In this document: positions 1 to 64,000 of the stretch, piece after piece
How positions within the stretch are numbered: position 1 is the stretch's first letter
Layout of the letters: every line of letters starts with the position of its first letter
Source of the DNA: Chryseobacterium glaciei
GTDB taxonomy: Bacteria; Bacteroidota; Bacteroidia; Flavobacteriales; Weeksellaceae
Length of the DNA: 64,000 bases
Reading direction: 5' to 3'
Assembly: GCF_001648155.1 (NCBI RefSeq)
Contig: NZ_CP015199.1
Span: forward strand, 992,001-1,056,000
The notes under the pieces: model-generated
Told to the model about the DNA's origin: nothing
Databases searched by the model: none
The model's input: the letters and a program-made list of their open reading frames with translations, nothing else
Position numbers and translations under genes: made by a program

Positions 1-33
1 TAAAGATGGTTTTATTTTATATTGATGATTTAA

Positions 34-2139
34 TTATTCTCGGTTTTTAACCATTACCCATCCTGTGTATTTGAATAAGGTATTCTTTTTATCTTTTTCA
101 TTCCACGAAACAGAATACCAGTAATTTCCTGTAGGAACTTTCATTCCTCCGTTCGTGGTTCCGTTCCATTTATAGCCATTAAATTTATCCGCCTGGAAAA
201 TTTTAGATCCATATCTGTCGAAAATATTGAAGACCAGATTTTGTTTTGCTGCCAATGCAGAATAATCAATCACATCATTTATGCCGTCGCCGTTTGGAGT
301 GATGACGTTAATAAGATTCGGAACAACAATCGTAATATTAATCGGTTCGCAATCATAAGCATCTTTTACATAAATCATATTATCACCTCTCGGAACATTC
401 GTAAAAATATTGGAATCCTGCCAAGTAATATTGTCTATTGAATATTTGTACGGTGCAGTTCCACCCATCACGGCAATCGTAACTGTAGTTGTTGAAATAT
501 CGACACTGGAAATTACAGGCTGCTCAGAAGCATATACTTTTACCGTTTGTGTTGTGATACAGTCCCCTGTTTTTAGCTTAACCCAATAGGTTCCAACGCC
601 AACATCAGTAATAGATTGAGTCGTAGCACCCATACTCCATTGATAAGAACTGAATCCAGGCCCGGCATCCAATGTTGTCTTGTCTTCCATACAGATTATT
701 TTATCTTTTAAAACTGTAGAATAAACCGGAGCTATCACGATTAAAGTAACTTTAGCAATAGCAAAACAGCCGTTTCCGTTCGTTACTTTTATATAAACAA
801 CACCACTCGGAGCGATGTATGCGGCTGCTAGTGTGGCAGGAATTTCATTTGTCCCGTTCAATGCATCAGTTAAAGATGGATAATACTTTTTGGTAATTCC
901 TCCCTGTGTTGTAACCGAAGCGTTGGTAAGATTAAATAGTCCTGTTGAAGGATTGGTTTCTATAAAACAAGATCTCAGCGTTGCATCATTTACCACAACA
1001 ACTGGGAAAAACTTCAATGTGATGACCGCAGTTGCGATACATCCAAATTGAGACGTTATTTTTACATAGACTGTACCTTCTGCGGCAACATAAGCTGTAA
1101 AATTCAGGATTTCATTAGTTCCTGCATTAAGGTCAGTGAGTGTAGGGTAATATTTCTTAGTCGCAGTAGGATCTCCAAAAACAGCAGCTGTTGTAAGATC
1201 AAATGTTCCTAATCCCGCATTGTTATTATTACAGGCAAATAAATTAACATTAGTTCCCGTAATATTTCCCATCTTAAATTTAAATGCACCAACCTGTCGA
1301 CAGGAATTGATAGGATTCGTAGGATTTGCAGGATCCAGATAATGAATACTGTAATAATAAGTAGTCGTTGTATTAACCGTAATTGGAGTTAAAATAGGAT
1401 TCGATCCCGAAAGTGCATTATTTTGTGTAGTATGATAACTGATCAGGAAATTCGGGTTATTATTAAGAATTCCCGCAGATAAAGTCGTGAAATCAAAAAT
1501 CGCAGGATTATTACATACAACAACCTCTCTCGGATCTGCTGGGTTTGCGGCAGGCAGTCCCGGAGCTACAAACGGATGAGGCTGTATCGTAGGATCTGTA
1601 AAAGGTGAAGCTAAAGTAGCCGTTCCTCCCCAAGTTAAAGAAAATGGAGCCATTGTAGGATTAATCCCATCAACCCAGTTATCTATATATAAGTAATAGG
1701 TTTGTCCCGGCAAAACATCCAAATATTTGCAATAAGGTGTTAATGAGCCACCCGCAGCATTTGTAATCGTGCTTGTCATATTCAACCCTGTAGCTGCGCC
1801 GACTCCGATTACGGTTGCAGCATTACAGCGTATTGGCGAACCCAAACTTCCACAGGTAACGTTTGGTCCATAAACCGCCCAATCATAATCTGCTGCAGGA
1901 TCGTTCGGAACCAGATTAAAAGTAAGCGTTCCTCCCGTAGCAATCGTGAATTTGTACCAAATAGAATTATGTTCACCTGTCGTTAAACATCCTCCCAAAC
2001 TTTCATTGACGGCGCCAATTCCCAAAGGAGAATATGTGATACTCGAGTTTCCACAAACCGACAATGCAGATGTACAATCTGCTTGCGAAAAAAAGGTCTG
2101 TGAAATAAATAAGAGAAGAAATAGTAGAGTTTTTTTCAT
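34..2139 (-). CDS. Secreted protein with type B T9SS C-terminal (gliding-motility CHU_C) domain
   Basis: About 701 residues. The start is set at the ATG at 2139, which opens a clean signal peptide (MKKTLLFLLLFISQTFFSQ). An upstream in-frame ATG at 2211 would put 24 unlikely residues before it. The N-terminal third looks like a beta-sandwich surface domain. The middle holds two or three related segments, each with 'KKYYPTLTD/KKYYPSLTD' and 'GTNEI' motifs, then a 'SYQWSMGATTQ' PKD/Ig-like segment. The last ~85 residues (NVITPNGDGINDV, FNIFDRYGSKIF, GNYWYSV) match the gliding motility-associated C-terminal domain, a type B type IX secretion signal. It is therefore probably exported and surface-attached, or released. 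The ligand or role cannot be told from sequence. It stands alone, with no operon partner in the window. Confidence 0.85.
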   Translation of the reverse strand: MKKTLLFLLLFISQTFFSQADCTSALSVCGNSSITYSPLGIGAVNESLGGCLTTGEHNSIWYKFTIATGGTLTFNLVPNDPAADYDWAVYGPNVTCGSLGSPIRCNAATVIGVGAATGLNMTSTITNAAGGSLTPYCKYLDVLPGQTYYLYIDNWVDGINPTMAPFSLTWGGTATLASPFTDPTIQPHPFVAPGLPAANPADPREVVVCNNPAIFDFTTLSAGILNNNPNFLISYHTTQNNALSGSNPILTPITVNTTTTYYYSIHYLDPANPTNPINSCRQVGAFKFKMGNITGTNVNLFACNNNNAGLGTFDLTTAAVFGDPTATKKYYPTLTDLNAGTNEILNFTAYVAAEGTVYVKITSQFGCIATAVITLKFFPVVVVNDATLRSCFIETNPSTGLFNLTNASVTTQGGITKKYYPSLTDALNGTNEIPATLAAAYIAPSGVVYIKVTNGNGCFAIAKVTLIVIAPVYSTVLKDKIICMEDKTTLDAGPGFSSYQWSMGATTQSITDVGVGTYWVKLKTGDCITTQTVKVYASEQPVISSVDISTTTVTIAVMGGTAPYKYSIDNITWQDSNIFTNVPRGDNMIYVKDAYDCEPINITIVVPNLINVITPNGDGINDVIDYSALAAKQNLVFNIFDRYGSKIFQADKFNGYKWNGTTNGGMKVPTGNYWYSVSWNEKDKKNTLFKYTGWVMVKNRE

Positions 2140-2298
2140 ATATTTTTTTTCAATGGTTATTAATTTAAATGTTTGTAAGACAGTGGATATCAAATATAAA
2201 CATTTTTTCAATCAATAATAACAATATTCAAAAAAAATAATACATTTAAATGTGAAAAATTAAAAATTAATCAAGATTTAAAAAGAAAACAACAAAGA

Positions 2299-3096
2299 TT
2301 ATTTTATACTTGTAATATTTCCGCAAAGATTCTCAAGGTGAAAGATCTTATGGAAAGGACTTTTTACTTCATTCAAATGTTCTTTATCCTGAATGAAAGT
2401 ATATCGGGAAGCAATGGAATTCATATCAGAAACAATTACCAACCAACATTCGTCTACAGAAGTATCGTAATATGGAAATTTTTCGTTTTTCTTTTCTATT
2501 AATTCTAAAATTTTCTCGGAACAAAGCTCATCAAACAAATTCATATTATATTCGTGAGTGATGAAAACATTTCTGCGATGAAAAGATTTTCTGACACTTT
2601 TTACACAGCCAAAAGGCTTTCCTTTCTTAATGCTTTTATAAATATTCAGAATATTTTCCTCCTGTTCTTCCAGACGTTCAAACTTAATATTTGGGTGAAA
2701 TCCTAAAAAATAAACACCACGATATTTCGTAGTGTCTTCCTGTTCTAATAATATTTCTGCCTGACGGAACATCTTGTTAAGATTACTCTCCACCTTCTTC
2801 ATTTCCAAATGGTTGATAACTTCGGTTAATTCTATTCCGATTTTTTTGTCATTGAATTTTGCGATAAAGTCAGGACTTTCGCAGGTAAGATCTTCAAATT
2901 TAACTTCAGGAAAATGGTGCATGAAAGAATTAAGGAGCAAGATTTCGGCTTTCTTCTTATATTTTTCGCGGTCATGAAGCGGAGACTCATCTATCGTACG
3001 GTGATACTTCTCCATCGGCTTTTTTTTCAAATGTCGATTCAGGTAGTATAAACTCAGATTTTTGATCAGATCTTCATCGGAAAATACCTTTTTCAT
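2299..3096 (-). CDS. Hypothetical protein with a possible PD-(D/E)xK nuclease core
   Basis: 265 residues with no signal peptide or membrane segment, so cytoplasmic. The N-terminal third is rich in Lys and Leu (HLKKKPMEKYHR). Around residues 74-92 the pattern S-P-D-F-(x)9-G-I-E-L-T-E-V resembles the Asp and Glu strands of PD-(D/E)xK nucleases, with Thr in place of the usual Lys. Such Glu-x-Thr variants are plausible but unproven. The rest is mixed alpha/beta with no recognised motif. It is a lone gene transcribed away from the phosphorylase homologue, with no methylase or other restriction partner next to it. I do not recognise the family with certainty. Confidence 0.6.
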   Translation of the reverse strand: MKKVFSDEDLIKNLSLYYLNRHLKKKPMEKYHRTIDESPLHDREKYKKKAEILLLNSFMHHFPEVKFEDLTCESPDFIAKFNDKKIGIELTEVINHLEMKKVESNLNKMFRQAEILLEQEDTTKYRGVYFLGFHPNIKFERLEEQEENILNIYKSIKKGKPFGCVKSVRKSFHRRNVFITHEYNMNLFDELCSEKILELIEKKNEKFPYYDTSVDECWLVIVSDMNSIASRYTFIQDKEHLNEVKSPFHKIFHLENLCGNITSIK

Positions 3097-3262
3097 GACT
3101 TCTTTTTTATTATGTTAAACAACAAATATCCGCTACGATTTCACTAATAAAGTTTTTGATTATCAATTTCTTACACTTAAAGGTAAGCAAAAAAACTGTT
3201 CAGAAGATGCTTTTAAAAATAATTTATTATATAATTAATGTAGAGTTTATTTTCATAATCAA

Positions 3263-3270
3263 TACATTTG
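3263..3270 (+). promoter_or_regulatory. Bacteroidetes -7 promoter motif
   Basis: TACATTTG fits the TAnnTTTG -7 element used by the Bacteroidetes primary sigma factor. It lies 29 bases before the start codon of the phosphorylase homologue. The -33 element is weak. Confidence 0.55.
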
Positions 3271-3299
3271 TTTTTCGATTACAAAAAAAACATTGATGT

Positions 3300-4964
3300 A
3301 TGGATTTTAAAAATTTTAAAATGCCGTTTGGTATTAATCCTCAATATTCTAAAAAAGTTGCCTATTTCTCAATGGAATTTGCCCTTGAGCAGGTCTTAAA
3401 AATATATTCGGGAGGTTTGGGTTTCTTGGCAGGTTCTCACATGAGAAGCGCTTATAATTTAAAGCAAGACCTTATTGGGATTGGAATTCTCTGGAAATTC
3501 GGATATTATGATCAGGCTAGAAATCATGATCAGACTTTACAACCGACCTGGACAAAAAAAATGTACAGTTTCCTTGAAGATACGGGAATAAAATTTCAGA
3601 TCGAGATTCACAGTGCGCCTGTTTGGGTGAAGGTTTGGTATCTAGATCCTGAAACTTTCAACACCGCACCTATGTTTTTCCTTTCAACAGATGTTCCTGA
3701 AAATGACCACATTTCTAAAACAATTTCTCATAGATTATACGATGCTAACGAGTCTACAAAGCTTGCACAATACATTTTACTAGGAAAAGGTGGCGCAAAA
3801 TTATTAGATGAAATGAATCTTGAAAGAGACACTTACCATCTTAACGAGGCTCACGGGCTTCCTGCAGCTTTCCATTTATTAAAAAAATATAAAGGAGATC
3901 TGAATAAAGTTAAAGAAAAATTGGTTTTCACTACTCATACGCCTGAAGAAGCCGGAAATGAGAAACATAATATGAAATTATGTTACGATATGTCTTATTT
4001 TTCAGGTTTCAGCATGGAAGAAGTAAAAAGTATTGAAGGTTTTGATGATGACCGTTTCAACCATTCGCTTTGTGCTTTGAAAATGGCTAAAGTTGCCAAC
4101 GGAGTTTCCCAACTTCACGGAGTTGTTTCCAGAGCAATGTGGAGCAAATATCCGGGAATTTGTGAAATAACTTCAATCACCAACGCTCAGGAATTCAAAT
4201 ACTGGTCGGACAAACCGTTGTATAATTCTAAAGATGAAAACAACGAAATTGTATTTGATTACCGTAAAAAACATTTAAAAAAGAGGCTTTTCAAAATCGT
4301 TGCAGACCAGACGGGAAATTTATTTAATCCAAATATCTTCACAATCGTCTGGGCGAGAAGATTTGCTGGTTACAAACGTGCTGACTTACTTTTACACGAT
4401 AAAGACAGGTTTTATAAATTATTAAATAATCCAAAATATCCTGTACAAATTATCTGGGCAGGAAAGCCTTATCCGATGGATTATTCTGCAATTTCAACGT
4501 TCAATACGTTGGTTGAAGAAAGTAAAAATCATAAAAATATGGCGGTTCTTACAGGTTATGAACTTTCATTAAGTAAATCTTTAAAGCAAGGTTCTGATCT
4601 TTGGTTAAACAATCCAAGAGTTCCTAGAGAAGCATCAGGAACGTCAGGAATGACGGCATCAATGAACGGTTCTGTAAACCTTTCAACCGACGATGGCTGG
4701 ATTCCAGAATTTGCAAAACACGGAGAAAATTCTTTTGTAGTTCCAAAAGCAGATTATAATACTATGAGTATTTACGAGCAGGATAATTATGATTTGAATA
4801 AATTATATGAAATCCTTGAAAATGAAATACTTCCAACGTATTACGACAGTCCTAATAAGTGGAGAAAAATTCAGCATAACTCGATGAATGATGTTAAAGA
4901 TCAATTCAATAGCGATAGAATGGCTGATGAATATTATAAAAATCTTTACAATTATAAAGGATAA
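3300..4964 (+). CDS. glgP: Alpha-glucan (glycogen/maltodextrin) phosphorylase family protein, GT35-like
   Basis: 554 residues. Family motifs occur in order: YFSMEFAL near the N-terminus, SGGLGFLAGSH, HLNEAHGLPAAF, FTTHTPEEAGNEKH, VWARRFAGYKRADLL, IIWAGKPYP, and PREASGTSGMTASMNG (about 443-458). Members of this family phosphorolyse alpha-1,4-glucan to glucose-1-phosphate in the cytoplasm. The protein is shorter than most relatives and lacks the N-terminal extension of the long forms. In canonical glycogen phosphorylase the pyridoxal phosphate lysine sits in GTxxMK; here that position (residue 452) is Thr. It may therefore not be a PLP-dependent phosphorylase in the usual sense, and a glycosyltransferase-like or regulatory role is possible. 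No other glycogen gene is adjacent; a glucosidase lies about 23 kb away. Confidence 0.75.
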   Translation: MDFKNFKMPFGINPQYSKKVAYFSMEFALEQVLKIYSGGLGFLAGSHMRSAYNLKQDLIGIGILWKFGYYDQARNHDQTLQPTWTKKMYSFLEDTGIKFQIEIHSAPVWVKVWYLDPETFNTAPMFFLSTDVPENDHISKTISHRLYDANESTKLAQYILLGKGGAKLLDEMNLERDTYHLNEAHGLPAAFHLLKKYKGDLNKVKEKLVFTTHTPEEAGNEKHNMKLCYDMSYFSGFSMEEVKSIEGFDDDRFNHSLCALKMAKVANGVSQLHGVVSRAMWSKYPGICEITSITNAQEFKYWSDKPLYNSKDENNEIVFDYRKKHLKKRLFKIVADQTGNLFNPNIFTIVWARRFAGYKRADLLLHDKDRFYKLLNNPKYPVQIIWAGKPYPMDYSAISTFNTLVEESKNHKNMAVLTGYELSLSKSLKQGSDLWLNNPRVPREASGTSGMTASMNGSVNLSTDDGWIPEFAKHGENSFVVPKADYNTMSIYEQDNYDLNKLYEILENEILPTYYDSPNKWRKIQHNSMNDVKDQFNSDRMADEYYKNLYNYKG

Positions 4965-4975
4965 AATTTATTTTT

Positions 4976-5089
4976 AAACCATTAAGATTTTATTAAAGTT
5001 AAGTTGAGTTAAGATCAATCATTCTGATTTTAAGCTTTAAGCGAAGCAAAACTTAATACTCTTAACACCTTAACTAAATCTTAATGGTT
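4976..5089. repeat. Interspersed palindromic repeat, copy A
   Basis: The ends form a perfect 14-bp inverted repeat (4977-4990 with 5076-5089, AACCATTAAGATTT). An inner stretch at 5000-5028 matches the reverse complement of 27585-27613 in 28 of 29 positions, so this is an inverted second copy of the element at 27550-27640. Both copies lie between the 3' ends of convergent genes. It is not protein coding. Confidence 0.8.
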
Positions 5090-5104
5090 CAACATTAAAC
5101 ATAA

Positions 5105-5137
5105 AAAAATTCCGTGAAAAATCTTCACGGAATTTTT
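5105..5137. terminator. Bidirectional intrinsic terminator
   Basis: A perfect 13-bp stem (5105-5117 with 5125-5137) has a 7-base loop and A/T tracts on both sides. It sits just downstream of the minus-strand DUF6496 gene and faces the phosphorylase gene, so it can serve both strands. Confidence 0.8.
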
Positions 5138-5144
5138 ATTTGTA

Positions 5145-5330
5145 TTAATCTTTTTTCTTTTTAGGGACTTTTAAACCTTGTTCTTTAGCTTCAGAAATTC
5201 CGATGGCAATCGCCTGTTTTCTGTCTGTCACTTTTTCTCCGGAAGAAGATTTCAATTTTCCTTCCTTGAATTCGTGCATTACTTCTCCTATTTTTTCCTG
5301 AGCTTTATCTGAATATTTTTTCTTGCTCAT
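5145..5330 (-). CDS. Small basic DUF6496-type protein
   Basis: 61 residues, very rich in Lys. The core runs KYSDKAQEKIGEVMHEFKEG, then LKSSSGEKVTDRKQA and IAIGISEAKEQGLKVP. This pattern is typical of the small DUF6496 proteins, whose function is unknown; the charge suggests nucleic-acid binding or stress association. It lies 12 bases downstream of the 157-residue gene on the same strand and is probably cotranscribed with it. The hairpin at 5105-5137 ends the unit. Confidence 0.75.
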   Translation of the reverse strand: MSKKKYSDKAQEKIGEVMHEFKEGKLKSSSGEKVTDRKQAIAIGISEAKEQGLKVPKKKKD

Positions 5331-5342
5331 GATACTATTTTT

Positions 5343-5816
5343 TTAAGATTTTGGCAACGTAATTCCTAATTCATAAACATCAGCATGTTTCAAATATTTT
5401 GAACGCTCTCTCGAAGTCACCGATTCTAAATGATCATTTTTAATCACAATGATCGGGTCTTCTGTATTTTCAATTTCAAAATTGGCAAAATATCTTTCAT
5501 CGGGGCTCGTTTTATCATTACTAGCCTTTATTTTTTGTAGTTCGTCGGCATATTTTCTAAATCCGGGATCGGAAGAGTGGATAAATTTATATTCTTCACC
5601 AGCATACACATAGAAATGAAGTTTTTTCTCAATAAGTCCAGCTTCATCTGTAATTTGAGGATTATCATTTCCATCTTTAAAAGCTACTTCTACCAAAGTT
5701 CCTCCTTTTTTTTGCGCACAGTCTTCAGCATCTTTAAAGCTTGAAAAACCTGTGTATACAATTTGATCACTCAAAACGTAACGGTTAAGTTTCTGATCGT
5801 ATGCATTCGTTTCCAT
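5343..5816 (-). CDS. Hypothetical cytoplasmic protein
   Basis: 157 residues from the ATG at 5816 (METNAYDQKLNRYV). An upstream ATG at 5852 adds only 12 hydrophobic residues and seems less likely. There is no signal peptide or membrane segment. It is acidic, with a run of short beta-prone segments (YVLSDQIVYTGFSSF, IEKKLHFYVYAGEEYKF). I recognise no catalytic motif. It is the first gene of a probable two-gene unit with the DUF6496 gene. Confidence 0.65.
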   Translation of the reverse strand: METNAYDQKLNRYVLSDQIVYTGFSSFKDAEDCAQKKGGTLVEVAFKDGNDNPQITDEAGLIEKKLHFYVYAGEEYKFIHSSDPGFRKYADELQKIKASNDKTSPDERYFANFEIENTEDPIIVIKNDHLESVTSRERSKYLKHADVYELGITLPKS

Positions 5817-6003
5817 AATTATTAATTTAAATTGATTGATATCATGATACATCCAATTTTTTTGCCAAACAGCACCTATTTCATTAATACTTATTAAATA
5901 TCTCAGAAGATTCTTGAACTAAGCATAAACTGTGAATTTTAAACCTTTAATTGTATATCTTTAAAAATTAATTAATTAAATTAAAAATATTCATTTAAAC
6001 AAT

Positions 6004-6011
6004 TAAATTTG
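6004..6011 (+). promoter_or_regulatory. Bacteroidetes -7 promoter motif
   Basis: TAAATTTG followed by C matches TAnnTTTGC exactly and ends 20 bases before the start codon of the secreted 393-residue protein. It probably drives the two-gene unit 6032-8606. Confidence 0.6.
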
Positions 6012-6031
6012 CAGACTAAAATTTTGACGAT

Positions 6032-7213
6032 ATGAAATTAAATTTTATTTTTTCTATTTTTCTATCATTAACAGCCGTATTGGGTAAGGCTCAAAGAATT
6101 GATGCAGAAAACATTTCTTTTCAAATATTAAAAGAACCTACAAATGCCATAGAAGCTCAAAACAGAAACTTTTCGGTAGTAGTAAATTCACCTTACAACA
6201 TCACAAAAGAAAATGTGGTGGCAGATTCTAAGGCTAATTTCCAAAAAAGTGTTGATAATTATGACCAAAGTGTTGCAGATGCAAAACTTCAGCATGAAGA
6301 AAGATTGAAAGAGTATGATCTTGAAGTAAAAAAACTTCAGGAAAAATACAAAATCGAATCCGCAGAATATGGCAAACTGAAAACTGTTGAAAAAATTGCA
6401 ATGAATGCCCAGCCGCCAGTTTTAAGAATCCCTTCCCGTCCGCAACTGAACATTCCTCAAAAACCTGTTTATAATCAGCCGGATCTTAAAGATGCTTTAA
6501 TTGTTGACAATAAAGTATTGGCTTCACAAATCAACATCGACGGATTTTCAAGAGGTGGAAGTTATATTGACATTTCTGTGAATATGGAGAGAACAAACTT
6601 TCAGGATAACGCAGGAAAATCTTTTGCAAATCAACCTACAAAATTGGTTGTAAAACAAAATGGCACTGTAAAAATCGACAAAACTTTATTTTCTGATTTT
6701 GAAGAAATTGCATCAAGTCCAACCAATGAAATTAATTTGAGTGTTCACGAAAAAAATTATCTTCAAAAAGTAATCAATAGAATTAATGACATCTTAGCTG
6801 AGAATTTTGCGTACTCAAAAATTATTTCAACAGTAAAATTGGAGAACGTAAAAAATAAAGGCGATTATGATAATTTAGATAAAGCTTATATTTATGTAAC
6901 AACCAATCTTAAAAAAATGCAGGCAAAACCGGATTACGCTCCAAACAAAGCTGCTTTTGAAAACCTAAATAAAGGGGTTGAGATCTGGAAAAGCACTTTA
7001 TTAAAAATTGACTACAACGATAAAAAAGCAATTTACAACGGTAAAATTGCAACTTATCTTTATATGAATTTAATTCGTTTGAATCTTGCATTAGGAAACA
7101 AAGCCGAAGCTGAAAAATATTTAAATGAAATGCAGGAGCACCTTGTTGATCTTAAATTATCTTGGGATCAAAACAACGAACTAAAAGCTCTTGAACTAAA
7201 AATCTATAACTAA
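6032..7213 (+). CDS. Hypothetical exported protein with helical C-terminus
   Basis: 393 residues with a signal peptide (cleavage near VLGKAQ). A highly charged helical stretch rich in Lys/Glu covers about residues 60-125 and may be a coiled coil. A Pro-rich linker with repeated 'P(Q/V)L' units follows. The C-terminal ~120 residues look like TPR-type helices (ALGNKAEAEKYLNEM). It is probably periplasmic or attached to the outer membrane. It ends 4 bases before the next gene, also a secreted protein, so the two are almost certainly cotranscribed and may act together. No enzymatic motif was seen and the family was not recognised. Confidence 0.7.
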   Translation: MKLNFIFSIFLSLTAVLGKAQRIDAENISFQILKEPTNAIEAQNRNFSVVVNSPYNITKENVVADSKANFQKSVDNYDQSVADAKLQHEERLKEYDLEVKKLQEKYKIESAEYGKLKTVEKIAMNAQPPVLRIPSRPQLNIPQKPVYNQPDLKDALIVDNKVLASQINIDGFSRGGSYIDISVNMERTNFQDNAGKSFANQPTKLVVKQNGTVKIDKTLFSDFEEIASSPTNEINLSVHEKNYLQKVINRINDILAENFAYSKIISTVKLENVKNKGDYDNLDKAYIYVTTNLKKMQAKPDYAPNKAAFENLNKGVEIWKSTLLKIDYNDKKAIYNGKIATYLYMNLIRLNLALGNKAEAEKYLNEMQEHLVDLKLSWDQNNELKALELKIYN

Positions 7214-7217
7214 TTCC

Positions 7218-8606
7218 ATGAAAAAAACTTTAATCCTTTCTCTTGCCGTAATAAGTTCTCTAGCTTTCGGGCAAAAGAAATTCGTTTACGGTGACGCTTT
7301 CGAATTCAATTCAAAATACGAAAAAGACATCAAATTGGTTCTTTGTGACGACTATAATCAATACGTTTTCAGTGATATTAATGAAGACGGTTACAGTTCA
7401 TATCCTCACAAAAAAATCTTAATGAGAAAACTGGATCAAAACGGAAATTTGATCGATACTTATACTAAAGATTATGCGAATAAAACCAATGGTGTTTTGC
7501 ATAATTATTTAGGTTCAATTGAGGTCAGCAAAGATCAGTTTGTGATTTACACAGAAGAAATTGAAACAAAAATCAACAGAAAAGAAATTTTCCAACATGT
7601 TTTCAACAGAAAAGACGGAAATTTCACTACAACAAGCGTTGGTAAACTTTTCACAGAAGGCGGGATGAAACAGGGAACAACTTTCCTTAGATTCTCAGAA
7701 AACGGAAAATATGTTGCCATTGTAAACGACAGATCTGTATCTAAAAAAACAGCAAACACAATCGATAATATTGTGATCGACCTTTCTACCCTTTCAAAAA
7801 AATGGGATAAAGAAATCACTTTAGACACAGAATATTTTGAATCTGACGCGGCAGTTACCAATTCAGGAAGAATTTTAATTCTAAGAAAATCAACAGGTTG
7901 GAAAGAATCTTCAAAATTGGTTTACGTTTCGGCTCAAGGTGAGCAGGATATTGCTTTAAAGGAGAAATTAATCTTAAAAACACTGACTCCGGTTTCTATT
8001 AACGATCAGGATTATTTGGTTTCTTTCGGATATTTTACGGGAGTGAGAATCAACCAAAGTAATTTTGGAGATATGGCGTTCATCAATCTTCAGAACGGAA
8101 ATATTACGATGAGCGAGGTTTCTGATTTCAGATCAAATACCAATATGTCGGGAGTAGATATTCCTCTGGTTCAGGTTGTAGACGGAAAAGCATTTTTATA
8201 TGGATTTAATGTAAATAAAACATTACCACCGTCAACGCCTTCAAATCGCTTCCCTCATCCTATTTATTCTTATGGTCCGGGTAAATGGTTTACTGTAAAA
8301 TCTGACGGAACCGCAAGTACAACTTCAACTGAAAAAAGAGGAGATATAGGATTTTTCACAAAAGACAAGATCAACTACTTTTTCACTGACAGTTATGGTT
8401 TCACGCCTTATAAAGTAGGAAGTGATTTCACGGATAAAAGTAAATTTGTCGAATTTCAGAACAGATATACAAGTACTGATGCAAAGTATGGGCAACCTAT
8501 TTTAACTTCTGTTAAATACATTCCGCAGTCTGACCGCGTGATTTTCTTGAGAAAAGTAGGCGACAATAAATTGCTTACTCAAAGCCTTTACGGCTGGCAG
8601 AATTAA
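7218..8606 (+). CDS. Hypothetical exported beta-rich protein
   Basis: 462 residues with a clear signal peptide (MKKTLILSLAVISSLAFGQ). The body is made of short beta-prone blocks with Asp/Asn/Gly turns (DQNGNLIDTYTKD, RKDGNFTTTSVGK, SDGTASTTST), the sort of pattern seen in beta-propellers, although no named repeat can be aligned by eye. There is no T9SS C-terminal domain, so it is probably periplasmic. It starts 4 bases after the 393-residue secreted protein and shares its transcript, which ends at the hairpin at 8630-8657. Confidence 0.7.
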   Translation: MKKTLILSLAVISSLAFGQKKFVYGDAFEFNSKYEKDIKLVLCDDYNQYVFSDINEDGYSSYPHKKILMRKLDQNGNLIDTYTKDYANKTNGVLHNYLGSIEVSKDQFVIYTEEIETKINRKEIFQHVFNRKDGNFTTTSVGKLFTEGGMKQGTTFLRFSENGKYVAIVNDRSVSKKTANTIDNIVIDLSTLSKKWDKEITLDTEYFESDAAVTNSGRILILRKSTGWKESSKLVYVSAQGEQDIALKEKLILKTLTPVSINDQDYLVSFGYFTGVRINQSNFGDMAFINLQNGNITMSEVSDFRSNTNMSGVDIPLVQVVDGKAFLYGFNVNKTLPPSTPSNRFPHPIYSYGPGKWFTVKSDGTASTTSTEKRGDIGFFTKDKINYFFTDSYGFTPYKVGSDFTDKSKFVEFQNRYTSTDAKYGQPILTSVKYIPQSDRVIFLRKVGDNKLLTQSLYGWQN

Positions 8607-8629
8607 TAATTTTTATTGATAAATAAACG

Positions 8630-8657
8630 AAAAGTTGGCAGTGATGTCAACTTTTTT
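8630..8657 (+). terminator. Intrinsic terminator
   Basis: A 10-bp stem with one mismatch (AAAAGTTGGC with GTCAACTTTT), a 6-base loop and a following T tract lie 24 bases after the stop of the secreted protein. Confidence 0.7.
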
Positions 8658-8711
8658 GTTTTAAATAATTCACCAAATCCTAAACTTCATCTGTAAGATT
8701 TAAATATTTTA

Positions 8712-8719
8712 TATATTTG
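8712..8719 (+). promoter_or_regulatory. Bacteroidetes -7 promoter motif for DPP4-type peptidase
   Basis: TATATTTG matches the -7 consensus and lies 19 bases before the start codon. The -33 region is poor. Confidence 0.6.
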
Positions 8720-8738
8720 AATTCTTTTAAAATTAGAA

Positions 8739-10868
8739 ATGAAAAAATTCTTACTAACGCTTACAGTTGCTGCTGTATTTCAAAGTTTATCCGCACAGGA
8801 AATCACTTTAGATAAAATATATTCAGGATATTACCGTGGAAAAGGCATTGCCGGAATCACTTCCATGAAAAACGGAGAAAATTATTTAGTTATCGAACAA
8901 GGTGGAATTGCAAAATATTCTTACAAAACCTCTCAAAAAGAAAGCAATATCGTTGACGGACAATTTGAAAGCTATGAATTTTCTGATGACGAATCTAAAA
9001 TCCTTTTATTAAAGCAGAGTCAACCGATTTACAGACATTCTTTCTTAGGAATATTTGATGTAAAAGATTTAAAATCAGGGAAAGTTATCAGCTTAAATAA
9101 CGGAAAACCTATTCAGGAACCAAGATTTTCTCCTGATGCGACGAAAGTAGCTTTTATCGTTGATAACAATTTATTTTATCAGGATTTAAGTTCAGATAAA
9201 ATCACACAGATAACTGAACACGGCGTTAAAAATAAAATATTGAATGGTCTTGCAGACTGGGTGTATGAAGAAGAATTCGGGCACGCAAGATTGTATGAAT
9301 GGACAAAAAATTCTGATGCCATTCTTTTTGTTAAATTAGATGAAACTGAAGTTCCGGAAATCTATATTCCCATCTATGGAAAATCTTTATATCCGCAGGA
9401 AATGCGTTATAAATATCCTAAAGCGGGAGAAAAAAACTCTGTTGTTTCGGCTCACATTTATCAGTTGAGTGATGGTAAAAAAACAAGAGTTAATTTAGAT
9501 AATTACAAGCATTACTACATTCCAAACGTTATTCAGACGGCAAAACCTGACGAAATTGTTTTAATTACTTCTGAAAGAGTTCAAAATGCTTCTGATGTTT
9601 TAAAAGTAAATACAAAAACGGGAGCTGTTCAGAAATTATTCACAGAAACTGACGAAAAATGGATCGATACAGACAGTCCGACATTAGAATTTTTAGAGGA
9701 TAATTCTTTCCTTTGGGGTTCTGAAAGAGATGGAAACCGTCATTTATATTGGTATGATAAAGATGGAAAACTTAAAAAACAAATTACAAAAGGTAATTGG
9801 GAAGTAACGGATTATTACGGATTTAATCCAAAATCTAAAGAAATCTACGTTCAGACAACTGAAAAAGGAAGTATTAATAAAGTTGTTTCTAAAGTTAATA
9901 TTGAAAACGGAAAAACTCAGTTAATCTCTAATACTGATGGAAACAATTCTGCAAGTTTCAGTAAAAACTATAATTATTTCATCGAAACATCTTCTACAGC
10001 AGCAAAACCTTTCACTTATGTTTTAAAAGACGGAAACGGTAAAGTTGTAAAAGAACTTCAAAATAACAACGATCAGCTTCAAAAATTAAAGTCTGATAAT
10101 TTTGTTGAAAAAGAATTCATCACGATTCCAAATGAAGCCGGAGATCAGATGAATGCATGGATTATTAAGCCTAAAAACTTTGATAAGAATAAGAAATATC
10201 CATTATTCATGTTCCAATATTCAGGTCCGGGTTCTCAGCAGGTTGCTAATTCTTGGGACAATGGAAATGCAATGTGGTTTGAAATGTTGGCACAAAAAGG
10301 TTACGTTATAGCTTGCGTTGACGGACGTGGAACAGGTTTCAAAGGAGCTAAATTCAAAAAGGTAACATACATGAATTTAGGTAAATACGAAATTGAAGAT
10401 CAAATTACCGCTGCAAAATGGTTCGGTAACCAATCTTACATCGATAAATCAAGAATCGGAATGTTCGGATGGAGTTTCGGAGGTTATATGACGAGTTTGG
10501 CAATGACGAAAGGTGCAGATGTTTTCAAAATGGGAATCGCGGTTGCGCCGGTTACAAACTGGAGATATTATGATTCAGTTTACACGGAAAGATTCATGAG
10601 AACACCTCAGGAAAACGCCGATGGTTATGATAAAAACTCTCCTACTGAATACGCTAATTTATTAAAAGGAAAATTCCTATTAATTCACGGAACGGCCGAT
10701 GACAACGTCCATTTCCAAAATTCTATGGAATTTTCGGAAGCTTTGATTCAAAACAAAAAACAGTTTGATTTCATGGCTTATCCTGATAAAAACCACGGAA
10801 TTTTTGGTGGACAAACAAGACCACAATTGTATCAGAAAATGACTGATTTTATCTTGGAGAATTTATAA
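8739..10868 (+). CDS. Dipeptidyl peptidase IV family serine peptidase (S9B)
   Basis: 709 residues. A signal peptide (cleavage near SLSAQE) is followed by a DPP4 N-terminal beta-propeller (about 40-460) and an alpha/beta-hydrolase domain (about 480-709). The double-Glu substrate motif WVYEEEFGHARLY, which binds the free peptide N-terminus, is present. The catalytic triad reads as Ser579 in GWSFGGY, Asp654 in HGTADDNVH and His686 in DKNHGIFG; the spacings (75 and 32) are close to human DPP4 (78 and 32). It should cut X-Pro or X-Ala dipeptides from peptides in the periplasm. The three POT dipeptide transporters that follow make a degradation-plus-import pathway likely. Close relatives such as DPP7/DPP11 belong to other families and are excluded by the triad. 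Confidence 0.93.
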   Translation: MKKFLLTLTVAAVFQSLSAQEITLDKIYSGYYRGKGIAGITSMKNGENYLVIEQGGIAKYSYKTSQKESNIVDGQFESYEFSDDESKILLLKQSQPIYRHSFLGIFDVKDLKSGKVISLNNGKPIQEPRFSPDATKVAFIVDNNLFYQDLSSDKITQITEHGVKNKILNGLADWVYEEEFGHARLYEWTKNSDAILFVKLDETEVPEIYIPIYGKSLYPQEMRYKYPKAGEKNSVVSAHIYQLSDGKKTRVNLDNYKHYYIPNVIQTAKPDEIVLITSERVQNASDVLKVNTKTGAVQKLFTETDEKWIDTDSPTLEFLEDNSFLWGSERDGNRHLYWYDKDGKLKKQITKGNWEVTDYYGFNPKSKEIYVQTTEKGSINKVVSKVNIENGKTQLISNTDGNNSASFSKNYNYFIETSSTAAKPFTYVLKDGNGKVVKELQNNNDQLQKLKSDNFVEKEFITIPNEAGDQMNAWIIKPKNFDKNKKYPLFMFQYSGPGSQQVANSWDNGNAMWFEMLAQKGYVIACVDGRGTGFKGAKFKKVTYMNLGKYEIEDQITAAKWFGNQSYIDKSRIGMFGWSFGGYMTSLAMTKGADVFKMGIAVAPVTNWRYYDSVYTERFMRTPQENADGYDKNSPTEYANLLKGKFLLIHGTADDNVHFQNSMEFSEALIQNKKQFDFMAYPDKNHGIFGGQTRPQLYQKMTDFILENL

Positions 10869-10889
10869 TCTCAAATAAAATTTGAACAT

Positions 10890-10931
10890 AAAAAAATCCG
10901 GATCTGTTTTTTTAAGATTCGGATTTTTTAT
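10890..10931. terminator. Bidirectional intrinsic terminator
   Basis: A 15-bp stem (AAAAAATCCGGATCT pairing with AGATTCGGATTTTTT, one G-T pair) is flanked by A and T tracts. It lies between the convergent DPP4 and antitoxin-like genes and can end both. Confidence 0.8.
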
Positions 10932-10957
10932 TTTGTTGAAACTTGAATGTATATCAA

Positions 10958-11224
10958 TTAATTTTTGCTTGAAGCAATATAATCTTTGATTTTCTTTTGG
11001 GCAGATTCATGACTTATCGTTTTGCCATTTTCTATATCTTCCAATCCTTTCTTTAATGATTCTCTCTGAGGTTCAGATAACATTCCCGACCAATCTTCAG
11101 CATTTGTTCTGTTATATTTTGTCTTCAAAAAATCAATAAAATCATTCACTTCCTCGTAAAAATTTTCAGGAAGCGTTTTGATATTGTTTTCTAAATCTTT
11201 TAATGTAATTTCCATTTTCTTCAT
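10958..11224 (-). CDS. Antitoxin-like small protein (DUF2281-like), orphan
   Basis: 88 residues from the ATG at 11224. The longer start at 11239 would overlap the -7 promoter at 11237-11244, so it is unlikely; ATG 11215 is an alternative. The N-terminus (LKDLENNIKTLPENFYEEVNDF...) resembles DUF2281-type antitoxins. The C-terminal SLKKGLEDIENGKTISHESA pattern is common in antitoxins paired with RelE/ParE-type toxins. No toxin gene sits downstream: only 90 bases and a terminator separate it from the DPP4 stop. It could be a solitary antitoxin or the remnant of a toxin-antitoxin pair. Confidence 0.65.
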   Translation of the reverse strand: MKKMEITLKDLENNIKTLPENFYEEVNDFIDFLKTKYNRTNAEDWSGMLSEPQRESLKKGLEDIENGKTISHESAQKKIKDYIASSKN

Positions 11225-11236
11225 CTTTATATGAGT

Positions 11237-11244
11237 CAAAGTTA
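11237..11244 (-). promoter_or_regulatory. Bacteroidetes -7 promoter motif for the antitoxin-like gene
   Basis: On the minus strand the sequence reads TAACTTTG, matching TAnnTTTG. It ends about 12 bases before the ATG at 11224 and helps to set that start. Confidence 0.55.
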
Positions 11245-11273
11245 AGAAAATTCGATTATTATTTTTAAAATTC

Positions 11274-11281
11274 TATATTTG
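11274..11281 (+). promoter_or_regulatory. Bacteroidetes -7 promoter motif for the first POT gene
   Basis: TATATTTG matches the -7 consensus, with a TTCG -33 candidate 19 bases upstream. It lies 22 bases before the start codon and is divergent from the antitoxin-like promoter about 30 bases away. Confidence 0.65.
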
Positions 11282-11303
11282 TGAAAATTGAAATTTATCA
11301 ACT

Positions 11304-12959
11304 ATGAAGACTAAACATCCTAAAGGGTTGCCTTTCCTCTTCTTTACTGAAATGTGGGAACGTTTCGGGTACTATTTAATTCTCGGAATTTTTGTGCTTT
11401 ACGTTATTGAACCTACCGGAATGAAGGGCGGGCTCGGACTTCCCGACAAAACCGCAGACGATATTTTCGGAACTTATATCGCTTTGACTTATTTAACTCC
11501 TTTCATCGGAGGATTTTTGGCGGATAGAGTTTTAGGATATATTAAATCTATTTATTTGGGTGGAATTTTAATGGCAGCCGGATATATTGGGATGGGAGTT
11601 TTTAAAGAACTTCCTCTATTTTACGGGTCTTTAGCATTAATTATTATCGGAAACGGTTTTTTTAAACCTACAATTTCTACGTTATTAGGAAATCTATATT
11701 CAGAAGAACCCTATAAAGCGAATAAAGACTCAGGATACAATATTTTTTACATGGGAATCAATATTGGAGCGTTTATTTGCAACATTATTGCTGCTTTTAT
11801 GCGTAATAAATTCGGTTGGGGCGAAGCATTCATCACCGCCGGAGTTGGAATGTTGATTGGAATGGTTATTTTTACCATCGGTAGAAAACATTACATTCAC
11901 GCAGCTCAGATGAAGCCTGTGCAAGAAGGCGATACTAAGCTTTCTGAGATTTTGCTTAAAGTTTTCCTTCCCGCAATTGTTGCAGGAGTGATTGGCTGGT
12001 TTATTCCCGGAAATATCTTTGGAAGCGACAGTACAGATGCATTTATTTTTGCATGTATTCCTGTTATTTATTTTTATGCTTCCCTTTACTTTAAAGCTAA
12101 ACCTGCAGAAAAAGCCTCTATCGGTGCTCTTTTATCTGTATTTATGATCAGTATGTTCTTTTGGGCAGTTTTTAAACAAAATGGAACAGCTTTAACGAGA
12201 TGGGCTAATTATTACACCGACCGAAGTGTTCCTGCATCGTTAGAAAAACCATTGGAAGACATTTACATGGTAGAGGGGAAAAGCTTTGAAAACAAAGATG
12301 TTCCTGTTTATAATGAGCAATATCAATCTCAAAAAGATAAAGATGGGAAACCACTTAAAGAAGCTGGAAAAGATATCTATTTCAGAAATATTTCTCCAGA
12401 ACAGAAAGCTGAACTAGAAAAGAATCCTGAAAAAAAGGTCTTTTTATATAATACAGAGCTCTTTCAATCTATCAATCCGTTTTGGGTAATTGCATTGACG
12501 CCTGTTGTCGTAGGATTTTGGGCATTATTAAGAAGAAAAGGAAAAGAGCCTTTGACACCAACAAAAATAGTGTTGGGATTATTTATTTCGGCATTATCTT
12601 GTCTGGTCATGGTATTGGCAGTAATGGCCGGAGAAAACGGAGCCGTAAAAGTATCATCGTTATGGCTGGTTGCCGGATATGGAGTAATCACAATTGGAGA
12701 ACTTTGTCTTTCACCCATGGGATTATCTTTTGTGTCTAAACTCTCTCCTGCAAGATTAACGGCATTAATGATGGGAGGCTTCTTCCTTGCAAACTCTGTA
12801 GGAAACAAGCTTTCAGGAATTTTGGCAAGTACTTGGTACAATTATGATAACAAAGTAAATTATTTCTTGGTTAATTTCGCTTTGTTGATATTTGCTACAC
12901 TTTTAGGACTTTCAATGTTAAAAAGATTAAACAAAATCATGAAAGAAAAAGGGCATTAA
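11304..12959 (+). CDS. POT/PTR family proton-coupled peptide transporter, first of three
   Basis: 551 residues with about 12-14 membrane helices. The POT signature occurs as TEMWERFGYY (ExxERFxYY, helix 1), GGFLADRVLG (helix 2-3) and FYMGINIGAF. The protein should import di/tripeptides across the inner membrane using protons. Two oddities stand out. The helix-7 motif, usually FWAxFEQ, reads FWAVFKQNG, so a Lys (residue 291) replaces the Glu that takes part in proton coupling. A roughly 80-residue hydrophilic insertion (about 300-390) also follows helix 7. It is the first gene of a tandem triplet downstream of DPP4, but has its own promoter and terminator. Confidence 0.9.
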   Translation: MKTKHPKGLPFLFFTEMWERFGYYLILGIFVLYVIEPTGMKGGLGLPDKTADDIFGTYIALTYLTPFIGGFLADRVLGYIKSIYLGGILMAAGYIGMGVFKELPLFYGSLALIIIGNGFFKPTISTLLGNLYSEEPYKANKDSGYNIFYMGINIGAFICNIIAAFMRNKFGWGEAFITAGVGMLIGMVIFTIGRKHYIHAAQMKPVQEGDTKLSEILLKVFLPAIVAGVIGWFIPGNIFGSDSTDAFIFACIPVIYFYASLYFKAKPAEKASIGALLSVFMISMFFWAVFKQNGTALTRWANYYTDRSVPASLEKPLEDIYMVEGKSFENKDVPVYNEQYQSQKDKDGKPLKEAGKDIYFRNISPEQKAELEKNPEKKVFLYNTELFQSINPFWVIALTPVVVGFWALLRRKGKEPLTPTKIVLGLFISALSCLVMVLAVMAGENGAVKVSSLWLVAGYGVITIGELCLSPMGLSFVSKLSPARLTALMMGGFFLANSVGNKLSGILASTWYNYDNKVNYFLVNFALLIFATLLGLSMLKRLNKIMKEKGH

Positions 12960-12982
12960 TCTTTATCTTCATAAAGAATATC

Positions 12983-13015
12983 AAAGCTGCAGACCCGTTC
13001 TGCAGCTTTTTTATT
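12983..13015 (+). terminator. Intrinsic terminator
   Basis: A perfect 11-bp stem (AAAGCTGCAGA / TCTGCAGCTTT) has a 5-base loop and a T tract, 23 bases after the first POT stop codon. Confidence 0.9.
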
Positions 13016-13034
13016 TAAATATAAAATTAAAACC

Positions 13035-13064
13035 TTGCCAAAAACCCAAAAAAAACTATATTTG
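13035..13064 (+). promoter_or_regulatory. Complete Bacteroidetes promoter for the second POT gene
   Basis: A -33 TTG at 13035-13037 and a -7 TATATTTG followed by C at 13057-13064 are separated by 19 bases, which is the consensus layout. The start codon is 31 bases after the -7 element. Confidence 0.75.
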
Positions 13065-13095
13065 CTAGTCTTAACAAAAATTTAACAAGCAAGAT

Positions 13096-14814
13096 ATGGA
13101 TACAGCCGTTCAGTCGAAGACTAAACACCCTAAAGGATTATGGGTTCTATTCGGAACAGAAATGTGGGAGCGCTTCAATTTCTACGGAATGAGAGCATTA
13201 CTTACCTTATTTATGGTAAACTCTCTTCTCATCAAAGAAGCAGATGCATCAATTATTTATGGTGGTTTTCTTGCTTTATGTTATTTAACGCCACTTTTGG
13301 GAGGTTTTATTGCAGATAAATATTTAGGAAACAGAAACTGTATTATTTTGGGAGGTAGCCTTATGGCACTTGGTCAATTTTTACTTTTCCTAAGTGCTTC
13401 TACATTCTCTGAGAATTTAGGAGGAGCAAAAACTTTCATGTGGTTGGCCTTATTCATTATTATCTTTGGAAATGGTTTCTTTAAACCTAATATTTCCTCA
13501 ATGGTAGGAAGTCTTTATCCAAAACAGGAAAAGTCTAAACTGGATTCTGCTTTTACCATTTTCTACATGGGTATCAACATCGGAGCATTTTTAGGTCAGT
13601 TTATCTGTCCTTATTTAGGTGACGTAAAAGATTCTGCAGGCGTGAGAGATATCTTCGCTTTCAAATGGGGATTCTTAGCGGCATCTATTGCAATGGTTAT
13701 AGGAACAATAATATTCTTTATCCTTAAAAATAAATACGTTGTAACTCCTGAAGGCAGACCAATCGGAGGTTTACCGAAGAACAGTACAAGTGCAGATTTT
13801 GAAGAAGGAGAAACACAAACTGCAAAATTCACAGGAAAATCTATGGGTATTGCAACTGTTATATTTGTGGCATTATTCTTTGTATTCAGATATGTTTTAG
13901 TGGGTGAATTGGGATTCAGTTCTGTAGGAATGGGTCAATTGATCAAAGGGTTAATTTATCCTTTCATCTACGCTGCAGGGATTTCATTGGCATTCTTAAT
14001 TATGAGTTCTGCCGAAAACAAAGTTGAAAGACAGAGAATCTGGGTAATTTATATCGTTTCATTCTTTATTATTTTCTTCTGGGCTGCATTTGAGCAAGCG
14101 GGTTCATCATTAACTTTCATTGCTGATAATCAAACAGACAGAAATATTCTAGGTTGGAATATGCCTCCATCAATGGTTCAAATTTTCAACGGACTATTTG
14201 TTGTAGCATTAGCTTTACCTTTCAGTATTCTTTGGGATAAATTAAGAGCTAAAGGAAAAGAGCCGGTTTCTCCAATGAAACAGGCAATGGGTCTAGCTTT
14301 GATCGCTTTAAGTTATTTCATCATCGCTTATAACGTAAAAGACTTAGGAAATACAGGATTATTAGCCATCAAATGGTTAATGTTATTATATCTTATCCAA
14401 ACAATGGGTGAACTTTGTTTATCTCCAATCGGATTATCATTGGTAGGTAAATTGGCTCCAAAAAGATTTGCATCTTTATTATATGGAGTTTTCTTCATCT
14501 CAAATGCTGCAGGTTATGCTTTGGCGGGTTCTTTAGGAGCTATTATTCCTGCAACGGGAGACAAGTTTGTGAAAGCAGAAAAATTAGGTATAAATCTTCA
14601 GGATGTTTTAGATAAAAAAGTAACGCTTACACCAGAGCAGGTTGCTTTATTTGAAAAAGAGCAATTACCTGTTGCTAATACAACATTTGCCGGAGTTGAA
14701 ATTCATAACCTATTTGAATTCTTCATGGTATTCGTAGTACTTTGTGGTATTGCAGCTGTAATTTTAGCGATCTTATCACCTAGATTAAAGAAAATGATGA
14801 ACGGTGTAAACTAA
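13096..14814 (+). CDS. POT/PTR family proton-coupled peptide transporter, second of three
   Basis: 572 residues with multiple membrane helices. POT signatures are TEMWERFNFYGMRALL, GGFIADKYLG, FFKPNISSMVG and FYMGINIGAF. The helix-7 motif FWAAFEQAGSSLT keeps the canonical Glu (residue 333), unlike the first transporter. A hydrophilic insertion of about 60 residues (DKFVKAEKLGINLQDVL...) lies just before the last helix. It is predicted to import di/tripeptides. It has its own consensus promoter and a terminator, so the three carriers can be expressed separately. Confidence 0.92.
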   Translation: MDTAVQSKTKHPKGLWVLFGTEMWERFNFYGMRALLTLFMVNSLLIKEADASIIYGGFLALCYLTPLLGGFIADKYLGNRNCIILGGSLMALGQFLLFLSASTFSENLGGAKTFMWLALFIIIFGNGFFKPNISSMVGSLYPKQEKSKLDSAFTIFYMGINIGAFLGQFICPYLGDVKDSAGVRDIFAFKWGFLAASIAMVIGTIIFFILKNKYVVTPEGRPIGGLPKNSTSADFEEGETQTAKFTGKSMGIATVIFVALFFVFRYVLVGELGFSSVGMGQLIKGLIYPFIYAAGISLAFLIMSSAENKVERQRIWVIYIVSFFIIFFWAAFEQAGSSLTFIADNQTDRNILGWNMPPSMVQIFNGLFVVALALPFSILWDKLRAKGKEPVSPMKQAMGLALIALSYFIIAYNVKDLGNTGLLAIKWLMLLYLIQTMGELCLSPIGLSLVGKLAPKRFASLLYGVFFISNAAGYALAGSLGAIIPATGDKFVKAEKLGINLQDVLDKKVTLTPEQVALFEKEQLPVANTTFAGVEIHNLFEFFMVFVVLCGIAAVILAILSPRLKKMMNGVN

Positions 14815-14836
14815 CCGTATCAATAAAATATAAGTA

Positions 14837-14868
14837 AAACCTCTGCTAAGTCAGAGGTTTTTTTTATT
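14837..14868 (+). terminator. Intrinsic terminator
   Basis: A 9-bp perfect stem (AAACCTCTG / CAGAGGTTT) with a 6-base loop runs into a T-rich tract, 22 bases after the second POT stop. Confidence 0.85.
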
Positions 14869-14880
14869 TTCGTGTGTACT

Positions 14881-14933
14881 TATCAATTAATTTAATGTGT
14901 GACGCATTGCGTCACACATTAAATTAATTGATA
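14881..14933. repeat. Perfect 53-bp palindrome upstream of the third POT gene
   Basis: Two 26-bp arms (14881-14906 and 14908-14933) are exact reverse complements around a single T. The centre reads TGACGCATTGCGTCA. It lies 32 bases before the start codon of the third POT gene and after the terminator of the second, with no T tract following it. It could be a regulator-binding dyad, a cruciform or a hairpin in the 5' untranslated region. Confidence 0.85.
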
Positions 14934-14965
14934 GCAATCTTAATTAAAATCTTATCATAAACATT

Positions 14966-16477
14966 ATGAGCTTAACTTTAGATGAAATACAAGATTTCAA
15001 AGGAAAATATCCAAAACAAATATGGAGTTTATTTTTCTCTGAAATGTGGGAACGTTTTTGTTTCTACGGAATGCGCGGAATGTTGGTATTCTTCATGATC
15101 TCTCAATTAGATTTACATGAAAAAGAAGCCAATCTTCAATATGCCGCAACTCAAGCGTTTGTGTATGCCTTTACTTTTATAGGAGGTCTTTTTGCCGATA
15201 AAGTTCTAGGTTTTAGAAAATCTCTTTTTTGGGGTGGGCTTCTAATGATTGTTGGAAGTTTAATTCTCGCAACAGATCCACATAACTACTTTTTCCTAGG
15301 AATCTCATTTACTGTTGTAGGAACAGGTTTCTTTAAACCAAATATATCCTCAATGGTCGGACAACTTTACAAGCCCAATGACTCAAGAGCTGATGCAGGC
15401 TTCTCACTTTTCTATGCAGGAATTAACCTTGGAGCTTTACTTGGAGGATATTTATGTATTACAATAGGAAAAGGAGAAATTTTCACTAATCTCATTCCGG
15501 AAAATCTTAGATGGAATGTTGCTTTCGGACTAGCTGCTATTGTAATGGTAATAAGTCTTATCAACTTTGTTTTCACCCAAAGAAGTTTAGGAACCATCGG
15601 GCTTCAGCCAGGGCATCCAGATAATGAAATAAAATCTGCCCCAATTCCAAAATGGCAGGAATATGGAGTTTATGTTTTATCATTAATCTTCGTTCCGATT
15701 ATTATGGTGATGGTTGCAAAGACGCAGTATACAGACTATTTTATGTATACAATCGGGCCGCTTACGTTGATTTATCTTTTTTATGAAATGACAAAAGTAA
15801 CCGTTGCAGAACGTAAAAAGCTTTTGGCAGCCTTGGTTTTTATCTTGTTTTCGATCTTATTCTGGGGAATTTACGAACAAAGTGGAGGTTCATTAAGTAT
15901 TTTTGCTGCTAAAAATTTAAATAAAGATCTTTTAGGATTAGACCCGAATGGTGTTAATAATTCCGGAGGTGCATTTTTCATTATTTTCTTAGCCCCGATC
16001 ATCGGTTTACTTTGGATTTGGTTGAATAAAAGAAAAATAGAACCCAACACGATCATTAAATTTGGTCTTGGATTTATTTTCCTTGGACTTGGTTATTACG
16101 TATTATTTGCAACAAAATTCTTTGCTAATTTACAGGGAGTTACTTCATTGAATTTCTTTACAATCGCATTATTGGTTATCACTTTGGGTGAGCTTTGCCT
16201 CTCTCCGATCGGATTATCAATTATGACTAAACTGTCCACCAAAAACCTACAGGGAATGATGATGGGAATGTGGTTTTTAGCATCAGCTTACGGGCAATAC
16301 GTTGCAGGAATCATTGGAGCAGGTTTGGCAACAGCAAAAAAAGGCTCTACAAACTATGATGCTTTAATCACTTACACTGATGGATATAAACAATTAGGAT
16401 TATATGCAATAATTGCCGGAGTTGTATTAATTTTGATCTCCCCATTCGTTAAAAAATTAATGCAGGAAGTAAAATAG
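14966..16477 (+). CDS. POT/PTR family proton-coupled peptide transporter, third of three
   Basis: 503 residues and polytopic. Signatures are SEMWERFCFYGMRGML, GGLFADKVLG, FFKPNISSMVGQL and FYAGINLGALLGG. The helix-7 motif FWGIYEQSGGSLS keeps the Glu (residue 304). It lacks the long hydrophilic insertions of the other two and is closest to the standard family size. Predicted role is inner-membrane import of di/tripeptides. A perfect palindrome lies immediately upstream. The exported thioredoxin gene follows after 44 bases with no terminator between, so the two may be cotranscribed. Confidence 0.92.
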   Translation: MSLTLDEIQDFKGKYPKQIWSLFFSEMWERFCFYGMRGMLVFFMISQLDLHEKEANLQYAATQAFVYAFTFIGGLFADKVLGFRKSLFWGGLLMIVGSLILATDPHNYFFLGISFTVVGTGFFKPNISSMVGQLYKPNDSRADAGFSLFYAGINLGALLGGYLCITIGKGEIFTNLIPENLRWNVAFGLAAIVMVISLINFVFTQRSLGTIGLQPGHPDNEIKSAPIPKWQEYGVYVLSLIFVPIIMVMVAKTQYTDYFMYTIGPLTLIYLFYEMTKVTVAERKKLLAALVFILFSILFWGIYEQSGGSLSIFAAKNLNKDLLGLDPNGVNNSGGAFFIIFLAPIIGLLWIWLNKRKIEPNTIIKFGLGFIFLGLGYYVLFATKFFANLQGVTSLNFFTIALLVITLGELCLSPIGLSIMTKLSTKNLQGMMMGMWFLASAYGQYVAGIIGAGLATAKKGSTNYDALITYTDGYKQLGLYAIIAGVVLILISPFVKKLMQEVK

Positions 16478-16521
16478 AAATAAGGAAATTATGCTTATTT
16501 TTATTATTTAAATACCAAATT

Positions 16522-17055
16522 ATGAAGAAAATTATAAGCATATTCCTCTTATTCATAGTAAGTTTTAGTTTTGCTCAGGTAAAATGGATGACTATTGAAG
16601 AGGCTTTAAAAGCTCAAAAAGAAAATCCAAAAAAAATATTGGTTGATTTTTATGCAGATTGGTGCGCTCCATGTAAGATAATGGATAAAAATACATACGG
16701 ACACCAAGTAATTGCTGATATTTTAAACCAAAATTACTATCCAGTAAAGTTTAATGCCGAGGAAAAAAATTCTGTTGAAATTTTTGACAGAACATTTTCA
16801 AATCCTAATACGGAGCAGAAAAAAGGAAGAAATTCTTTGCATGAATTCACTCAATATATGAATGTATCAGCTGTTCCAAGTACTGTTTTTCTGGATGAAA
16901 AAGGTGGCCCGATCACCATTTTGCAGGGAGAATTATCCGCAAAAGAGCTGGAACCTTATTTAGAATTAATTTCAAAAGATTTATATAAGAAAATCCGAAC
17001 CAGACAACAATGGGAGGATTATCAGAAGAAATTTAAATCTAAAATAAAAGATTAA
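16522..17055 (+). CDS. Exported thioredoxin-fold protein
   Basis: 177 residues with a signal peptide (VSFSFAQ). The thioredoxin core has YADWCAPCKIMDK with a CxxC motif near residues 51-54, and a cis-Pro region AVPSTVFLDEKG. The size and the 'KILVDFYADWCAPCK' lead match periplasmic thioredoxin/DUF255-type disulfide reductases of Bacteroidetes. The role is probably thiol-disulfide exchange on secreted proteins. It follows the third POT gene by 44 bases, and the shared transcript seems to end at the hairpin at 17092-17136. Confidence 0.85.
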   Translation: MKKIISIFLLFIVSFSFAQVKWMTIEEALKAQKENPKKILVDFYADWCAPCKIMDKNTYGHQVIADILNQNYYPVKFNAEEKNSVEIFDRTFSNPNTEQKKGRNSLHEFTQYMNVSAVPSTVFLDEKGGPITILQGELSAKELEPYLELISKDLYKKIRTRQQWEDYQKKFKSKIKD

Positions 17056-17091
17056 TTGGTAATTCGGGCTTCGAGTTCGAAATTTCCAAAT

Positions 17092-17136
17092 AAAGACTTC
17101 AGACTTTCAATTTTTTTTTGGAAGTCTTTTTTATTT
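17092..17136 (+). terminator. Intrinsic terminator
   Basis: A 9-bp stem (AAAGACTTC / GAAGTCTTT) with a 20-base T-rich loop is followed by TTTATTTT, 36 bases after the thioredoxin stop. Confidence 0.65.
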
Positions 17137-17193
17137 TACCGAAATTCGAGACTTTATTTTTCCAATCAGAAATCAATCTGATCTCAGATAAAA

Positions 17194-19278
17194 ATGACTT
17201 TAGAAACCTCCATAGAATATGTAAAAGGAATCGGTCCAGAAAAAGCCAAACTCATTAAAAATGTGTTGGGAGTTTCTACCGTGGAAGATTTTCTTACCTT
17301 CTACCCGACCCGTTATATTGATAAAAACAAAGTATATAAAATTGCTAACCTTCAGGAAAGCAGTATTGAAATTCAACTGAAAGGAAAAATTACCAGTGTT
17401 CAGGAAATTCAGACAGGAAAAGTAAAAAGATTGTCCGCAAAATTCAATGATGATACGGGAATGATGGATCTGGTTTGGTTTCAGTATTCAAAATGGATGG
17501 TGGAACAGCTTCCTATCAACCGTGAAATCTATATTTTTGGTAAAATTAATGTTTTCAATAATCAATTTTCAATGCCACATCCGGAAATTGAAATTGACGA
17601 AAGAAAGGAAAACGACAACCGTTTAAGACCGATTTATCCAAGTTCAGAAAAGCTGACCAAAAGAGGTTTACATCAAAAATTCTTTCAGACTGTTTTAAGA
17701 AATATCTGCAAAGAAATTCCTAATCTGATACAGGAAAATCTTCCAGATTACATGATGAACTCGTTTAAATTTATGTCCAGACAACATACTTATTTAAATA
17801 TTCATTTTCCGAAAGATCTGGATCATTTTGAGAAAGCAAATAATAGATTAAAGTTTGAGGAATCCTTCTTTTTCCAATTAGGATTTGGATTAAAAAAACT
17901 TCATCATAAAACCCAATCTCATGGAAATCCGTTTCCAATAGTTGGAGCTCATTTTACTGATTTTTATGCCAATAATCTTCCGTTTGAACTCACCAATGCT
18001 CAAAAAAGAGTATTAAAGGAGATTCGTTTAGACATGAAAAAGCCAATCCAGATGAACAGGCTTCTACAAGGAGATGTAGGTTCAGGAAAAACAATGGTGG
18101 CTTTATTAACCATGCTGATAGCGATGGATAATGGTTTCCAAAGCTGTTTGATGGCTCCGACCGAAATTCTGGCTCAACAACATTTTAACGGTATCAAAGA
18201 GTTATTGGCAGAGACAAATATCAACGTTCGTATCTTAACAGGTTCTTCCAAAGCTTCTGAACGGAAAATTATTCATCAGGAACTAGAAAATGGCGAACTT
18301 TCTATTTTAATAGGAACTCATGCTGTTTTGGAAGATAAGGTTAAATTTAAAAATCTTGGTTTAGCAATTATTGATGAACAACATCGATTTGGCGTTGCTC
18401 AGAGAGCTAAACTTTGGGCTAAAAATAAAATTCCTCCCCATATTTTGGTGATGACCGCCACTCCCATTCCAAGGACGCTGGCGATGAGTTTTTACTCTGA
18501 TCTTGATGTTTCTGTGATTGATGAAATGCCTGTTGGAAGAAAACCCATCATTACAGCTCACAGACGTGAAAAAGACAGGGCTTTTGTGTATAATTTCTGC
18601 AGAGATGAGATCAAAAAAGGTAGACAAGTTTATTTTGTGTATCCGTTAATTGAAGAATCTGAAACGCTGGATTATAAAAATTTGATGGAAGGTCTTGATC
18701 ATGTGATGGATTCTTTCCCGGATTACAAAGTCTCCATGCTTCATGGTAAAATGAAACCTGCTGAAAAAGATGCTGCCATGAATTATTTCGTATCAGGAGA
18801 AGCAGAAATAATGGTTGCAACGACCGTAATTGAAGTTGGGGTGAATGTTCCCAATGCTTCGGTAATGGTTATTGAAAGCTCAGAAAGATTTGGTTTATCA
18901 CAGCTTCATCAGCTAAGAGGCCGTGTTGGCCGTGGAGCCGAGCAAAGTTATTGTATTTTGATGACTTCCGACAAGCTATCCAAAGAAAGCAGAACCCGCA
19001 TCAAAACGATGACGGAGACTAATGATGGCTTTAAAATTTCTGAAGTAGATATGCAACTTCGCGGTCCCGGAGATATTTTGGGAACCCAACAAAGCGGTGT
19101 TATAGATTTTAAAAGACTGGATCTGGTAAACGATTCTGCGATTATAAAAGCCACAAAAAAGACGGTAGAAAAAATTCTGGAAGCTGATCCTCTGTTAGCA
19201 AAACCTGAAAATCTCGTTATTAAAAATTACTATGTGAGATACTATAAAGGTAAAAATAAATGGAGTAAAATTTCATAA
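17194..19278 (+). CDS. recG: ATP-dependent DNA helicase RecG
   Basis: 694 residues, full length for RecG. An N-terminal wedge domain of OB-fold type (about 1-150) is followed by a superfamily 2 helicase core. That core has Walker A LLQGDVGSGKTM, motif II IIDEQHRFG, motif III TATPIPRT, motif V ATTVIEVGVNVP and motif VI QLRGRVGRG, then the TRG-type element DGFKISEVDMQLRGPGD. RecG remodels stalled replication forks and recombination intermediates in the cytoplasm. It is transcribed alone. Confidence 0.96.
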   Translation: MTLETSIEYVKGIGPEKAKLIKNVLGVSTVEDFLTFYPTRYIDKNKVYKIANLQESSIEIQLKGKITSVQEIQTGKVKRLSAKFNDDTGMMDLVWFQYSKWMVEQLPINREIYIFGKINVFNNQFSMPHPEIEIDERKENDNRLRPIYPSSEKLTKRGLHQKFFQTVLRNICKEIPNLIQENLPDYMMNSFKFMSRQHTYLNIHFPKDLDHFEKANNRLKFEESFFFQLGFGLKKLHHKTQSHGNPFPIVGAHFTDFYANNLPFELTNAQKRVLKEIRLDMKKPIQMNRLLQGDVGSGKTMVALLTMLIAMDNGFQSCLMAPTEILAQQHFNGIKELLAETNINVRILTGSSKASERKIIHQELENGELSILIGTHAVLEDKVKFKNLGLAIIDEQHRFGVAQRAKLWAKNKIPPHILVMTATPIPRTLAMSFYSDLDVSVIDEMPVGRKPIITAHRREKDRAFVYNFCRDEIKKGRQVYFVYPLIEESETLDYKNLMEGLDHVMDSFPDYKVSMLHGKMKPAEKDAAMNYFVSGEAEIMVATTVIEVGVNVPNASVMVIESSERFGLSQLHQLRGRVGRGAEQSYCILMTSDKLSKESRTRIKTMTETNDGFKISEVDMQLRGPGDILGTQQSGVIDFKRLDLVNDSAIIKATKKTVEKILEADPLLAKPENLVIKNYYVRYYKGKNKWSKIS

Positions 19279-19892
19279 AAAAACCGCGAAAAGACTTTTC
19301 TTTACGCGGTTCCCCCTTATAAAACTGTTATTTTGAAGAAATTATTTTGTACCGTTTTTAATAAAATATTTTAATAGCTATAACTTAATATCTTGTGATT
19401 TGGTGTGAAAATATTTATACTTATTACTTGAAGTAATTTTTTAGTTATAACTATTAAAATAAATTGAAAAAAAAACAAAATGAATTATGTTTCCAACTTG
19501 TTTATTATAAAAACTAACCGTTTTTCGTTAAAGGATTTTTTTAATGAAACGAATATATTTTCCTTTAACTACTCTTGAGTTTTCATGATTGTACCGTTTT
19601 TTTAAAGATCTTCTTCGCTTTTAAAATTGGAAATTCATATAACCCATTTTGTTTTAACTAACATTGTGATTTATATAATTTAGTTTCTTAATGAAACAAT
19701 TATTTCATTCATTTAATGTTTTTATTATATCTAAACATTGTGTTAAAAATTGCTTTTACAAAAGTGATGATATACAATGGAAAAGGTTTTATATTATTTT
19801 AATTATTCGTTACAAAATTTTCACCTTTGAGTGAATATTATGCAATAAATACGATTAAATTAATTTTAAACAATCTTCCTTAAAGCCTTTAT
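19279..19892. other. Gene-free AT-rich spacer between convergent genes
   Basis: About 610 bases with no supported ORF. A possible recG terminator at 19282-19311 has 7-bp arms (AACCGCG / CGCGGTT) but no T tract. The rest is very AT-rich and shows no strong repeat or RNA-like structure by eye. Confidence 0.5.
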
Positions 19893-20342
19893 TTATAATA
19901 CTTTCATGATGAAGTTATCTCTATTAAGTCCTGACGTATAATATTGCCAGTTTATTGTGATCACATCAGAAAGTACCTTCTTCATGGCATTATAATCATC
20001 CTTCTTTTTAATAAAAATATTAGCTCCGTTTACAAAGACATCCTCAACTTCATTTTCTGATAAATTTTCAGAATAGATTGCGGTAACCATATTATCAAAC
20101 CTAAAATCTATTTTTATTTCTGATATACATTCCAGACTATTTTTCTGAGAAATATGATAATTCATAAACAAAATCTCAGGAATCTGAGCTTCCTTGCTAT
20201 TCAGATATTCCATTAAATTTGCTCCGTTTCCAAAGCTCTGAACTTTAACTCCTATTTTTAACTCTTTAAAAATATTCTTAAAAAGAATACGGTTTCCTTC
20301 ATCATCATCTACCAAAATTACACTCAAATATTCCCTATTCAT
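19893..20342 (-). CDS. Receiver-domain protein with degenerate phosphorylation site
   Basis: 149 residues, essentially one CheY-like receiver. The acidic pocket is present (LVDDDEGNR, residues 11-18) and the conserved Lys occurs in IFIKKKDD (about 112). However, the phospho-acceptor position, normally a D in ILLD, is Asn61 in EILFMNYH. It is therefore probably a pseudo-receiver that acts by protein contact and not by phosphorylation. It has no output domain. Its start overlaps the end of the AraC gene by 8 bases, which suggests translational coupling and a functional pair. Confidence 0.8.
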   Translation of the reverse strand: MNREYLSVILVDDDEGNRILFKNIFKELKIGVKVQSFGNGANLMEYLNSKEAQIPEILFMNYHISQKNSLECISEIKIDFRFDNMVTAIYSENLSENEVEDVFVNGANIFIKKKDDYNAMKKVLSDVITINWQYYTSGLNRDNFIMKVL

Positions 20343-20916
20343 ACTGTATTCTGGTATTGCTGATAAGACTCTGTGCCTTTCTTCTTTTTACAATAATTTT
20401 TTGAAACTGAGAAGGCGTAACACCCGTCATATTCTTAAACTGCGTACTCAAATGAGCAACACTTGAATAGTTCAGGTTATGGGCAATTTCTGTTAGGCTC
20501 TGCTTATTATTAATGATAAGCTCTTTAGCATATTCAATTTTTTGCAGGATAATGAAATTTTCTATAGAAGTAAAACTTACCTCAGAAAACAGATTAGACA
20601 GATATCCATAACTGTGATTCAATTTTTCTGCAATATAAATAGATGCTTTCACCGGAATCATTTCTTCCGAAAAAACCAGTTCTACAATTGCATCTTTAAT
20701 TTTTTGCACCAAAGCAGTTCTTTGGCTTTCAATAATTTCTATACCGTAATCTTCAAGATTTTTCTTAAAAATAGTATGCTGTTCCTGGGTAAGCGATTCA
20801 TAAAATTCTACTTCTCCAAAATTCAGCAAGCGATATTTCAAACCATGTTCCTTAAGCTTTTCATCCAAAATCTTTTTACAAAGAGCATTGAAATCAAATT
20901 TTACATACATTTTCAT
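20335..20916 (-). CDS. AraC-family transcriptional regulator
   Basis: 193 residues. The C-terminal ~95 residues form an AraC-type double helix-turn-helix: IYIAEKLNHSYGYLSNLFSEV, then SLTEIAHNLNYSSVAHLSTQ and F-K-x-x-T-G-V-T-P-S-Q-F. The N-terminal half (FDFNALCKKILDEKLKEHGL) is not a cupin and has no recognised ligand fold. It may be the surface that meets the overlapping receiver protein. Met1 or Met3 could be the start. The target is unknown. Confidence 0.85.
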   Translation of the reverse strand: MKMYVKFDFNALCKKILDEKLKEHGLKYRLLNFGEVEFYESLTQEQHTIFKKNLEDYGIEIIESQRTALVQKIKDAIVELVFSEEMIPVKASIYIAEKLNHSYGYLSNLFSEVSFTSIENFIILQKIEYAKELIINNKQSLTEIAHNLNYSSVAHLSTQFKNMTGVTPSQFQKIIVKRRKAQSLISNTRIQYE

Positions 20917-21011
20917 CCTAGTATAAGTGTGTCGATTTTTTTAGTAAATATAATACTTTATTTCAATTAAAAGTGATATAGCAATAAAAATAATGATTTT
21001 TTATATAAACG

Positions 21012-21041
21012 CAAAAAACTCCTGTATTGTTGAATACAGGA
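21012..21041 (-). terminator. Intrinsic terminator for the dapA/acetyltransferase unit
   Basis: A perfect 9-bp stem (TCCTGTATT / AATACAGGA) with a 4-base loop; on the minus strand it runs into GTTTTTTG. It lies about 170 bases after the acetyltransferase stop. Confidence 0.7.
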
Positions 21042-21212
21042 ATTTAAACACTAAGGATGAAAAAAAATATACTGATAAAAAGCTAAAAAAGCTTAAAACC
21101 AAGCATATGAATGTATTATTGTAAAGTGATTTGGTTCTATTACAAAGATGAAATAATTAATAACATCACTTGTTATAGAATTACAATGGAATGTTACAGA
21201 ATTTTAAGTCAA

Positions 21213-21716
21213 TTATTCGTGAATTAAATACTCCATTAAATAGTCGTCCATGAAAAAATTATTACCAATATCGAAAACTCCTTCATCATACACCTTGTAA
21301 CCTTGAGATTCATAGAATTTTCTTGCAGAATTGTACTTGTTCACATTCAAAATAATTCTCTTATCTCCTCTCTCGGAAACTTCCTTATTTAAAAATTCTA
21401 ACGCTTTTTTGCCAAAACCTTTTCCTTTACTTTCCGGAATTAAATAAATACGGTGAAGTTTTGTTGTTTCCTTTCCATATCCGATTTCATATCCGATAAA
21501 ACCTTCAAATGAGTCATTGCTCTCATCCTGAATTAAAAAATAATGATAATTCGGATTCTGCATATGGTTGGCAATCTCTTCCTGAGAATACATTGTACTC
21601 AGCATAAATTCCATTTGTTCCTTAGATAGTATCCCCGCATAAGCATTTTCCCAAGATCTTCTTGCCAAATCCTGAATCATTGGAATATCGTTTTCTGTAG
21701 CTTTTATCAATTTCAT
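21213..21716 (-). CDS. GNAT-family N-acetyltransferase
   Basis: 167 residues from the ATG at 21716 (MKLIKATENDIPMIQ); the upstream ATG at 21764 adds a weak 16-residue tail. The GNAT core shows LHRIYLIPESKGKGFGKKALEFL (motif A, acetyl-CoA pyrophosphate loop) and NKYNSARKFYESQGYKV (motif B). It acetylates an unknown substrate, possibly a polyamine, amino acid or protein. It follows dapA by 74 bases on the same strand. Confidence 0.85.
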   Translation of the reverse strand: MKLIKATENDIPMIQDLARRSWENAYAGILSKEQMEFMLSTMYSQEEIANHMQNPNYHYFLIQDESNDSFEGFIGYEIGYGKETTKLHRIYLIPESKGKGFGKKALEFLNKEVSERGDKRIILNVNKYNSARKFYESQGYKVYDEGVFDIGNNFFMDDYLMEYLIHE

Positions 21717-21790
21717 ATTTTCAAATTTTATGATTAAAAAAAGTGAAAAGCCTAAACTTTCCACTTTATCTTATTGTAAATCTTTACTTC

Positions 21791-22663
21791 TTAAATTTTC
21801 GCCATTTCAGCTTTAATTTTTGCATAAAGTCCTTCTGAAGCAGCAACAAGAGGAAGTCTTAAATAGTTTTTAATTATTCCCTTTTCTGCCAAGATAACTT
21901 TAATTCCGCAAGGATTTCCTTCAGCAAAAATCAATCTTGTGATCTCAACTAATTTATTGTGGATTTCGTATGCTTCTTTTACTTTTCCGTCAAATGCCAA
22001 CTGCACCATCGTAGAAAATTCTTTTGGATACCCTTGTCCGATTACAGAAATTACACCATTTCCACCTGCTAAAGTTACAGGAAGTGTGTATTCGTCATCA
22101 CCAGAAACCAAATTAAAACCTTCAGGTTTTTTTCTTAAAATATCGAAATACTGTAAAATATTCGGTGCTGCTTCTTTTATTAAGAATAAATTCGGGAATT
22201 CATTGGCTAAACGTAAAGTTGTTTCCGCTTCAACATTTTGTCCCGTTCTTGAAGGAACGTTATAAATAATAATGTTTTTCCCTGTAGAAGCTAATGCTTT
22301 ATAATGCTGATAAAGCCCTTCCTGATTAGGTTTATTGTAAAATGGAGATACAGAAAGTACCGCTTCAAAAGCTGAAAGATCTGTTTCCTCGATTTGTTTT
22401 TTAACTTCAAGCGTATTATTTCCACCAATTCCCAACACCAAAGGCAAGCGTTTACTATTCACCTTAATGATATGATCTACTACCTGTTTCTTCTCCTCAT
22501 CAGAAAGCGTTGCAGCCTCTGCTGTAGTACCTAAAACAACTAAATAATTGGTTCCGTTCTCGATATTATACTCAACAAGTTTTGTCAAACTATCGAAATC
22601 AACGGATAAATCTTCATTAAAGGGTGTCACCAACGCCACACCTAATCCTTTTAAAATGCTCAT
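21791..22663 (-). CDS. dapA: 4-hydroxy-tetrahydrodipicolinate synthase
   Basis: 290 residues, standard length. A TIM barrel with the GTTAEA loop (45-50), SPFYNKPNQEGLYQHY (106-121), YNVPSRTG with the proton-relay Tyr134, and Schiff-base Lys163 in LIKEAA. It condenses pyruvate with aspartate semialdehyde, the first step of the diaminopimelate/lysine branch, in the cytoplasm. The conserved active site separates it from N-acetylneuraminate lyase. A -7 element lies just upstream and a GNAT gene follows. Confidence 0.93.
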   Translation of the reverse strand: MSILKGLGVALVTPFNEDLSVDFDSLTKLVEYNIENGTNYLVVLGTTAEAATLSDEEKKQVVDHIIKVNSKRLPLVLGIGGNNTLEVKKQIEETDLSAFEAVLSVSPFYNKPNQEGLYQHYKALASTGKNIIIYNVPSRTGQNVEAETTLRLANEFPNLFLIKEAAPNILQYFDILRKKPEGFNLVSGDDEYTLPVTLAGGNGVISVIGQGYPKEFSTMVQLAFDGKVKEAYEIHNKLVEITRLIFAEGNPCGIKVILAEKGIIKNYLRLPLVAASEGLYAKIKAEMAKI

Positions 22664-22682
22664 CTGTTAGAATTATTTTTGC

Positions 22683-22690
22683 CAAATTTA
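22683..22690 (-). promoter_or_regulatory. Bacteroidetes -7 promoter motif for dapA
   Basis: The minus strand reads TAAATTTG, 19 bases before the dapA start codon. Confidence 0.55.
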
Positions 22691-22744
22691 ATAATTTAAG
22701 CTAAGAATTTATAATAAATAATAATGTTTTATTATACATATAAT

Positions 22745-22752
22745 TATATTTG
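22745..22752 (+). promoter_or_regulatory. Bacteroidetes -7 promoter motif for the nucleotidase/porZ/recO unit
   Basis: TATATTTG followed by C matches the consensus. It lies about 106 bases before the lipoprotein start at 22859, leaving room for a long 5' leader. That leader contains a 16-codon ORF (22782-22832) with no obvious role. Confidence 0.6.
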
Positions 22753-22858
22753 CATATACTAAAAGATATTATGACATCGCTATGACTGAAATTGTTGACA
22801 AAAACATTACAAATATTGGTGATTACATATGACCTTAATAAAAAATAATTTGCTGCAT

Positions 22859-23617
22859 ATGAAAAATAAATTCTTGTTACTAGGAATTGTTCTGGCTACA
22901 CTTTCCGCTTGTAAGACGGCTTCTCCGTTGCAGGTGGCGAATGTGAAGACCCAGAAAAATATTTCTATTAATAATGAGCTAAAGAATGATGAGGAGTTTG
23001 TAAAAATTATTGAACCTTATAAGCAAAAATTGGATAAAGAGATGAATCAAAAGATCTCCCACACCAATGTAGACCTTACAAAACAAGGGGATAATAGTAA
23101 TTTGGGTAATCTTTTAGCAGACTATACATTCGAGGGAGCTGATGTTTGGGCAAAATCAAAACTAAATAAAAATGTAGATGCCGCGTTAATCAATATCGGA
23201 GGAATCCGTACAACGATCGGACAGGGCGATATTTTTTTGAAAAATGTTTTTGAAGTAATGCCTTTCGAAAATGAAGTGGTTATCGTAAAGATGAAAGGTT
23301 CAGATTTGCAAGGACTTTTTGATTATTACGCTGAACATCAGGTTAATAATCCGGTTTCTCATTTGTATATTGAAACAAAAAACGGACAGCCAACCACAAC
23401 TTTAATCAACGGAAAAGCGGTAAATCCAACTCAGGATTATTACATTGCAACGTCTGATTATTTGGCTTTGGGTGGTGACAACATGAAATTCTTCGCAAAA
23501 GGAGAATCTATTCCTACAGGAATTAAAATGAGAGATTTATTTATTGATTATTTTAAGAAAAATCCTGAAGTTGTAGTAAATACAGATGTTCGTTTAAATT
23601 TTATTGGTAAGAAGTAA
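22859..23617 (+). CDS. 5'-nucleotidase C-terminal domain lipoprotein (stand-alone)
   Basis: 252 residues from the ATG at 22859, which opens a lipoprotein signal with lipobox LSAC; an upstream ATG at 22829 adds 10 residues. The body matches the C-terminal substrate-binding domain of UshA-type 5'-nucleotidases: NLGNLLADYTFEGAD, AALINIGGIRTTIGQGDI, FEVMPFENEVV, ATSDYLALGGDNMKFF. On its own this domain lacks the metal site, which is on the next gene. The two overlap by one base (TAATG), so they are coupled. The predicted role is periplasmic nucleotide dephosphorylation as a two-subunit enzyme. Confidence 0.88.
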   Translation: MKNKFLLLGIVLATLSACKTASPLQVANVKTQKNISINNELKNDEEFVKIIEPYKQKLDKEMNQKISHTNVDLTKQGDNSNLGNLLADYTFEGADVWAKSKLNKNVDAALINIGGIRTTIGQGDIFLKNVFEVMPFENEVVIVKMKGSDLQGLFDYYAEHQVNNPVSHLYIETKNGQPTTTLINGKAVNPTQDYYIATSDYLALGGDNMKFFAKGESIPTGIKMRDLFIDYFKKNPEVVVNTDVRLNFIGKK

Positions 23618-24567
23618 TGGATAGAAAAAAGTTTTTAAAAGCAATAGGTGGCGGAACTTTAGCAATGGCTTTAGCTCCCAATATGATGATGGCGGAGGAA
23701 TTAAAAATTCTAGATTTAAAATCCACAAATAAACTGACGATTCTTCACACCAACGATCAACACAGCAGAATAGAACCTTTTGATGCAAGTTATACCAAAA
23801 ATCCTAATCAAGGAGGTTTTGCGAGAAGGGCAAGTTTAATTCAGCAAATCAGAAATCAGGAAAGTAACCTTTTGCTTCTTGATTCAGGTGATATTTTTCA
23901 GGGAACTCCTTATTTCAACTTTTTCGGAGGTGAATTGGAGTTTAAATTAATGTCCATGATGAAGTATGACGCTTCAACAATGGGAAATCATGATTTTGAC
24001 AATAGTTTGGACGGATTCCTAAAGGTTTTGCCTAATGCACAGTTTCCTTTTATCTGCTCAAATTATGATTTTAAAAATACAATTCTTGACGGGAAAACTT
24101 CTCAATACAAGATTTTCAACAAAAACGGAATCAAAGTAGGGATTTTCGGAGTCGGAATTCAATTAGATGGATTGGTTGGTAAAAAGCAATACGGAGAAAC
24201 GGTTTATTCTGACCCGGTGGATGTTGCTCAACATTATTCAAATTTCCTTAAAAACGAGCAAAAATGTGATCTTGTGATCTGTCTTTCACATATCGGCTAT
24301 GATTACAAAGACGAACCAAATAAAGTAAGTGATAAAATCTTAGCTGCCAAAACTGAGAATATTGATCTAATTTTAGGCGGTCATACCCATACTTTCTTAC
24401 CTGAACCTCAAACTTTTACCAACAGACAAGGTAAAAATGTTTTAGTGAATCAGGTTGGCTGGGCAGGTTTGCTTTTAGGTAGAATAGATTTCTTTTTTGA
24501 TTCAAATAAAAATGTAAAACATATTTCCTGGAATAATCAGGCAATAGACAGCTCTATAATAGCATAA
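23617..24567 (+). CDS. 5'-nucleotidase N-terminal metallophosphatase domain (stand-alone)
   Basis: 316 residues. The N-terminus (MDRKKFLKAIGGGTLAMALA) looks like an export signal. The calcineurin-like metal motifs are present: ILHTNDQHSRIEP, LLDSGDIFQGTPY, TMGNHDFDN, CLSHIGYDYK and ILGGHTHTF. This is the catalytic half of a UshA-type 5'-nucleotidase, hydrolysing nucleotides in the periplasm or at the surface. The usual single polypeptide is split here and the order is reversed, with the C-terminal domain gene first. It overlaps the previous gene by one base and is 1 base from porZ. Confidence 0.9.
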   Translation: MDRKKFLKAIGGGTLAMALAPNMMMAEELKILDLKSTNKLTILHTNDQHSRIEPFDASYTKNPNQGGFARRASLIQQIRNQESNLLLLDSGDIFQGTPYFNFFGGELEFKLMSMMKYDASTMGNHDFDNSLDGFLKVLPNAQFPFICSNYDFKNTILDGKTSQYKIFNKNGIKVGIFGVGIQLDGLVGKKQYGETVYSDPVDVAQHYSNFLKNEQKCDLVICLSHIGYDYKDEPNKVSDKILAAKTENIDLILGGHTHTFLPEPQTFTNRQGKNVLVNQVGWAGLLLGRIDFFFDSNKNVKHISWNNQAIDSSIIA

Positions 24568-24568
24568 T

Positions 24569-26851
24569 ATGAAAAAATTCTCTATAATTTCTCTTGGTAT
24601 TTTAGCATCCCTGCAATTGGTCAATGCTCAAACTATTTCTTCAAAAAAATGGTCGGATTTGTTTTCCTATAACAACGTTATCGCCATGAAAGAAGATAAT
24701 GGAAAAATAGTTGCCGCCGCAGAAAACGGACTTTTCTACTATACAATTTCCACAGGAGAAATTACCAAGCTGTCTAAAGCAAACGGCCTGCATGAGATAA
24801 AAATAACGGCTTTCGATTATAATCCACAAACAAAAGTTGGGCTTATAGGTTATCAAAACGGCTCTTTGGATGTTGTTACACCAGACGGAGTGACTTATGT
24901 TGTCGATATTCCTATTGCTACAGGGTATAACGGGAGTAAAAAAATTAATCATATTTCAATTACAGGCGATAAAGCCGTTGTTTCTGTAGGATATGGAGTT
25001 TCTATATTTGATTTAAAAAAGAAGGAATTTAATGATTCTGCTTTTTTCCTTACAGGAGGAGTTTATCAGGCAAGTAATGAAGCTGTTTTATTTGGAAACA
25101 AAGTTTATTCTGTAACTAATACAGGATTAAAAACCCATGAAATGAATACCACATTCCCGGTATTTACAACTTGGGTAACTGAAATGCCAGGAAACTTCAC
25201 ACACATTGATTCTGAATCTGTACTTACATTTTCATCACCAACGACTTCTTATATCTATAATAATGGTGTTTCTACGCCTATTGGACAGACATTTACAAAT
25301 GTTCATGATGTTGTTGTAAATGCAAATAATATTATTGTAACAGACTTGGCAAGGATATATTCTTTTAATACAAACGGAACTGCAGGTACTGTTTCAAGTT
25401 TTGGGGAAGAATGTAATACGGCAACCACCGTTGGTGGAAGAGTTTATGGCGGAACAATATTATCTGGTATAAAAAATGAAACCAACAATACTTTTAAACC
25501 GGATGGTCCTTATCTAAACTATGCTTATAAAATTAGTTTACATGAGAATAATCAAATTGTTGTTTCAACTGGAGGAAGAGAATCAAGATTTAATACTCCC
25601 ATAAACAATTCCAAAAATCCGGGCTTCTATTTCTTTAATGGAATGGAATGGATCTATTCTTCATACTTTATAGGAAGTACGACAAGATTTAACGTTCTAG
25701 ATGCTGTATTAGATCCTGCTAGTCCAGATGATGTTTTCTTCACCAATTATAATAATTCTACAGGACATGGTATTTATAAAATGAAATATAATGCAAGTAG
25801 TAAAGACTTTGCTTTCACAAAATATTATGACCTTGGTGGTGTAATTAATCAGGATCGTCGTCCAGTGGGTCTGGTTTATGATGACCAAAATAATTTATTT
25901 ACATCTATTGCTTTTTCTGGAAACGGAACAACTGCCGGTACAGCAACAGCAATAGGATCTTACGACAGAGCAACAGACAATTTTATTGTTAAAAATACTA
26001 ACTCTTCAAGTGGGGCTGCTCAAAAGCCTTACTATTATGAGGGACTGTTATGGATACCAACTCCAAGATTAAACAGCTTAGTTGTATATGATAATAAAAA
26101 AACACCTAGCATTTCAGACGATGTAGATTATATTATTGATCCGTCAAACGGCTTACCATCAAATAACGGAGGATCACTTTCTGTCGTAATAGATAAAGCA
26201 GGTGACGCATGGATTGGTACAGACAGCGGAATAAGAGTTTTATCTAATGCTGCAACAACAATTAAAGAAGCAGACCCTCAAGCAGACCCTATTGTTATTG
26301 AACAAAACGGATTGGGCGAAGAACTTTTCAGAGATCTGCAAATTTTACAGATTGAAGTAGATGCCGGAGATCATAAATGGGTTTCTATAGATGGTGGCGG
26401 TGTATATTATTTATCGGCAGACGGTCAACAAACTATTAAACATTTTACAAAAGAAAATTCTCCTTTGCCAACAAACAGTATTACTGATATTAAAGTTGAC
26501 AAAAAAACAGGAAAAGTATACTTCGCATCATACGACGGAATTGTTGTTTATCAAGGCGATGTAGCAGATGTTACATCTGATTTTGGTAATGTAGTTGTTT
26601 ATCCGAATCCTGTGGTTTATTCAAACTTTAAAGGAAAAGTTACCATTAAAGGGTTAGCAGAAAAAACAAATATCAGAATTGCAGATGTTGCAGGAAATGT
26701 AGTGCATTCAGCGGTTGCGAGAGGTGGTTACTACGAATGGGATCTTAACAATATGAGAGGATCAAGAGTAGCTTCCGGAATTTATTTTGTGTTAATGACC
26801 AACGAAGATGGTTCTGATAAAGCTACTGCAAAAATAGCTGTAGTTAATTAA
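24569..26851 (+). CDS. porZ: PorZ-type T9SS beta-propeller protein with type A sorting domain
   Basis: 760 residues with a signal peptide (LQLVNAQ). The N-terminal WSDLFSYNNVIAMKEDNGKI and repeated propeller blades (AWIGTDSGIRVLS, KWVSIDGGGVYYLS, VYFASYDGIVVYQ) match the two-component-regulator-type propellers of PorZ. The C-terminal ~80 residues (VVVYPNPV, IRIADVAGNVVHS, ASGIYFVLM) are a type A T9SS domain. In Porphyromonas, PorZ is part of the cell-surface attachment complex that handles T9SS cargo. The gene is sandwiched between the nucleotidase genes and recO, overlapping recO by one base. A kinase or sensor role is unlikely, since no histidine kinase region is present. Confidence 0.85.
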   Translation: MKKFSIISLGILASLQLVNAQTISSKKWSDLFSYNNVIAMKEDNGKIVAAAENGLFYYTISTGEITKLSKANGLHEIKITAFDYNPQTKVGLIGYQNGSLDVVTPDGVTYVVDIPIATGYNGSKKINHISITGDKAVVSVGYGVSIFDLKKKEFNDSAFFLTGGVYQASNEAVLFGNKVYSVTNTGLKTHEMNTTFPVFTTWVTEMPGNFTHIDSESVLTFSSPTTSYIYNNGVSTPIGQTFTNVHDVVVNANNIIVTDLARIYSFNTNGTAGTVSSFGEECNTATTVGGRVYGGTILSGIKNETNNTFKPDGPYLNYAYKISLHENNQIVVSTGGRESRFNTPINNSKNPGFYFFNGMEWIYSSYFIGSTTRFNVLDAVLDPASPDDVFFTNYNNSTGHGIYKMKYNASSKDFAFTKYYDLGGVINQDRRPVGLVYDDQNNLFTSIAFSGNGTTAGTATAIGSYDRATDNFIVKNTNSSSGAAQKPYYYEGLLWIPTPRLNSLVVYDNKKTPSISDDVDYIIDPSNGLPSNNGGSLSVVIDKAGDAWIGTDSGIRVLSNAATTIKEADPQADPIVIEQNGLGEELFRDLQILQIEVDAGDHKWVSIDGGGVYYLSADGQQTIKHFTKENSPLPTNSITDIKVDKKTGKVYFASYDGIVVYQGDVADVTSDFGNVVVYPNPVVYSNFKGKVTIKGLAEKTNIRIADVAGNVVHSAVARGGYYEWDLNNMRGSRVASGIYFVLMTNEDGSDKATAKIAVVN

Positions 26852-27537
26852 TGAATTCTCAAAACGGATTTTTACTTTCATTCATAAAATATGGCGAAAA
26901 TGATGCTGTTTTGCATTGTTTTACTGAAGATGACGGCTTTCAGACCTATTTTTTAAAAGGTGTTTACACCAAAAGAAATAAAAAGAAAGCTTTACTTCTG
27001 CCATTAAATCAGCTTAATTTTTCTGTAAATACAGGAAGAGGTAACGGCATTCAATCGGTTTCTAAATTTGAACTGACCAAAAACAACGATATCTATACCG
27101 ATATTAAAGCGAATACCGTTATATTTTTCGTTTCAGATTTTTTAAATCAGGTTTTAAGGCATGAAAATAAAAATCCAAATATTTTCTTTTGTATTGATGA
27201 ATTTACGGATCAATTAACACAAAAAAATTATCAGTCACATTTAATATTTTTAATTAAAATCTTAAAAATTCAGGGTGTTGCACCTTTGCTTGATGAGGGG
27301 AAATATTTAGATCCCGAAACAGGAACTTTTTCCTTTAATTCCATTCATCATCTTTTCAATGAAGAAATTTCATTGATTTGGAAAAATATTATTTCCTCTG
27401 CAGATCCTTATCAGATAAAAATTCATTCATCATTAAGAAAAAACTTTTTGGATAGCCTTTTGGTGTATTATCATTATCATATTACCGATTTTAGAACACC
27501 GACTTCCTTAGAAGTTATTCAACAGATCTTTGAGTAA
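26851..27537 (+). CDS. recO: DNA repair protein RecO
   Basis: 228 residues. The N-terminal OB fold (GFLLSFIKYGENDAVLHCFTED, then YFLKGVYTKRNKKKALLLPLN) and the helical C-terminal part fit RecO of Bacteroidetes, which lack the zinc-binding cysteines found in some RecO proteins. RecO loads RecA onto SSB-coated gaps together with RecR. The start codon overlaps the porZ stop (TAATG), so it is translationally coupled to porZ. It ends before the palindromic repeat at 27550-27640. Confidence 0.88.
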   Translation: MNSQNGFLLSFIKYGENDAVLHCFTEDDGFQTYFLKGVYTKRNKKKALLLPLNQLNFSVNTGRGNGIQSVSKFELTKNNDIYTDIKANTVIFFVSDFLNQVLRHENKNPNIFFCIDEFTDQLTQKNYQSHLIFLIKILKIQGVAPLLDEGKYLDPETGTFSFNSIHHLFNEEISLIWKNIISSADPYQIKIHSSLRKNFLDSLLVYYHYHITDFRTPTSLEVIQQIFE

Positions 27538-27549
27538 AAAAATACAGTT

Positions 27550-27640
27550 TTAACCATTAAGATTTAGTTAAGAATATTAAGCAAATCAGAATGATTAATC
27601 TTAACTCAACTTAATTCCTAAACTAAATCTTAATGGTTAA
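27550..27640. repeat. Interspersed palindromic repeat, copy B
   Basis: The ends are a perfect 20-bp inverted repeat (27550-27569 with 27621-27640). The inner 27585-27613 matches the reverse complement of 5000-5028 in 28 of 29 positions. Like copy A it separates convergent genes (recO and the glucosidase), so it may act as a bidirectional terminator. Confidence 0.85.
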
Positions 27641-27669
27641 AAAATTCTCAATACATTTTTTTCGGCCAA

Positions 27670-30327
27670 TTATTTTGCATCATCCGGCATTTCCGTTTCA
27701 GATTCTGCGATTTCCTTTTTGGTAAATCTTGGCTGAAGAATTTTTGCAATTAAGCCCGTCCATCCCGTTTGGTGAGAAGCTCCTACTCCACGGCCATTGT
27801 CTCCGTGGAAATATTCATAAAATAAAATGTAATCCTTAAAATCTGGATCAGTTTGAAACCTTGGATATTGTCCGTTAAAAGGTCTGTTACCATTTTCATC
27901 TTTTAAAAATAGCTTAGATAATCTTTTGCTTAAAGCGTCCGCAATTTGATCTAAATTAGAATAATTCCCACTTCCTGTAGGATATTCTACCATAAAATCC
28001 GGGCTGTAATAAAAGAAAAAACGCTGCAGACTTTCAATAATTAAAAAATTGATAGGAAACCAGATCGGACCGCGCCAATTGCTGTTTCCACCAAAAAGTC
28101 CGCTGTCACTTTCTGCCGGAGTATATTTTACAGAATAATCTGTTCCATTCAAATTAAGTTGATAAGGATTTTTTTCATATTCTTTAGACAAAGCACGAAC
28201 GCCGTAATCACTTAAAAACTGTTCAGGATCAAGCATTCGGCTTAATAATCTCTTCAAACGATGACCTCGCAAAAGTGACAGTAGGTGCTTGGAATCCTGA
28301 CCTTTCACTTCCCAACGGGAAACCAAAGAAGCCAACTCAGATTTATTTTCCAGCACCCAATTCATTCTTTTCTTAAAATTGGGCAATTTTTCAATCATTT
28401 CATCATCAATAACCTCAACGGCAAACATTGGAATTAAACCAACGATCGTTCTCAATTTCAAATACATATGAGTTCCGTCATTGGCCGCAAGCGCATCATA
28501 GAAAAACTCATCCTGCTCATCCCAAAGGCTGAAACATTCATCACCCATATTCTCGAGAGAATTGGCAATCGAGAGGAAATGCTCGAAGAACTTCATCGCC
28601 ATTTCTTCATATACTTTGTTGTAAAGAGCCAATTCCAGAGCAATTCTCATCATGTTTAGAGCAAACATTGCCATCCAGCTTGTTCCGTCCGACTGTTCGA
28701 GGTCTTCGCCGTTTGGAAGTGGCATATTTCTGTCGAAAACTCCAATATTATCGAGCCCTAAAAATCCGCCTTCAAAAATATTATTCCCGTTGTTATCTTT
28801 TTTGTTGACCCACCACGTAAAATTCATCAAAAGCTTTTGGAAAGCACTTTCCAGAAACTCCAGATCGGGTTTTTCGTTTAAATATTCATCAATTTTAAAT
28901 ACCCTGAAAACTGCCCAGGCATGAACCGGAGGATTTACATCACTTAAATTCCATTCATACGCCGGAAGCTGGCCATTTGGATGCATATACCATTCAAAAA
29001 GGAATAATTTTAACTGATGTTTGGCAAAACCGGGATCAATTAAAGAAAAACTGATCGTATGAAAAGCCAGATCCCAAGTTGCATACCACGGATATTCCCA
29101 TTTATCGGGCATTGAAATGATATGCTCGTTGTTAAGATGCTTCCATTCATAATTCCTGATTTTTTCGCGAGATTTTGATGGATTGACTTCTGCAGGATCG
29201 CCTTTCAACCATTTTTCAACGTTGTAATGATAAAACATTTTGTTCCACAACATTCCTGCGAAAGCCTGTCTTTGAACCAGTTTTTCATCTTCAGATTGTA
29301 TTCCTTCCTGAATTTCATTGTAAAATTCGTCTGCATCTTTTTGTCTTGAATTAAAAATTTCATCAAAATCTTCAAAAGGCTGTTTTAAATCTTTATTTGA
29401 AAGTCTGAATTCAAATACTTTGGTTTCTTTAGCTTTAAAATTTTCGTCAATAAAAAATGAAGCTTTTGTTCCAATATCTTTTGGATTAACGGCTTGAGAA
29501 TTTCCATTGATCACAAAATCATTGATTCCGTCTTTGCTGTATTTTGTACTATTAGGAGACTGATAAAGCTTTTCGTTATTAGTTTCATTGTCGCAAAACA
29601 ACGTTTTTAAAGATTGTTTTGCGTATATATTTTTTGTTTCTAAATCTTTGTGATCAATTTTTATTGAAGTAGATTCTTCCGAACTTAATTGAGGTTTATA
29701 GTCATCATATCCCCAATTCCAGGTATTTCTGAACCAAATTGTTGGAAGAATAATTAATGGTGCTTCTTTTTCAGATTTATTGATAATGGTAAGCTTTACC
29801 AAAATATCATTCTGACTTTCCTTTGCATATTCAATAAAAATATCGAAGTATTCATTTTGATCAAAAATTCCGGTGTCGATTAATTCGTATTCCGGTTCGT
29901 CTTTTGTTCTCGCTGCATTTGTCTGCACCAAATCTTCATAAGGAAAAGCATTCTGAGGATATTTGTACAGCATTTTCATGTAAGAATGCGTTGGCGTTGC
30001 ATCCAGATAATAAAAATATTCTTTGACGTCTTCACCGTGATTTCCCTGCCCGTTTGATAGGCCAAAGAAACGTTCTTTCACCATTTTATCTTTTTTATTC
30101 CAAAATCCTACGGAAAAAACGAGCTTTTGAAGATCATCACAAATTCCGCAAATACCTTCTTCACCCCATCTGTAGGTTTTTGCTTCCGCAGAATCGTGGT
30201 TGGTATAATTCCATGCGTCGCCATCTTCGCTGTAATCTTCACGCACCAATCCCCATTCGCGGTTGCTGACATATGATCCCCATTTTTTCCATGTAATGTC
30301 TGAAAGTCTTTCTTTTTCGGAATTCAT
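27670..30327 (-). CDS. GH63-like / MGH1-like glycoside hydrolase (glucosidase)
   Basis: 885 residues from the ATG at 30327 (MNSEKERLSDITWKKW); the 40 residues upstream of this Met come from a GC-rich intergenic repeat and are rejected. An N-terminal beta domain (about 1-370) is followed by an (alpha/alpha)6 barrel. Motifs WYATWDLAFHTI, WVNKKDNNGNNIFEGGFLG, GTSWMAMFALNM and NWRGPIWFPINF match GH63-type glucosidases and mannosylglycerate hydrolases. There is no signal peptide, so it is cytoplasmic. The substrate is probably a short alpha-glucoside. The gene downstream of the SDR is on the same strand, and the pair could pass on released glucose. Confidence 0.82.
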   Translation of the reverse strand: MNSEKERLSDITWKKWGSYVSNREWGLVREDYSEDGDAWNYTNHDSAEAKTYRWGEEGICGICDDLQKLVFSVGFWNKKDKMVKERFFGLSNGQGNHGEDVKEYFYYLDATPTHSYMKMLYKYPQNAFPYEDLVQTNAARTKDEPEYELIDTGIFDQNEYFDIFIEYAKESQNDILVKLTIINKSEKEAPLIILPTIWFRNTWNWGYDDYKPQLSSEESTSIKIDHKDLETKNIYAKQSLKTLFCDNETNNEKLYQSPNSTKYSKDGINDFVINGNSQAVNPKDIGTKASFFIDENFKAKETKVFEFRLSNKDLKQPFEDFDEIFNSRQKDADEFYNEIQEGIQSEDEKLVQRQAFAGMLWNKMFYHYNVEKWLKGDPAEVNPSKSREKIRNYEWKHLNNEHIISMPDKWEYPWYATWDLAFHTISFSLIDPGFAKHQLKLFLFEWYMHPNGQLPAYEWNLSDVNPPVHAWAVFRVFKIDEYLNEKPDLEFLESAFQKLLMNFTWWVNKKDNNGNNIFEGGFLGLDNIGVFDRNMPLPNGEDLEQSDGTSWMAMFALNMMRIALELALYNKVYEEMAMKFFEHFLSIANSLENMGDECFSLWDEQDEFFYDALAANDGTHMYLKLRTIVGLIPMFAVEVIDDEMIEKLPNFKKRMNWVLENKSELASLVSRWEVKGQDSKHLLSLLRGHRLKRLLSRMLDPEQFLSDYGVRALSKEYEKNPYQLNLNGTDYSVKYTPAESDSGLFGGNSNWRGPIWFPINFLIIESLQRFFFYYSPDFMVEYPTGSGNYSNLDQIADALSKRLSKLFLKDENGNRPFNGQYPRFQTDPDFKDYILFYEYFHGDNGRGVGASHQTGWTGLIAKILQPRFTKKEIAESETEMPDDAK

Positions 30328-30387
30328 TATTGAATATTTTTTGAAATAAAATTGAATAAAAAATTGTTTTTGAACCACGACTAACTG

Positions 30388-30480
30388 CGCCCCGGATTGA
30401 ACGGCCTGTCTGAGCTCTTTTTGTAAGCTAAGGAAAGGCAAAGGCACAAAAAAGCGAGTAGTGAAAGCCGGAAATGTGCG
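30388..30480. repeat. GC-rich interspersed repeat-like segment
   Basis: A GC-rich island in an AT-rich spacer. It begins CCCCGGATTGAACGG and ends AGTGAAAGCCGG, with CTTTTT and AAAAAAG between. The segment at 50456-50530 has the same order of blocks (CCCCGATTGTAACG ... AAAAAG ... AGTGGAAAGCGGG), so both appear to be diverged members of one family. It is not coding. Confidence 0.5.
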
Positions 30481-30488
30481 CCAAAAAA

Positions 30489-31298
30489 TTATCCTCCCGT
30501 AGAAAAACTTTCAAAAGTCGTCATTCCACCGTCAACAAAAATACTTGTTCCTGTGATGTAGTCTGCGAGATCGCTCGCTATAAATGCAGCCAGATTTCCG
30601 ATGTCCTGCGGTTGCCCGATTCTGTTGTATGGAATTAAATTAAGAAGAGAATTTAACGCTTCCGGAGTACTCCACGCATCTTTATTGATCGGTGTTTGAA
30701 TCGCACCCGGACAAATGGAATTTACACGGATTTTATCCGCTCCGTATTCCTGAGCCAACGTCTGCATCAACATTCTGATCGCCCCTTTACTCGAAGCATA
30801 ATTCGCGTGACCAGCCCAAGGAATGATCTCATGAACCGAACTTATATGAATGATTTTTCCGCAGGCGATAGATCGTGTAGGATCAATTCCGCGACGTAAA
30901 AATTCTTTGATAGCTTCTCTTGCGCAAAGAAACTGGCCTGTAAGATTAATTCCGATCACTGTATTCCATTGATCAAGTGTCATTTCTGTGAATTTGGCAT
31001 CTTTTTGTACTCCGGCATTATTGACTAGAATATCAACCGTTCCGAATTGCGAAACAACATCCTGAAACATTTTTACCACCTGATCTTCCTTGGAAACATC
31101 ACATTGATAGGTAATTCCGTTTCCGCCCGCATCTGTAATTTCTTTTAAAACAGCTTTGGCTTCGTCTGTAGATCTTTCCGAAGAATGATTCACAATAATT
31201 GTTGCGCCCGCTGATGCCAATGATTTGGCTACTCCTGTTCCTATTCCGCTTGAAGCTCCGGTAACGACTGCTACCTGATTACGAAGTGATATTTCCAT
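30489..31298 (-). CDS. SDR-family oxidoreductase, glucose 1-dehydrogenase-like
   Basis: 269 residues. A classical short-chain dehydrogenase: TGASSGIG (13-20, cofactor loop), NNAG (93-96), catalytic Ser153/154, Tyr167 and Lys171 in HANYASSKG, and PG motif NSICPGAIQT. Overall it resembles glucose 1-dehydrogenases, which oxidise glucose to gluconolactone with NAD(P). The glucosidase gene downstream on the same strand (162 bases) supports a sugar role, but SDR substrates are hard to predict. It has its own -7 element. Confidence 0.82.
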   Translation of the reverse strand: MEISLRNQVAVVTGASSGIGTGVAKSLASAGATIIVNHSSERSTDEAKAVLKEITDAGGNGITYQCDVSKEDQVVKMFQDVVSQFGTVDILVNNAGVQKDAKFTEMTLDQWNTVIGINLTGQFLCAREAIKEFLRRGIDPTRSIACGKIIHISSVHEIIPWAGHANYASSKGAIRMLMQTLAQEYGADKIRVNSICPGAIQTPINKDAWSTPEALNSLLNLIPYNRIGQPQDIGNLAAFIASDLADYITGTSIFVDGGMTTFESFSTGG

Positions 31299-31319
31299 GC
31301 TTTTTTATTTGATGTTACT

Positions 31320-31327
31320 CAAAGTTA
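31320..31327 (-). promoter_or_regulatory. Bacteroidetes -7 promoter motif for the SDR gene
   Basis: The minus strand reads TAACTTTG, 21 bases before the SDR start, with a TTTG 16 bases further upstream as a -33 candidate. Confidence 0.55.
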
Positions 31328-31394
31328 GCAGAAAGTATCACGCCAAACGGGAAATTTTATAATTAAATTTTTCTTAAAGTTTAGAAATAATAGG

Positions 31395-31458
31395 TTTTGG
31401 CTAAAGCCTTTTTGGAATTTATTTTTCTTGTGAACGGGCTAAAGCCCGCTCCTATTGA
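31395..31458. repeat. GGCTAAAGCC interspersed repeat, copy 1
   Basis: TTTTGGCTAAAGCC at 31395-31408 is followed 24 bases later by a 26-base block at 31433-31458 with the hairpin CGGGCTAAAGCCCG. The same two blocks in the same order occur at 51759-51821, differing by one base in the second block. This is a REP-like element. Confidence 0.75.
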
Positions 31459-31469
31459 TGGGTAAGGTT

Positions 31470-31943
31470 TTAAAGTTTCTTATACATCAAATATTGAGGT
31501 CCGCTTCTACCCATTCTGCTTTTGCCGTCGTACAAATATCCTACTTTGATGTAAAGCTCGTAAGCGGTTGAGTTATTTTGATTTACGGCTAATACTATTT
31601 CGTCACAGTTTTTGAAATTTTCTCTTACAAAATCATCAATCTGAATCATGGAAGCTTTTCCAATTCCTCTGCCTTGACATTTTGGATTGATTGATAAAGA
31701 CCTCAACAACGTAGAATTTGGATTATCCGTAAGGTCAAGTTTATCTTCTCCGAAATCCAATGTGAAGAAACCTACCGCTTTTTCATCTTCAAAAATGGTG
31801 ATGGGAAATTCTAAGTTGGTATTTCTTTCTTTTATCCTATTTAGAGCAAATTCTGCTGTGGAGGTATATTTTAACTGAACTTCATCTAAAGTATAACTGA
31901 CTTCAGATAAGTCTTCCCGCTTGAAAAAATTTAATTTGATCAT
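31470..31943 (-). CDS. GNAT-family N-acetyltransferase
   Basis: 157 residues from the ATG at 31943 (MIKLNFFKREDLSEV). Starting at 31988 would overlap the upstream gene by 38 bases. The GNAT core has LRSLSINPKCQGRGIGKASM (acetyl-CoA loop) and NQNNSTAYELYIKVGYLYDG. The substrate is unknown. It starts 7 bases after the stop of the DUF1684 gene, so the two form an operon. Confidence 0.82.
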   Translation of the reverse strand: MIKLNFFKREDLSEVSYTLDEVQLKYTSTAEFALNRIKERNTNLEFPITIFEDEKAVGFFTLDFGEDKLDLTDNPNSTLLRSLSINPKCQGRGIGKASMIQIDDFVRENFKNCDEIVLAVNQNNSTAYELYIKVGYLYDGKSRMGRSGPQYLMYKKL

Positions 31944-31950
31944 ATTAGAT

Positions 31951-32568
31951 TTAATGATGATAAATATCTTCATACATAACCCCAGCACGAATTTCCACTG
32001 GAAGTTTATTTTCTTCCGGAACTATCGGACAGTTGTAATCATAAGCATTGTAGGCACAAAATGGCTGGTAAGATTTATTAAAATCTAGAACGATTGTATT
32101 TCCTTTGGGAATCGTTAGATCCATATATTTTCCGCCGCCGTAGGTTTCTTTTTCATTCGTCAAATCTCGGAAAGGCAAGAAAAGGTAATCCTTGTATTTC
32201 TTTTGTTTAATTAAATCTAAGCTTTGATATAAAGTTAAAGCATATGGTTTTCCGTCCAGTTCAAAAGTTGCTTTTCCGTATTCTCTGTAAGATTTTGTTT
32301 TTCCGGATGATGTTGGAAGATCAAAAGGTTTGGGGCTTTTAGTCTTAACAAATTTTGCAGTGATCTTATATTTCGGACTAAAAGGAAAGAAAGGATGTCC
32401 TTTAAAATTGGTAAAATTATCTCCACGCAAAGGTGTTTCCTTGGAATTAAGATATTCTGCATTCAGGTCTTCCTGAAATTTTTTGACCTCCATTACATCT
32501 TTTGAAACCATTTTTTGAGAGAACGCAAACAATGGAAACATCAACATTATCAATATGTATTTTTTCAT
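31951..32568 (-). CDS. Exported DUF1684 protein
   Basis: 205 residues with a signal peptide (MKKYILIMLMFPLFAFSQ). The family features are HPFFPFSPKYKI, a YREYGKATFELDGK strand, YLFLPFRDLTNEKETYGGG, and a C-terminal DFNKSYQPFCAYNAYDYNCPIVP. DUF1684 proteins are widespread in Bacteroidetes and of unknown function. It is first in a two-gene unit with the acetyltransferase. Confidence 0.82.
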   Translation of the reverse strand: MKKYILIMLMFPLFAFSQKMVSKDVMEVKKFQEDLNAEYLNSKETPLRGDNFTNFKGHPFFPFSPKYKITAKFVKTKSPKPFDLPTSSGKTKSYREYGKATFELDGKPYALTLYQSLDLIKQKKYKDYLFLPFRDLTNEKETYGGGKYMDLTIPKGNTIVLDFNKSYQPFCAYNAYDYNCPIVPEENKLPVEIRAGVMYEDIYHH

Positions 32569-32815
32569 AAACTCAATTAATATTTAAAACTATGAAATTT
32601 TAATTTGATGAAGATTAAAAATATGTTACAAAGCTCTCTTTTTCTTCTTTAAAAATAAAATTCATTAAACAAATTTAGATAAAGATTAATTTAAACAAAA
32701 ACTCAAAATAAAATCGATACGGATACAAATAATGAAAATTTTAATGCAAAATAACAACAAATTAATTCTTTAGCATGTTTTTTGGATAGGGAGAGAAGAA
32801 AAACATAGCATACAA

Positions 32816-34393
32816 ATGAACAGAAAAAAATTTATTCAATCTAGCCTTCTTGCCGTTGGTGGTTTTTATTTTTTAAACTCCAACCTTTTTAAGGCAGCTC
32901 AACCAAAAATTATCGAACAGAAAGAAATTGAAGCTCCAATCATCATTATCGGTTCCGGATATGGCGGTGCAGTTTCCGCACTAAGACTTTGTGAAGCCGG
33001 AAAAAAAGTGCTTATGTTGGAAATGGGACTTAACTGGGAGAAATCAGGCATTCCTTTTTCTAATTTGCTGAAACCTGGGAAAAGTGCGGCTTGGCTGAGA
33101 AAGAAAACCATTGCTCCGTTTATGAATCTCTTCAATTTAACTCCTTTTACGGGAGCTTTGGATCGATTGGAATTTGAAAATATCAACATCTGGATGGGAA
33201 GAGGTGTTGGCGGTGGTTCATTGGTAAACGGTGGTATGGCAGTTACTCCAAAAGAGACTTATTTCAAAGAGGTTTTCCCTAATCTTGACGCTGCAAAATT
33301 TTATGATTTCTATTTTCCATTAGCCCGAAAAGAGCTTAAAGTTAATGTAATTGATGAGCAGTTTTTAAACGACTGCCCATACTATAAATTTACAAGAGTT
33401 GGTGAAGAAGAAGCTCATAAAGCGGGTTTCAAAACGATGAGAGTTCCGAATGTATATGATTTTAAATACATGGAAAAGGAATATAAAAATGAAGTTCCAC
33501 GTTCTGCGCTGAATACAGAAGTTATTTATGGAAATAATCATGGTAAAAACAGTTTAGACAAAACCTATCTTAAAAAAGCTTTAGATACAGGAAATCTTGA
33601 AATTCTTGATCTTCATTATGTTGATAATATTAAGCTTAATGCGGATAAAACCTACACGCTGAATGCTCAAAACATCAATACTTCAGGAGATGTTGTTGCT
33701 GAAAAAGTTTTTCACTGTAAAAAGCTGATCATGGCTGCTGGAACAATGGGAACTTTGAAACTTCTGCTCCGTTCTAATGCTATGAATGATTTCCCAATTG
33801 GTCAAAATATCGGAAAAAACTGGGGAAATAACGGGAACTTTATGACCGGAAGAAACTTTGTAAATCCTTTACACGGAGGAACGGGAGCCCAACAATCTAC
33901 GATTCCTGTAGGTGGTGTTGATAATTGGGATGATAAGGAACATCCGTTTTTTACGGAAATTGCTCCTTTACCAATGGGAATGGATGTCGCAACCGGTTTG
34001 TATTTATTGATCAACAGAGTTGACAAAAAAGGTAAGGTTTCTTATGACAAAGTCAATAAAAAAATAGTGCTGGATTGGGATAAAACCAACACCGAAAAGA
34101 TGAAGGAAAACGCTGATTATTTTATTAAAAAAATGAATAAAGCAAATGGAGGAACGAGAGCACATCTACTTTTTGACAATGGTTTTGGGGCAGATATTTG
34201 CTATCATCCGCTTGGAGGATGTGTGTTGGGAGAAGCAACCAACGAATATGGAAAATTAAAAGAACATGATAATCTATATGTTTTGGATGGTTCTTTAATT
34301 CCCGGAACGATTGGCGTGAATCCTTTTGTGACGATTGTTGCGATTTCAGAATACTGTATTGAAAATCTTATCAAACAAAATGAATTTGCTTAA
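32816..34393 (+). CDS. Cholesterol oxidase-type GMC flavoprotein, exported
   Basis: 525 residues. An N-terminal export signal is followed by the FAD loop IIIIGSGYGGAVSALRL (Gly46, Gly48, Gly51). The protein follows the type I cholesterol oxidase of Streptomyces along its length: WMGRGVGGGSLVNGGMAV, FYFPLARKEL, VPNVYDF, EVIYGNNHGKNSLDKTYL, CYHPLGGCVLGEAT and DGSLIPGTIGVNPFVT. The residues equivalent to the active-site Glu, His and Asn appear as Glu381, His464 and Asn502. It should oxidise a 3-beta-hydroxysteroid and isomerise it, with oxygen as acceptor, outside the cytoplasm. No other steroid gene is nearby, so the natural substrate may be another sterol or hopanoid-like alcohol. Confidence 0.88.
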   Translation: MNRKKFIQSSLLAVGGFYFLNSNLFKAAQPKIIEQKEIEAPIIIIGSGYGGAVSALRLCEAGKKVLMLEMGLNWEKSGIPFSNLLKPGKSAAWLRKKTIAPFMNLFNLTPFTGALDRLEFENINIWMGRGVGGGSLVNGGMAVTPKETYFKEVFPNLDAAKFYDFYFPLARKELKVNVIDEQFLNDCPYYKFTRVGEEEAHKAGFKTMRVPNVYDFKYMEKEYKNEVPRSALNTEVIYGNNHGKNSLDKTYLKKALDTGNLEILDLHYVDNIKLNADKTYTLNAQNINTSGDVVAEKVFHCKKLIMAAGTMGTLKLLLRSNAMNDFPIGQNIGKNWGNNGNFMTGRNFVNPLHGGTGAQQSTIPVGGVDNWDDKEHPFFTEIAPLPMGMDVATGLYLLINRVDKKGKVSYDKVNKKIVLDWDKTNTEKMKENADYFIKKMNKANGGTRAHLLFDNGFGADICYHPLGGCVLGEATNEYGKLKEHDNLYVLDGSLIPGTIGVNPFVTIVAISEYCIENLIKQNEFA

Positions 34394-34427
34394 GTTATTC
34401 TGATTTAAGATTATTAAGATATTTTTC

Positions 34428-34455
34428 AGCTCCATTGAATAAGTGGAGCTTATTT
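34428..34455 (+). terminator. Weak intrinsic terminator
   Basis: A 7-bp stem (AGCTCCA / TGGAGCT) with a 9-base loop and a T-rich 3' side, about 36 bases after the oxidase stop. Confidence 0.5.
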
Positions 34456-34471
34456 TATTGTTTAATATTTT

Positions 34472-34560
34472 TTTAACGCAAAGATTGCAAAGTTTTTTTT
34501 GACTACTAAATGTTTTTAAGTTCGCAAAGGCGTTTCACTCAGCGAAGTTCACTAAGAGTT
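34472..34560. repeat. GCAAAGGCGTTTCACTC interspersed repeat, copy 1
   Basis: TTAACGCAAAG and, further on, TTCGCAAAGGCGTTTCACTC recur in inverted orientation at 57010-57090. The order of blocks is the same, so this is a second member of that repeat family. No coding potential was seen. Confidence 0.65.
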
Positions 34561-34591
34561 TCAATTATATTAAATTGAGAATAATGTTAGC

Positions 34592-34993
34592 TTAATATGC
34601 TTCTGAAATTTTTACGCGATACACGTCCAAAGAATTTCTTTTAATAGATTCTACAAAAAAACCACCTTCTTCGGGAATTACTTCCATCAGATCAAAGCTT
34701 TTGCAGTCTTTCGGAAGCCCTGAAAATATTAAGGTAAACCAAAAATCCTTCATAAAAGGAACGACCGTCCAGTTTGGAGAGAGGGAAATATTTTCTGCGT
34801 GGATCAATTTACTTTTATGGTCAGAATTATTATCGAAAAGATAGGTTGAATTCCAAATTCTGATCAAATTACCCAAAAACGGAGATGCGGGAAAACAGCA
34901 ATGCACAATTACCTGCTTCTCTTCTTCTATTTTTGTCTGAAGAGATTCCAGTAATTCTTTAGCAATAACGGGTTTTACAAGCGTGTCTGACAT
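34592..34993 (-). CDS. Hypothetical cytoplasmic protein
   Basis: 133 residues with no signal peptide or membrane helix. It contains a VIVHCCFPASPFLGNLIRIW segment (two adjacent Cys) and a C-terminal strand pattern (GGFFVESIKRNSLDVYRVKI). I do not recognise the family. It lies downstream of mqo on the opposite side of an imperfect inverted repeat; the two genes are on the same strand, with mqo upstream. Confidence 0.6.
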   Translation of the reverse strand: MSDTLVKPVIAKELLESLQTKIEEEKQVIVHCCFPASPFLGNLIRIWNSTYLFDNNSDHKSKLIHAENISLSPNWTVVPFMKDFWFTLIFSGLPKDCKSFDLMEVIPEEGGFFVESIKRNSLDVYRVKISEAY

Positions 34994-35011
34994 TTTCTTT
35001 ATGATGAATAA

Positions 35012-35083
35012 TTAGTAATGGGCAATAAGTAATGACTAACCGCAAAATTAATCATTTATTACTCATTGCCCATTGCTTATTAC
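35012..35083. repeat. Imperfect inverted repeat between mqo and the hypothetical gene
   Basis: TTAGTAATGGGCAATAAGTA on the left and TACTCATTGCCCATTGCTTA on the right form long imperfect arms. It may act as a terminator of mqo or be an AT-rich repeat remnant. Confidence 0.5.
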
Positions 35084-35089
35084 CTATGT

Positions 35090-36595
35090 TTAATATTCTA
35101 ATTCTAATTTCTCTTTAGAATAATTTCTTACTTTTTCGGTCAGTTCAGGGTTTCCGGCTAATTTTTGTCCGTAAGATGGAATCATTTCTAGCAATTTGTC
35201 CTTCCATTCTCCGTGAAGTTTTTCGGGGAAACATTTTTCAAGAACATTCAACATTGCGTAAGCAGCTGTGGATGCTCCGGGAGACGCTCCTAATAATGAA
35301 GCGATTGTTCCGCTTTTATTTACAACGACCTCAGTTCCGAATTCTAGTTTTCCACCGTCTTTTTCATCCTTTTTTATGACCTGAACTCTTTGTCCGGCAA
35401 CTTTCAATTCCCAATCTGCTTCGTTGGCATCTTTTACAAACTCTCTTAAATGCTGTATTCTCTGAGCTTTTGTCATTGCAACCTGCTGCACAAGATATTT
35501 TGTTAAAGGAATATTATGCCACCAAGCACCAAATAGAGATCTGATGTTTTTAGTATTAACACTTTCAGGCAGATCAAGATAACTTCCTTCTTTCAGGAAT
35601 TTGGTTGAAAAACCAGCAAATGGCCCAAAAAGCAATGCTTTTTTACCATCAATAATTCTTAAATCCAAGTGTGGAACGGACATTGGTGGCGCATCAACTG
35701 TAGCTTGAGTATAAACTTTGGCCTGATGCTTTTCTACCAATTCCGGATTATGAGTTACCAACCATTCTCCTGAAACTGGGAAACCTCCGTAACCAGCACT
35801 TTCTTTAATGTCTGAACTATCCAATAATGGAAGAGCGTAACCTCCTGCTCCAATGAACACAAAATCTGCAACTACTTCCTGTTTGTGATTGTGAATTCTG
35901 TCTTTCACCTTCATTTCCCATTGTCCGTTTTCTCTTGGATCGATGTCTTTTACTTCGTGGTATAAGAAAACCTCAACATTAGAATCTTCAAGCAAATGTC
36001 TTCCCATTTTTCTTGTTAAAGAACCAAAATTTACATCTGTTCCCAGATCCATTCTGGTGGCAGCCATTATTTCAGATTCGTTCCTTTTGCTCATCACTAA
36101 AGGAATCCATTCTCTTAGCTTGTCGTGATCTGTGGAAAACTGCATTCCGTTAAACAGAACAGATTCTGACATTTTATCGTGACGTTTTTTTAAATATTCG
36201 GCATCTTTTTCACCAAATACCAAACTCATGTGCGGGCAAGAATTAATAAAATCTTTTGGCTCCTGAATATATCCTTTGGTTAATAAATATGACCAAAACT
36301 GTTTTGAAATCTCAAACTGCTCTGCAATACTTTCTGCTTTGGAAATATCTATTGTTCCGTCCGGATTCTCAGGCGTATAATTAAGTTCACAAAAAGCGGA
36401 GTGACCTGTTCCTGCATTATTCCAGGCTGCAGTACTTTCTTTAGCAAACCTGCCCAACCTTTCGAAGATGGCGATCTCAAGATTGGGATCAAATTCGTGT
36501 AATAATGTAGCTAAAGTGGCACTCATAATTCCGCCACCTATTAGTACAACGTCGTATTTTGGTTTCGGCGTTCTGCTCGTAAGCGATTGTGACAT
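35090..36595 (-). CDS. mqo: Malate:quinone oxidoreductase
   Basis: 501 residues, the normal length. The N-terminal FAD loop is DVVLIGGGIMSATLATLL. Family features FAKESTAAWNNAGTGHSAFCELNYTP, GGFPVSGEWLV, HLDLRIIDGKKALLFGPFAGFS and SLLGASPGASTAAYAML follow. It oxidises malate to oxaloacetate and passes electrons to the quinone pool at the inner face of the membrane. It has no signal peptide. It is separated from gpsA by a strong hairpin and is transcribed alone or with the downstream small gene. Confidence 0.95.
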   Translation of the reverse strand: MSQSLTSRTPKPKYDVVLIGGGIMSATLATLLHEFDPNLEIAIFERLGRFAKESTAAWNNAGTGHSAFCELNYTPENPDGTIDISKAESIAEQFEISKQFWSYLLTKGYIQEPKDFINSCPHMSLVFGEKDAEYLKKRHDKMSESVLFNGMQFSTDHDKLREWIPLVMSKRNESEIMAATRMDLGTDVNFGSLTRKMGRHLLEDSNVEVFLYHEVKDIDPRENGQWEMKVKDRIHNHKQEVVADFVFIGAGGYALPLLDSSDIKESAGYGGFPVSGEWLVTHNPELVEKHQAKVYTQATVDAPPMSVPHLDLRIIDGKKALLFGPFAGFSTKFLKEGSYLDLPESVNTKNIRSLFGAWWHNIPLTKYLVQQVAMTKAQRIQHLREFVKDANEADWELKVAGQRVQVIKKDEKDGGKLEFGTEVVVNKSGTIASLLGASPGASTAAYAMLNVLEKCFPEKLHGEWKDKLLEMIPSYGQKLAGNPELTEKVRNYSKEKLELEY

Positions 36596-36772
36596 AATTC
36601 TATATTTTATATCAAATTTCGGGAAAACTTTTAGAAGTTTGGGTGTATTTAACGATTTTAACAGGTTAATTTTTCACGAAATCTTTAATTTAAAATTGAC
36701 AATAAAATACGATTGAAAGTATCAATTCAGGTGTATAGAAATGATTAATTTAATGTCAGATTTTCAATTAAA

Positions 36773-36827
36773 AAATTTCGGCTCCGCTCAAACTGACGTG
36801 TTATCAAACTGAGTGGAGCCGAAATTT
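36773..36827 (-). terminator. Strong hairpin, probable gpsA terminator / GC-rich repeat
   Basis: An 18-bp stem with one mismatch (36773-36790 with 36810-36827; GGCTCCGCTCA and TGAGTGGAGCC) has a 19-base loop. It begins 17 bases past the gpsA stop. Its GC-rich arms stand out from the surroundings and may belong to a dispersed repeat. Confidence 0.7.
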
Positions 36828-36843
36828 ATTTTAAATTATAACC

Positions 36844-37884
36844 TTAATTCAATTTTGCAGTCAGTTTTTTGAACTGTTTTTCTGCATTTTTACCTTCATA
36901 TAAAATTCCGTAAATAGTATCTACAATCGGAAGTTTAAGGTTTTTCTGTTTTGCTGTTTTATAGATAGAATCTGCCGCATAATATCCTTCCGCTATCATG
37001 TTCATGGACTGGATTGCAGATTTTACGGTATATCCTTTTCCGATAAGGTTTCCTAAGCTTCGGTTTCTTGAGAATAATGAATAAGCCGTTACTAATAAAT
37101 CACCTAAATAAGCACTTTCGTTAACGTCTCTTGGTGCTTCGTAGATTGCTTCCAGAAAAGTTTCCATTTCACGGATCGCGTTGGATACGAAAACTGCCGT
37201 AAAGTTATCTCCATAACCTAATCCGCTTGCAATACCTGCTCCGATCGCGAAAATATTCTTCAAAATCGCGCTGTACTCATTACCCAGAACATCTTTGCTT
37301 GAATGTACTTTAATGAAATCTGAGTTGAAAATACTAAACAACTTCTCAGAAACCTCATCTTCCACTGTTGCTATTGTAAGGTAAGAAAGCCTCTCCATCG
37401 CCACTTCTTCTGCGTGACAAGGTCCTGCAATTACAGCCTGATTTCTGAAACCTATTTTAAATTCGTCTCTTAAATAATGAGCTACGACATCATTCACTTT
37501 AGGAATAATCCCTTTAATCGCTGAAACGAAAATTTTGTCTTTATAATCACAATTCATTTTATCCAATGTATCAGATAAATAAATTGACGGTGTTGCCAAA
37601 ACCACAATATCACAGGCAGAAACCAACTCATTGATATCTGTTGTTAATTTTAAATTTTTAAGATTAAAAGTTGCCGCAGTAAGATAGCTCGGATTATGAC
37701 CGCGAAGTTCGATCGCTCCTTTCACAAACTCACTTCTTACGCACCAATGTACGACTTTGCAGTTCTCAACAAGCATTTTTACAATCGCTGTTGCAAAACT
37801 TCCACTTCCCACAACACCCACGGAAACTTCATTTTTATTCTTTTTTGAATTTGAAGATTCTGAAATTATTTTCTTTTTCGTCAT
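36844..37884 (-). CDS. gpsA: Glycerol-3-phosphate dehydrogenase [NAD(P)+]
   Basis: 346 residues from the ATG at 37884 (MTKKKIISES); the ATG at 37929 adds 15 hydrophobic residues upstream. A Lys/Ser-rich tail of about 20 residues precedes the Rossmann loop VGSGSFATAIVK. Further motifs are VLATPSIYL, SAIKGI, AGPCHAEEVA, GNEYSAILKNIFAIGAG (substrate-binding Lys) and GDLLVTAYSLFSRNRSLG. It reduces dihydroxyacetone phosphate to glycerol-3-phosphate for phospholipid synthesis in the cytoplasm. Confidence 0.93.
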   Translation of the reverse strand: MTKKKIISESSNSKKNKNEVSVGVVGSGSFATAIVKMLVENCKVVHWCVRSEFVKGAIELRGHNPSYLTAATFNLKNLKLTTDINELVSACDIVVLATPSIYLSDTLDKMNCDYKDKIFVSAIKGIIPKVNDVVAHYLRDEFKIGFRNQAVIAGPCHAEEVAMERLSYLTIATVEDEVSEKLFSIFNSDFIKVHSSKDVLGNEYSAILKNIFAIGAGIASGLGYGDNFTAVFVSNAIREMETFLEAIYEAPRDVNESAYLGDLLVTAYSLFSRNRSLGNLIGKGYTVKSAIQSMNMIAEGYYAADSIYKTAKQKNLKLPIVDTIYGILYEGKNAEKQFKKLTAKLN

Positions 37885-38185
37885 AATTGAAATGTGAACT
37901 GCAAATATATTAAAACAAAGATTCAACAAAGCTTTTCCTACGACGATAAACGCTATTTTCTGAAAAAATTAACACTTCAGAGCATAATTAATTTTTACAC
38001 GAGTCTGTGCCATTTTGATAGAGACTTTTTTTAGACTGTATAAAATGTTATGGTTAGTTACTTATAATAAATCTTATTCACAATCCATACCATATTTAAT
38101 GAAAAACAATCATAATAGCTTATTTTCAATTTATATTTGTTAAAATTAAATTTTATTAGAATTTTTTTCAACTCTTATTTAAATT
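37885..38185. other. Spacer between divergent gpsA and TPR/AraC genes
   Basis: About 300 bases. It holds a GAGTCTGTGC...AGACTTTTTTT segment at 38001-38032 that resembles the terminator after the TPR/AraC gene (39818-39848), and the -7 element at 38132-38139. Otherwise it is AT-rich with no ORF. Confidence 0.5.
38132..38139 (+). promoter_or_regulatory. Bacteroidetes -7 promoter motif for the TPR/AraC gene
   Basis: TATATTTG lies 46 bases before the start codon. No good -33 element was seen. Confidence 0.5.
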
Positions 38186-39781
38186 ATGACGAAAAACTTA
38201 CTCATTTTTATATTCCTATATTCTACAGCAATGTGGGCACAAAAAACTGATGATCCGTACGAAAATCTGTACATGACCACTCTGACAGAAGTCGCTGCGA
38301 ATGATATGCCCCGCGCACTCAAAATTGCAGATTCTATGACTGTAGCTGCAACAACACCTCAACATGAGGGAAGAAGCATAATGCTGACCGCCAGCCTTTA
38401 TATGCAGCAAAGTAAATACAACGAAAGTATTAAGTTTGCGGAAAAAGCAAAAGATATTCTTGATACAACAGATAATTATGAACTTCAGGCAAAAATCCGA
38501 GGACTTTTGGCGACCGAATACAGAATCATAGGACTCTTACATCAATCTAAAAAGTATGCAGATGAGGGAATAAAAATAGCAGATAAAATCAATGATGCGA
38601 AGAAACAGGCACAGGTAAAATCTCTTTTCCTCCAAGAGTTGGCATATTACGAGATCAATAATAATAAAAATTATACGGCTGCCATTGCTTATCTTACTCA
38701 ATCTCTGGAGTATTGTTCAAAAATTCCGGAGGATCAAATCAATCTGGGAAGAACGCACCAAATGTTGGGAGAAGTATATTGTTTTTATTTAAATAACTAT
38801 AGTCTTGCAGAAAAACATTATCAAATCGCTTTGAAAAATCTTCCCGAATCTTATTATGTTATTGCACTTGTTCAGGAGGGATTAGGAAAAGTGCGATTTT
38901 CACAAAAACGGTATGATGAAGCTGAAAATTTTTTCTTAAAAGCTTTAAAATTTGCAGAAACAACCGATCATCCCGAAATGAAAAGAAGAATTTACAATGA
39001 TATTTCAGAATATTATGAAAAAACAGGTCAGTATAAAAAAGCTGCCGTTTACAGGAAAAAACTCGCTGAATTAAATTGGGTTGAAGCTGAAAAGCATAGC
39101 CACACCGTTGACAGTGACTATAACAAAATTGAAAATGAAAACCAGCAATATGCAATTTGGGACAGCTCAAAAAATATTGCCATTGGCATTGCTTCTCTTT
39201 TGATTTTAAGTCTTATCGTAATTTTCATTATTAACAAAAAGAAGCAGAAAGCAGAATATCTTAAGTTTAAAACCATAATTGATCATTATAAGGAAAAAGA
39301 AGAATATGTTTTAGAAACAAAAATTGAAACTTCAGCACTTGATGAAAGTGAAGAAGAAAGAAGTTCAGATGAAATTGACGTTAAAAATAAACAGACAGAT
39401 ATTGCCATTAATAAAGAAACAGAAACAAAAATACTGGAATATCTTGATCAGTTTGAAAAAGATGAAATGTTTAATCAAAGTTATATTTCTCTTTCTTTCC
39501 TTGCTACGGAATTCAACACGAACAGCAAATACATTTCTTATGTGGTGAAAAAATATAAAAACACTGATTTTAAGAATTATGTCAATAAACTAAGGATCAA
39601 TTACATCATTCACAAACTGAATACTTCAGAAAAACACAGAAAATATAAAATGGGAGCTTTGGCTGAAGAATGCGGTTTTTCATCACACAGTGCATTTGCA
39701 ACTATTTTTAAATCTATTACAGGAATTTCACCTTCTACTTTTATTTCTTTTATCGAACAGGAAAAAGTAAAGAAAATTTAA
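38186..39781 (+). CDS. Membrane-anchored TPR sensor with cytoplasmic AraC-type DNA-binding domain
   Basis: 531 residues. A signal peptide (STAMWAQ) is followed by about six TPR units (about 30-300; e.g. YNESIKFAEKAKDI, YSLAEKHYQIALKNL, YDEAENFFLKALKFA). One membrane helix (IAIGIASLLILSLIVIFII, about 330-350), an acidic linker and a C-terminal AraC helix-turn-helix (FLATEFNTNSKYISYVVKKY; MGALAEECGFSSHSAFATIF) complete it. This is a one-protein signal path: periplasmic TPRs sense a peptide or protein and the cytoplasmic end binds DNA. The signal and targets are unknown. The fibre-protein genes downstream are candidates. Confidence 0.88.
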   Translation: MTKNLLIFIFLYSTAMWAQKTDDPYENLYMTTLTEVAANDMPRALKIADSMTVAATTPQHEGRSIMLTASLYMQQSKYNESIKFAEKAKDILDTTDNYELQAKIRGLLATEYRIIGLLHQSKKYADEGIKIADKINDAKKQAQVKSLFLQELAYYEINNNKNYTAAIAYLTQSLEYCSKIPEDQINLGRTHQMLGEVYCFYLNNYSLAEKHYQIALKNLPESYYVIALVQEGLGKVRFSQKRYDEAENFFLKALKFAETTDHPEMKRRIYNDISEYYEKTGQYKKAAVYRKKLAELNWVEAEKHSHTVDSDYNKIENENQQYAIWDSSKNIAIGIASLLILSLIVIFIINKKKQKAEYLKFKTIIDHYKEKEEYVLETKIETSALDESEEERSSDEIDVKNKQTDIAINKETETKILEYLDQFEKDEMFNQSYISLSFLATEFNTNSKYISYVVKKYKNTDFKNYVNKLRINYIIHKLNTSEKHRKYKMGALAEECGFSSHSAFATIFKSITGISPSTFISFIEQEKVKKI

Positions 39782-40295
39782 ATATAATTTCGATACAATT
39801 ATTAATTTTTCACATGAGTCTGTACTTTACTAAAGTGCAGGCTTTTTTCATGCTTTTTTATCCTATTTTTCTTGCAATAAATTCAAAAATCATTTTTATT
39901 TTTCATTAAACCAAGATTATTTCATTTGCTTTCATTAAAAATTAAATTATTAAAAATCAAACATTTACAATTACAACCCTTTTGATTTTCCGAAAAACAG
40001 AAGGGTATTTCTTTCTTAATGAATTAGTTTCAGATAAATTTGCAAAACAATGTTAAGCATAATAACATTTGAACTAAAAACCCTATCATCCTATTAAAAT
40101 ACTTTTCTATTTCAGGTAAAAACTCATGTAGAAATCAACAATAAAATTTCCCTTTTATCATACGCTGCAAATGATTCTATTACAATTAAAATATCCCAAT
40201 TAATTAAACACATAATTGAGTCCTACTATTCCAAATCTGGAATACAGCAAATCATTACACAAAAAATTTAGACCAAGATTCTAAGAATTACAAAA
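39782..40295. other. AT-rich spacer before the fibre-protein remnant
   Basis: About 500 bases, with the terminator at 39818-39848 and otherwise no supported gene. Composition is strongly AT-rich; no long repeat was seen. Confidence 0.45.
39818..39848 (+). terminator. Intrinsic terminator
   Basis: An 11-bp stem with two G-T pairs (GTCTGTACTTT / AAAGTGCAGGC) has a 3-base loop and TTTTTTC, about 36 bases after the TPR/AraC stop. Confidence 0.75.
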
Positions 40296-40406
40296 ATGAA
40301 AAAACAACTATTAACAACTTTCACTTTGGCAATCGGCATATCTGTAGTTGCCAAAGTCGAAATTAATGTCGGAACATCAACATTAAATATTACGAAACTA
40401 GTATAA
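40296..40406 (+). pseudogene. Remnant of an S74-type fibre protein N-terminus
   Basis: A 36-codon reading frame begins MKKQLLTTFTLAIGISVVAK and continues VEINVGTSTLNIT before a stop. It parallels the start of the complete gene about 90 bases downstream (signal peptide, then AQVGINT...PAATFDI), with altered residues at the cleavage and start motif. It appears to be a truncated or decayed copy. It could instead be a genuine very short secreted peptide. Confidence 0.55.
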
Positions 40407-40498
40407 AAAATTACTCCTTTTAATCCTCAGAGTAATTCCATAAATCAACCATTCAAAAAAGCAATGTGCTAACATTTATAATTTATTAAACCACTATT

Positions 40499-41815
40499 AT
40501 GAAAAAAAAATTATCGCTGGCTGTCACACTATTTTTAAGTGTATACTCTTACGCGCAAGTTGGTATCAACACAGCAGCCCCAGCAGCAACATTCGACATT
40601 GTAGCTAAAGGGAATGCAACTACCGCAGAAGGTATCATTGCTCCAAGACTTACAGGACTGGAAATCAAAACTGCTACCAGTAGTTCACTTTACACTACAG
40701 CACAGAGCGGTGCTATAGTGTATGCAACTTCGGCTCAGCCGGTAACACCAATTACACCAGCTTCCGCTAATGTGAGCGCTCCCGGCTATTATTATTGGGA
40801 TGGAGCTTTGTGGCAGAAATTTGATATCAATTTATATCAACACGATGGTTCTTTAGCTGCAAATCGTGTTGTATCTATGGCTGATAAAACTTTGAGCTTT
40901 AATCCCGGAACAACACAATTGGTAAACCAGTTCAGCGTAGATGGCAATACATTTTCAGTTGATGCCCTAAACAACAGAATAGGTATTAATAATTCTGCCC
41001 CATTTAATGAATTGAGTTTGAGTAATAACACCTTTGGTTCCAATCAAACAGACGTTAACGGAAAGAAATTTGCAATTTACAACGGCGGAAATGCCGATTT
41101 CTATGGTCTTGGGATAAGCTCAGGCATACTTCAGTTCCACGCTGCCTCTACTCCTAATGAAGCGCCAGGAATGGTATTAAATGGTTATGGTTACTTAGGA
41201 GTAGGGCTTATGGGAGCAGATCCTACCCATAGACTTCATATCATTCCTGAACTGGGATTCGATCCTGTACGTATACAAGGTTTGAATGAGGATCTTACCG
41301 CTCCAAACGTATTGGCTGTTACCAGTACAGGTGTGTTTAAAACAATTCCAAAAACAGGCTTAGGTGCTGCCAGTTTATGGACACTTACCGGAAATAACTT
41401 ATATCCTGCAACCCTTACCAATAATGTCGGTATTGGGACTACTACTCCTTCTTCTTTATTACAGGTAAATGGAACAATTACCGCTAACAGGATTCAGGGT
41501 CCTTCGGATTCACGATTTAAAAAGAATGTCACCCCAATTAAAAACGCTTTAGAAAAAGTAATATCATTAGGCGGATATACTTATGACTGGAAAGATGCAT
41601 CTGAATTTCCTAACCAGTCCATCGGTAAAGGACACGACATGGGGGTAATCGCACAGGAAGTAGAAAAAGTATTCCCGGAAGCGGTAACAACCAACAAGGA
41701 AGGTTATAAAGCAGTGAATTACCAAGCGTTAGTGCCTGCACTTATTGAGGCGATCAAAGCACAACAAGCACAGATCAATGCACTACAGGCACAGGTAAAC
41801 AAGCTTACCAAATAA
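40499..41815 (+). CDS. Secreted fibre-like protein with S74 intramolecular chaperone domain
   Basis: 438 residues with a signal peptide (VYSYAQ) and the opening QVGINTAAPAATFDI common in exported flavobacterial fibre proteins. Short beta repeats of the type 'VGIGTTTPSSLLQVNG' follow. The C-terminal ~100 residues form a peptidase S74 domain: GPSDSRFKKNVTPI with putative catalytic Ser336, then GVIAQEVEKVFPEAV and NYQALVPALIEAIKAQQAQIN as a trimeric coiled coil. S74 domains help trimeric fibres to fold and cleave themselves. A phage tail origin is not supported, as no phage gene is near. It is preceded by a remnant copy. Confidence 0.85.
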   Translation: MKKKLSLAVTLFLSVYSYAQVGINTAAPAATFDIVAKGNATTAEGIIAPRLTGLEIKTATSSSLYTTAQSGAIVYATSAQPVTPITPASANVSAPGYYYWDGALWQKFDINLYQHDGSLAANRVVSMADKTLSFNPGTTQLVNQFSVDGNTFSVDALNNRIGINNSAPFNELSLSNNTFGSNQTDVNGKKFAIYNGGNADFYGLGISSGILQFHAASTPNEAPGMVLNGYGYLGVGLMGADPTHRLHIIPELGFDPVRIQGLNEDLTAPNVLAVTSTGVFKTIPKTGLGAASLWTLTGNNLYPATLTNNVGIGTTTPSSLLQVNGTITANRIQGPSDSRFKKNVTPIKNALEKVISLGGYTYDWKDASEFPNQSIGKGHDMGVIAQEVEKVFPEAVTTNKEGYKAVNYQALVPALIEAIKAQQAQINALQAQVNKLTK

Positions 41816-41895
41816 GAATAAATTTTAAGGATTATTTGTGACAGTTGCTGAAATATGAACTATGCATAACTGATCCATAATTAAAATATATAACA

Positions 41896-42924
41896 ATGGA
41901 AAAATTTAAAAAAACCATACAGGAGTTACTCGCATTAATGCTGATGCTGATGATACTGCCGCTCAATGCGCAGAATAACACAGCAACAGTCAACGGTGCA
42001 TGGGACAACTGCGCCACATGGAACAGCCCGCCTGCCATATATAACAATTCATCTTCTAATAAAATCATAAATGCCTCTGTAAATGTAACTCTGAACAGCA
42101 ATTGGTATGCACAAGGAGCAGATCTGGCAGCTTTGGGAGGAATAGATTTTCAAGGTGCCAACTGGCTGGATTTTACTGGATCTGGTACTAACCAAACCTG
42201 TATTGGAACTCTTGCAACTTTATCTTGTAATGGCGGAACACAGTCTGACATCACAATTAGTGAAGGTCAAGCTATCCCCGCAGGAACGACCCGAACCATC
42301 CCTTACACAGGCGGAAACGGAGGAAGTTACCCAGCAGGAAGTTGGAGTGCAAATGGTATTACCGCAGATTTACCAGCAGGAAACTTTGCCGTGGGCAATG
42401 GCAATCTGGTTTTTAACCTGAGTGGAACACCTACTGCAAACGGCACCATAAACATACCTATTACAGTAGCTGGCATTAGCTGTAACCTTACCGTAAGTGT
42501 ATTAGCACCTATACCTTTAACTATTACAAGTGTCGGATTTAATTTTTCACCTAATTATCCGACTCAATATCCATCCAATATCATTTATCGACACAATTCT
42601 TCATCTCCCGAAATATGGAACGGTTCTTATACTACTCCTCAAACTGCAGCAGTCCAATTTACTTATTATTTCCCCAATGGAATAAGAGTTGTTGCGAGTA
42701 GCGGGGCACCTATTTATTTCCCAGGTGCTACCACATTTAATGCCGCAGCTAACATGAGAATGGTCGTGTATGCAGGATGGATATATCCGGGCGTTAATAC
42801 ACTTACATGGTCTCTTTATAGAGTAAGCACTGGTATTAACGTTAACTTCATAGGCTCACATACCATAAATGTGCTTGGGACAAACCTGATATTTGGTTAT
42901 CAAACAATCAGAACAGGGATTTAA
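41896..42924 (+). CDS. Hypothetical secreted protein, beta-rich
   Basis: 342 residues with a signal peptide (LMILPLNAQ). It is rich in Asn, Thr, Gly and Ile, with Ig/PKD-like stretches (GTLATLSCNGGTQSDITI, NLVFNLSGTPTANGTINI, PITVAGISCNLTVSV). The C-terminal 130 residues have no recognised fold and no standard T9SS C-terminal domain. It follows the S74 fibre gene by 80 bases on the same strand, suggesting a shared surface role. The family was not recognised. Confidence 0.65.
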   Translation: MEKFKKTIQELLALMLMLMILPLNAQNNTATVNGAWDNCATWNSPPAIYNNSSSNKIINASVNVTLNSNWYAQGADLAALGGIDFQGANWLDFTGSGTNQTCIGTLATLSCNGGTQSDITISEGQAIPAGTTRTIPYTGGNGGSYPAGSWSANGITADLPAGNFAVGNGNLVFNLSGTPTANGTINIPITVAGISCNLTVSVLAPIPLTITSVGFNFSPNYPTQYPSNIIYRHNSSSPEIWNGSYTTPQTAAVQFTYYFPNGIRVVASSGAPIYFPGATTFNAAANMRMVVYAGWIYPGVNTLTWSLYRVSTGINVNFIGSHTINVLGTNLIFGYQTIRTGI

Positions 42925-43321
42925 TCCGATGAGTGTTTAAAGAATGAAGTCATGGTAATTAAAAAGGAATAAGATTTAAAGATTTAAAAATTTCATATCA
43001 ATGCAACGTCCGGTTTAATAATCGGACATTTTTTATAAAAAGCATTACAAAACAAGATTCATAATGTTATAGTTAAGCTAAAATTAGATCTTAAAATTTA
43101 ATAATCAGATATTTAATTATTAAAAAAATAAACAATAGAAATGAACATTTATCGTTAATTAAGATAGCAATTAAGTTAAAAAATGAGATGAATAAATATT
43201 TGCTTCATGACATCTAAACAACAAATACGTTAGATATTTATCAAAAAATAGCCCTTAAAACTTATTTTTAATTAAATTTGCAAGCTTAAAACCGTTTTTT
43301 TAATATACTAAGAGAAGAAAT
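42925..43321. other. Spacer with weak hairpin and M23 promoter
   Basis: About 400 bases, very AT-rich. A small hairpin (GTCCG / CGGAC at 43007-43026, then TTTTTT) may end the secreted-protein transcript. A -7 element TAAATTTG lies at 43273-43280. No ORF is supported. Confidence 0.5.
43273..43280 (+). promoter_or_regulatory. Bacteroidetes -7 promoter motif for the M23 gene
   Basis: TAAATTTG followed by C matches the consensus, 41 bases before the start codon. Confidence 0.6.
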
Positions 43322-44359
43322 ATGAAGAAATTTCTAAGCAGCAAGAAGAACATAAACATCCTTCTGGGAGGACTTTTATTTGTTGTTTTTGCACAAGGAC
43401 TTTTCATAGCCAAACTATTTTCTGACAGAGATAATAAAACCTATGAAGTAAACCTTGTAAAAATAAACACTGAAAAAGACAGTGTAGACTACTTAAAAAT
43501 GAAAACAGATTTAGGTCTTGTAGATCAAACTGTTGCTCAACTCAATTCATTCTTAAAATCAAAAGATATTTCGAATGAAAAGCTAACAATCCTTAGCAAA
43601 GACAGTATTTCGAGTTCTGTTTATCTGGCAAAACAATCTAACCGATACAGCCAGTATTTGATGGACTTACAGAAAAAATTAATGCAAGTTCCGCTGGGAA
43701 TGCCTACAGAAGGTCATATCTCATCAAATTTCGGAATCAGAAAAAATCCTATTCCTTTCAAAACTGTTTACGCATCTGTAAGATCCGGTGCATCTTCAGA
43801 ATCTAAACCTGCCACTGTTGCTGCAGCTCCAAAACCTGAAGTAAAAGCAGAACCCGTTGAAAAAACAATCGAATTAACCGACAGTTACGGAAATAAGCGA
43901 GAAGTAAAAGTAATGGTTACACCAAAATCAGCTCCTGTTGCTTCGGCTCCTGCAAGTACTTCTACAAAAACTATTGCCAGTAATTCAAATTCAGGATCTA
44001 AAGTTCCTGTTGTTGAAAAAAATAATCCACCCGCTGAGGCCGATCAGATGCAGTTTCACAAAGGTCTGGACATTGGTGTTGCTTTTGGTTCTGATGTTAT
44101 CGCAACCGCTGCCGGAATTGTAATTTTCTCAGGACAGAAAGGTGGTTACGGAAACTGTGTAATCATTTCTCACGGAAATGGACTGGCTACATTATACGGA
44201 CATTTATCTCAGTTAGTAGCGAAAGTTAATGAAAAAGTAAAAGTGGGTCAGGTCATCGCAAAATCCGGAAATTCAGGACGTTCCACAGGACCGCATCTTC
44301 ATTATGAAGTACACAAAAACAATACGCCGGTAAATCCGAAATTGTTTATGAATTTATAA
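43322..44359 (+). CDS. Membrane-anchored M23 (LytM) peptidase with insertion in the catalytic domain
   Basis: 345 residues. One N-terminal membrane helix (about 12-32) and a short helical region lead to the M23 domain. Zinc and catalytic residues are seen at His246 and Asp250 (FHKGLDIG), His294 (YGHLS) and His325/His327 (GPHLHYEV). Oddly, the first strand of the domain (GHISSNFGIRKNP, 131-143) is separated from FHKGLD by about 100 residues rich in Pro, Ala, Ser and Lys (146-241), where most relatives have about ten. It should cut peptidoglycan cross-bridges or act as an envelope remodelling factor. It is transcribed alone and ends at the hairpin at 44364-44393. Confidence 0.88.
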   Translation: MKKFLSSKKNINILLGGLLFVVFAQGLFIAKLFSDRDNKTYEVNLVKINTEKDSVDYLKMKTDLGLVDQTVAQLNSFLKSKDISNEKLTILSKDSISSSVYLAKQSNRYSQYLMDLQKKLMQVPLGMPTEGHISSNFGIRKNPIPFKTVYASVRSGASSESKPATVAAAPKPEVKAEPVEKTIELTDSYGNKREVKVMVTPKSAPVASAPASTSTKTIASNSNSGSKVPVVEKNNPPAEADQMQFHKGLDIGVAFGSDVIATAAGIVIFSGQKGGYGNCVIISHGNGLATLYGHLSQLVAKVNEKVKVGQVIAKSGNSGRSTGPHLHYEVHKNNTPVNPKLFMNL

Positions 44360-44363
44360 AAAG

Positions 44364-44393
44364 TAAGGCTGCCCAATGGACAGCCTTTTTATT
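44364..44393 (+). terminator. Intrinsic terminator
   Basis: A 10-bp stem (AAGGCTGCCC / GGACAGCCTT, one mismatch) is followed by TTTTTATT, 5 bases after the M23 stop. Confidence 0.8.
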
Positions 44394-44435
44394 GCTATAA
44401 ATTTGATTGAGGAACATATAAATAACAGAAGTTAT

Positions 44436-45116
44436 TTATGGAAATTCAACATTCAAAATCTTTTTGGTTTTTCTATCGAATGCCACATTGATAAAAGGAA
44501 AAAGAGTGTCTCTTTTACTTACTTCCCTGATTAATACTGTATGGCCTAAATTTGAATCATCAATAAACTCAAATCCCTGAAATTGTATTTCTTTAATTGG
44601 CCCTAGTTTTAAATCCATAGTAGAAAGCCCATCTTTTACTAATTTATCCTGAGGTCTAAACTTGGGAGCAAACATTTCAAGGATTCCATCATAATTTTTA
44701 TTTATTAAAAACGAATTAAACTTATCAACTTCAGGATAAATATCTTTTATTTCCTGCAATTCTTGTTTAGAGAAAGATTTTGAAATATTGGTACCATCAG
44801 GTAAAAGTATTTTTATTTTAATTAAATCATACTTATCCGGGTTTTGATTTTGATAAATTGTATATGCAATATTTGATGCATTAGATATTACTCTTTGAGG
44901 CTGTTTATCTATCAGTTCACTACCTTTAATTATTACCTCAAAATAATCACTACTTTTTCCATTAAAGGCTTCCACGCCTTTCATAGTATTAACATAACCT
45001 CCATAAAACTTCTGAACTTCTTCAACAGACTTTTTATCTTCGGGTGTTGTGGTTAATTTATTACAACTTATCAAAAATAGCAATAATAAAAAGGGTAAGA
45101 TTTTAATTGATCTCAT
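44436..45116 (-). CDS. Hypothetical lipoprotein
   Basis: 226 residues with a lipoprotein signal and lipobox LISC (Cys18). The mature part has a helical first third and a mixed C-terminal half with no recognised motif (FAPKFRPQDKLVK, VLIREVSKRDTLFPFINVAF). It is probably anchored on the periplasmic side of a membrane. It stands alone; its start is about 170 bases from the end of the MBL gene. The family was not recognised. Confidence 0.65.
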   Translation of the reverse strand: MRSIKILPFLLLLFLISCNKLTTTPEDKKSVEEVQKFYGGYVNTMKGVEAFNGKSSDYFEVIIKGSELIDKQPQRVISNASNIAYTIYQNQNPDKYDLIKIKILLPDGTNISKSFSKQELQEIKDIYPEVDKFNSFLINKNYDGILEMFAPKFRPQDKLVKDGLSTMDLKLGPIKEIQFQGFEFIDDSNLGHTVLIREVSKRDTLFPFINVAFDRKTKKILNVEFP

Positions 45117-45256
45117 GTATTGATTATTAGTTAATTTTTAAAATTCCTGTTACCTGCTTAAAGCTTTATAAAAGCGACTTTTCAATGAAAACCTCCAACC
45201 CAAACAGAAAGTTCAAATATAACGAAAATGTTTATTTTGTAAATCCCAAATAAACT

Positions 45257-45287
45257 AAAAGTACATACAGTAATTGCATGTACTTTT
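45257..45287 (-). terminator. Intrinsic terminator for the Rrf2-regulated operon
   Basis: A 10-bp perfect stem (AAAAGTACAT / ATGTACTTTT) with an 11-base loop lies 4 bases past the MBL stop. Confidence 0.7.
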
Positions 45288-45290
45288 GGC

Positions 45291-46466
45291 TTATTTTAAA
45301 ATCTTAAGAGTTCCTTTCGGATGATCTGATGATCCATCTGCTTTCAAGATATTTGAATAAATAACATTCTTATTATAATCCTGAATGTTGACAACGTTTA
45401 CACCAACTTTAGGTTCATACCAATAAACCATAAAAACATTTTTTGCAATTTCTGTTGCTGTATATTCAACAGTATCTGAAAGTCCCTTAACTTCACCTTT
45501 TGTTCCGACAAAAGACATCGTTTTATTGTCTTTAAAATCTAAAATAAATTGAGCGGTTCCAAAGTTAACTTCCACTTTTCGTCCAATTGCGGGATAAGGT
45601 GATCTTAAATCCCAATTCATTTCACCTAAGAAAACTTTCACTCCCATCACCAATTCATCTTTTCCGGGAAGACTTGGATATTTATTAACCATGAAATTAA
45701 CAATTGCTTCTGAAGTTTTATTTTCTGTGACTGCTTTTTTATAGTTTTCAAGATAATTTTTAACAAAATCCAACGAGTTTGGAGAAAGAGTCAGTTTTGC
45801 AAAATGGGAAGGTACAACCTGTGTCGGGTTCAATGCTTTCATGGCATCAATTTGCCCGATCCATTGATCAATAGCTTTTTGATTCTGTGTATCGGCCATC
45901 CAGAGATGAGAGTCTACAGAAACTGAAATACCGCCTACAACTGTTTTCAAAGAAGGAATCCAAAGAAAACTATGCGCTGAATCATCAGGATTTTGTTTAA
46001 TTTCAATTTTATTCCCTTCCAAATCAAGAATTGAATTTACCGCTTCCGGAATAATAATTTCAGAAGGCGAATCTTCTTTCAGTTGAGGTTTCCAAACTCC
46101 CAGTTTATCATCTTTTGAAGCCGAAATAAGATAAGCCGTTTGTGCGGTGGAAATAATTCTCACATTTGGAAAAGCTTTCTTAATAACATCCAATCCGAAA
46201 TAAAAATCAGGGTCGCTGTGCGAAATAAAAACCGTTTTCAGATTCTTTCCTGTCGCTTTTATTTCCTTAACAAGTTCCTCAGCATATTTCTTTTGAAACT
46301 GAGCATCAATGAGAATTGCATCTTTATCTCCGTAAATTATTGTTGAGGTAATGGGAAAAATCGCTTTTGAACCCGGATTGTAAACTTTAATCTTTAAATT
46401 TCCAGCAAATACAATGCTTACAAAACCCAATAAGATTATTAATGATAATAATTTCTTTCCTAACAT
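45291..46466 (-). CDS. Exported MBL-fold protein fused to a MoaF-like domain, degenerate metal site
   Basis: 391 residues with a signal peptide (LGFVSIVFAG). The metallo-beta-lactamase fold spans about 24-270 (ILIDAQ, TVFISHSDPDFYFGL, VVPSHFAKLTL). The usual HxHxDH motif reads His83-Ser-Asp85-Pro-Asp87-Phe88, so only the first His and one Asp fit. The C-terminal ~100 residues (GRKVEVNFGTAQFILDF, FVGTKG, NVFMVYWYEPKVGVNVVNIQDY) look like a MoaF-type calycin domain. The gene lies 14 bases after the NAD(P)-binding gene in what looks like an Rrf2-controlled operon. Its substrate is unknown and zinc binding is uncertain. Confidence 0.78.
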   Translation of the reverse strand: MLGKKLLSLIILLGFVSIVFAGNLKIKVYNPGSKAIFPITSTIIYGDKDAILIDAQFQKKYAEELVKEIKATGKNLKTVFISHSDPDFYFGLDVIKKAFPNVRIISTAQTAYLISASKDDKLGVWKPQLKEDSPSEIIIPEAVNSILDLEGNKIEIKQNPDDSAHSFLWIPSLKTVVGGISVSVDSHLWMADTQNQKAIDQWIGQIDAMKALNPTQVVPSHFAKLTLSPNSLDFVKNYLENYKKAVTENKTSEAIVNFMVNKYPSLPGKDELVMGVKVFLGEMNWDLRSPYPAIGRKVEVNFGTAQFILDFKDNKTMSFVGTKGEVKGLSDTVEYTATEIAKNVFMVYWYEPKVGVNVVNIQDYNKNVIYSNILKADGSSDHPKGTLKILK

Positions 46467-46480
46467 TATTGTTTTTTTAA

Positions 46481-47134
46481 TTAATAAGCAGCTGTAAAAC
46501 GTTCGCGAATATGGTTATTTTGCTCTAATTCATCAACCAAAACTACCGCAACATCTTCTACAGAAAGGATACTTCTTCCCTCTTCATTTAAAACGGGTGT
46601 TTCCAAAGAAGTTCTGTATTTACCTGTTCTTGATCCTACATTTGCCTGATTCATTTCAATAGCAGGGCTAAAGAATGTCCAGTCTAATGTATTATTTTCT
46701 TTGATTTTATTTAAATAATCTCTTGCTGCAGTTGCTCCCGGCTTGTATGCCTCAGGAAAATCCGGAGTATCAACAATCTGAACGCCATCTGCAATATAAA
46801 GACTTCCTGCGCCACCAACTGTAATAAATCTTTTAACGCCAGCTTTTTCAACCGCTTTCTCGATGTTTTCAGAACCTGTAAGGAAATCGTTGTAAAGATT
46901 TGGGTTCGTCCAACCTGCATTGAATGTGCTGATAACCGCATCGCTTCCTTTTAACGCTTCAGATAGTTCATCTATGTTATTTACATCGATACTTTTTGCA
47001 GACACTTTATCGTTTTGCTCTACTTTAGAAGCATCTCTCACGATAGCTTCTACCGCATATCCTCTGTTTGCTAATTCATTTACGACTTGAGTTCCTACAA
47101 ATCCTGTTGCACCAATTACTGCTACTTTTTTCAT
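46481..47134 (-). CDS. NAD(P)-binding atypical SDR, YwnB-like
   Basis: 217 residues. The Rossmann loop VIGATGFVGTQ is at the N-terminus, followed by IVRDASKV, DAVISTFNAGW, FITVGGAGSLYI and ARDYLNKIKENNTLDWTFFSPAIEM. This is the NAD(P)H-binding family typified by Bacillus YwnB, which in Bacillus is next to the Rrf2 regulator YwnA. The same pairing is seen here. The reaction is unknown; a redox or thiol-stress role is inferred. It is preceded by the 19-bp operator at 47156-47174. Confidence 0.82.
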   Translation of the reverse strand: MKKVAVIGATGFVGTQVVNELANRGYAVEAIVRDASKVEQNDKVSAKSIDVNNIDELSEALKGSDAVISTFNAGWTNPNLYNDFLTGSENIEKAVEKAGVKRFITVGGAGSLYIADGVQIVDTPDFPEAYKPGATAARDYLNKIKENNTLDWTFFSPAIEMNQANVGSRTGKYRTSLETPVLNEEGRSILSVEDVAVVLVDELEQNNHIRERFTAAY

Positions 47135-47155
47135 AATATTTTATTTTAAATTAAT

Positions 47156-47174
47156 TGTAATAAAACTTGTTACA
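47156..47174. promoter_or_regulatory. Rrf2-type operator, copy 2
   Basis: The palindrome TGTAATAAAACTTGTTACA (TGTAA-N9-TTACA) lies 22 bases upstream of the YwnB-like start. The reverse complement of the site at 47639-47657 differs at only one of 19 positions. Confidence 0.75.
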
Positions 47175-47191
47175 TTTATAGATAAAAAATT

Positions 47192-47602
47192 TTAATCGAA
47201 CTGATCAGTGAATTGCTTCAATGATTTATCTCCTAAAAATTTTACTACTAATTGATCTGTTTCTACAAACAAATCATTCAGATGATTATTGATTTCACGG
47301 CCGACGCTACAAATGGGATTCGGATTATTATTCTTCTTCCCTAACACTTCAGAATTTTTCACTGCTGAATAAATTTCAGAAATCGTTATAGAATCTGCAC
47401 CTTTTGAAAGCTGGCTTCCACCCTCTTTGCCCTGTCTGCTCGTTATTAAACCCGCTTCCCTAAGAACGCTGATCTCTTTACGAACAACCGCCGGATTTAT
47501 ATTGATACTACCCGCCATCCACTCAGAAGTTAACCACTCCTGCGGACTTTTGGCCAGTAAGGTCATAATATGTATCGCCGTAGCAAATCTTGTATTGTTC
47601 AT
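47192..47602 (-). CDS. Rrf2-family transcriptional regulator, YwnA-like
   Basis: 136 residues. The winged helix-turn-helix (ATAIHIMTLLAKSPQEWLTSEWMA, then VVRKEISVLREAGLITSRQGKEGG) is typical of Rrf2. Unlike IscR or NsrR it lacks the three clustered Cys for an iron-sulfur cluster. It has one Cys (Cys98, NPICSVG) at the effector-domain position used by redox-sensing YwnA/CymR-like members. It probably represses itself and the downstream NAD(P)-binding and MBL genes through the two 19-bp palindromes. Confidence 0.88.
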   Translation of the reverse strand: MNNTRFATAIHIMTLLAKSPQEWLTSEWMAGSININPAVVRKEISVLREAGLITSRQGKEGGSQLSKGADSITISEIYSAVKNSEVLGKKNNNPNPICSVGREINNHLNDLFVETDQLVVKFLGDKSLKQFTDQFD

Positions 47603-47615
47603 CTTAATTTCATGG

Positions 47616-47623
47616 CAAAGATA
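47616..47623 (-). promoter_or_regulatory. Bacteroidetes -7 promoter motif for the Rrf2 gene
   Basis: The minus strand reads TATCTTTG, 13 bases before the start codon. A TTTG about 20 bases further upstream falls inside the operator at 47639-47657, so repressor bound there would block the -33 region. Confidence 0.65.
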
Positions 47624-47638
47624 GACAAATTTTTCAAA

Positions 47639-47657
47639 TGTAACAAATTTTATTACA
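47639..47657. promoter_or_regulatory. Rrf2-type operator, copy 1
   Basis: The plus strand reads TGTAACAAATTTTATTACA, a TGTAA-N9-TTACA dyad. It overlaps the predicted -33 region of the Rrf2 promoter and matches the site at 47156-47174 at 18 of 19 positions in reverse complement. Confidence 0.75.
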
Positions 47658-47669
47658 GTTAAATTTTTC

Positions 47670-48620
47670 TTAAAGAATTAATTTATCTAAATCCAGCAAT
47701 AAATAATTGATATTCTGATTAATCGTTCGTGTGGCCGATTGCATTTGATTCAACATGGCAGCCCGATTATGAAGATCATCCGCTCGGTAATATCCGCCAT
47801 CACTGAAAATAACCGACTGATCAGCTTCTGTTTTACTGTCATCAAACTGATAATGCAACCATCTTTCTTTCATACTCTGAATAATAGAATGTGTTTCTTT
47901 ATTCGAAAACTTTTTCTCAGTGTACATGTACCAAATGAATGGCGGAAAGTTCGGAGATTCCAATTTTTCTTTCCAAATATCTCTTAAAAGGTTTCTTGAA
48001 TGTACGAATTCAACCTTTTTACCTTTCGGATTTAATGTTGCTAAACCAAAACCTGCTCCCAAAGCTCCACCACCAATATCAATTGCACTGCTCCATGCGT
48101 CATCCTTTACAATTCCTCCAGCGATAGATGCGGCCGCACCGGCAACAATTGAATATAAAATCAGTTTATTACTTTTTGAATCATTAAGATTATCAACATA
48201 ATTTCCAATTTGGGCAACGCGCTCTCCTTCGCAGTCGAATTCTGCGGCTACAGCATCCAATTCGGTCAGCGAGATGGTTATTTTGCTATTAATCCTTGTT
48301 TTAAGCTGTAAAACTTTAACCTGAGAACTCAAAGAAGAATCTTTTTTAAGTTCCATAATTTGATGTACCTCATCAAGATTATCCAACGCATTTAAAATCA
48401 AAATACTTTGATCAGAAAACATAGGTTTAAGATCTTTATTCGCTAATAAAATAGAATCTGAATTATATGAAGGTAATTTATTAGGATAGTTATATTGAAA
48501 AGGAGCCTTGCAATAGCTGTCTTTCAAGGTAAGAATATTCTGCTTTATAGCCTGATTTTTCTTGGAAACACAGGAGGTGATTACACTAAGAACGGTTAAA
48601 AGGTAAAATATTTTTTTCAT
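47670..48620 (-). CDS. Hypothetical lipoprotein with a Gly/Ala-rich membrane segment
   Basis: 316 residues with a lipoprotein signal (lipobox ITSC, Cys17). A helical middle region precedes a Gly/Ala-rich hydrophobic stretch (LILYSIVAGAAASIAGGIV and IDIGGGALGAGFGLA) that resembles glycine-zipper segments. A soluble C-terminal part follows, ending with a Leu-rich helix. It could insert in or span a membrane. The family and role were not recognised. It ends 12 bases before the Rrf2 operator and starts after the FKBP terminator. Confidence 0.65.
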   Translation of the reverse strand: MKKIFYLLTVLSVITSCVSKKNQAIKQNILTLKDSYCKAPFQYNYPNKLPSYNSDSILLANKDLKPMFSDQSILILNALDNLDEVHQIMELKKDSSLSSQVKVLQLKTRINSKITISLTELDAVAAEFDCEGERVAQIGNYVDNLNDSKSNKLILYSIVAGAAASIAGGIVKDDAWSSAIDIGGGALGAGFGLATLNPKGKKVEFVHSRNLLRDIWKEKLESPNFPPFIWYMYTEKKFSNKETHSIIQSMKERWLHYQFDDSKTEADQSVIFSDGGYYRADDLHNRAAMLNQMQSATRTINQNINYLLLDLDKLIL

Positions 48621-48694
48621 TCAGATTTGTTTTATTTGTGTAAAGGTTAGAATCACCTTTAATTGATTAACTCAATACGAATATAACAAAATAA

Positions 48695-48725
48695 AAAAAT
48701 TTACCCGAAGTTCAGGTAAATTTTT
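48695..48725 (-). terminator. Intrinsic terminator for the FKBP gene
   Basis: An 11-bp perfect stem (AAAAATTTACC / GGTAAATTTTT) with a 9-base loop and A/T tracts on both sides lies 20 bases past the FKBP stop. Confidence 0.8.
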
Positions 48726-48744
48726 AATTTATATGTAAGCTAGA

Positions 48745-49179
48745 TTACTTAATTCCTAACAATTCTACAACAAAAACAAGGGTACTGTTTGGTCCAATCT
48801 CTTTGCTAACTTCTTGCTCTCCATACGCCAAATGTGCAGGAATAATCAATCTCCACTTGCTTCCTACAGGCATTAATTGTAATGCTTCCGTCCAACCCTT
48901 AATTACTTTGTTCAAAGGAAAAGAAGCTGGTGTTCCTCTTTTTACAGAGCTATCGAAAACTTTTCCGCCAATTGTAGTTCCGTGGTAGTGGCATTTTACC
49001 ATAGATTTAGGCCCTGGCTTTGCACCGTCTCCTTCGGTAATGATCTCATATTGCAAACCACTTGGCAATTGCACTACGCTTTCTCTTTTACCGTATTCTT
49101 CCATGTATTCCTTACCATCGTTAAGGTTTTTCTCTGCTAATTCTTTTTTACGCTTAAATAACAAATCTGCTACTCCCAT
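48745..49179 (-). CDS. FKBP-type peptidyl-prolyl cis-trans isomerase
   Basis: 144 residues with no signal peptide, so cytoplasmic. A short charged N-terminal helix precedes the FKBP domain (about 35-144): LPSGLQYEIITEGDG, VKCHYHGTTIGGKVFDSS, VIKGWTEALQLMPVGSKWRLIIP, AYGEQ and LVFVVELLGIK. The arrangement is Mip/FkpA-like but without the export signal. It catalyses proline isomerisation. It is transcribed alone, from the -7 element at 49194-49201 to the hairpin at 48695-48725. Confidence 0.92.
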   Translation of the reverse strand: MGVADLLFKRKKELAEKNLNDGKEYMEEYGKRESVVQLPSGLQYEIITEGDGAKPGPKSMVKCHYHGTTIGGKVFDSSVKRGTPASFPLNKVIKGWTEALQLMPVGSKWRLIIPAHLAYGEQEVSKEIGPNSTLVFVVELLGIK

Positions 49180-49193
49180 AATTTAATTTTTTA

Positions 49194-49201
49194 CAAAGAT
49201 A
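49194..49201 (-). promoter_or_regulatory. Bacteroidetes -7 promoter motif for the FKBP gene
   Basis: The minus strand reads TATCTTTG, 14 bases before the start codon. Confidence 0.55.
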
Positions 49202-49354
49202 AGATTTTGGAGCGGGAAGAATGAAGCTGGAGGATGGAAGTTTTGGAAGCTCGTAATTACCTCAATTCTAAACATCTCCAAAAATTCAAATAAGATTAAT
49301 ATTATCTTAACGTATATCTCGAAACTTGGCGTTATAATTGGATTTTAAAACTAA

Positions 49355-50353
49355 ATGCCAGATCCACTAAAATATAACAAGAAATTTGACCAATTGTCGG
49401 ACGAGGAAAAAGAACTCCTCGAAATCAATAAAAAAAGCATTACCGATTTTGTTGAGCAGTCTCCATCAGTAAGCGATGTTGATTATGCTACCCGAAATGC
49501 TCACGCAAAAACCTATGCTGTTGCAAAAGGTGAATTTTTAATTGACCCCAATATTCCAAATGAACTGAAACAGTTTTTTGATAAAGAAAAATTTGATTTA
49601 ACGATACGATTTTCCAATGCTCATTTAAAGGTTAAAAATAACAAAAAAGATATTCCGGCTTATGGATTTTCCGTGAAAATAAAAGATGAAAACGGACAGT
49701 TGCTTGCCAATTATCCTTTGGTGAATTTTCCGTTATTTCCTATTAATTCTGTAAGTACTTTTTTGAAATTATTTACTTCAGTTAATCGGTTTTTCATTAA
49801 AAAATGGAGTTCATTTTCATTAATGATACAAATATTGAAAGTGATTCCGTCTACTTTTACAGGCTCATTTTTAAAGAATATCATTAAGCTTTTACTTCAT
49901 AAAAATGATTTTTTCCTTTCCTTCGATTATCATTCTGTGGGAGCTTACCGATTGGGAGAAAATATGATTAAAATAAAGCTGAGTCCAAGATATGTTGATA
50001 AAAATTTCGGAAAGAAATTAAAGGTTAAAGATGCTATTGAAAGTTATTTTAAATCTAACGAATTTGCAGCTGATATTTTAATTCAAATTTGTTATAATCT
50101 GGAGGATCAACCTATCAATAAACTCAATATTGAATGGAAAAATTCACCATTTATAAAAATTGGGGAAGTAAAAATTGAAAAAAATACTCTGCTTGATCCG
50201 CGTTCCTGTGAAAACGAAATGCTTTCTTTTAATCCTTTTGAAAGTAAAGCCTTCTTTCAGCCTGTCGGAAAAATACAGAAACTTCGGGATGAAGCCTATA
50301 AGGTTTCAATGCAGACGAGACTTAAGATTAATAAGTTATTGAAATATAAGTAG
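49355..50353 (+). CDS. Catalase-fold heme protein (small catalase family)
   Basis: 332 residues, about two thirds of a monofunctional catalase, with no signal peptide. Distal heme side: TRNAHAKTYAVAKGEF with His50, and TIRFSNAH. FSVKIKD, FDYHSVGAYRLGENMIKIKLSP and SFNPFESKAFFQPVGKIQKL follow the small catalase-related family. The proximal heme ligand pattern R-x-x-x-Y is present as Arg311-Tyr315. Members include peroxidase-like and lipid-hydroperoxide-converting enzymes, so classical catalase activity should not be assumed. It is a lone gene. Confidence 0.75.
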   Translation: MPDPLKYNKKFDQLSDEEKELLEINKKSITDFVEQSPSVSDVDYATRNAHAKTYAVAKGEFLIDPNIPNELKQFFDKEKFDLTIRFSNAHLKVKNNKKDIPAYGFSVKIKDENGQLLANYPLVNFPLFPINSVSTFLKLFTSVNRFFIKKWSSFSLMIQILKVIPSTFTGSFLKNIIKLLLHKNDFFLSFDYHSVGAYRLGENMIKIKLSPRYVDKNFGKKLKVKDAIESYFKSNEFAADILIQICYNLEDQPINKLNIEWKNSPFIKIGEVKIEKNTLLDPRSCENEMLSFNPFESKAFFQPVGKIQKLRDEAYKVSMQTRLKINKLLKYK

Positions 50354-50455
50354 GTAAAGGGTAATTATGAATAGTAGGCATAGTATTTGTCATAGAAATC
50401 AGAATGACAAAATTTATGGATATTTTCAAATATTGAAAATAATGACTTCCACCCT

Positions 50456-50540
50456 AGCCCCGATTGTAACGACATCCTTTTTTGTTGCGGCGGAGCGAAG
50501 CGGAGCCGTAGCCAAAAAGATACAGTGGAAAGCGGGATTA
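50456..50540. repeat. GC-rich interspersed repeat-like segment, second member
   Basis: Begins AGCCCCGATTGTAACGACAT, carries the self-complementary core GGCGGAGCGAAGCGGAGCC and ends AAAAAGATACAGTGGAAAGC. Block order matches 30388-30480. It stands out by GC content. No coding capacity is supported. Confidence 0.55.
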
Positions 50541-50562
50541 AGCTTCTAAAAAAATTCAAATA

Positions 50563-50595
50563 AAAAAGGCTCTACAATTTGTAAAGCCTTTCTAT
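50563..50595. terminator. Intrinsic terminator, terC side
   Basis: A 13-bp stem with one mismatch (AAAGGCTCTACAA / TTGTAAAGCCTTT), A- and T-rich on both sides, lies 20 bases past the terC stop. Confidence 0.75.
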
Positions 50596-50614
50596 TTTTA
50601 AATTTTAATTGATA

Positions 50615-51703
50615 TTATTCTTCAATTTTATCTTTTTCCTCGTCTTTATCAGGGAATATGATTGATAAAAGAACCGAGATCACCAATACTCCACCCACAA
50701 TTCCTAATGAAACTGGTGATGAAATGTGAATCCATGGTGCAATTAGCATTTTAACTCCAATGAAAGATAGGATAATTGCCAAACCATAAGGTAATTTGCT
50801 GAACATATGAATAAAATTCGCCAACAGGAAATACAATGATCTAAGACCTAAAATTGCAAAGATATTCGATGTATAAAGGATAAACGGATCATTTGAGATC
50901 GCAAAGATCGCAGGAATTGAATCCACTGCGAAAAGTACATCCGTAAACTCAATAACCGCAACTACAACCAAAAGTGGTGTTGCCATTTTGATTCCGTTTT
51001 GAACAGTGAAGAACTTGTCTTTGTCGTAATTATCAGAAACTTTCCAGAAGCTTTTGATCAATTTTGCACCTGCAGAATCGCCAAAATCTTCATCGTCTCC
51101 GTCATCTCCTCCACCCCAGGATTTTATTCCTGCGTAAATTAGGAAGATTCCAAAAAGGGTCATTACAACATTAATAGTTACCGCCTGACCAAAAATCGTC
51201 ATCTCCGGTAAATACGTTAAGTTGATCAATCCAACACCTGCAAAAATGAAAATCGCCCTGAATATCAACGCTCCGATAATTCCCCAAAACAATACTTTAT
51301 GATGAAGGTGTTTTGGAACTTTAAAGAATCCAAAAACAAGGATAAATACAAATAAATTATCTACCGACAAGGCTTTTTCAACCCAATAAGCGGCTTGATA
51401 TTGTGTAAATTTTTCTACTGCTAATGCATGGCTCACCGGAGTTCCGTCTGTATTGAAAACCCAATACACCACTCCCGAGAAGATCATTGATAATGAAATC
51501 CACACTACAGACCAAATCGTAGCTTCTTTCGAAGAAACTTCATGGCTTTTTTTGTTGAAAACTCCTAAATCCAGAAGTAACATGATAACAACCGTTATCG
51601 CAAACCCCCACACCAAACCAGGGTGCAGTTCTAAAATACTTTGATGTTGTTCCACTATGTATGTGTTATTATATGATAAAAGCAATAACTGTATGATGTA
51701 CAA
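50615..51703 (-). CDS. terC: TerC-family integral membrane protein
   Basis: 362 residues from the ATG at 51703; the GTG at 51655 (VEQHQSILELHP, 346 residues) is an alternative start that removes an odd 16-residue leader. About nine membrane helices occur, with TerC motifs LLLDLGVFNKK, YWVEKALSVDNLFVFILVF, EFTDVLFAVDSIPAIFAISNDPF and SLYFLLANFIHMF. An acidic loop (GGGDDGDDEDFGD) lies near the middle. TerC proteins are linked to tellurite resistance and, in other bacteria, to manganese export; the metal-type role here is inferred. It lies downstream of the Ter operon, separated from terD-2 by a REP-like repeat. Confidence 0.9.
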   Translation of the reverse strand: MYIIQLLLLSYNNTYIVEQHQSILELHPGLVWGFAITVVIMLLLDLGVFNKKSHEVSSKEATIWSVVWISLSMIFSGVVYWVFNTDGTPVSHALAVEKFTQYQAAYWVEKALSVDNLFVFILVFGFFKVPKHLHHKVLFWGIIGALIFRAIFIFAGVGLINLTYLPEMTIFGQAVTINVVMTLFGIFLIYAGIKSWGGGDDGDDEDFGDSAGAKLIKSFWKVSDNYDKDKFFTVQNGIKMATPLLVVVAVIEFTDVLFAVDSIPAIFAISNDPFILYTSNIFAILGLRSLYFLLANFIHMFSKLPYGLAIILSFIGVKMLIAPWIHISSPVSLGIVGGVLVISVLLSIIFPDKDEEKDKIEE

Positions 51704-51758
51704 TTATTGCTAATAATTAATTTTAATATGTATAATTAATTTCTGCTCAATTAATAAG

Positions 51759-51821
51759 TTTTGGCTAAAGCCAAATTTGAAACTTATTTGTTGTAAACGG
51801 GCTAAAGCCCGTTCCTATTGA
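51759..51821. repeat. GGCTAAAGCC interspersed repeat, copy 2
   Basis: TTTTGGCTAAAGCC at 51759-51772 is followed after 23 bases by the CGGGCTAAAGCCCG hairpin block at 51796-51821. Same two-block layout as 31395-31458. It sits between terD-2 and terC. Confidence 0.75.
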
Positions 51822-51840
51822 ACTAAAACCAATAATTTAT

Positions 51841-52452
51841 TTACAAATATTTCTGCTGAACAGTTTTAATAGTTTCTTCTAATTTTCTGTCTGCTGTAGG
51901 ATCTCCGATTGCGTTGAATTTCCATTCTCCGTTTCTCTTGTAGAAAACTCCCATTACCATGGCAACGTGACCTTTGAAAGAAGCATCATTCGCGATATCA
52001 TATTTAGCAAAAACTTCTCTTACATTGGTTGGAGTTCCTTCGTAAATTCTGATTGAAGCAAAAGGAATTGTTCCGAAATCCTGACCTCTATAACTGTTCA
52101 AAACCAATGCAACGTGCTCTACACTAGCATCTAACTGACTGAAATCAATAGTAATAACTTCGTTATCAAGACCATCGTCTCCATTTACGTCACCTGTTAA
52201 ATCATCACCGCTGTGCTTTACAGAACCGTTTTTAGATTTTAGGTTTCCGAAATAAATTACTTCAGTAGAATTTTTATTAGAATCGTATAAAATACAGCTT
52301 CCGTCTAAGTCTACCGCCTCTCTTGTAACTCCTCCGAAGAACCCTTTTTTCTCAATTGCACCCCAGTTGATCCCAACACAAGCCTGCGTAAGAGCTGTAC
52401 CGTTTTCCTTCGTAAGGTTTATTCTTTGACCTTTTTGTAAGTTAATAGCCAT
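51841..52452 (-). CDS. terD: TerD-family calcium-binding stress protein, second copy
   Basis: 203 residues. TerD fold with the calcium-site motifs VDLDGSCILYD, VKHSGDDLTGDVNGDDG and YEGTPTNVREVF, plus the C-terminal NGEWKFNAIGD. It lacks a signal peptide. TerD domains bind calcium and occur in cytoplasmic stress complexes. It is longer than the other copy (184 residues) and diverges in the N-terminal loop. Genes for an unknown protein and TelA precede it. Confidence 0.9.
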   Translation of the reverse strand: MAINLQKGQRINLTKENGTALTQACVGINWGAIEKKGFFGGVTREAVDLDGSCILYDSNKNSTEVIYFGNLKSKNGSVKHSGDDLTGDVNGDDGLDNEVITIDFSQLDASVEHVALVLNSYRGQDFGTIPFASIRIYEGTPTNVREVFAKYDIANDASFKGHVAMVMGVFYKRNGEWKFNAIGDPTADRKLEETIKTVQQKYL

Positions 52453-52516
52453 CTTTTTATGTTTAGTTGTTTATTATTTGTTTGGGCAAATTTTGCCTTA
52501 GCTTTTCAGCTTTTTA

Positions 52517-53464
52517 TTAATTATTTAAATTTAAATTCAACATCGCGCGAAGAATATTTGTTTCTTCATTAATGTCGAATATTTTGCTCATAATATCTAC
52601 ACTTTCGAGATTTCGGAGATAGTCTTTCAAAACGTTTGTTACCGCCTCAGGTAATACACGCTTTCTTTCATTGATCGTATCTTCCAACTGTTCGTTTTTT
52701 CTTCTCAACTGATTAATAATTGAGCTTTGGTTTGATTCATTAGGCGTAACATCTATCTTTTCAAGTATTTTAGAATCAATCATATACATTTTCTTTTCTT
52801 CAATATTAAAAATGAAATGATCATCCGACTGAAAAACCTTAAAAAGTTCATACTCATTACCCGTAACAATGTAACCGCATATAAAACGAACTTTAAAACC
52901 TTGAATATTAAGCCTTCCCAGCAGTTTTCTTTCGATTGAATAATCCAAATACTGATACGATGGAACTATATTACATTTTAACAGCTCTTCATCAACACTG
53001 GATCTGTAAAACTCTGTTGCATATTTTTTATAAAAATACAGAACATTGTCCCACTGCACCCGAAATTTATCTTCCGTAAGATCTTTATAAAGGCTTTTTA
53101 ACTGATTGGAAAATACACCGCTGTACATTTTCCTGTCGGTTTCAAAACTATCTGCTCTGCCCTCTTCAAAACCCGAAATATATTTATTATTAACATCAAT
53201 TTCATTAATTACCGTTAACAGATCATTTTCTTTCTGACGTTTGATTTTTGTCAGCAATTCTATTAAACTGTCTGTATATTGGAGATGAAAAAGCTCAAGT
53301 TTACTATAATCCAATCCCTTATTTTCCCGAAATAGATTGTCGATAATATCTGTTTTAATATAAATCGATATGATATCAATATTTTCAAAAAAATTCGAAA
53401 GAAGTTTAAGCTTTGTTAATCTTCTTTTACTCTGAGATAATATGGTTATAGCTTCATCATCCAC
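52517..53464 (-). CDS. Unrecognised Ter-operon protein
   Basis: 315 residues with no signal peptide. The N-terminal ~130 residues are Leu/Ile-rich helices (FFENIDIISIYIKTDII). A middle mixed part (IVPSYQYLDYSIERKLLGRLNIQGFKVRFI) and a C-terminal coiled segment (NQLRRKNEQLEDTINERKRVL) follow. I recognise no family. It lies between telA (16 bases) and terD-2 (64 bases) on the same strand, so it is most likely part of the Ter complex or its regulation. The conserved position could be checked across flavobacteria. Confidence 0.65.
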   Translation of the reverse strand: MDDEAITILSQSKRRLTKLKLLSNFFENIDIISIYIKTDIIDNLFRENKGLDYSKLELFHLQYTDSLIELLTKIKRQKENDLLTVINEIDVNNKYISGFEEGRADSFETDRKMYSGVFSNQLKSLYKDLTEDKFRVQWDNVLYFYKKYATEFYRSSVDEELLKCNIVPSYQYLDYSIERKLLGRLNIQGFKVRFICGYIVTGNEYELFKVFQSDDHFIFNIEEKKMYMIDSKILEKIDVTPNESNQSSIINQLRRKNEQLEDTINERKRVLPEAVTNVLKDYLRNLESVDIMSKIFDINEETNILRAMLNLNLNN

Positions 53465-53480
53465 CTTTATACGGTATTAA

Positions 53481-54659
53481 TTATCCTCTGACGTTTGCTT
53501 TTAGTTCGTGTTCCAATGTCTGTAGATCCTGATCCAGCTTTCTTCTGCCTTCTGCACCTTGCTTTTGGATTTGTTTCACCTCGTTCAAAGTACCGATAAG
53601 TTTCGCAGTTGTTTCTCTCAATGTTTCTACAGAAACGATCGTTTGCTCGTTTGCTCTTGCAACGTTTACTGAATTCTGACCCAGACGTTCTGCATTTTTT
53701 CTTAAAATTTCTTCTGTTGTAGCAGAAACTTTCTGTTGAATCTCAATATTCTGCTGCTGTCTGTACATCGCAACCGCCAATGAAAGTTGATTTTTCCAAA
53801 GTGGCAACGTTGTCGTCAAAATAGTTTGTGCTTTTTCAGCAATAGAAACGTTGTTATTCTGAACCAATCTGATCTGTGGAAGAGACTGCATCATAATCAA
53901 ACGAACCACTTTAAGATCCGCCAATCTTCTATCTAATCTCGCGATAAAATCTCTCTTATCAGCAATTTGATAATCCTGATAAGTTTGTGGAGCAGCTTCC
54001 ATTTGAGCTAATTCAACTCCAGCTTTTTCCATTCTCAGATTTCCGACGATTACCAATTCTTCGATTTGCTTGATGGCATTCACATTACTTTCAAAAATAG
54101 TCTGCAAAACAGCATTATCCTTTGTAGAAGTAATGATTCCGGCATTTACTTTATAAGCGATCTGATCGATATTATTAACGATCTTGTCATATTTTGTAAA
54201 TAAATTCTCGATCTGCGCCACGATACTCTTCATGAACGGCAGTTTGCTTAAAAAGCTCTTGAATTTATTTTGATTTAATTCATCTACATCTACATAATTA
54301 AGCTCCAACAATAGATTATTGATAAGCTCTCCTACTTCTCCGGAATTTGATCTTCTTACATTTCCTAAGAAACTATCACTCTGATTAGAAAGTGTTCTTT
54401 GAAGGTCAGCCCCAAAATTGACGATAGATCCAGGGTTAGATTCATCGATAGAATCTGCAAGAGTCTCGTATTTTTTACGTTCTTCAATCTGTAACTGAGT
54501 CAAGTTTACATTTCCGTCTCTGTCTACAAGCGGAGCCGGAGGCATGCTTGGAGCTGCCGGCTGAACCGGTGTCGGAGGAGCCATTGGAGTAGGTTCGAAT
54601 GTCTTTAGAGGTTCAATAGATCCAAGTGGATCAATCGGTTGATTTTCTTGATTATCCAT
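53481..54659 (-). CDS. telA: TelA-family toxic anion resistance protein
   Basis: 392 residues. A Pro/Ala-rich N-terminal tail (about 15-45) precedes a long helical body with TelA features: FLSKLPFMKSIVAQIENLFTKYD, ALEQ-like charged helices, VVRLIMMQSLPQIRLVQNN and TLPLWKNQLSLAVAMYRQQQN. TelA proteins accompany TerD in tellurite and other stress operons and may form coiled-coil scaffolds. It is cytoplasmic. It lies 6 bases after terD-1 and 16 bases before the unknown protein. Confidence 0.9.
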   Translation of the reverse strand: MDNQENQPIDPLGSIEPLKTFEPTPMAPPTPVQPAAPSMPPAPLVDRDGNVNLTQLQIEERKKYETLADSIDESNPGSIVNFGADLQRTLSNQSDSFLGNVRRSNSGEVGELINNLLLELNYVDVDELNQNKFKSFLSKLPFMKSIVAQIENLFTKYDKIVNNIDQIAYKVNAGIITSTKDNAVLQTIFESNVNAIKQIEELVIVGNLRMEKAGVELAQMEAAPQTYQDYQIADKRDFIARLDRRLADLKVVRLIMMQSLPQIRLVQNNNVSIAEKAQTILTTTLPLWKNQLSLAVAMYRQQQNIEIQQKVSATTEEILRKNAERLGQNSVNVARANEQTIVSVETLRETTAKLIGTLNEVKQIQKQGAEGRRKLDQDLQTLEHELKANVRG

Positions 54660-54665
54660 GGTAAA

Positions 54666-55220
54666 TTATTGATAGATTGATACAAACTTATCCAGACCGT
54701 CTCTTTGTCCGCTTCCTACAGCTTCAAATTTCCATTCTCCGTTTCTGTTGTAGATTCTTCCGAATTCTACGGCTGTTTCGATTGAGAAATCTTCGTCTAA
54801 TTCATATTTTAAGATTTCTTCATTCGTTTCTGTGTTAAAAATTCTGATGAAAGAATTTCTTACTTGTCCGAAGTTTTGTTTTCTGGATTCAGCTTCGTGA
54901 ATCGTTACGACTACTGTAATTTCTTTTACAGCATCATCAATTTTAGTTAAATCGATTTTAATTTGCTCATCATCCCCATTTCCGTCACCCGTCAAATTAT
55001 CACCAGAGTGAATCACCGCTTTGTCCGGAGATTCAAGGTTGTTGTAAAAAATAAAATGATTATCAGAAACTAACTTTTTGTTCTCGTCCAATAAAAATAA
55101 AGACGCATCTAAGTCGAATCCTGTTCCGGTAGATGTATTATTGGTGTCCCAACCTAAACCTACAGTAAATTTAGGTGCGTTTATGTTTTCTCTTTGTCCT
55201 TTTTGTAAGTTAATAGCCAT
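54666..55220 (-). CDS. terD: TerD-family calcium-binding stress protein, first copy
   Basis: 184 residues. TerD motifs are complete: LGWDTN, DLDASLFLLDENKKL, VIHSGDNLTGDGNGDDEQI, FIRIFNTETNEE and NGEWKFEAVGSGQRDG. Acidic residues from two loops bind calcium in characterised members. Its start overlaps the end of the PRTase gene by 11 bases, which argues for coupled expression. Confidence 0.92.
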   Translation of the reverse strand: MAINLQKGQRENINAPKFTVGLGWDTNNTSTGTGFDLDASLFLLDENKKLVSDNHFIFYNNLESPDKAVIHSGDNLTGDGNGDDEQIKIDLTKIDDAVKEITVVVTIHEAESRKQNFGQVRNSFIRIFNTETNEEILKYELDEDFSIETAVEFGRIYNRNGEWKFEAVGSGQRDGLDKFVSIYQ

Positions 55221-56034
55221 AATATAATTCAGTTTGCGTTAAAGTGTTTATATTGTTTTCGTATTCTTTTATTAAATGATAATTATTGCTGATCGCAAGT
55301 TCCAGCAGGTTATCCATATGTTCTTTTGTTACTTTAGACGTAAGATACTCAAAATTACTTGAATCCAGTCCTAAAATATATTTCACGATCCTTGTATTGA
55401 ACTGGAAACTTGGCTTCACCATTACTTCTGCAACATGTTTTACATCTTTCACAGCGTAGTAATTGAAGAAGTTTTCAATTTTTGGATCTAACTCAAAATT
55501 CATCAATTCAGCATAATACATGAATAAAAAATCTGCTTTCACATCAAATTCATCCAAAATTTTATTCACTGTAAATTCATGACTTCCTGTAATTTTTATA
55601 TCGTCTATAAAAATACAAAGTTTTCCTCTTAAAAAATCTTTATCAAGATAATAAGTATCATTGGCAATCAGATTTTTACGGTCTTCAAAACTTAAATTTC
55701 CGTAATCTGTTGTATAGGTATGATTTCTATTGATTTTTGATAAAATACTCGACTTTTTTCCTTTCTGAAATAAATAAAAATCAAGATATTTTTTGAAGTA
55801 AAAACATAAAAAATTAGAAGCCGTCGGAATTGCCATGTAAGGACTTGGCAACACCACGATTTCTTTATCTGTATTTAAAATTTCTTCGTGTGCAGAAAGA
55901 AATCCGTCAAATAATTCTTTTGCAAATTTTTCAGCATACGATTTATCGCCATACTTGAAATAGCTGTATTCTGCAGGCGAAAAAGTAAACTCATCCGCCG
56001 AATGAATGTGGTGTAAACTATACCTTTTATTCAT
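55210..56034 (-). CDS. Ter-operon phosphoribosyltransferase-fold protein
   Basis: 274 residues. The PRPP-type loop is seen in LCIFIDDIKITGSHE, with an upstream strand EIVVLPSPYMAIPTASNF as in PRTases. Ter operons in many bacteria carry such PRTases, proposed to take part in making a nucleoside-like metabolite; this is inference here. It is cytoplasmic, lies 5 bases from the HAD gene and overlaps terD-1. Confidence 0.78.
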   Translation of the reverse strand: MNKRYSLHHIHSADEFTFSPAEYSYFKYGDKSYAEKFAKELFDGFLSAHEEILNTDKEIVVLPSPYMAIPTASNFLCFYFKKYLDFYLFQKGKKSSILSKINRNHTYTTDYGNLSFEDRKNLIANDTYYLDKDFLRGKLCIFIDDIKITGSHEFTVNKILDEFDVKADFLFMYYAELMNFELDPKIENFFNYYAVKDVKHVAEVMVKPSFQFNTRIVKYILGLDSSNFEYLTSKVTKEHMDNLLELAISNNYHLIKEYENNINTLTQTELYYGY

Positions 56035-56039
56035 TTCTA

Positions 56040-56708
56040 TTAGTTTTTTAATAAATATGCATTAAATCCAAAATCCTTTGCTCCCTTGTAATCTGCAATC
56101 GGATTATCTCCGATATGCAAAATCTGATCCATCGGCAGATTCTGATTTTTAACTCTATTTTTTACCTCCTGAAAAATAAGAGGATTCGGTTTAGAAATAT
56201 TCAGTTCATCAGAATAAATATGGAAATCAATGTACTGATCCAAATTTTCATTGATAAGAAATTTTCTCATCGTTTTTCCTTTGATAAATCCTGTATTGCT
56301 TAAAACATTAATCGTTTTTCCCTGATTTTTAATTTCGTCAAAAAACTGATGTAAATTTTCGAAAATAATAACAGGTTTATATTCTAAAAACAACTCTTCG
56401 CTTTTCAGATAAAAGTCATTTAGTTTTTCTTTATTTATCTGTTTTAAATCAATATTCAAAGATCCTAAGATCAATAAATAAATTTCAAAAGTATCAATAT
56501 TCCCACCCAATACTTCATTGATATTATTACAAAGATCATCATAATATTTTACGACTTTCGCAACTTCTTCAATGGGTTTATTTACGTTAAAAAATGAGGA
56601 GAACAGCTCAACTCTTTTTGCTTTAAATTCAGGGTGAGATTTTATTAAGGTAAGCCACAAATCAAAAGAAAAATGTGAGTGATTGTGGATGTCTATATCT
56701 GTTTTCAA
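56040..56708 (-). CDS. HAD-superfamily hydrolase, first gene of the Ter operon
   Basis: 222 residues. HAD motif I reads FDLWLTL: the nucleophile Asp is present but the second Asp of the phosphatase motif is Trp, as in dehalogenase-like members. Motif II VLSNTGF, motif III Lys in ISKPNPLIF and motif IV HIGDNPIADYKGAKDFG follow. The cap domain fits subfamily I. It may act on a phosphorylated or otherwise modified nucleotide metabolite made by the Ter enzymes. A -7 element for the operon lies about 100 bases upstream. Confidence 0.82.
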   Translation of the reverse strand: MKTDIDIHNHSHFSFDLWLTLIKSHPEFKAKRVELFSSFFNVNKPIEEVAKVVKYYDDLCNNINEVLGGNIDTFEIYLLILGSLNIDLKQINKEKLNDFYLKSEELFLEYKPVIIFENLHQFFDEIKNQGKTINVLSNTGFIKGKTMRKFLINENLDQYIDFHIYSDELNISKPNPLIFQEVKNRVKNQNLPMDQILHIGDNPIADYKGAKDFGFNAYLLKN

Positions 56709-56811
56709 AATGGTTTAAGTTAAAAGTTTTTATTTAGCTTTTCTTGAAAAAGATGTTTTAAATGGTTACTATTTGCTGTCATCAATTCGTGTTTAAAATT
56801 TTCAGTTTTCC

Positions 56812-56819
56812 CAAAGATA
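56812..56819 (-). promoter_or_regulatory. Bacteroidetes -7 promoter motif for the Ter operon
   Basis: The minus strand reads TATCTTTG, about 104 bases before the HAD start, leaving a long 5' leader. Confidence 0.5.
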
Positions 56820-56956
56820 GAATTTTTCTTATTAATGGATAAATGTACTTCTATGTTTTAAGATATTTTTATGATTTCCCGTAATTTGAATTTAATATTT
56901 GATCTAAGAAAATTCCTTTTTTTAACGCTATGATCGCTAGGTTTCGTTTAATTCTT

Positions 56957-57053
56957 TGAAAATATTTTTCGTTCGCAAAGGCACTTCGTTCAGCAAATGA
57001 TAGCAGAACGGCTTGGCTGAGTGAAACGCCTTTGCGAACGAAAAATATTTTCA
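56957..57053. repeat. Inverted GCAAAGGCGTTTCACTC repeat element, copy 2
   Basis: Perfect 26-bp arms (56957-56982 with 57028-57053) flank a 45-base centre. The right arm and its flank, read on the minus strand, contain TTCGCAAAGGCGTTTCACTC, identical to 34521-34540. Further to the right, AACGCAAAG and CAAAGATTTTT match the start of copy 1 in order. A 61-codon frame through this element is not a real gene. Confidence 0.8.
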
Positions 57054-57158
57054 ATCATTTCAAAAAAATCTTTGTGAGCTTTGCGTTAAAAATAATTTAA
57101 CAAACCAAGCATTTTATTTCTTCAATTTTCTGTCGTTTGAAAAAAATTAAAAAAAGTT

Positions 57159-57188
57159 TTTGTGATTTAAATATTTTTTATAATTTCG
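57159..57188 (+). promoter_or_regulatory. Bacteroidetes promoter for the EF-G leader transcript
   Basis: A TTTG -33 element at 57159-57162 and TAATTTCG -7 element (one mismatch to TAnnTTTG) at 57181-57188 are separated by 18 bases. Transcription would start about 15 bases before the leader ORF. Confidence 0.6.
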
Positions 57189-57208
57189 CAACCGATTAAC
57201 AATCAACA

Positions 57209-57295
57209 ATGTCAACAAAAATGATAAATATTATAACTTTAAACAATCCTATCAGAGCTGTGTTCTTTGGTAGCACTGAATATTTATCTGAATAG
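57209..57295 (+). CDS. Candidate leader peptide upstream of the EF-G paralogue
   Basis: A 28-codon ORF begins MSTKMINIITLNNPIR and ends GSTEYLSE before TAG. It lies directly after a promoter and 32 bases before an intrinsic terminator, and 218 bases before the EF-G gene. This order (promoter, short ORF, terminator, ribosome-related gene) is that of transcription attenuation, where ribosome stalling on the leader changes RNA folding. The peptide has no export features. Its identity as a regulatory ORF is inferred from position. Confidence 0.55.
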   Translation: MSTKMINIITLNNPIRAVFFGSTEYLSE

Positions 57296-57327
57296 TATCG
57301 ACCTTTATAAAATCAAAATATAATTAA

Positions 57328-57356
57328 AGGCCTGTCTATCCAGATAGGTCTTTTTT
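57328..57356 (+). terminator. Intrinsic terminator between leader ORF and EF-G gene
   Basis: A 10-bp stem (57328-57337 with 57342-57351, two G-T pairs) has a 4-base loop and a run of six T. It lies upstream of the main coding region, so it would stop transcription unless disrupted. Confidence 0.75.
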
Positions 57357-57513
57357 GCTACCCAATTTCCAGCTTTCGAAAATTCAAGTTGGTCGTCTTA
57401 AATTTTTTAACGAAAAGAAAAATTTTCTTACTAAATAAAATGGTAAGACTAATAAATATTTACGTTTAAAATTCAAGTATAACCTTAAAAATCAACAATT
57501 TAAATTTAACAAA

Positions 57514-59580
57514 ATGAAATACAACACACGAAATATAGGGATAATAGCGCACGTCGATGCCGGAAAAACAACACTCACGGAAAGATTGCTTTATTACACA
57601 GGAATGATCCACAAAATAGGAAACGTAGACGAAGGAAATACAACGATGGATAAAGATATTCAGGAAAAAAACCGAGGAATTACCATTTCATCTGCTGCCA
57701 TTTCCACACAATGGAAAAAGGATGATACCATTTTTAATATCAACATCATTGATACTCCCGGACACATTGATTTCGCAGTGGAAGTTGAACGTTCTTTACG
57801 AGTTCTGGATAGCGTTGTCGCTGTTTTCTGTGCTTCTTCGGGAGTTCAGCCACAAACTGAGAATGTTTGGTTCCAGGCGGAGAAACATGGAATTTCTAAA
57901 ATCTGTTTTATCAATAAAATGGATAGAATTGGAGCTGATTTCTTTGCTGTTTTAAACGAAATCAAGACTAAATTGAATGCAGCTCCCTTGGCCTTACAAA
58001 TTCCAATTGGTTCTGAAGACAATTTTGAAGGAGTGATTGATTTAATCAAGCAAAAAGCTTTGTATTGGATGGATGAAAATGGTGAAACGATTATTGAAAA
58101 AGAAATTCCTGAAAATTATAAAGTAGAAGCTGATGAATTCAGATTAAAATTAATGGAAACATTGGTCGAATCTGACGAAACGTTCTTTGAAACTTTCATG
58201 AATTCTGAAACTCAAATTTCTGAGAACATGATGATTGAAGCGATAAAAAGGGCTTGTCAAACAAGAGCAATTGTTCCTGTTTTATGCGGTTCTGCTTTTA
58301 AGAATAAAGGAGTTCAGCCTTTACTCGATGCAATTGTAAGTTATCTTCCCGCTCCCAATCAATTGACTTCAATTAAAGGAAAAAATCCTGCAACAGAAGA
58401 AACTATTGAATTGGAAAGAAATGAAGAAGAAACTTTTTCAGGATTGGTGTTCAAGGTTGTGATTGATAAACATATGGGAAAACTAGCGATGGTAAGAATC
58501 TATTCAGGAAAGATAAAATCTGGTGATACTGTCCTCAATGTGAGAACTGATGAAAATTTCAGAATATCTAGGATTTTGCAAATGCAGTCGAATAAAACGT
58601 TAACCATTGAAGAAGCGAAAGATGGTGATATCATCGCTTTAACAGGAATAAAAGATGCTAAAACAGGAGATTCTTTATCTTCTCTTCAAAGGCCTGTAGT
58701 TTTGGAAGCGATCACGATTCCAGCTCCAGTTATCCGAGTTTCAATTGAACCTAAAACGAATGCTGACGAGAAATCTTTCGGTTTGGTTTTAGCTAAAATT
58801 CAGGAAGAGGATCCTTCGTTGGTTGTTGAAAGAGACAAACAAACTGGTGAAACTTTATTGAGTGGTTTGGGCGAATTACATCTTGAGGTTACTTTAGAAA
58901 AGATCAGATTGAATCACGGAATTGAGATCAATCAAGGAAAACCTAAAGTTTCGTACAAGGAAATTTTAACCGAAACTAGAATTCACAGAGAAAAATTAGT
59001 GAAACAAAACGGAGGAAACGGACAATTTGCGGATATTACTTTTGAAATCGGACCTAGAGATCATAATGAAATCGGGTTAGAATTCATTAATAAAATTAAA
59101 GGCGGAGTTATTCCTAGTGAATTTATTCCTTCCGTAGAAAAAGGTTTCAGAGAAGCAATGGAAAACGGAGCCATAAATGGATATCCTTTGGAAAGCATGA
59201 AAATTACACTTCTTGACGGTTCCACTCACTCCGAAGATTCGGGTGCTTATGATTTTGAAATTTCTGCAAGAGACGGTTTCAGAGCAATTGCAAAACAGTG
59301 CAAACCAAAATTATTGGAACCCATCATGCAAGTTGAGATTCAAAGTATTGAAGAATATACTGGGGCCGTGACTGCTGACATCAATAAAAGAAGAGGAATT
59401 ATTACTTCAATTGATGAAAGATCAGGTAGAAAAATTTTCACTGCGGAAGTTCCTTTGGCTTCTACTTTCGGATATATTTCTGATCTGAGAACGCTGACGA
59501 GCGGTAGAGCTTCGATTAGTATGAAATTGTCGCACTATGCTTTAGTGCCTGATTTTATTTCAAATACATTAATAACTTAA
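57514..59580 (+). CDS. Elongation factor G paralogue (translational GTPase)
   Basis: 688 residues, the usual EF-G length. All GTPase motifs are present: AHVDAGKT (12-19), RGITI (54-58), DTPGH (80-84), NKMD (134-137) and GSAFKNKG. EVERSLRVLDSVVAVF and VQPQTENVW match EF-G and not Tet(M)-type ribosomal protection proteins. Domain IV keeps the His of the tip loop in DGSTHSEDSGAYDF. No rpsL, rpsG or tuf gene is nearby, so this is not the housekeeping str-operon copy. It may be a stress or antibiotic-response translocase. The leader ORF plus terminator upstream suggests induction by ribosome stalling. Confidence 0.85.
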   Translation: MKYNTRNIGIIAHVDAGKTTLTERLLYYTGMIHKIGNVDEGNTTMDKDIQEKNRGITISSAAISTQWKKDDTIFNINIIDTPGHIDFAVEVERSLRVLDSVVAVFCASSGVQPQTENVWFQAEKHGISKICFINKMDRIGADFFAVLNEIKTKLNAAPLALQIPIGSEDNFEGVIDLIKQKALYWMDENGETIIEKEIPENYKVEADEFRLKLMETLVESDETFFETFMNSETQISENMMIEAIKRACQTRAIVPVLCGSAFKNKGVQPLLDAIVSYLPAPNQLTSIKGKNPATEETIELERNEEETFSGLVFKVVIDKHMGKLAMVRIYSGKIKSGDTVLNVRTDENFRISRILQMQSNKTLTIEEAKDGDIIALTGIKDAKTGDSLSSLQRPVVLEAITIPAPVIRVSIEPKTNADEKSFGLVLAKIQEEDPSLVVERDKQTGETLLSGLGELHLEVTLEKIRLNHGIEINQGKPKVSYKEILTETRIHREKLVKQNGGNGQFADITFEIGPRDHNEIGLEFINKIKGGVIPSEFIPSVEKGFREAMENGAINGYPLESMKITLLDGSTHSEDSGAYDFEISARDGFRAIAKQCKPKLLEPIMQVEIQSIEEYTGAVTADINKRRGIITSIDERSGRKIFTAEVPLASTFGYISDLRTLTSGRASISMKLSHYALVPDFISNTLIT

Positions 59581-59839
59581 AAAGCGAGGGCTGTGAATTT
59601 ATTTTGCAGTCCTTGTTTGGGTTATAAAGTGAATGGTGAATTGTGAATTGTGAATTTTTTCTCTCGCGGATTTTGCTGATTACGCAGATTTTTTTCTTAC
59701 GACAAATATATCTTTATTATATTCATAGATCGCATTTCATACGATCCTTTCCTAAGCCGTCCCTTCGGGACTACCCGCTCCAAAACTCTAAAAACACTCC
59801 CATTCTCAAACTCTAAAACCCTCAAACTCTACAACCCTC
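59581..59839. other. Spacer with short tandem repeats and hairpins
   Basis: It holds a weak EF-G terminator hairpin (AGGGCTG / CAGTCCT, about 59586-59613), GTGAATTGTGAATTGTGAA-type tandem repeats (about 59633-59657), GTCCCTTCGGGAC (about 59759-59771) and CAAACTCTAAAACCCTC-type repeats up to the SulP stop. Not coding. Confidence 0.55.
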
Positions 59840-61378
59840 CTACTTCTCAGGCATTACCTTATAAGTCGGGTCATCCTGGATGTTGACTTCAATGATTGCT
59901 TCTGCGTTTTTCAGCATTTTTCTGCAGTCTTCGCTTAGGTATTTTAAATGTAATTTTTTGTTTTGCTGGGCGTATCTTTTCGATAATTTATCTAAAGCAT
60001 CGAGGGCACTCATATCAACAATTCGACTTTCTTTGAAATCTATAATCACTTCATCAGGATCATTTGCGGGATCAAATTTATCCGTAAATGCTGTTACAGA
60101 ACCGAAAAATAATGGTCCATATATTTCGTAATATTTTACTCCTTTTTCATCAACATATTTTTTTGCTTTGATTCTTTTCGCATTATCCCAAGCAAAAACT
60201 AAGGCAGAAATGATAACTCCAACCAGAACTGCTAACGCAAGATTATGTAAAACAATGGTTATTAAAGCAACCGTAATTCCTACAAAAATATCAGACTTTG
60301 GCATTTTATTGACGATTCTAATCGAAACCCATTGAAAAGTACTGATCGCAACCATCATCATTACTCCAACTAAAGCTGCCATTGGAATTTTTTCGATAAA
60401 CGGAGCGCCAACTAAAATGATAATTAAAATAGTAATTGATGCAATAATTCCTGATAATCTCGCCCTTGAGCCTGCATTTAAATTGACTAAAGTCTGCGCT
60501 ACCATTGCACAACCGCCCATTCCACCGAAAAATCCGTTGGTAATATTAGCGATACCCTGCGCAACCGATTCGCGGTTTGTACTTCCTTTGGAATCTGTGA
60601 TCTCATCAACCATTGATAAGGTAAGAAGAGATTCAATCAACCCAACTCCTGCCATAATCATCGCATAGGGAAAGATAATTTCTAACGTTTTTAATGAAAA
60701 AGGAATCTGCGGAATATGAAAACTGGGAAGACTTCCGCTGATGCTGGCAATGTCTGCAACCGTTTTTGTATGAATATTAAAACCTAAAACTAATGCAAAA
60801 ACAATTAAAATTGCGACCAGAGAAGCCGGAATAATCTTTGTGATTTTAGGAAAAATGTAAACAATGGCAATCGTTAAAGCAGTCAAACCCGCCATAATAT
60901 ATAAGGATGTACCTTGAAGCCAACCTACCACTCCGTTGCTGTCTGTGATTTTAAACTGTTCGATCTGAGCCATAAAAATAATGACTGCCAAACCATTCAG
61001 AAAGCCATACATTACAGGTTGTGGAATTAATCTTACAAATTTTCCGAGTTTGAAAACACCTACCAATAATTGAAAAATACCAGCGAGAACGACCGTTGCA
61101 AAAAGATATTCTATCCCATGAGTTTTAATTAAAGCAATCAAAACCACAATTGTTGCGCCTGCTCCGCCAGACACCATACCAGGGCGACCACCTAAAATTG
61201 CAGTTACCAATCCCATCATAAAAGCTGCGTATAAACCCGTCAATGGAGAAAGGCCTGCCAAAATTGCAAACGAAAGAGATTCCGGAATCATGGTCATGGC
61301 CACTGTAAAACCAGCCAATAACTCATTTTTGTAGTTTATTTTCTTTGAAAAATCGAAAATGTTGAGATAACTATTCAT
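59840..61378 (-). CDS. SulP-family anion transporter with STAS domain
   Basis: 512 residues. About 10-14 membrane helices include the SulP signature region LAGFTVAMTMIPESLSFAILAG and GLYAAFMMGLV. A C-terminal STAS domain starts near residue 410 (YYEIYGPLFFGSVTAFTDKF, DFKESRIVDMSALDALDKL). Relatives carry sulfate, bicarbonate or other anions; the substrate cannot be told. The start codon is only 8 bases from a -7 element, so the transcript has a very short leader. Confidence 0.92.
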   Translation of the reverse strand: MNSYLNIFDFSKKINYKNELLAGFTVAMTMIPESLSFAILAGLSPLTGLYAAFMMGLVTAILGGRPGMVSGGAGATIVVLIALIKTHGIEYLFATVVLAGIFQLLVGVFKLGKFVRLIPQPVMYGFLNGLAVIIFMAQIEQFKITDSNGVVGWLQGTSLYIMAGLTALTIAIVYIFPKITKIIPASLVAILIVFALVLGFNIHTKTVADIASISGSLPSFHIPQIPFSLKTLEIIFPYAMIMAGVGLIESLLTLSMVDEITDSKGSTNRESVAQGIANITNGFFGGMGGCAMVAQTLVNLNAGSRARLSGIIASITILIIILVGAPFIEKIPMAALVGVMMMVAISTFQWVSIRIVNKMPKSDIFVGITVALITIVLHNLALAVLVGVIISALVFAWDNAKRIKAKKYVDEKGVKYYEIYGPLFFGSVTAFTDKFDPANDPDEVIIDFKESRIVDMSALDALDKLSKRYAQQNKKLHLKYLSEDCRKMLKNAEAIIEVNIQDDPTYKVMPEK

Positions 61379-61385
61379 TTCGGTA

Positions 61386-61393
61386 CAAAGGTA
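61386..61393 (-). promoter_or_regulatory. Bacteroidetes -7 promoter motif for the SulP gene
   Basis: The minus strand reads TACCTTTG and ends 7 bases before the SulP start codon. A nearly leaderless transcript is implied. Confidence 0.6.
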
Positions 61394-62122
61394 TGAACTT
61401 GAAATAATTTATACAATTATAAAACTTTTACGCCACAACTTTATGTTAAAATATTCAATAATAATGGCGAAAAAATGGTATTATTTCACCAATAAGTGTA
61501 TTTATTGAGTTTCTTTTTAATTGAATTTAAATTTTTAACAATATTTATTAATTCATTTTTTGGTTTGATTCTTAATTTTTATATATTTGAATACAAACTA
61601 ATTGATCAATTTCTAAGAGTTATTATAGGAGTTATCCAACATATTTTTTTTGGAAAAAGGCCGAATAAATCAGGGAAAATCAAAGGTTTAAACTAGATAA
61701 ATAAAATTGCATGAAAGAGCTTTAATAGGTGATATATTATTCATACTTATAAAAAAAAGGAAGTTTGAAATAGGTATATACGGTTTTTATTAAGCAAATG
61801 GAGTGAGAATTAAAAAAGAATCGTTGTACAAACTTTAAAGTACAAAGAATTCTTTACTATAAAAACTACCTGAAAACAAAAAATCATTAGCCAATAAATA
61901 ATGATTTTAAGCAAACCATATATTAATTATATTTAATTTTTGTATTAGATAAAGCCCAAGTTGGTTTTATGTTATTTCACATAAATTATATTCAAATTGT
62001 TCTTCATTTTATAAATTTCAAGAAAGAAACAGAATGTAAAAATCTCTTTTCTGAAGAAAATAATAGACGCCTATTCATTCTTTTAATGCACATGTTTAAT
62101 AAAGAAATATTTATTTAAATAA
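61394..62122. other. Gene-poor AT-rich region
   Basis: About 730 bases. The only long frame (61496-61696) starts with GTG, is Phe/Leu/Ile-rich by composition and has no promoter, so I do not accept it as a gene. No strong hairpin or repeat was seen. Confidence 0.45.
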
Positions 62123-62551
62123 ATGTTATACAAAGAGATACATATAGGAAAATTCATCAAAGAAAGAGTTATAGAAAAAGAAATTGCAATAGAGAGAATC
62201 TGTAATTTCTTGAACAAAGATGAAGATTTTGTTGAAGCCATCTACACAAGCAAGTCTGTGGATACGGATCTTCTTTTAAGATGGTGTAAATTATTGGAGT
62301 ATGATTTTTTCAGGCTCTACAGCTCACACCTTATCTTATACGCTCCCCCATCTGCAGTAAATAAAAATGCTAATAAATCTGAAAAAATACCTTATTTCAG
62401 GAAAAACATTTATACTCAGGAGATTAAAGAATTTATTATTAAAAGAATTCTTTCCGGAGAAATGACTCAAAGTGAGGTAATTAGAGAATACTCAATTCCT
62501 AAGAGCACCCTTCACAGATGGTTACAGAAAAGTGATGATACTAACGAATAA
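62123..62551 (+). CDS. Small helix-turn-helix protein, first of a tandem pair
   Basis: 142 residues. The N-terminal ~70 residues (EIHIGKFIKERVIEKEIAIERICNF, SVDTDLLLRWCKLLEYDFFRLY) look like an XRE-type HTH. The C-terminal part (FRKNIYTQEIKEFIIKRILSGEMT, SEVIREYSIPKSTLHRWLQ) resembles the Hin-like or transposase-type HTH found in IS3/IS66 OrfA proteins. No transposase catalytic gene or terminal repeat is adjacent. It is probably a DNA-binding regulator of flavobacterial type. It lies 9 bases before a second small HTH gene. Confidence 0.75.
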   Translation: MLYKEIHIGKFIKERVIEKEIAIERICNFLNKDEDFVEAIYTSKSVDTDLLLRWCKLLEYDFFRLYSSHLILYAPPSAVNKNANKSEKIPYFRKNIYTQEIKEFIIKRILSGEMTQSEVIREYSIPKSTLHRWLQKSDDTNE

Positions 62552-62560
62552 AAAAGCCTG

Positions 62561-62896
62561 ATGCGCCCAAATTACACAAAAATATACCAGGATATGCTAA
62601 GGCTTGAGCATCCTGAAAAGCTAAAAGATCCAAAAATACAACAGCTTATTAAAAATCTTAATACGAGTGAAGATGTATTAAATTTTAATGAAAGATTGTT
62701 TGAACAATCCAAAGAAGCTCAGAAAAATAATCAGAAATTAAAAACTTATGATAAGAAAACAATGCTGAAACTTTTGCAATATCAAAAGAAGCACGGTTTT
62801 TCTACCAGCTATATGTCTCGTAAATATAAAATAAGCAGAACCACATTAGCTAAATGGAAAATAACTTTTGAAGAAGAGTTTGAAGCTTTAAAATAA
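62561..62896 (+). CDS. Small helix-turn-helix protein, second of a tandem pair
   Basis: 111 residues. An N-terminal segment (MRPNYTKIYQDMLRLEHPEKLKD) with no known fold is followed by a C-terminal HTH (KTMLKLLQYQKKHGFSTSYMSRKYKISRTTLAKWK) like that of small transposase-type DNA-binding proteins. It follows the first HTH gene by 9 bases and ends within the stem of a terminator, so the two form an operon. The function is unknown; a transposon-derived, domesticated origin is possible. Confidence 0.72.
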   Translation: MRPNYTKIYQDMLRLEHPEKLKDPKIQQLIKNLNTSEDVLNFNERLFEQSKEAQKNNQKLKTYDKKTMLKLLQYQKKHGFSTSYMSRKYKISRTTLAKWKITFEEEFEALK

Positions 62897-62930
62897 AAAA
62901 AACGGATGGATTAAATTTCATCCGTTTTTT
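62895..62930 (+). terminator. Intrinsic terminator for the HTH pair
   Basis: Perfect arms (AAAACGGATG / CATCCGTTTT) and a T tract directly follow the second HTH gene, overlapping its stop codon. Confidence 0.85.
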
Positions 62931-63058
62931 ATTTATTATTCATTATTTATTTCATTATAAGCATTTTAATAGTAAAAAATTTAAATCAAATGAAACATCA
63001 GTTATTATTATCTACACACAACAAACTATTCTTTACATAATAATCATAAAAATGGTAG

Positions 63059-63066
63059 TACTTTTG
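63059..63066 (+). promoter_or_regulatory. Bacteroidetes -7 promoter motif for the TPR lipoprotein
   Basis: TACTTTTG followed by C fits TAnnTTTGC, 66 bases before the start codon. Confidence 0.5.
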
Positions 63067-63132
63067 CTTCATTGAGAGTTTTAGTTTTAATAATTATAGA
63101 CTTATAAAACCCGAAGTTAAAAACATCCCCCA

Positions 63133-64000
63133 ATGATTAGTTTCATTAAGAAAAACATTTTATTATCCATACTCTTAATTTCAAGTTTAATAGCCTGCCA
63201 GAAAAAGGAGTTCCAAGAAATCGACGAATTATTTAAAGCCGCAGAAAAAAGCAATCTAGCATACAAAGATCTAGAAACATTTAAGTATTCAAAGAAGGCA
63301 AATATTTTAGCACTAAAAACCGGAGATTCTAAAATAATTGCAGAAAGTTACTATAAATTGGCACTTTCACTATCCAGTTTAGAACTGCAAAAAGAAAGTT
63401 TAACTTACATACAAAAAGCTTATACACAGGAATCTATAGAAAATAATATTCTTTTACAATCAAAATTAAAAGAACTAAAGTCCTATGATTATATTTCCTT
63501 AGGACTAAAGTCTGAGGGTTTACAGGAATTATTTGAAGCCAGACAAATTATTGAGAAACGGAATGATCCAGAATCTATAAAATTACTGGCAAGAATCTAC
63601 GGACAAATCGGAAATTATTACTATTATGAAAATAATATAGACTCTGCTTTTGTTTATTATAGACTAAAATCTGATCAATTAAAAAAAATACCCGAAAAAG
63701 ATATTTTTAAGAACAAAGCCTATCTCTACAACTATATAGCAAAAGCATTTTTGAAGAAAAAAAATGCAGACTCTTCTTTATATTATATTCAAAAAAGTTT
63801 CGATTTAAAGCAAAAATATAAAGATCCTTTACTTTTTGCAGAATATATTTCATTGGGAGACTATTATTCTGAACAAAAAAATTATCAAAAAGCACTGGAG
63901 TTCTATTTAAAATCAATTCAAAATATGAAGGAACACTCTGTTCTTCGTACATATTCCCCAGACATTTATAAAAAGATATCAGAAATGTATCATATGATGG
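63133..64000 (+). CDS. TPR lipoprotein or sensor, 3' end beyond the window
   Basis: The first 289 codons are present, open at the window edge. The N-terminus MISFIKKNILLSILLISSLIA with Cys22 is a lipoprotein signal. TPR units follow (NIDSAFVYYRLKSDQL, NADSSLYYIQKSFDLKQKY, NYQKALEFYLKSIQNM). The layout resembles the N-terminal part of the TPR/AraC sensor at 38186-39781, so a membrane helix and AraC domain may lie beyond the window; this cannot be seen. It follows the HTH pair by about 240 bases with its own promoter. Confidence 0.75.
   Translation, partial: MISFIKKNILLSILLISSLIACQKKEFQEIDELFKAAEKSNLAYKDLETFKYSKKANILALKTGDSKIIAESYYKLALSLSSLELQKESLTYIQKAYTQESIENNILLQSKLKELKSYDYISLGLKSEGLQELFEARQIIEKRNDPESIKLLARIYGQIGNYYYYENNIDSAFVYYRLKSDQLKKIPEKDIFKNKAYLYNYIAKAFLKKKNADSSLYYIQKSFDLKQKYKDPLLFAEYISLGDYYSEQKNYQKALEFYLKSIQNMKEHSVLRTYSPDIYKKISEMYHMM

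Follow-up and report, generated by a model that had tools for sequence, protein, structure and literature searches.

The reason for which a second EF-G is kept in so many bacteria is still open, and the regulatory region in front of such a gene can hint at when the second copy is wanted. Here the question is raised by a 64,000 nucleotide stretch of the 4.87 Mb genome of Chryseobacterium glaciei (contig NZ_CP015199.1, positions 992,001 to 1,056,000; referred to as the window), in which an EF-G gene is preceded by a short ORF and a terminator. Chryseobacterium is an environmental genus which also causes opportunistic infections. An initial annotation, made from the window alone, read this arrangement as the layout of ribosome-mediated attenuation in front of an EF-G paralogue outside the str operon, and proposed that a conserved leader peptide and paired stem changes upstream of the orthologues in other Weeksellaceae would support it. 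Is the paralogue controlled by a ribosome on the leader, and if so, what would that ribosome be sensing?

Locus layout and the EF-G paralogue

The locus reads, from 5' to 3', as a promoter-like site, a 28-codon ORF, a terminator, a spacer and the EF-G gene (Table 1). The ORF lies where it had been annotated, and the approximately 157 bases given between terminator and EF-G are exactly 157 from the end of the T run to the ATG.

The encoded protein scored 831.9 bits against the NCBIfam EF-G equivalog TIGR00484 (cut-off 659.4), which identifies it as an EF-G, and the Pfam domains GTP_EFTU, EF-G_D2, EFG_III, EFG_IV and EFG_C are all present. It fell below the cut-offs of both the Tet ribosomal-protection model NF012153 (370.5 bits, cut-off 775) and the Bacteroides EF-G2 model NF058620 (418 bits, cut-off 1000). 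The other EF-G of the genome is 47% identical to it and is located between S12/S7 and S10 (gene names assigned by eye). As this other copy occupies the str operon, the EF-G of the window is a stand-alone paralogue, in agreement with the initial annotation. What we take to be its G-protein motifs appear intact when aligned by eye with the str-operon copy. Among the best 120 matches listed, the closest relative is a protein named for Chryseobacterium limigenitum (95% identity).

Table 1. Features of the probable attenuator locus (positions are those of the window).
Feature	Position	Strand	Description
Bacteroidetes-type promoter-like site	57159-57188	+	TTTG 57159-57162, 18 bases, TAATTTCG 57181-57188
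Leader ORF	57209-57295	+	28 codons; stop TAG 57293-57295
Codons 2-13	57212-57247	+	amino-acid-level conservation, outside the helices; candidate nascent-chain sensor
1:2 hairpin	57249-57273	+	arms 57249-57257 / 57265-57273, codons 14-22
Antiterminator 5' arm	57269-57306	+	codons 21-28, stop codon and 11 bases beyond
Antiterminator 3' arm	57326-57362	+	whole terminator and TGCTACC (57356-57362)
Intrinsic terminator	57326-57356	+	stem 57326-57337 with 57342-57353 (12 pairs), loop of 4, T run 57351-57356 (six T)
Spacer, attenuator to EF-G	57363-57513	+	not conserved; promoter-like sites in 4 of 76 orthologues
EF-G paralogue	57514-59580	+	688 aa, outside the str operon

Promoter-like site and spacer

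A sigma-70 scan returned 32 sites, compared with a shuffled mean of 32.2, and was therefore uninformative; the Bacteroidetes sigma-ABfr consensus, described as TTTG / TAnnTTTG (PMC7366714), was used instead. The site predicted upstream of the leader ORF matches this consensus with one mismatch, so a promoter-like site is present as initially annotated, although its type is that of Bacteroidetes sigma-ABfr and not that of E. coli. When orthologous regions were scanned for TTTG-N16-21-TAnnTTTG, allowing at most one mismatch in the last four bases, the pattern was found upstream of 68 of 76 leaders and in 0.5% of base-shuffled versions. In the spacers between terminator and EF-G it occurred in 4 of 76, compared with 2.0% when shuffled.

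Across orthologues the distance from the end of the T run to EF-G varies from 74 to 343 nt, which suits transcriptional rather than translational control. Over 30 loci the leader ORF has a mean nucleotide identity of 0.91, whereas the initial 600 bases of EF-G have 0.86 and the spacer has 0.42. By eye, a small hairpin of changing sequence is located just 5' of the EF-G start in orthologues with short spacers (for example loci L031 and L032), and other inverted repeats are found within the spacers of some orthologues. A long inverted-repeat element (56950-57060) lies directly upstream of the promoter-like site; 38 matches to it are listed from the same genome, a number that counts the query itself and both strands of some places.

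Conserved helices of the leader RNA

Three helices were predicted in the leader RNA, and their conservation was examined in an alignment of 50 of the 76 orthologous leaders, 26 near-duplicates being omitted. For the terminator 99.0% of cells are paired, compared with 22-67% when the arms are slid against each other, and for the 1:2 hairpin 97.8%, compared with 36-51%. The antiterminator has 36 pairs, of which three belong to a weak outer helix; 93.4% of its cells are paired (37-47% when slid) and 46 cells are changed on both sides (0 of 500 shuffles). Its outer lock is formed by GGTAGCA (57269-57275) pairing with TGCTACC (57356-57362), with a consensus in orthologues of GGYAGCA:UGCURCC. The antiterminator core is within the minimum-energy fold of 48 of the 50 sequences, the exceptions being L055 and L067, which fold otherwise. 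The weak outer helix, near 57258-57260:57370-57372, is paired in only 77% and counts against an attenuator.

The terminator had been annotated with a 10-bp stem and six T; the six T stand, and the stem has 12 pairs. It is missing from a mechanical terminator scan of the window, in our opinion because its stem runs into the T run. Terminator and antiterminator are mutually exclusive. The outer lock shares 57269-57273 with the 1:2 hairpin, and competition between 1:2 hairpin and antiterminator is limited to this lock. The leader region has a folding z-score of -4.8, with none of 200 shuffles equally stable. No Rfam family matches the leader RNA, which neither supports nor excludes a new family.

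As predicted from the aligned leaders, the RNA has the anatomy of a trp-type attenuator, with three conserved helices in the order 1:2, antiterminator, terminator. The parts expected of ribosome-mediated attenuation are thus present, and an antiterminator and an overlapping 1:2 hairpin are added to those originally noted.

Covariation on the EF-G tree

Treeless comparison of all column pairs gave many pairs that follow a single clade split, and the analysis was redone on an EF-G tree. Of 99 loci considered, 77 yielded a full-length EF-G stretch, and removing identical genes or loci cut at the leader left 65. The antiterminator entered the final count as a list of 33 pairs taken from the consensus by hand. 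The filter required pairing in at least 97% and one or more two-sided changes, and 17 of 1,524 column pairs passed it.

Three helix pairs each show three two-sided changes and no broken pair on the 65-leaf tree: 57251:57271 in the 1:2 hairpin (A-U to G-C), 57271:57360 in the outer lock (U-A to C-G) and 57302:57330 in the antiterminator (C-G to U-A). Position 57271 is the wobble base of codon 21; it is U or C, and is matched by A or G at both 57251 and 57360. The change at 57251 turns Ile15 into Val, so here the amino acid appears to follow the RNA. Paired stem changes of the kind initially called for are therefore found in both the 1:2 hairpin and the antiterminator.

Seven helix pairs have both columns variable, and four of them pass the filter, compared with 13 of the other 1,517 column pairs. 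Several results count against the helices: 13 of the 17 passing pairs are non-helix, as are two of the five best-scoring (57271:57295 and 57326:57349), and the 1:2 pair 57253:57269 is broken in 10 of 50 sequences. Two of five measures, 'pairs changed on both sides' and 'further pair types', were not above shuffles for any helix. Two-sided changes are few because the sequences come from one genus.

The leader peptide

A leader peptide is present in all 76 orthologue upstream regions read, each with an open frame, a start and a stop, so that the conservation expected of it by the initial annotation was found. The 35 distinct peptides are of 28 aa in 75 leaders and 27 aa in one, the latter being omitted from the codon counts, the substitution counts and the per-codon folding tables.

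Among 64 leaders on the tree, 34 substitutions in codons 2-13 alter the amino acid and 39 are silent, whereas at a transition weight of 2 an amino-acid-altering share of 78% would be expected (binomial P 3e-9). Codons 25-28 are invariant in 75 leaders, and codon 24, which encodes E, K, Q, R or N, is NAA in 72 of 75. The N-terminal half is thus kept as peptide and the last codons mostly as RNA. Isoleucine is found at codons 6, 8 and 9 in 73, 74 and 73 of the 75 leaders respectively, with several Ile codons in use at 8 and 9. The macrolide-sensing motif RLR or R/K-x-R/K is in none of the 76 leaders, and no arrest motif was identified, which counts against the ribosome-mediated reading.

Distribution of the leader and the paralogue

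Orthologues of the paralogue, at 80-100% identity, were found in 77 of 148 genomes of the genus (83 matches, minus six at canonical level only). The upstream region was read for 76 of these; the leader of the remaining one, G019, was detected with a covariance model of the region (R1). R1 detected the leader in 78 of the 148 genomes, comprising the same 77 and G062, in which the paralogue is split in two frames. Leader and paralogue, the latter broken in a few, thus occur together in 78 genomes, and neither was found in 70. In a public pattern scan, 64 of 69 matches were from Chryseobacterium, 62 of them with EF-G downstream and two cut by the end of the locus; the other five, from other taxa, had no leader and no EF-G.

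Beyond the genus sample, R1 was applied to a family sample, in which it matched 84 of 296 genomes and one of 33 genera, and to a phylum sample of 296, in which it matched five genomes, three of Chryseobacterium and two unrelated. The latter two were rejected as EF-G leaders. L117 is an unrelated terminator-like hairpin, and L116 (1497-1621), from another genus of the order, shows by eye a TrpE-like ORF preceded by a terminator and by a short ORF containing three Trp codons, and so appears to be a classical trp attenuator matched weakly by the EF-G leader model. Among the R1 and pattern matches, no leader was found ahead of genes other than EF-G.

The paralogue itself was sought in 246 family genomes, where the matches listed beyond the genus (E up to 1e-216) had at most 50% identity; the EF-Gs listed for other genera of the family share 49-50% identity with it, which is the level of ordinary EF-G. 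Among the matches listed from 345 phylum genomes, identity outside the genus was at most 52%. Twelve non-genus phylum matches (E up to 1e-221, 49-52% identity) were rejected as paralogues as they adjoin str-operon genes: pattern matching placed S7 upstream of 10 and S10 downstream of 11, and the twelfth, L128, was assigned by eye. Within the family and phylum samples and the matches listed, at thresholds that a weaker or fragmentary relative would miss, leader and paralogue were found only in Chryseobacterium. Conservation in other Weeksellaceae, as the initial annotation had hoped for, therefore holds for one of 33 genera, which is narrower than expected.

In seven of the 65 tree genomes the paralogue is broken by early stops or shifted frames and the leader is kept, which counts against a role tied to EF-G; these are L019, L028, L156, L171, L186, L191 and L192. 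A stop occurs within eight of the 65 reading frames, once at the natural end, three times as a single early stop and four times through a frameshift, and all eight were retained in the tree. Further damaged paralogues with a leader, through an early stop, a shifted frame or a missing end, are G305, G019, G304 and L202. Such cases may represent decay or assembly error.

Folding models with a ribosome

Growing RNAs were folded as ensembles in which a ribosome covered -12 to +15 relative to the P site; the comparison of ribosome positions across RNA lengths and the pairing before the terminator 3' arm emerges were computed for every second sequence (38 of 76). With the P site at codons 21-28 the antiterminator led in none of the 38 sequences. 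When the P site was moved to codons 13-16 and the RNA ended at U-tract +4, it led in 31 of 38, compared with 7 of 38 without a ribosome. Before its 3' arm emerges, the 5' arm of the terminator is already paired upstream (median 0.77), and this falls to 0.2 with a ribosome at the stop codon. The preformed pairing is, however, as strong without a ribosome as with an early one, which counts against the ribosome-mediated reading.

The outcome depends on the length of the RNA. In RNAs ending exactly at the T run, the terminator is favoured at most ribosome positions, with a median of 0.96 without a ribosome, 0.50-0.81 at codons 1-13, 0.83-0.90 at codons 14-19 and 0.33 at codon 20. An antitermination window at codons 8-17 is confined to +4, where the RNA extends beyond the T run. 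At -3 the positions that favour the antiterminator are codons 4-6 and 20, and by +8 the antiterminator dominates even without a ribosome. As fold preference shifts with RNA length, the choice must rest on the order of folding. The models firmly predict that the terminator must form once a ribosome has reached codon 21 or beyond. They suggest that with the ribosome further upstream a preformed antiterminator would be possible, most favourably near codons 8-17 when the RNA has been extended past the T run.

Proposed mechanism and alternatives

The locus is probably a ribosome-mediated transcription attenuator controlling the EF-G paralogue. During normal translation the ribosome would follow RNA polymerase to the end of the leader and cover codons 21-28 and the stop codon; the antiterminator 5' arm could then not pair, the terminator would form and the paralogue would be off. 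If the ribosome were held part-way, with its P site near codons 8-17, segment 1 would be masked, and codons 21-28 with the bases after the stop could pair with the 5' arm of the terminator before its 3' arm emerges. The antiterminator would then zip up the 3' arm, and the GGYAGCA:UGCURCC lock would close once polymerase has passed the T run, so that the paralogue is transcribed. The weakest step is the trigger, the likeliest being slow translocation or a ribosome-targeting inhibitor in combination with the conserved N-terminal part of the leader peptide inside the exit tunnel; that translation inhibition is the stalling signal is our guess, and the stress or antibiotic response suggested in the initial annotation is likewise conjectural. 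The response to a slowed ribosome would be a second EF-G. We tentatively suggest, while holding it to be somewhat doubtful, that this is an inducible rescue translocase: when ordinary EF-G is jammed by drug or stress, the ribosome would arrest on the N-terminal peptide (codons 2-13 in the tunnel) and switch on the paralogue, which, at 47% identity to the housekeeping EF-G, would be able to function in conditions where the latter fails. On this account the need for the second EF-G would arise when ribosomes are late in completing a short peptide. This makes the role of the paralogue directly testable, and may reveal a route of intrinsic tolerance in an environmental genus.

Stalling on a particular peptide may not be needed. 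The leader could act as a speed sensor without a specific arrest peptide, in which a lagging or absent ribosome frees codons 21-28 to turn the paralogue on and the peptide sequence goes unread. The folding models lend themselves to this, since a clear block of the antiterminator is seen only when the ribosome has reached codon 21 or beyond, and the preformed pairing is equally strong without a ribosome and with early ones; the absence of R/K-x-R/K from all 76 leaders also fits, and with a translocase as product the feedback would be simple. We nevertheless consider it unlikely, as the amino-acid constraint on codons 2-13 would be unexpected if only ribosome position mattered, and as at the end of the T run the fold without a ribosome favours the terminator. 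Decidedly less probable is an amino-acid sensor of the trp or ilv type, with the ribosome stalling at Ile codons 6, 8 and 9 when charged tRNA-Ile is short. The near-constant isoleucines with varied codons at 8 and 9 would agree with it, as would the lead of the antiterminator at -3 when codons 4-6 occupy the P site. A ribosome with its P site at codons 5-8, however, leaves the 1:2 hairpin uncovered (coverage begins at codon 10) and gives low to intermediate antitermination at +4; an EF-G paralogue is, besides, an odd target for isoleucine control.

Two further explanations dispense with the ribosome as the deciding element. A leader that is itself a small RNA or small functional protein, ended by its own terminator with EF-G merely downstream of leaky termination, would account for nucleotide conservation of the ORF above that of the EF-G gene and for its persistence in the seven tree genomes with a broken EF-G frame, though that decay may be recent or the assemblies faulty. 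We think this very unlikely, given that leader and paralogue co-occur in 78 of the 148 genus genomes and neither was found in the other 70, that codon 24 is kept as NAA, as pairing asks rather than peptide, and that the helices compete across the terminator. Least probable of all, a protein or small molecule would pick the RNA fold, as in an r-protein leader or riboswitch. The strong conserved structure is compatible with this, and r-protein-type leaders have been described before rpsL, and before fusA in streptococci (PMC2965389). Against it stand the intact frame with start and stop in 76 of 76 leaders, the amino-acid-level constraint in codons 2-13, and the overlap of the helices with the ORF, through which ribosome position must alter them.

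Comparison with known systems and genomic neighbourhood

In trp/his-type attenuators a translated leader is followed by a 1:2 hairpin, an antiterminator and a terminator, and the position of the ribosome decides between them. The Chryseobacterium locus has the same parts in the same order, but its target is an EF-G paralogue, there is no run of sensor codons except Ile 6/8/9, and the final codons of the leader themselves serve in its antiterminator, which is locked by nucleotides downstream of the T run. To our knowledge, a leader-peptide attenuator that senses translocation and answers with a translocase would be the first of its kind.

Leader-peptide attenuation has been inferred before amino-acid operons in Flavobacterium psychrophilum (PMC9723704), and attenuators on ribosome-protection or rescue genes are known for tetM, vmlR and hflXr (PMC6310831, PMC5418344). 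In hflXr (Listeria lmo0762), an attenuator is induced by lincomycin or erythromycin and a stalled ribosome gives read-through; there too, a second copy of a ribosome-associated factor lies behind a small ORF, a terminator and an antiterminator (PMC6310831). That ORF is of 14 aa with RLR and is found in Firmicutes, whereas here it has 28 codons, no RLR, and precedes an EF-G in Bacteroidota. The transcription attenuator of tet(M) and the translational attenuator of tetQ of Bacteroides likewise place a leader ahead of an EF-G-like ribosome-protection gene (PMC5418344), but the protein here scores as EF-G and not as a Tet protection protein. In streptococci a transcription attenuator is predicted directly before fusA, among the rpsL-leader candidates (PMC2965389); that is an r-protein-type leader on the str-operon EF-G with no leader peptide mentioned in the available text, in contrast to a paralogue with a leader ORF.

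Second EF-Gs are themselves established. The fusA2 (EF-G2) of Bacteroides, in the same phylum, is described as controlled by the transcription factor Cur (PMC10994844), and belongs to a different protein family. Pseudomonas aeruginosa also has two EF-Gs in one genome, EF-G1A and EF-G1B, with divided roles and one insensitive to fusidic acid; that pair is 84% identical, compared with 47% here, and the abstract mentions no attenuator (PMC3832671). Among the papers listed from an open-access library, none reports an attenuator before an EF-G paralogue; the regulatory kind itself is known.

Upstream of the locus, the minus strand at 51841-56708 encodes two TerD-domain proteins, a TelA protein, a PRTase_3 protein and a HAD hydrolase, with an extra ORF (52517-53464) between, and resembles a tellurite-resistance-type stress cluster. 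A Flavo-1 RNA (Rfam RF01705, 60.8 bits) is located on the plus strand at 50452-50543.
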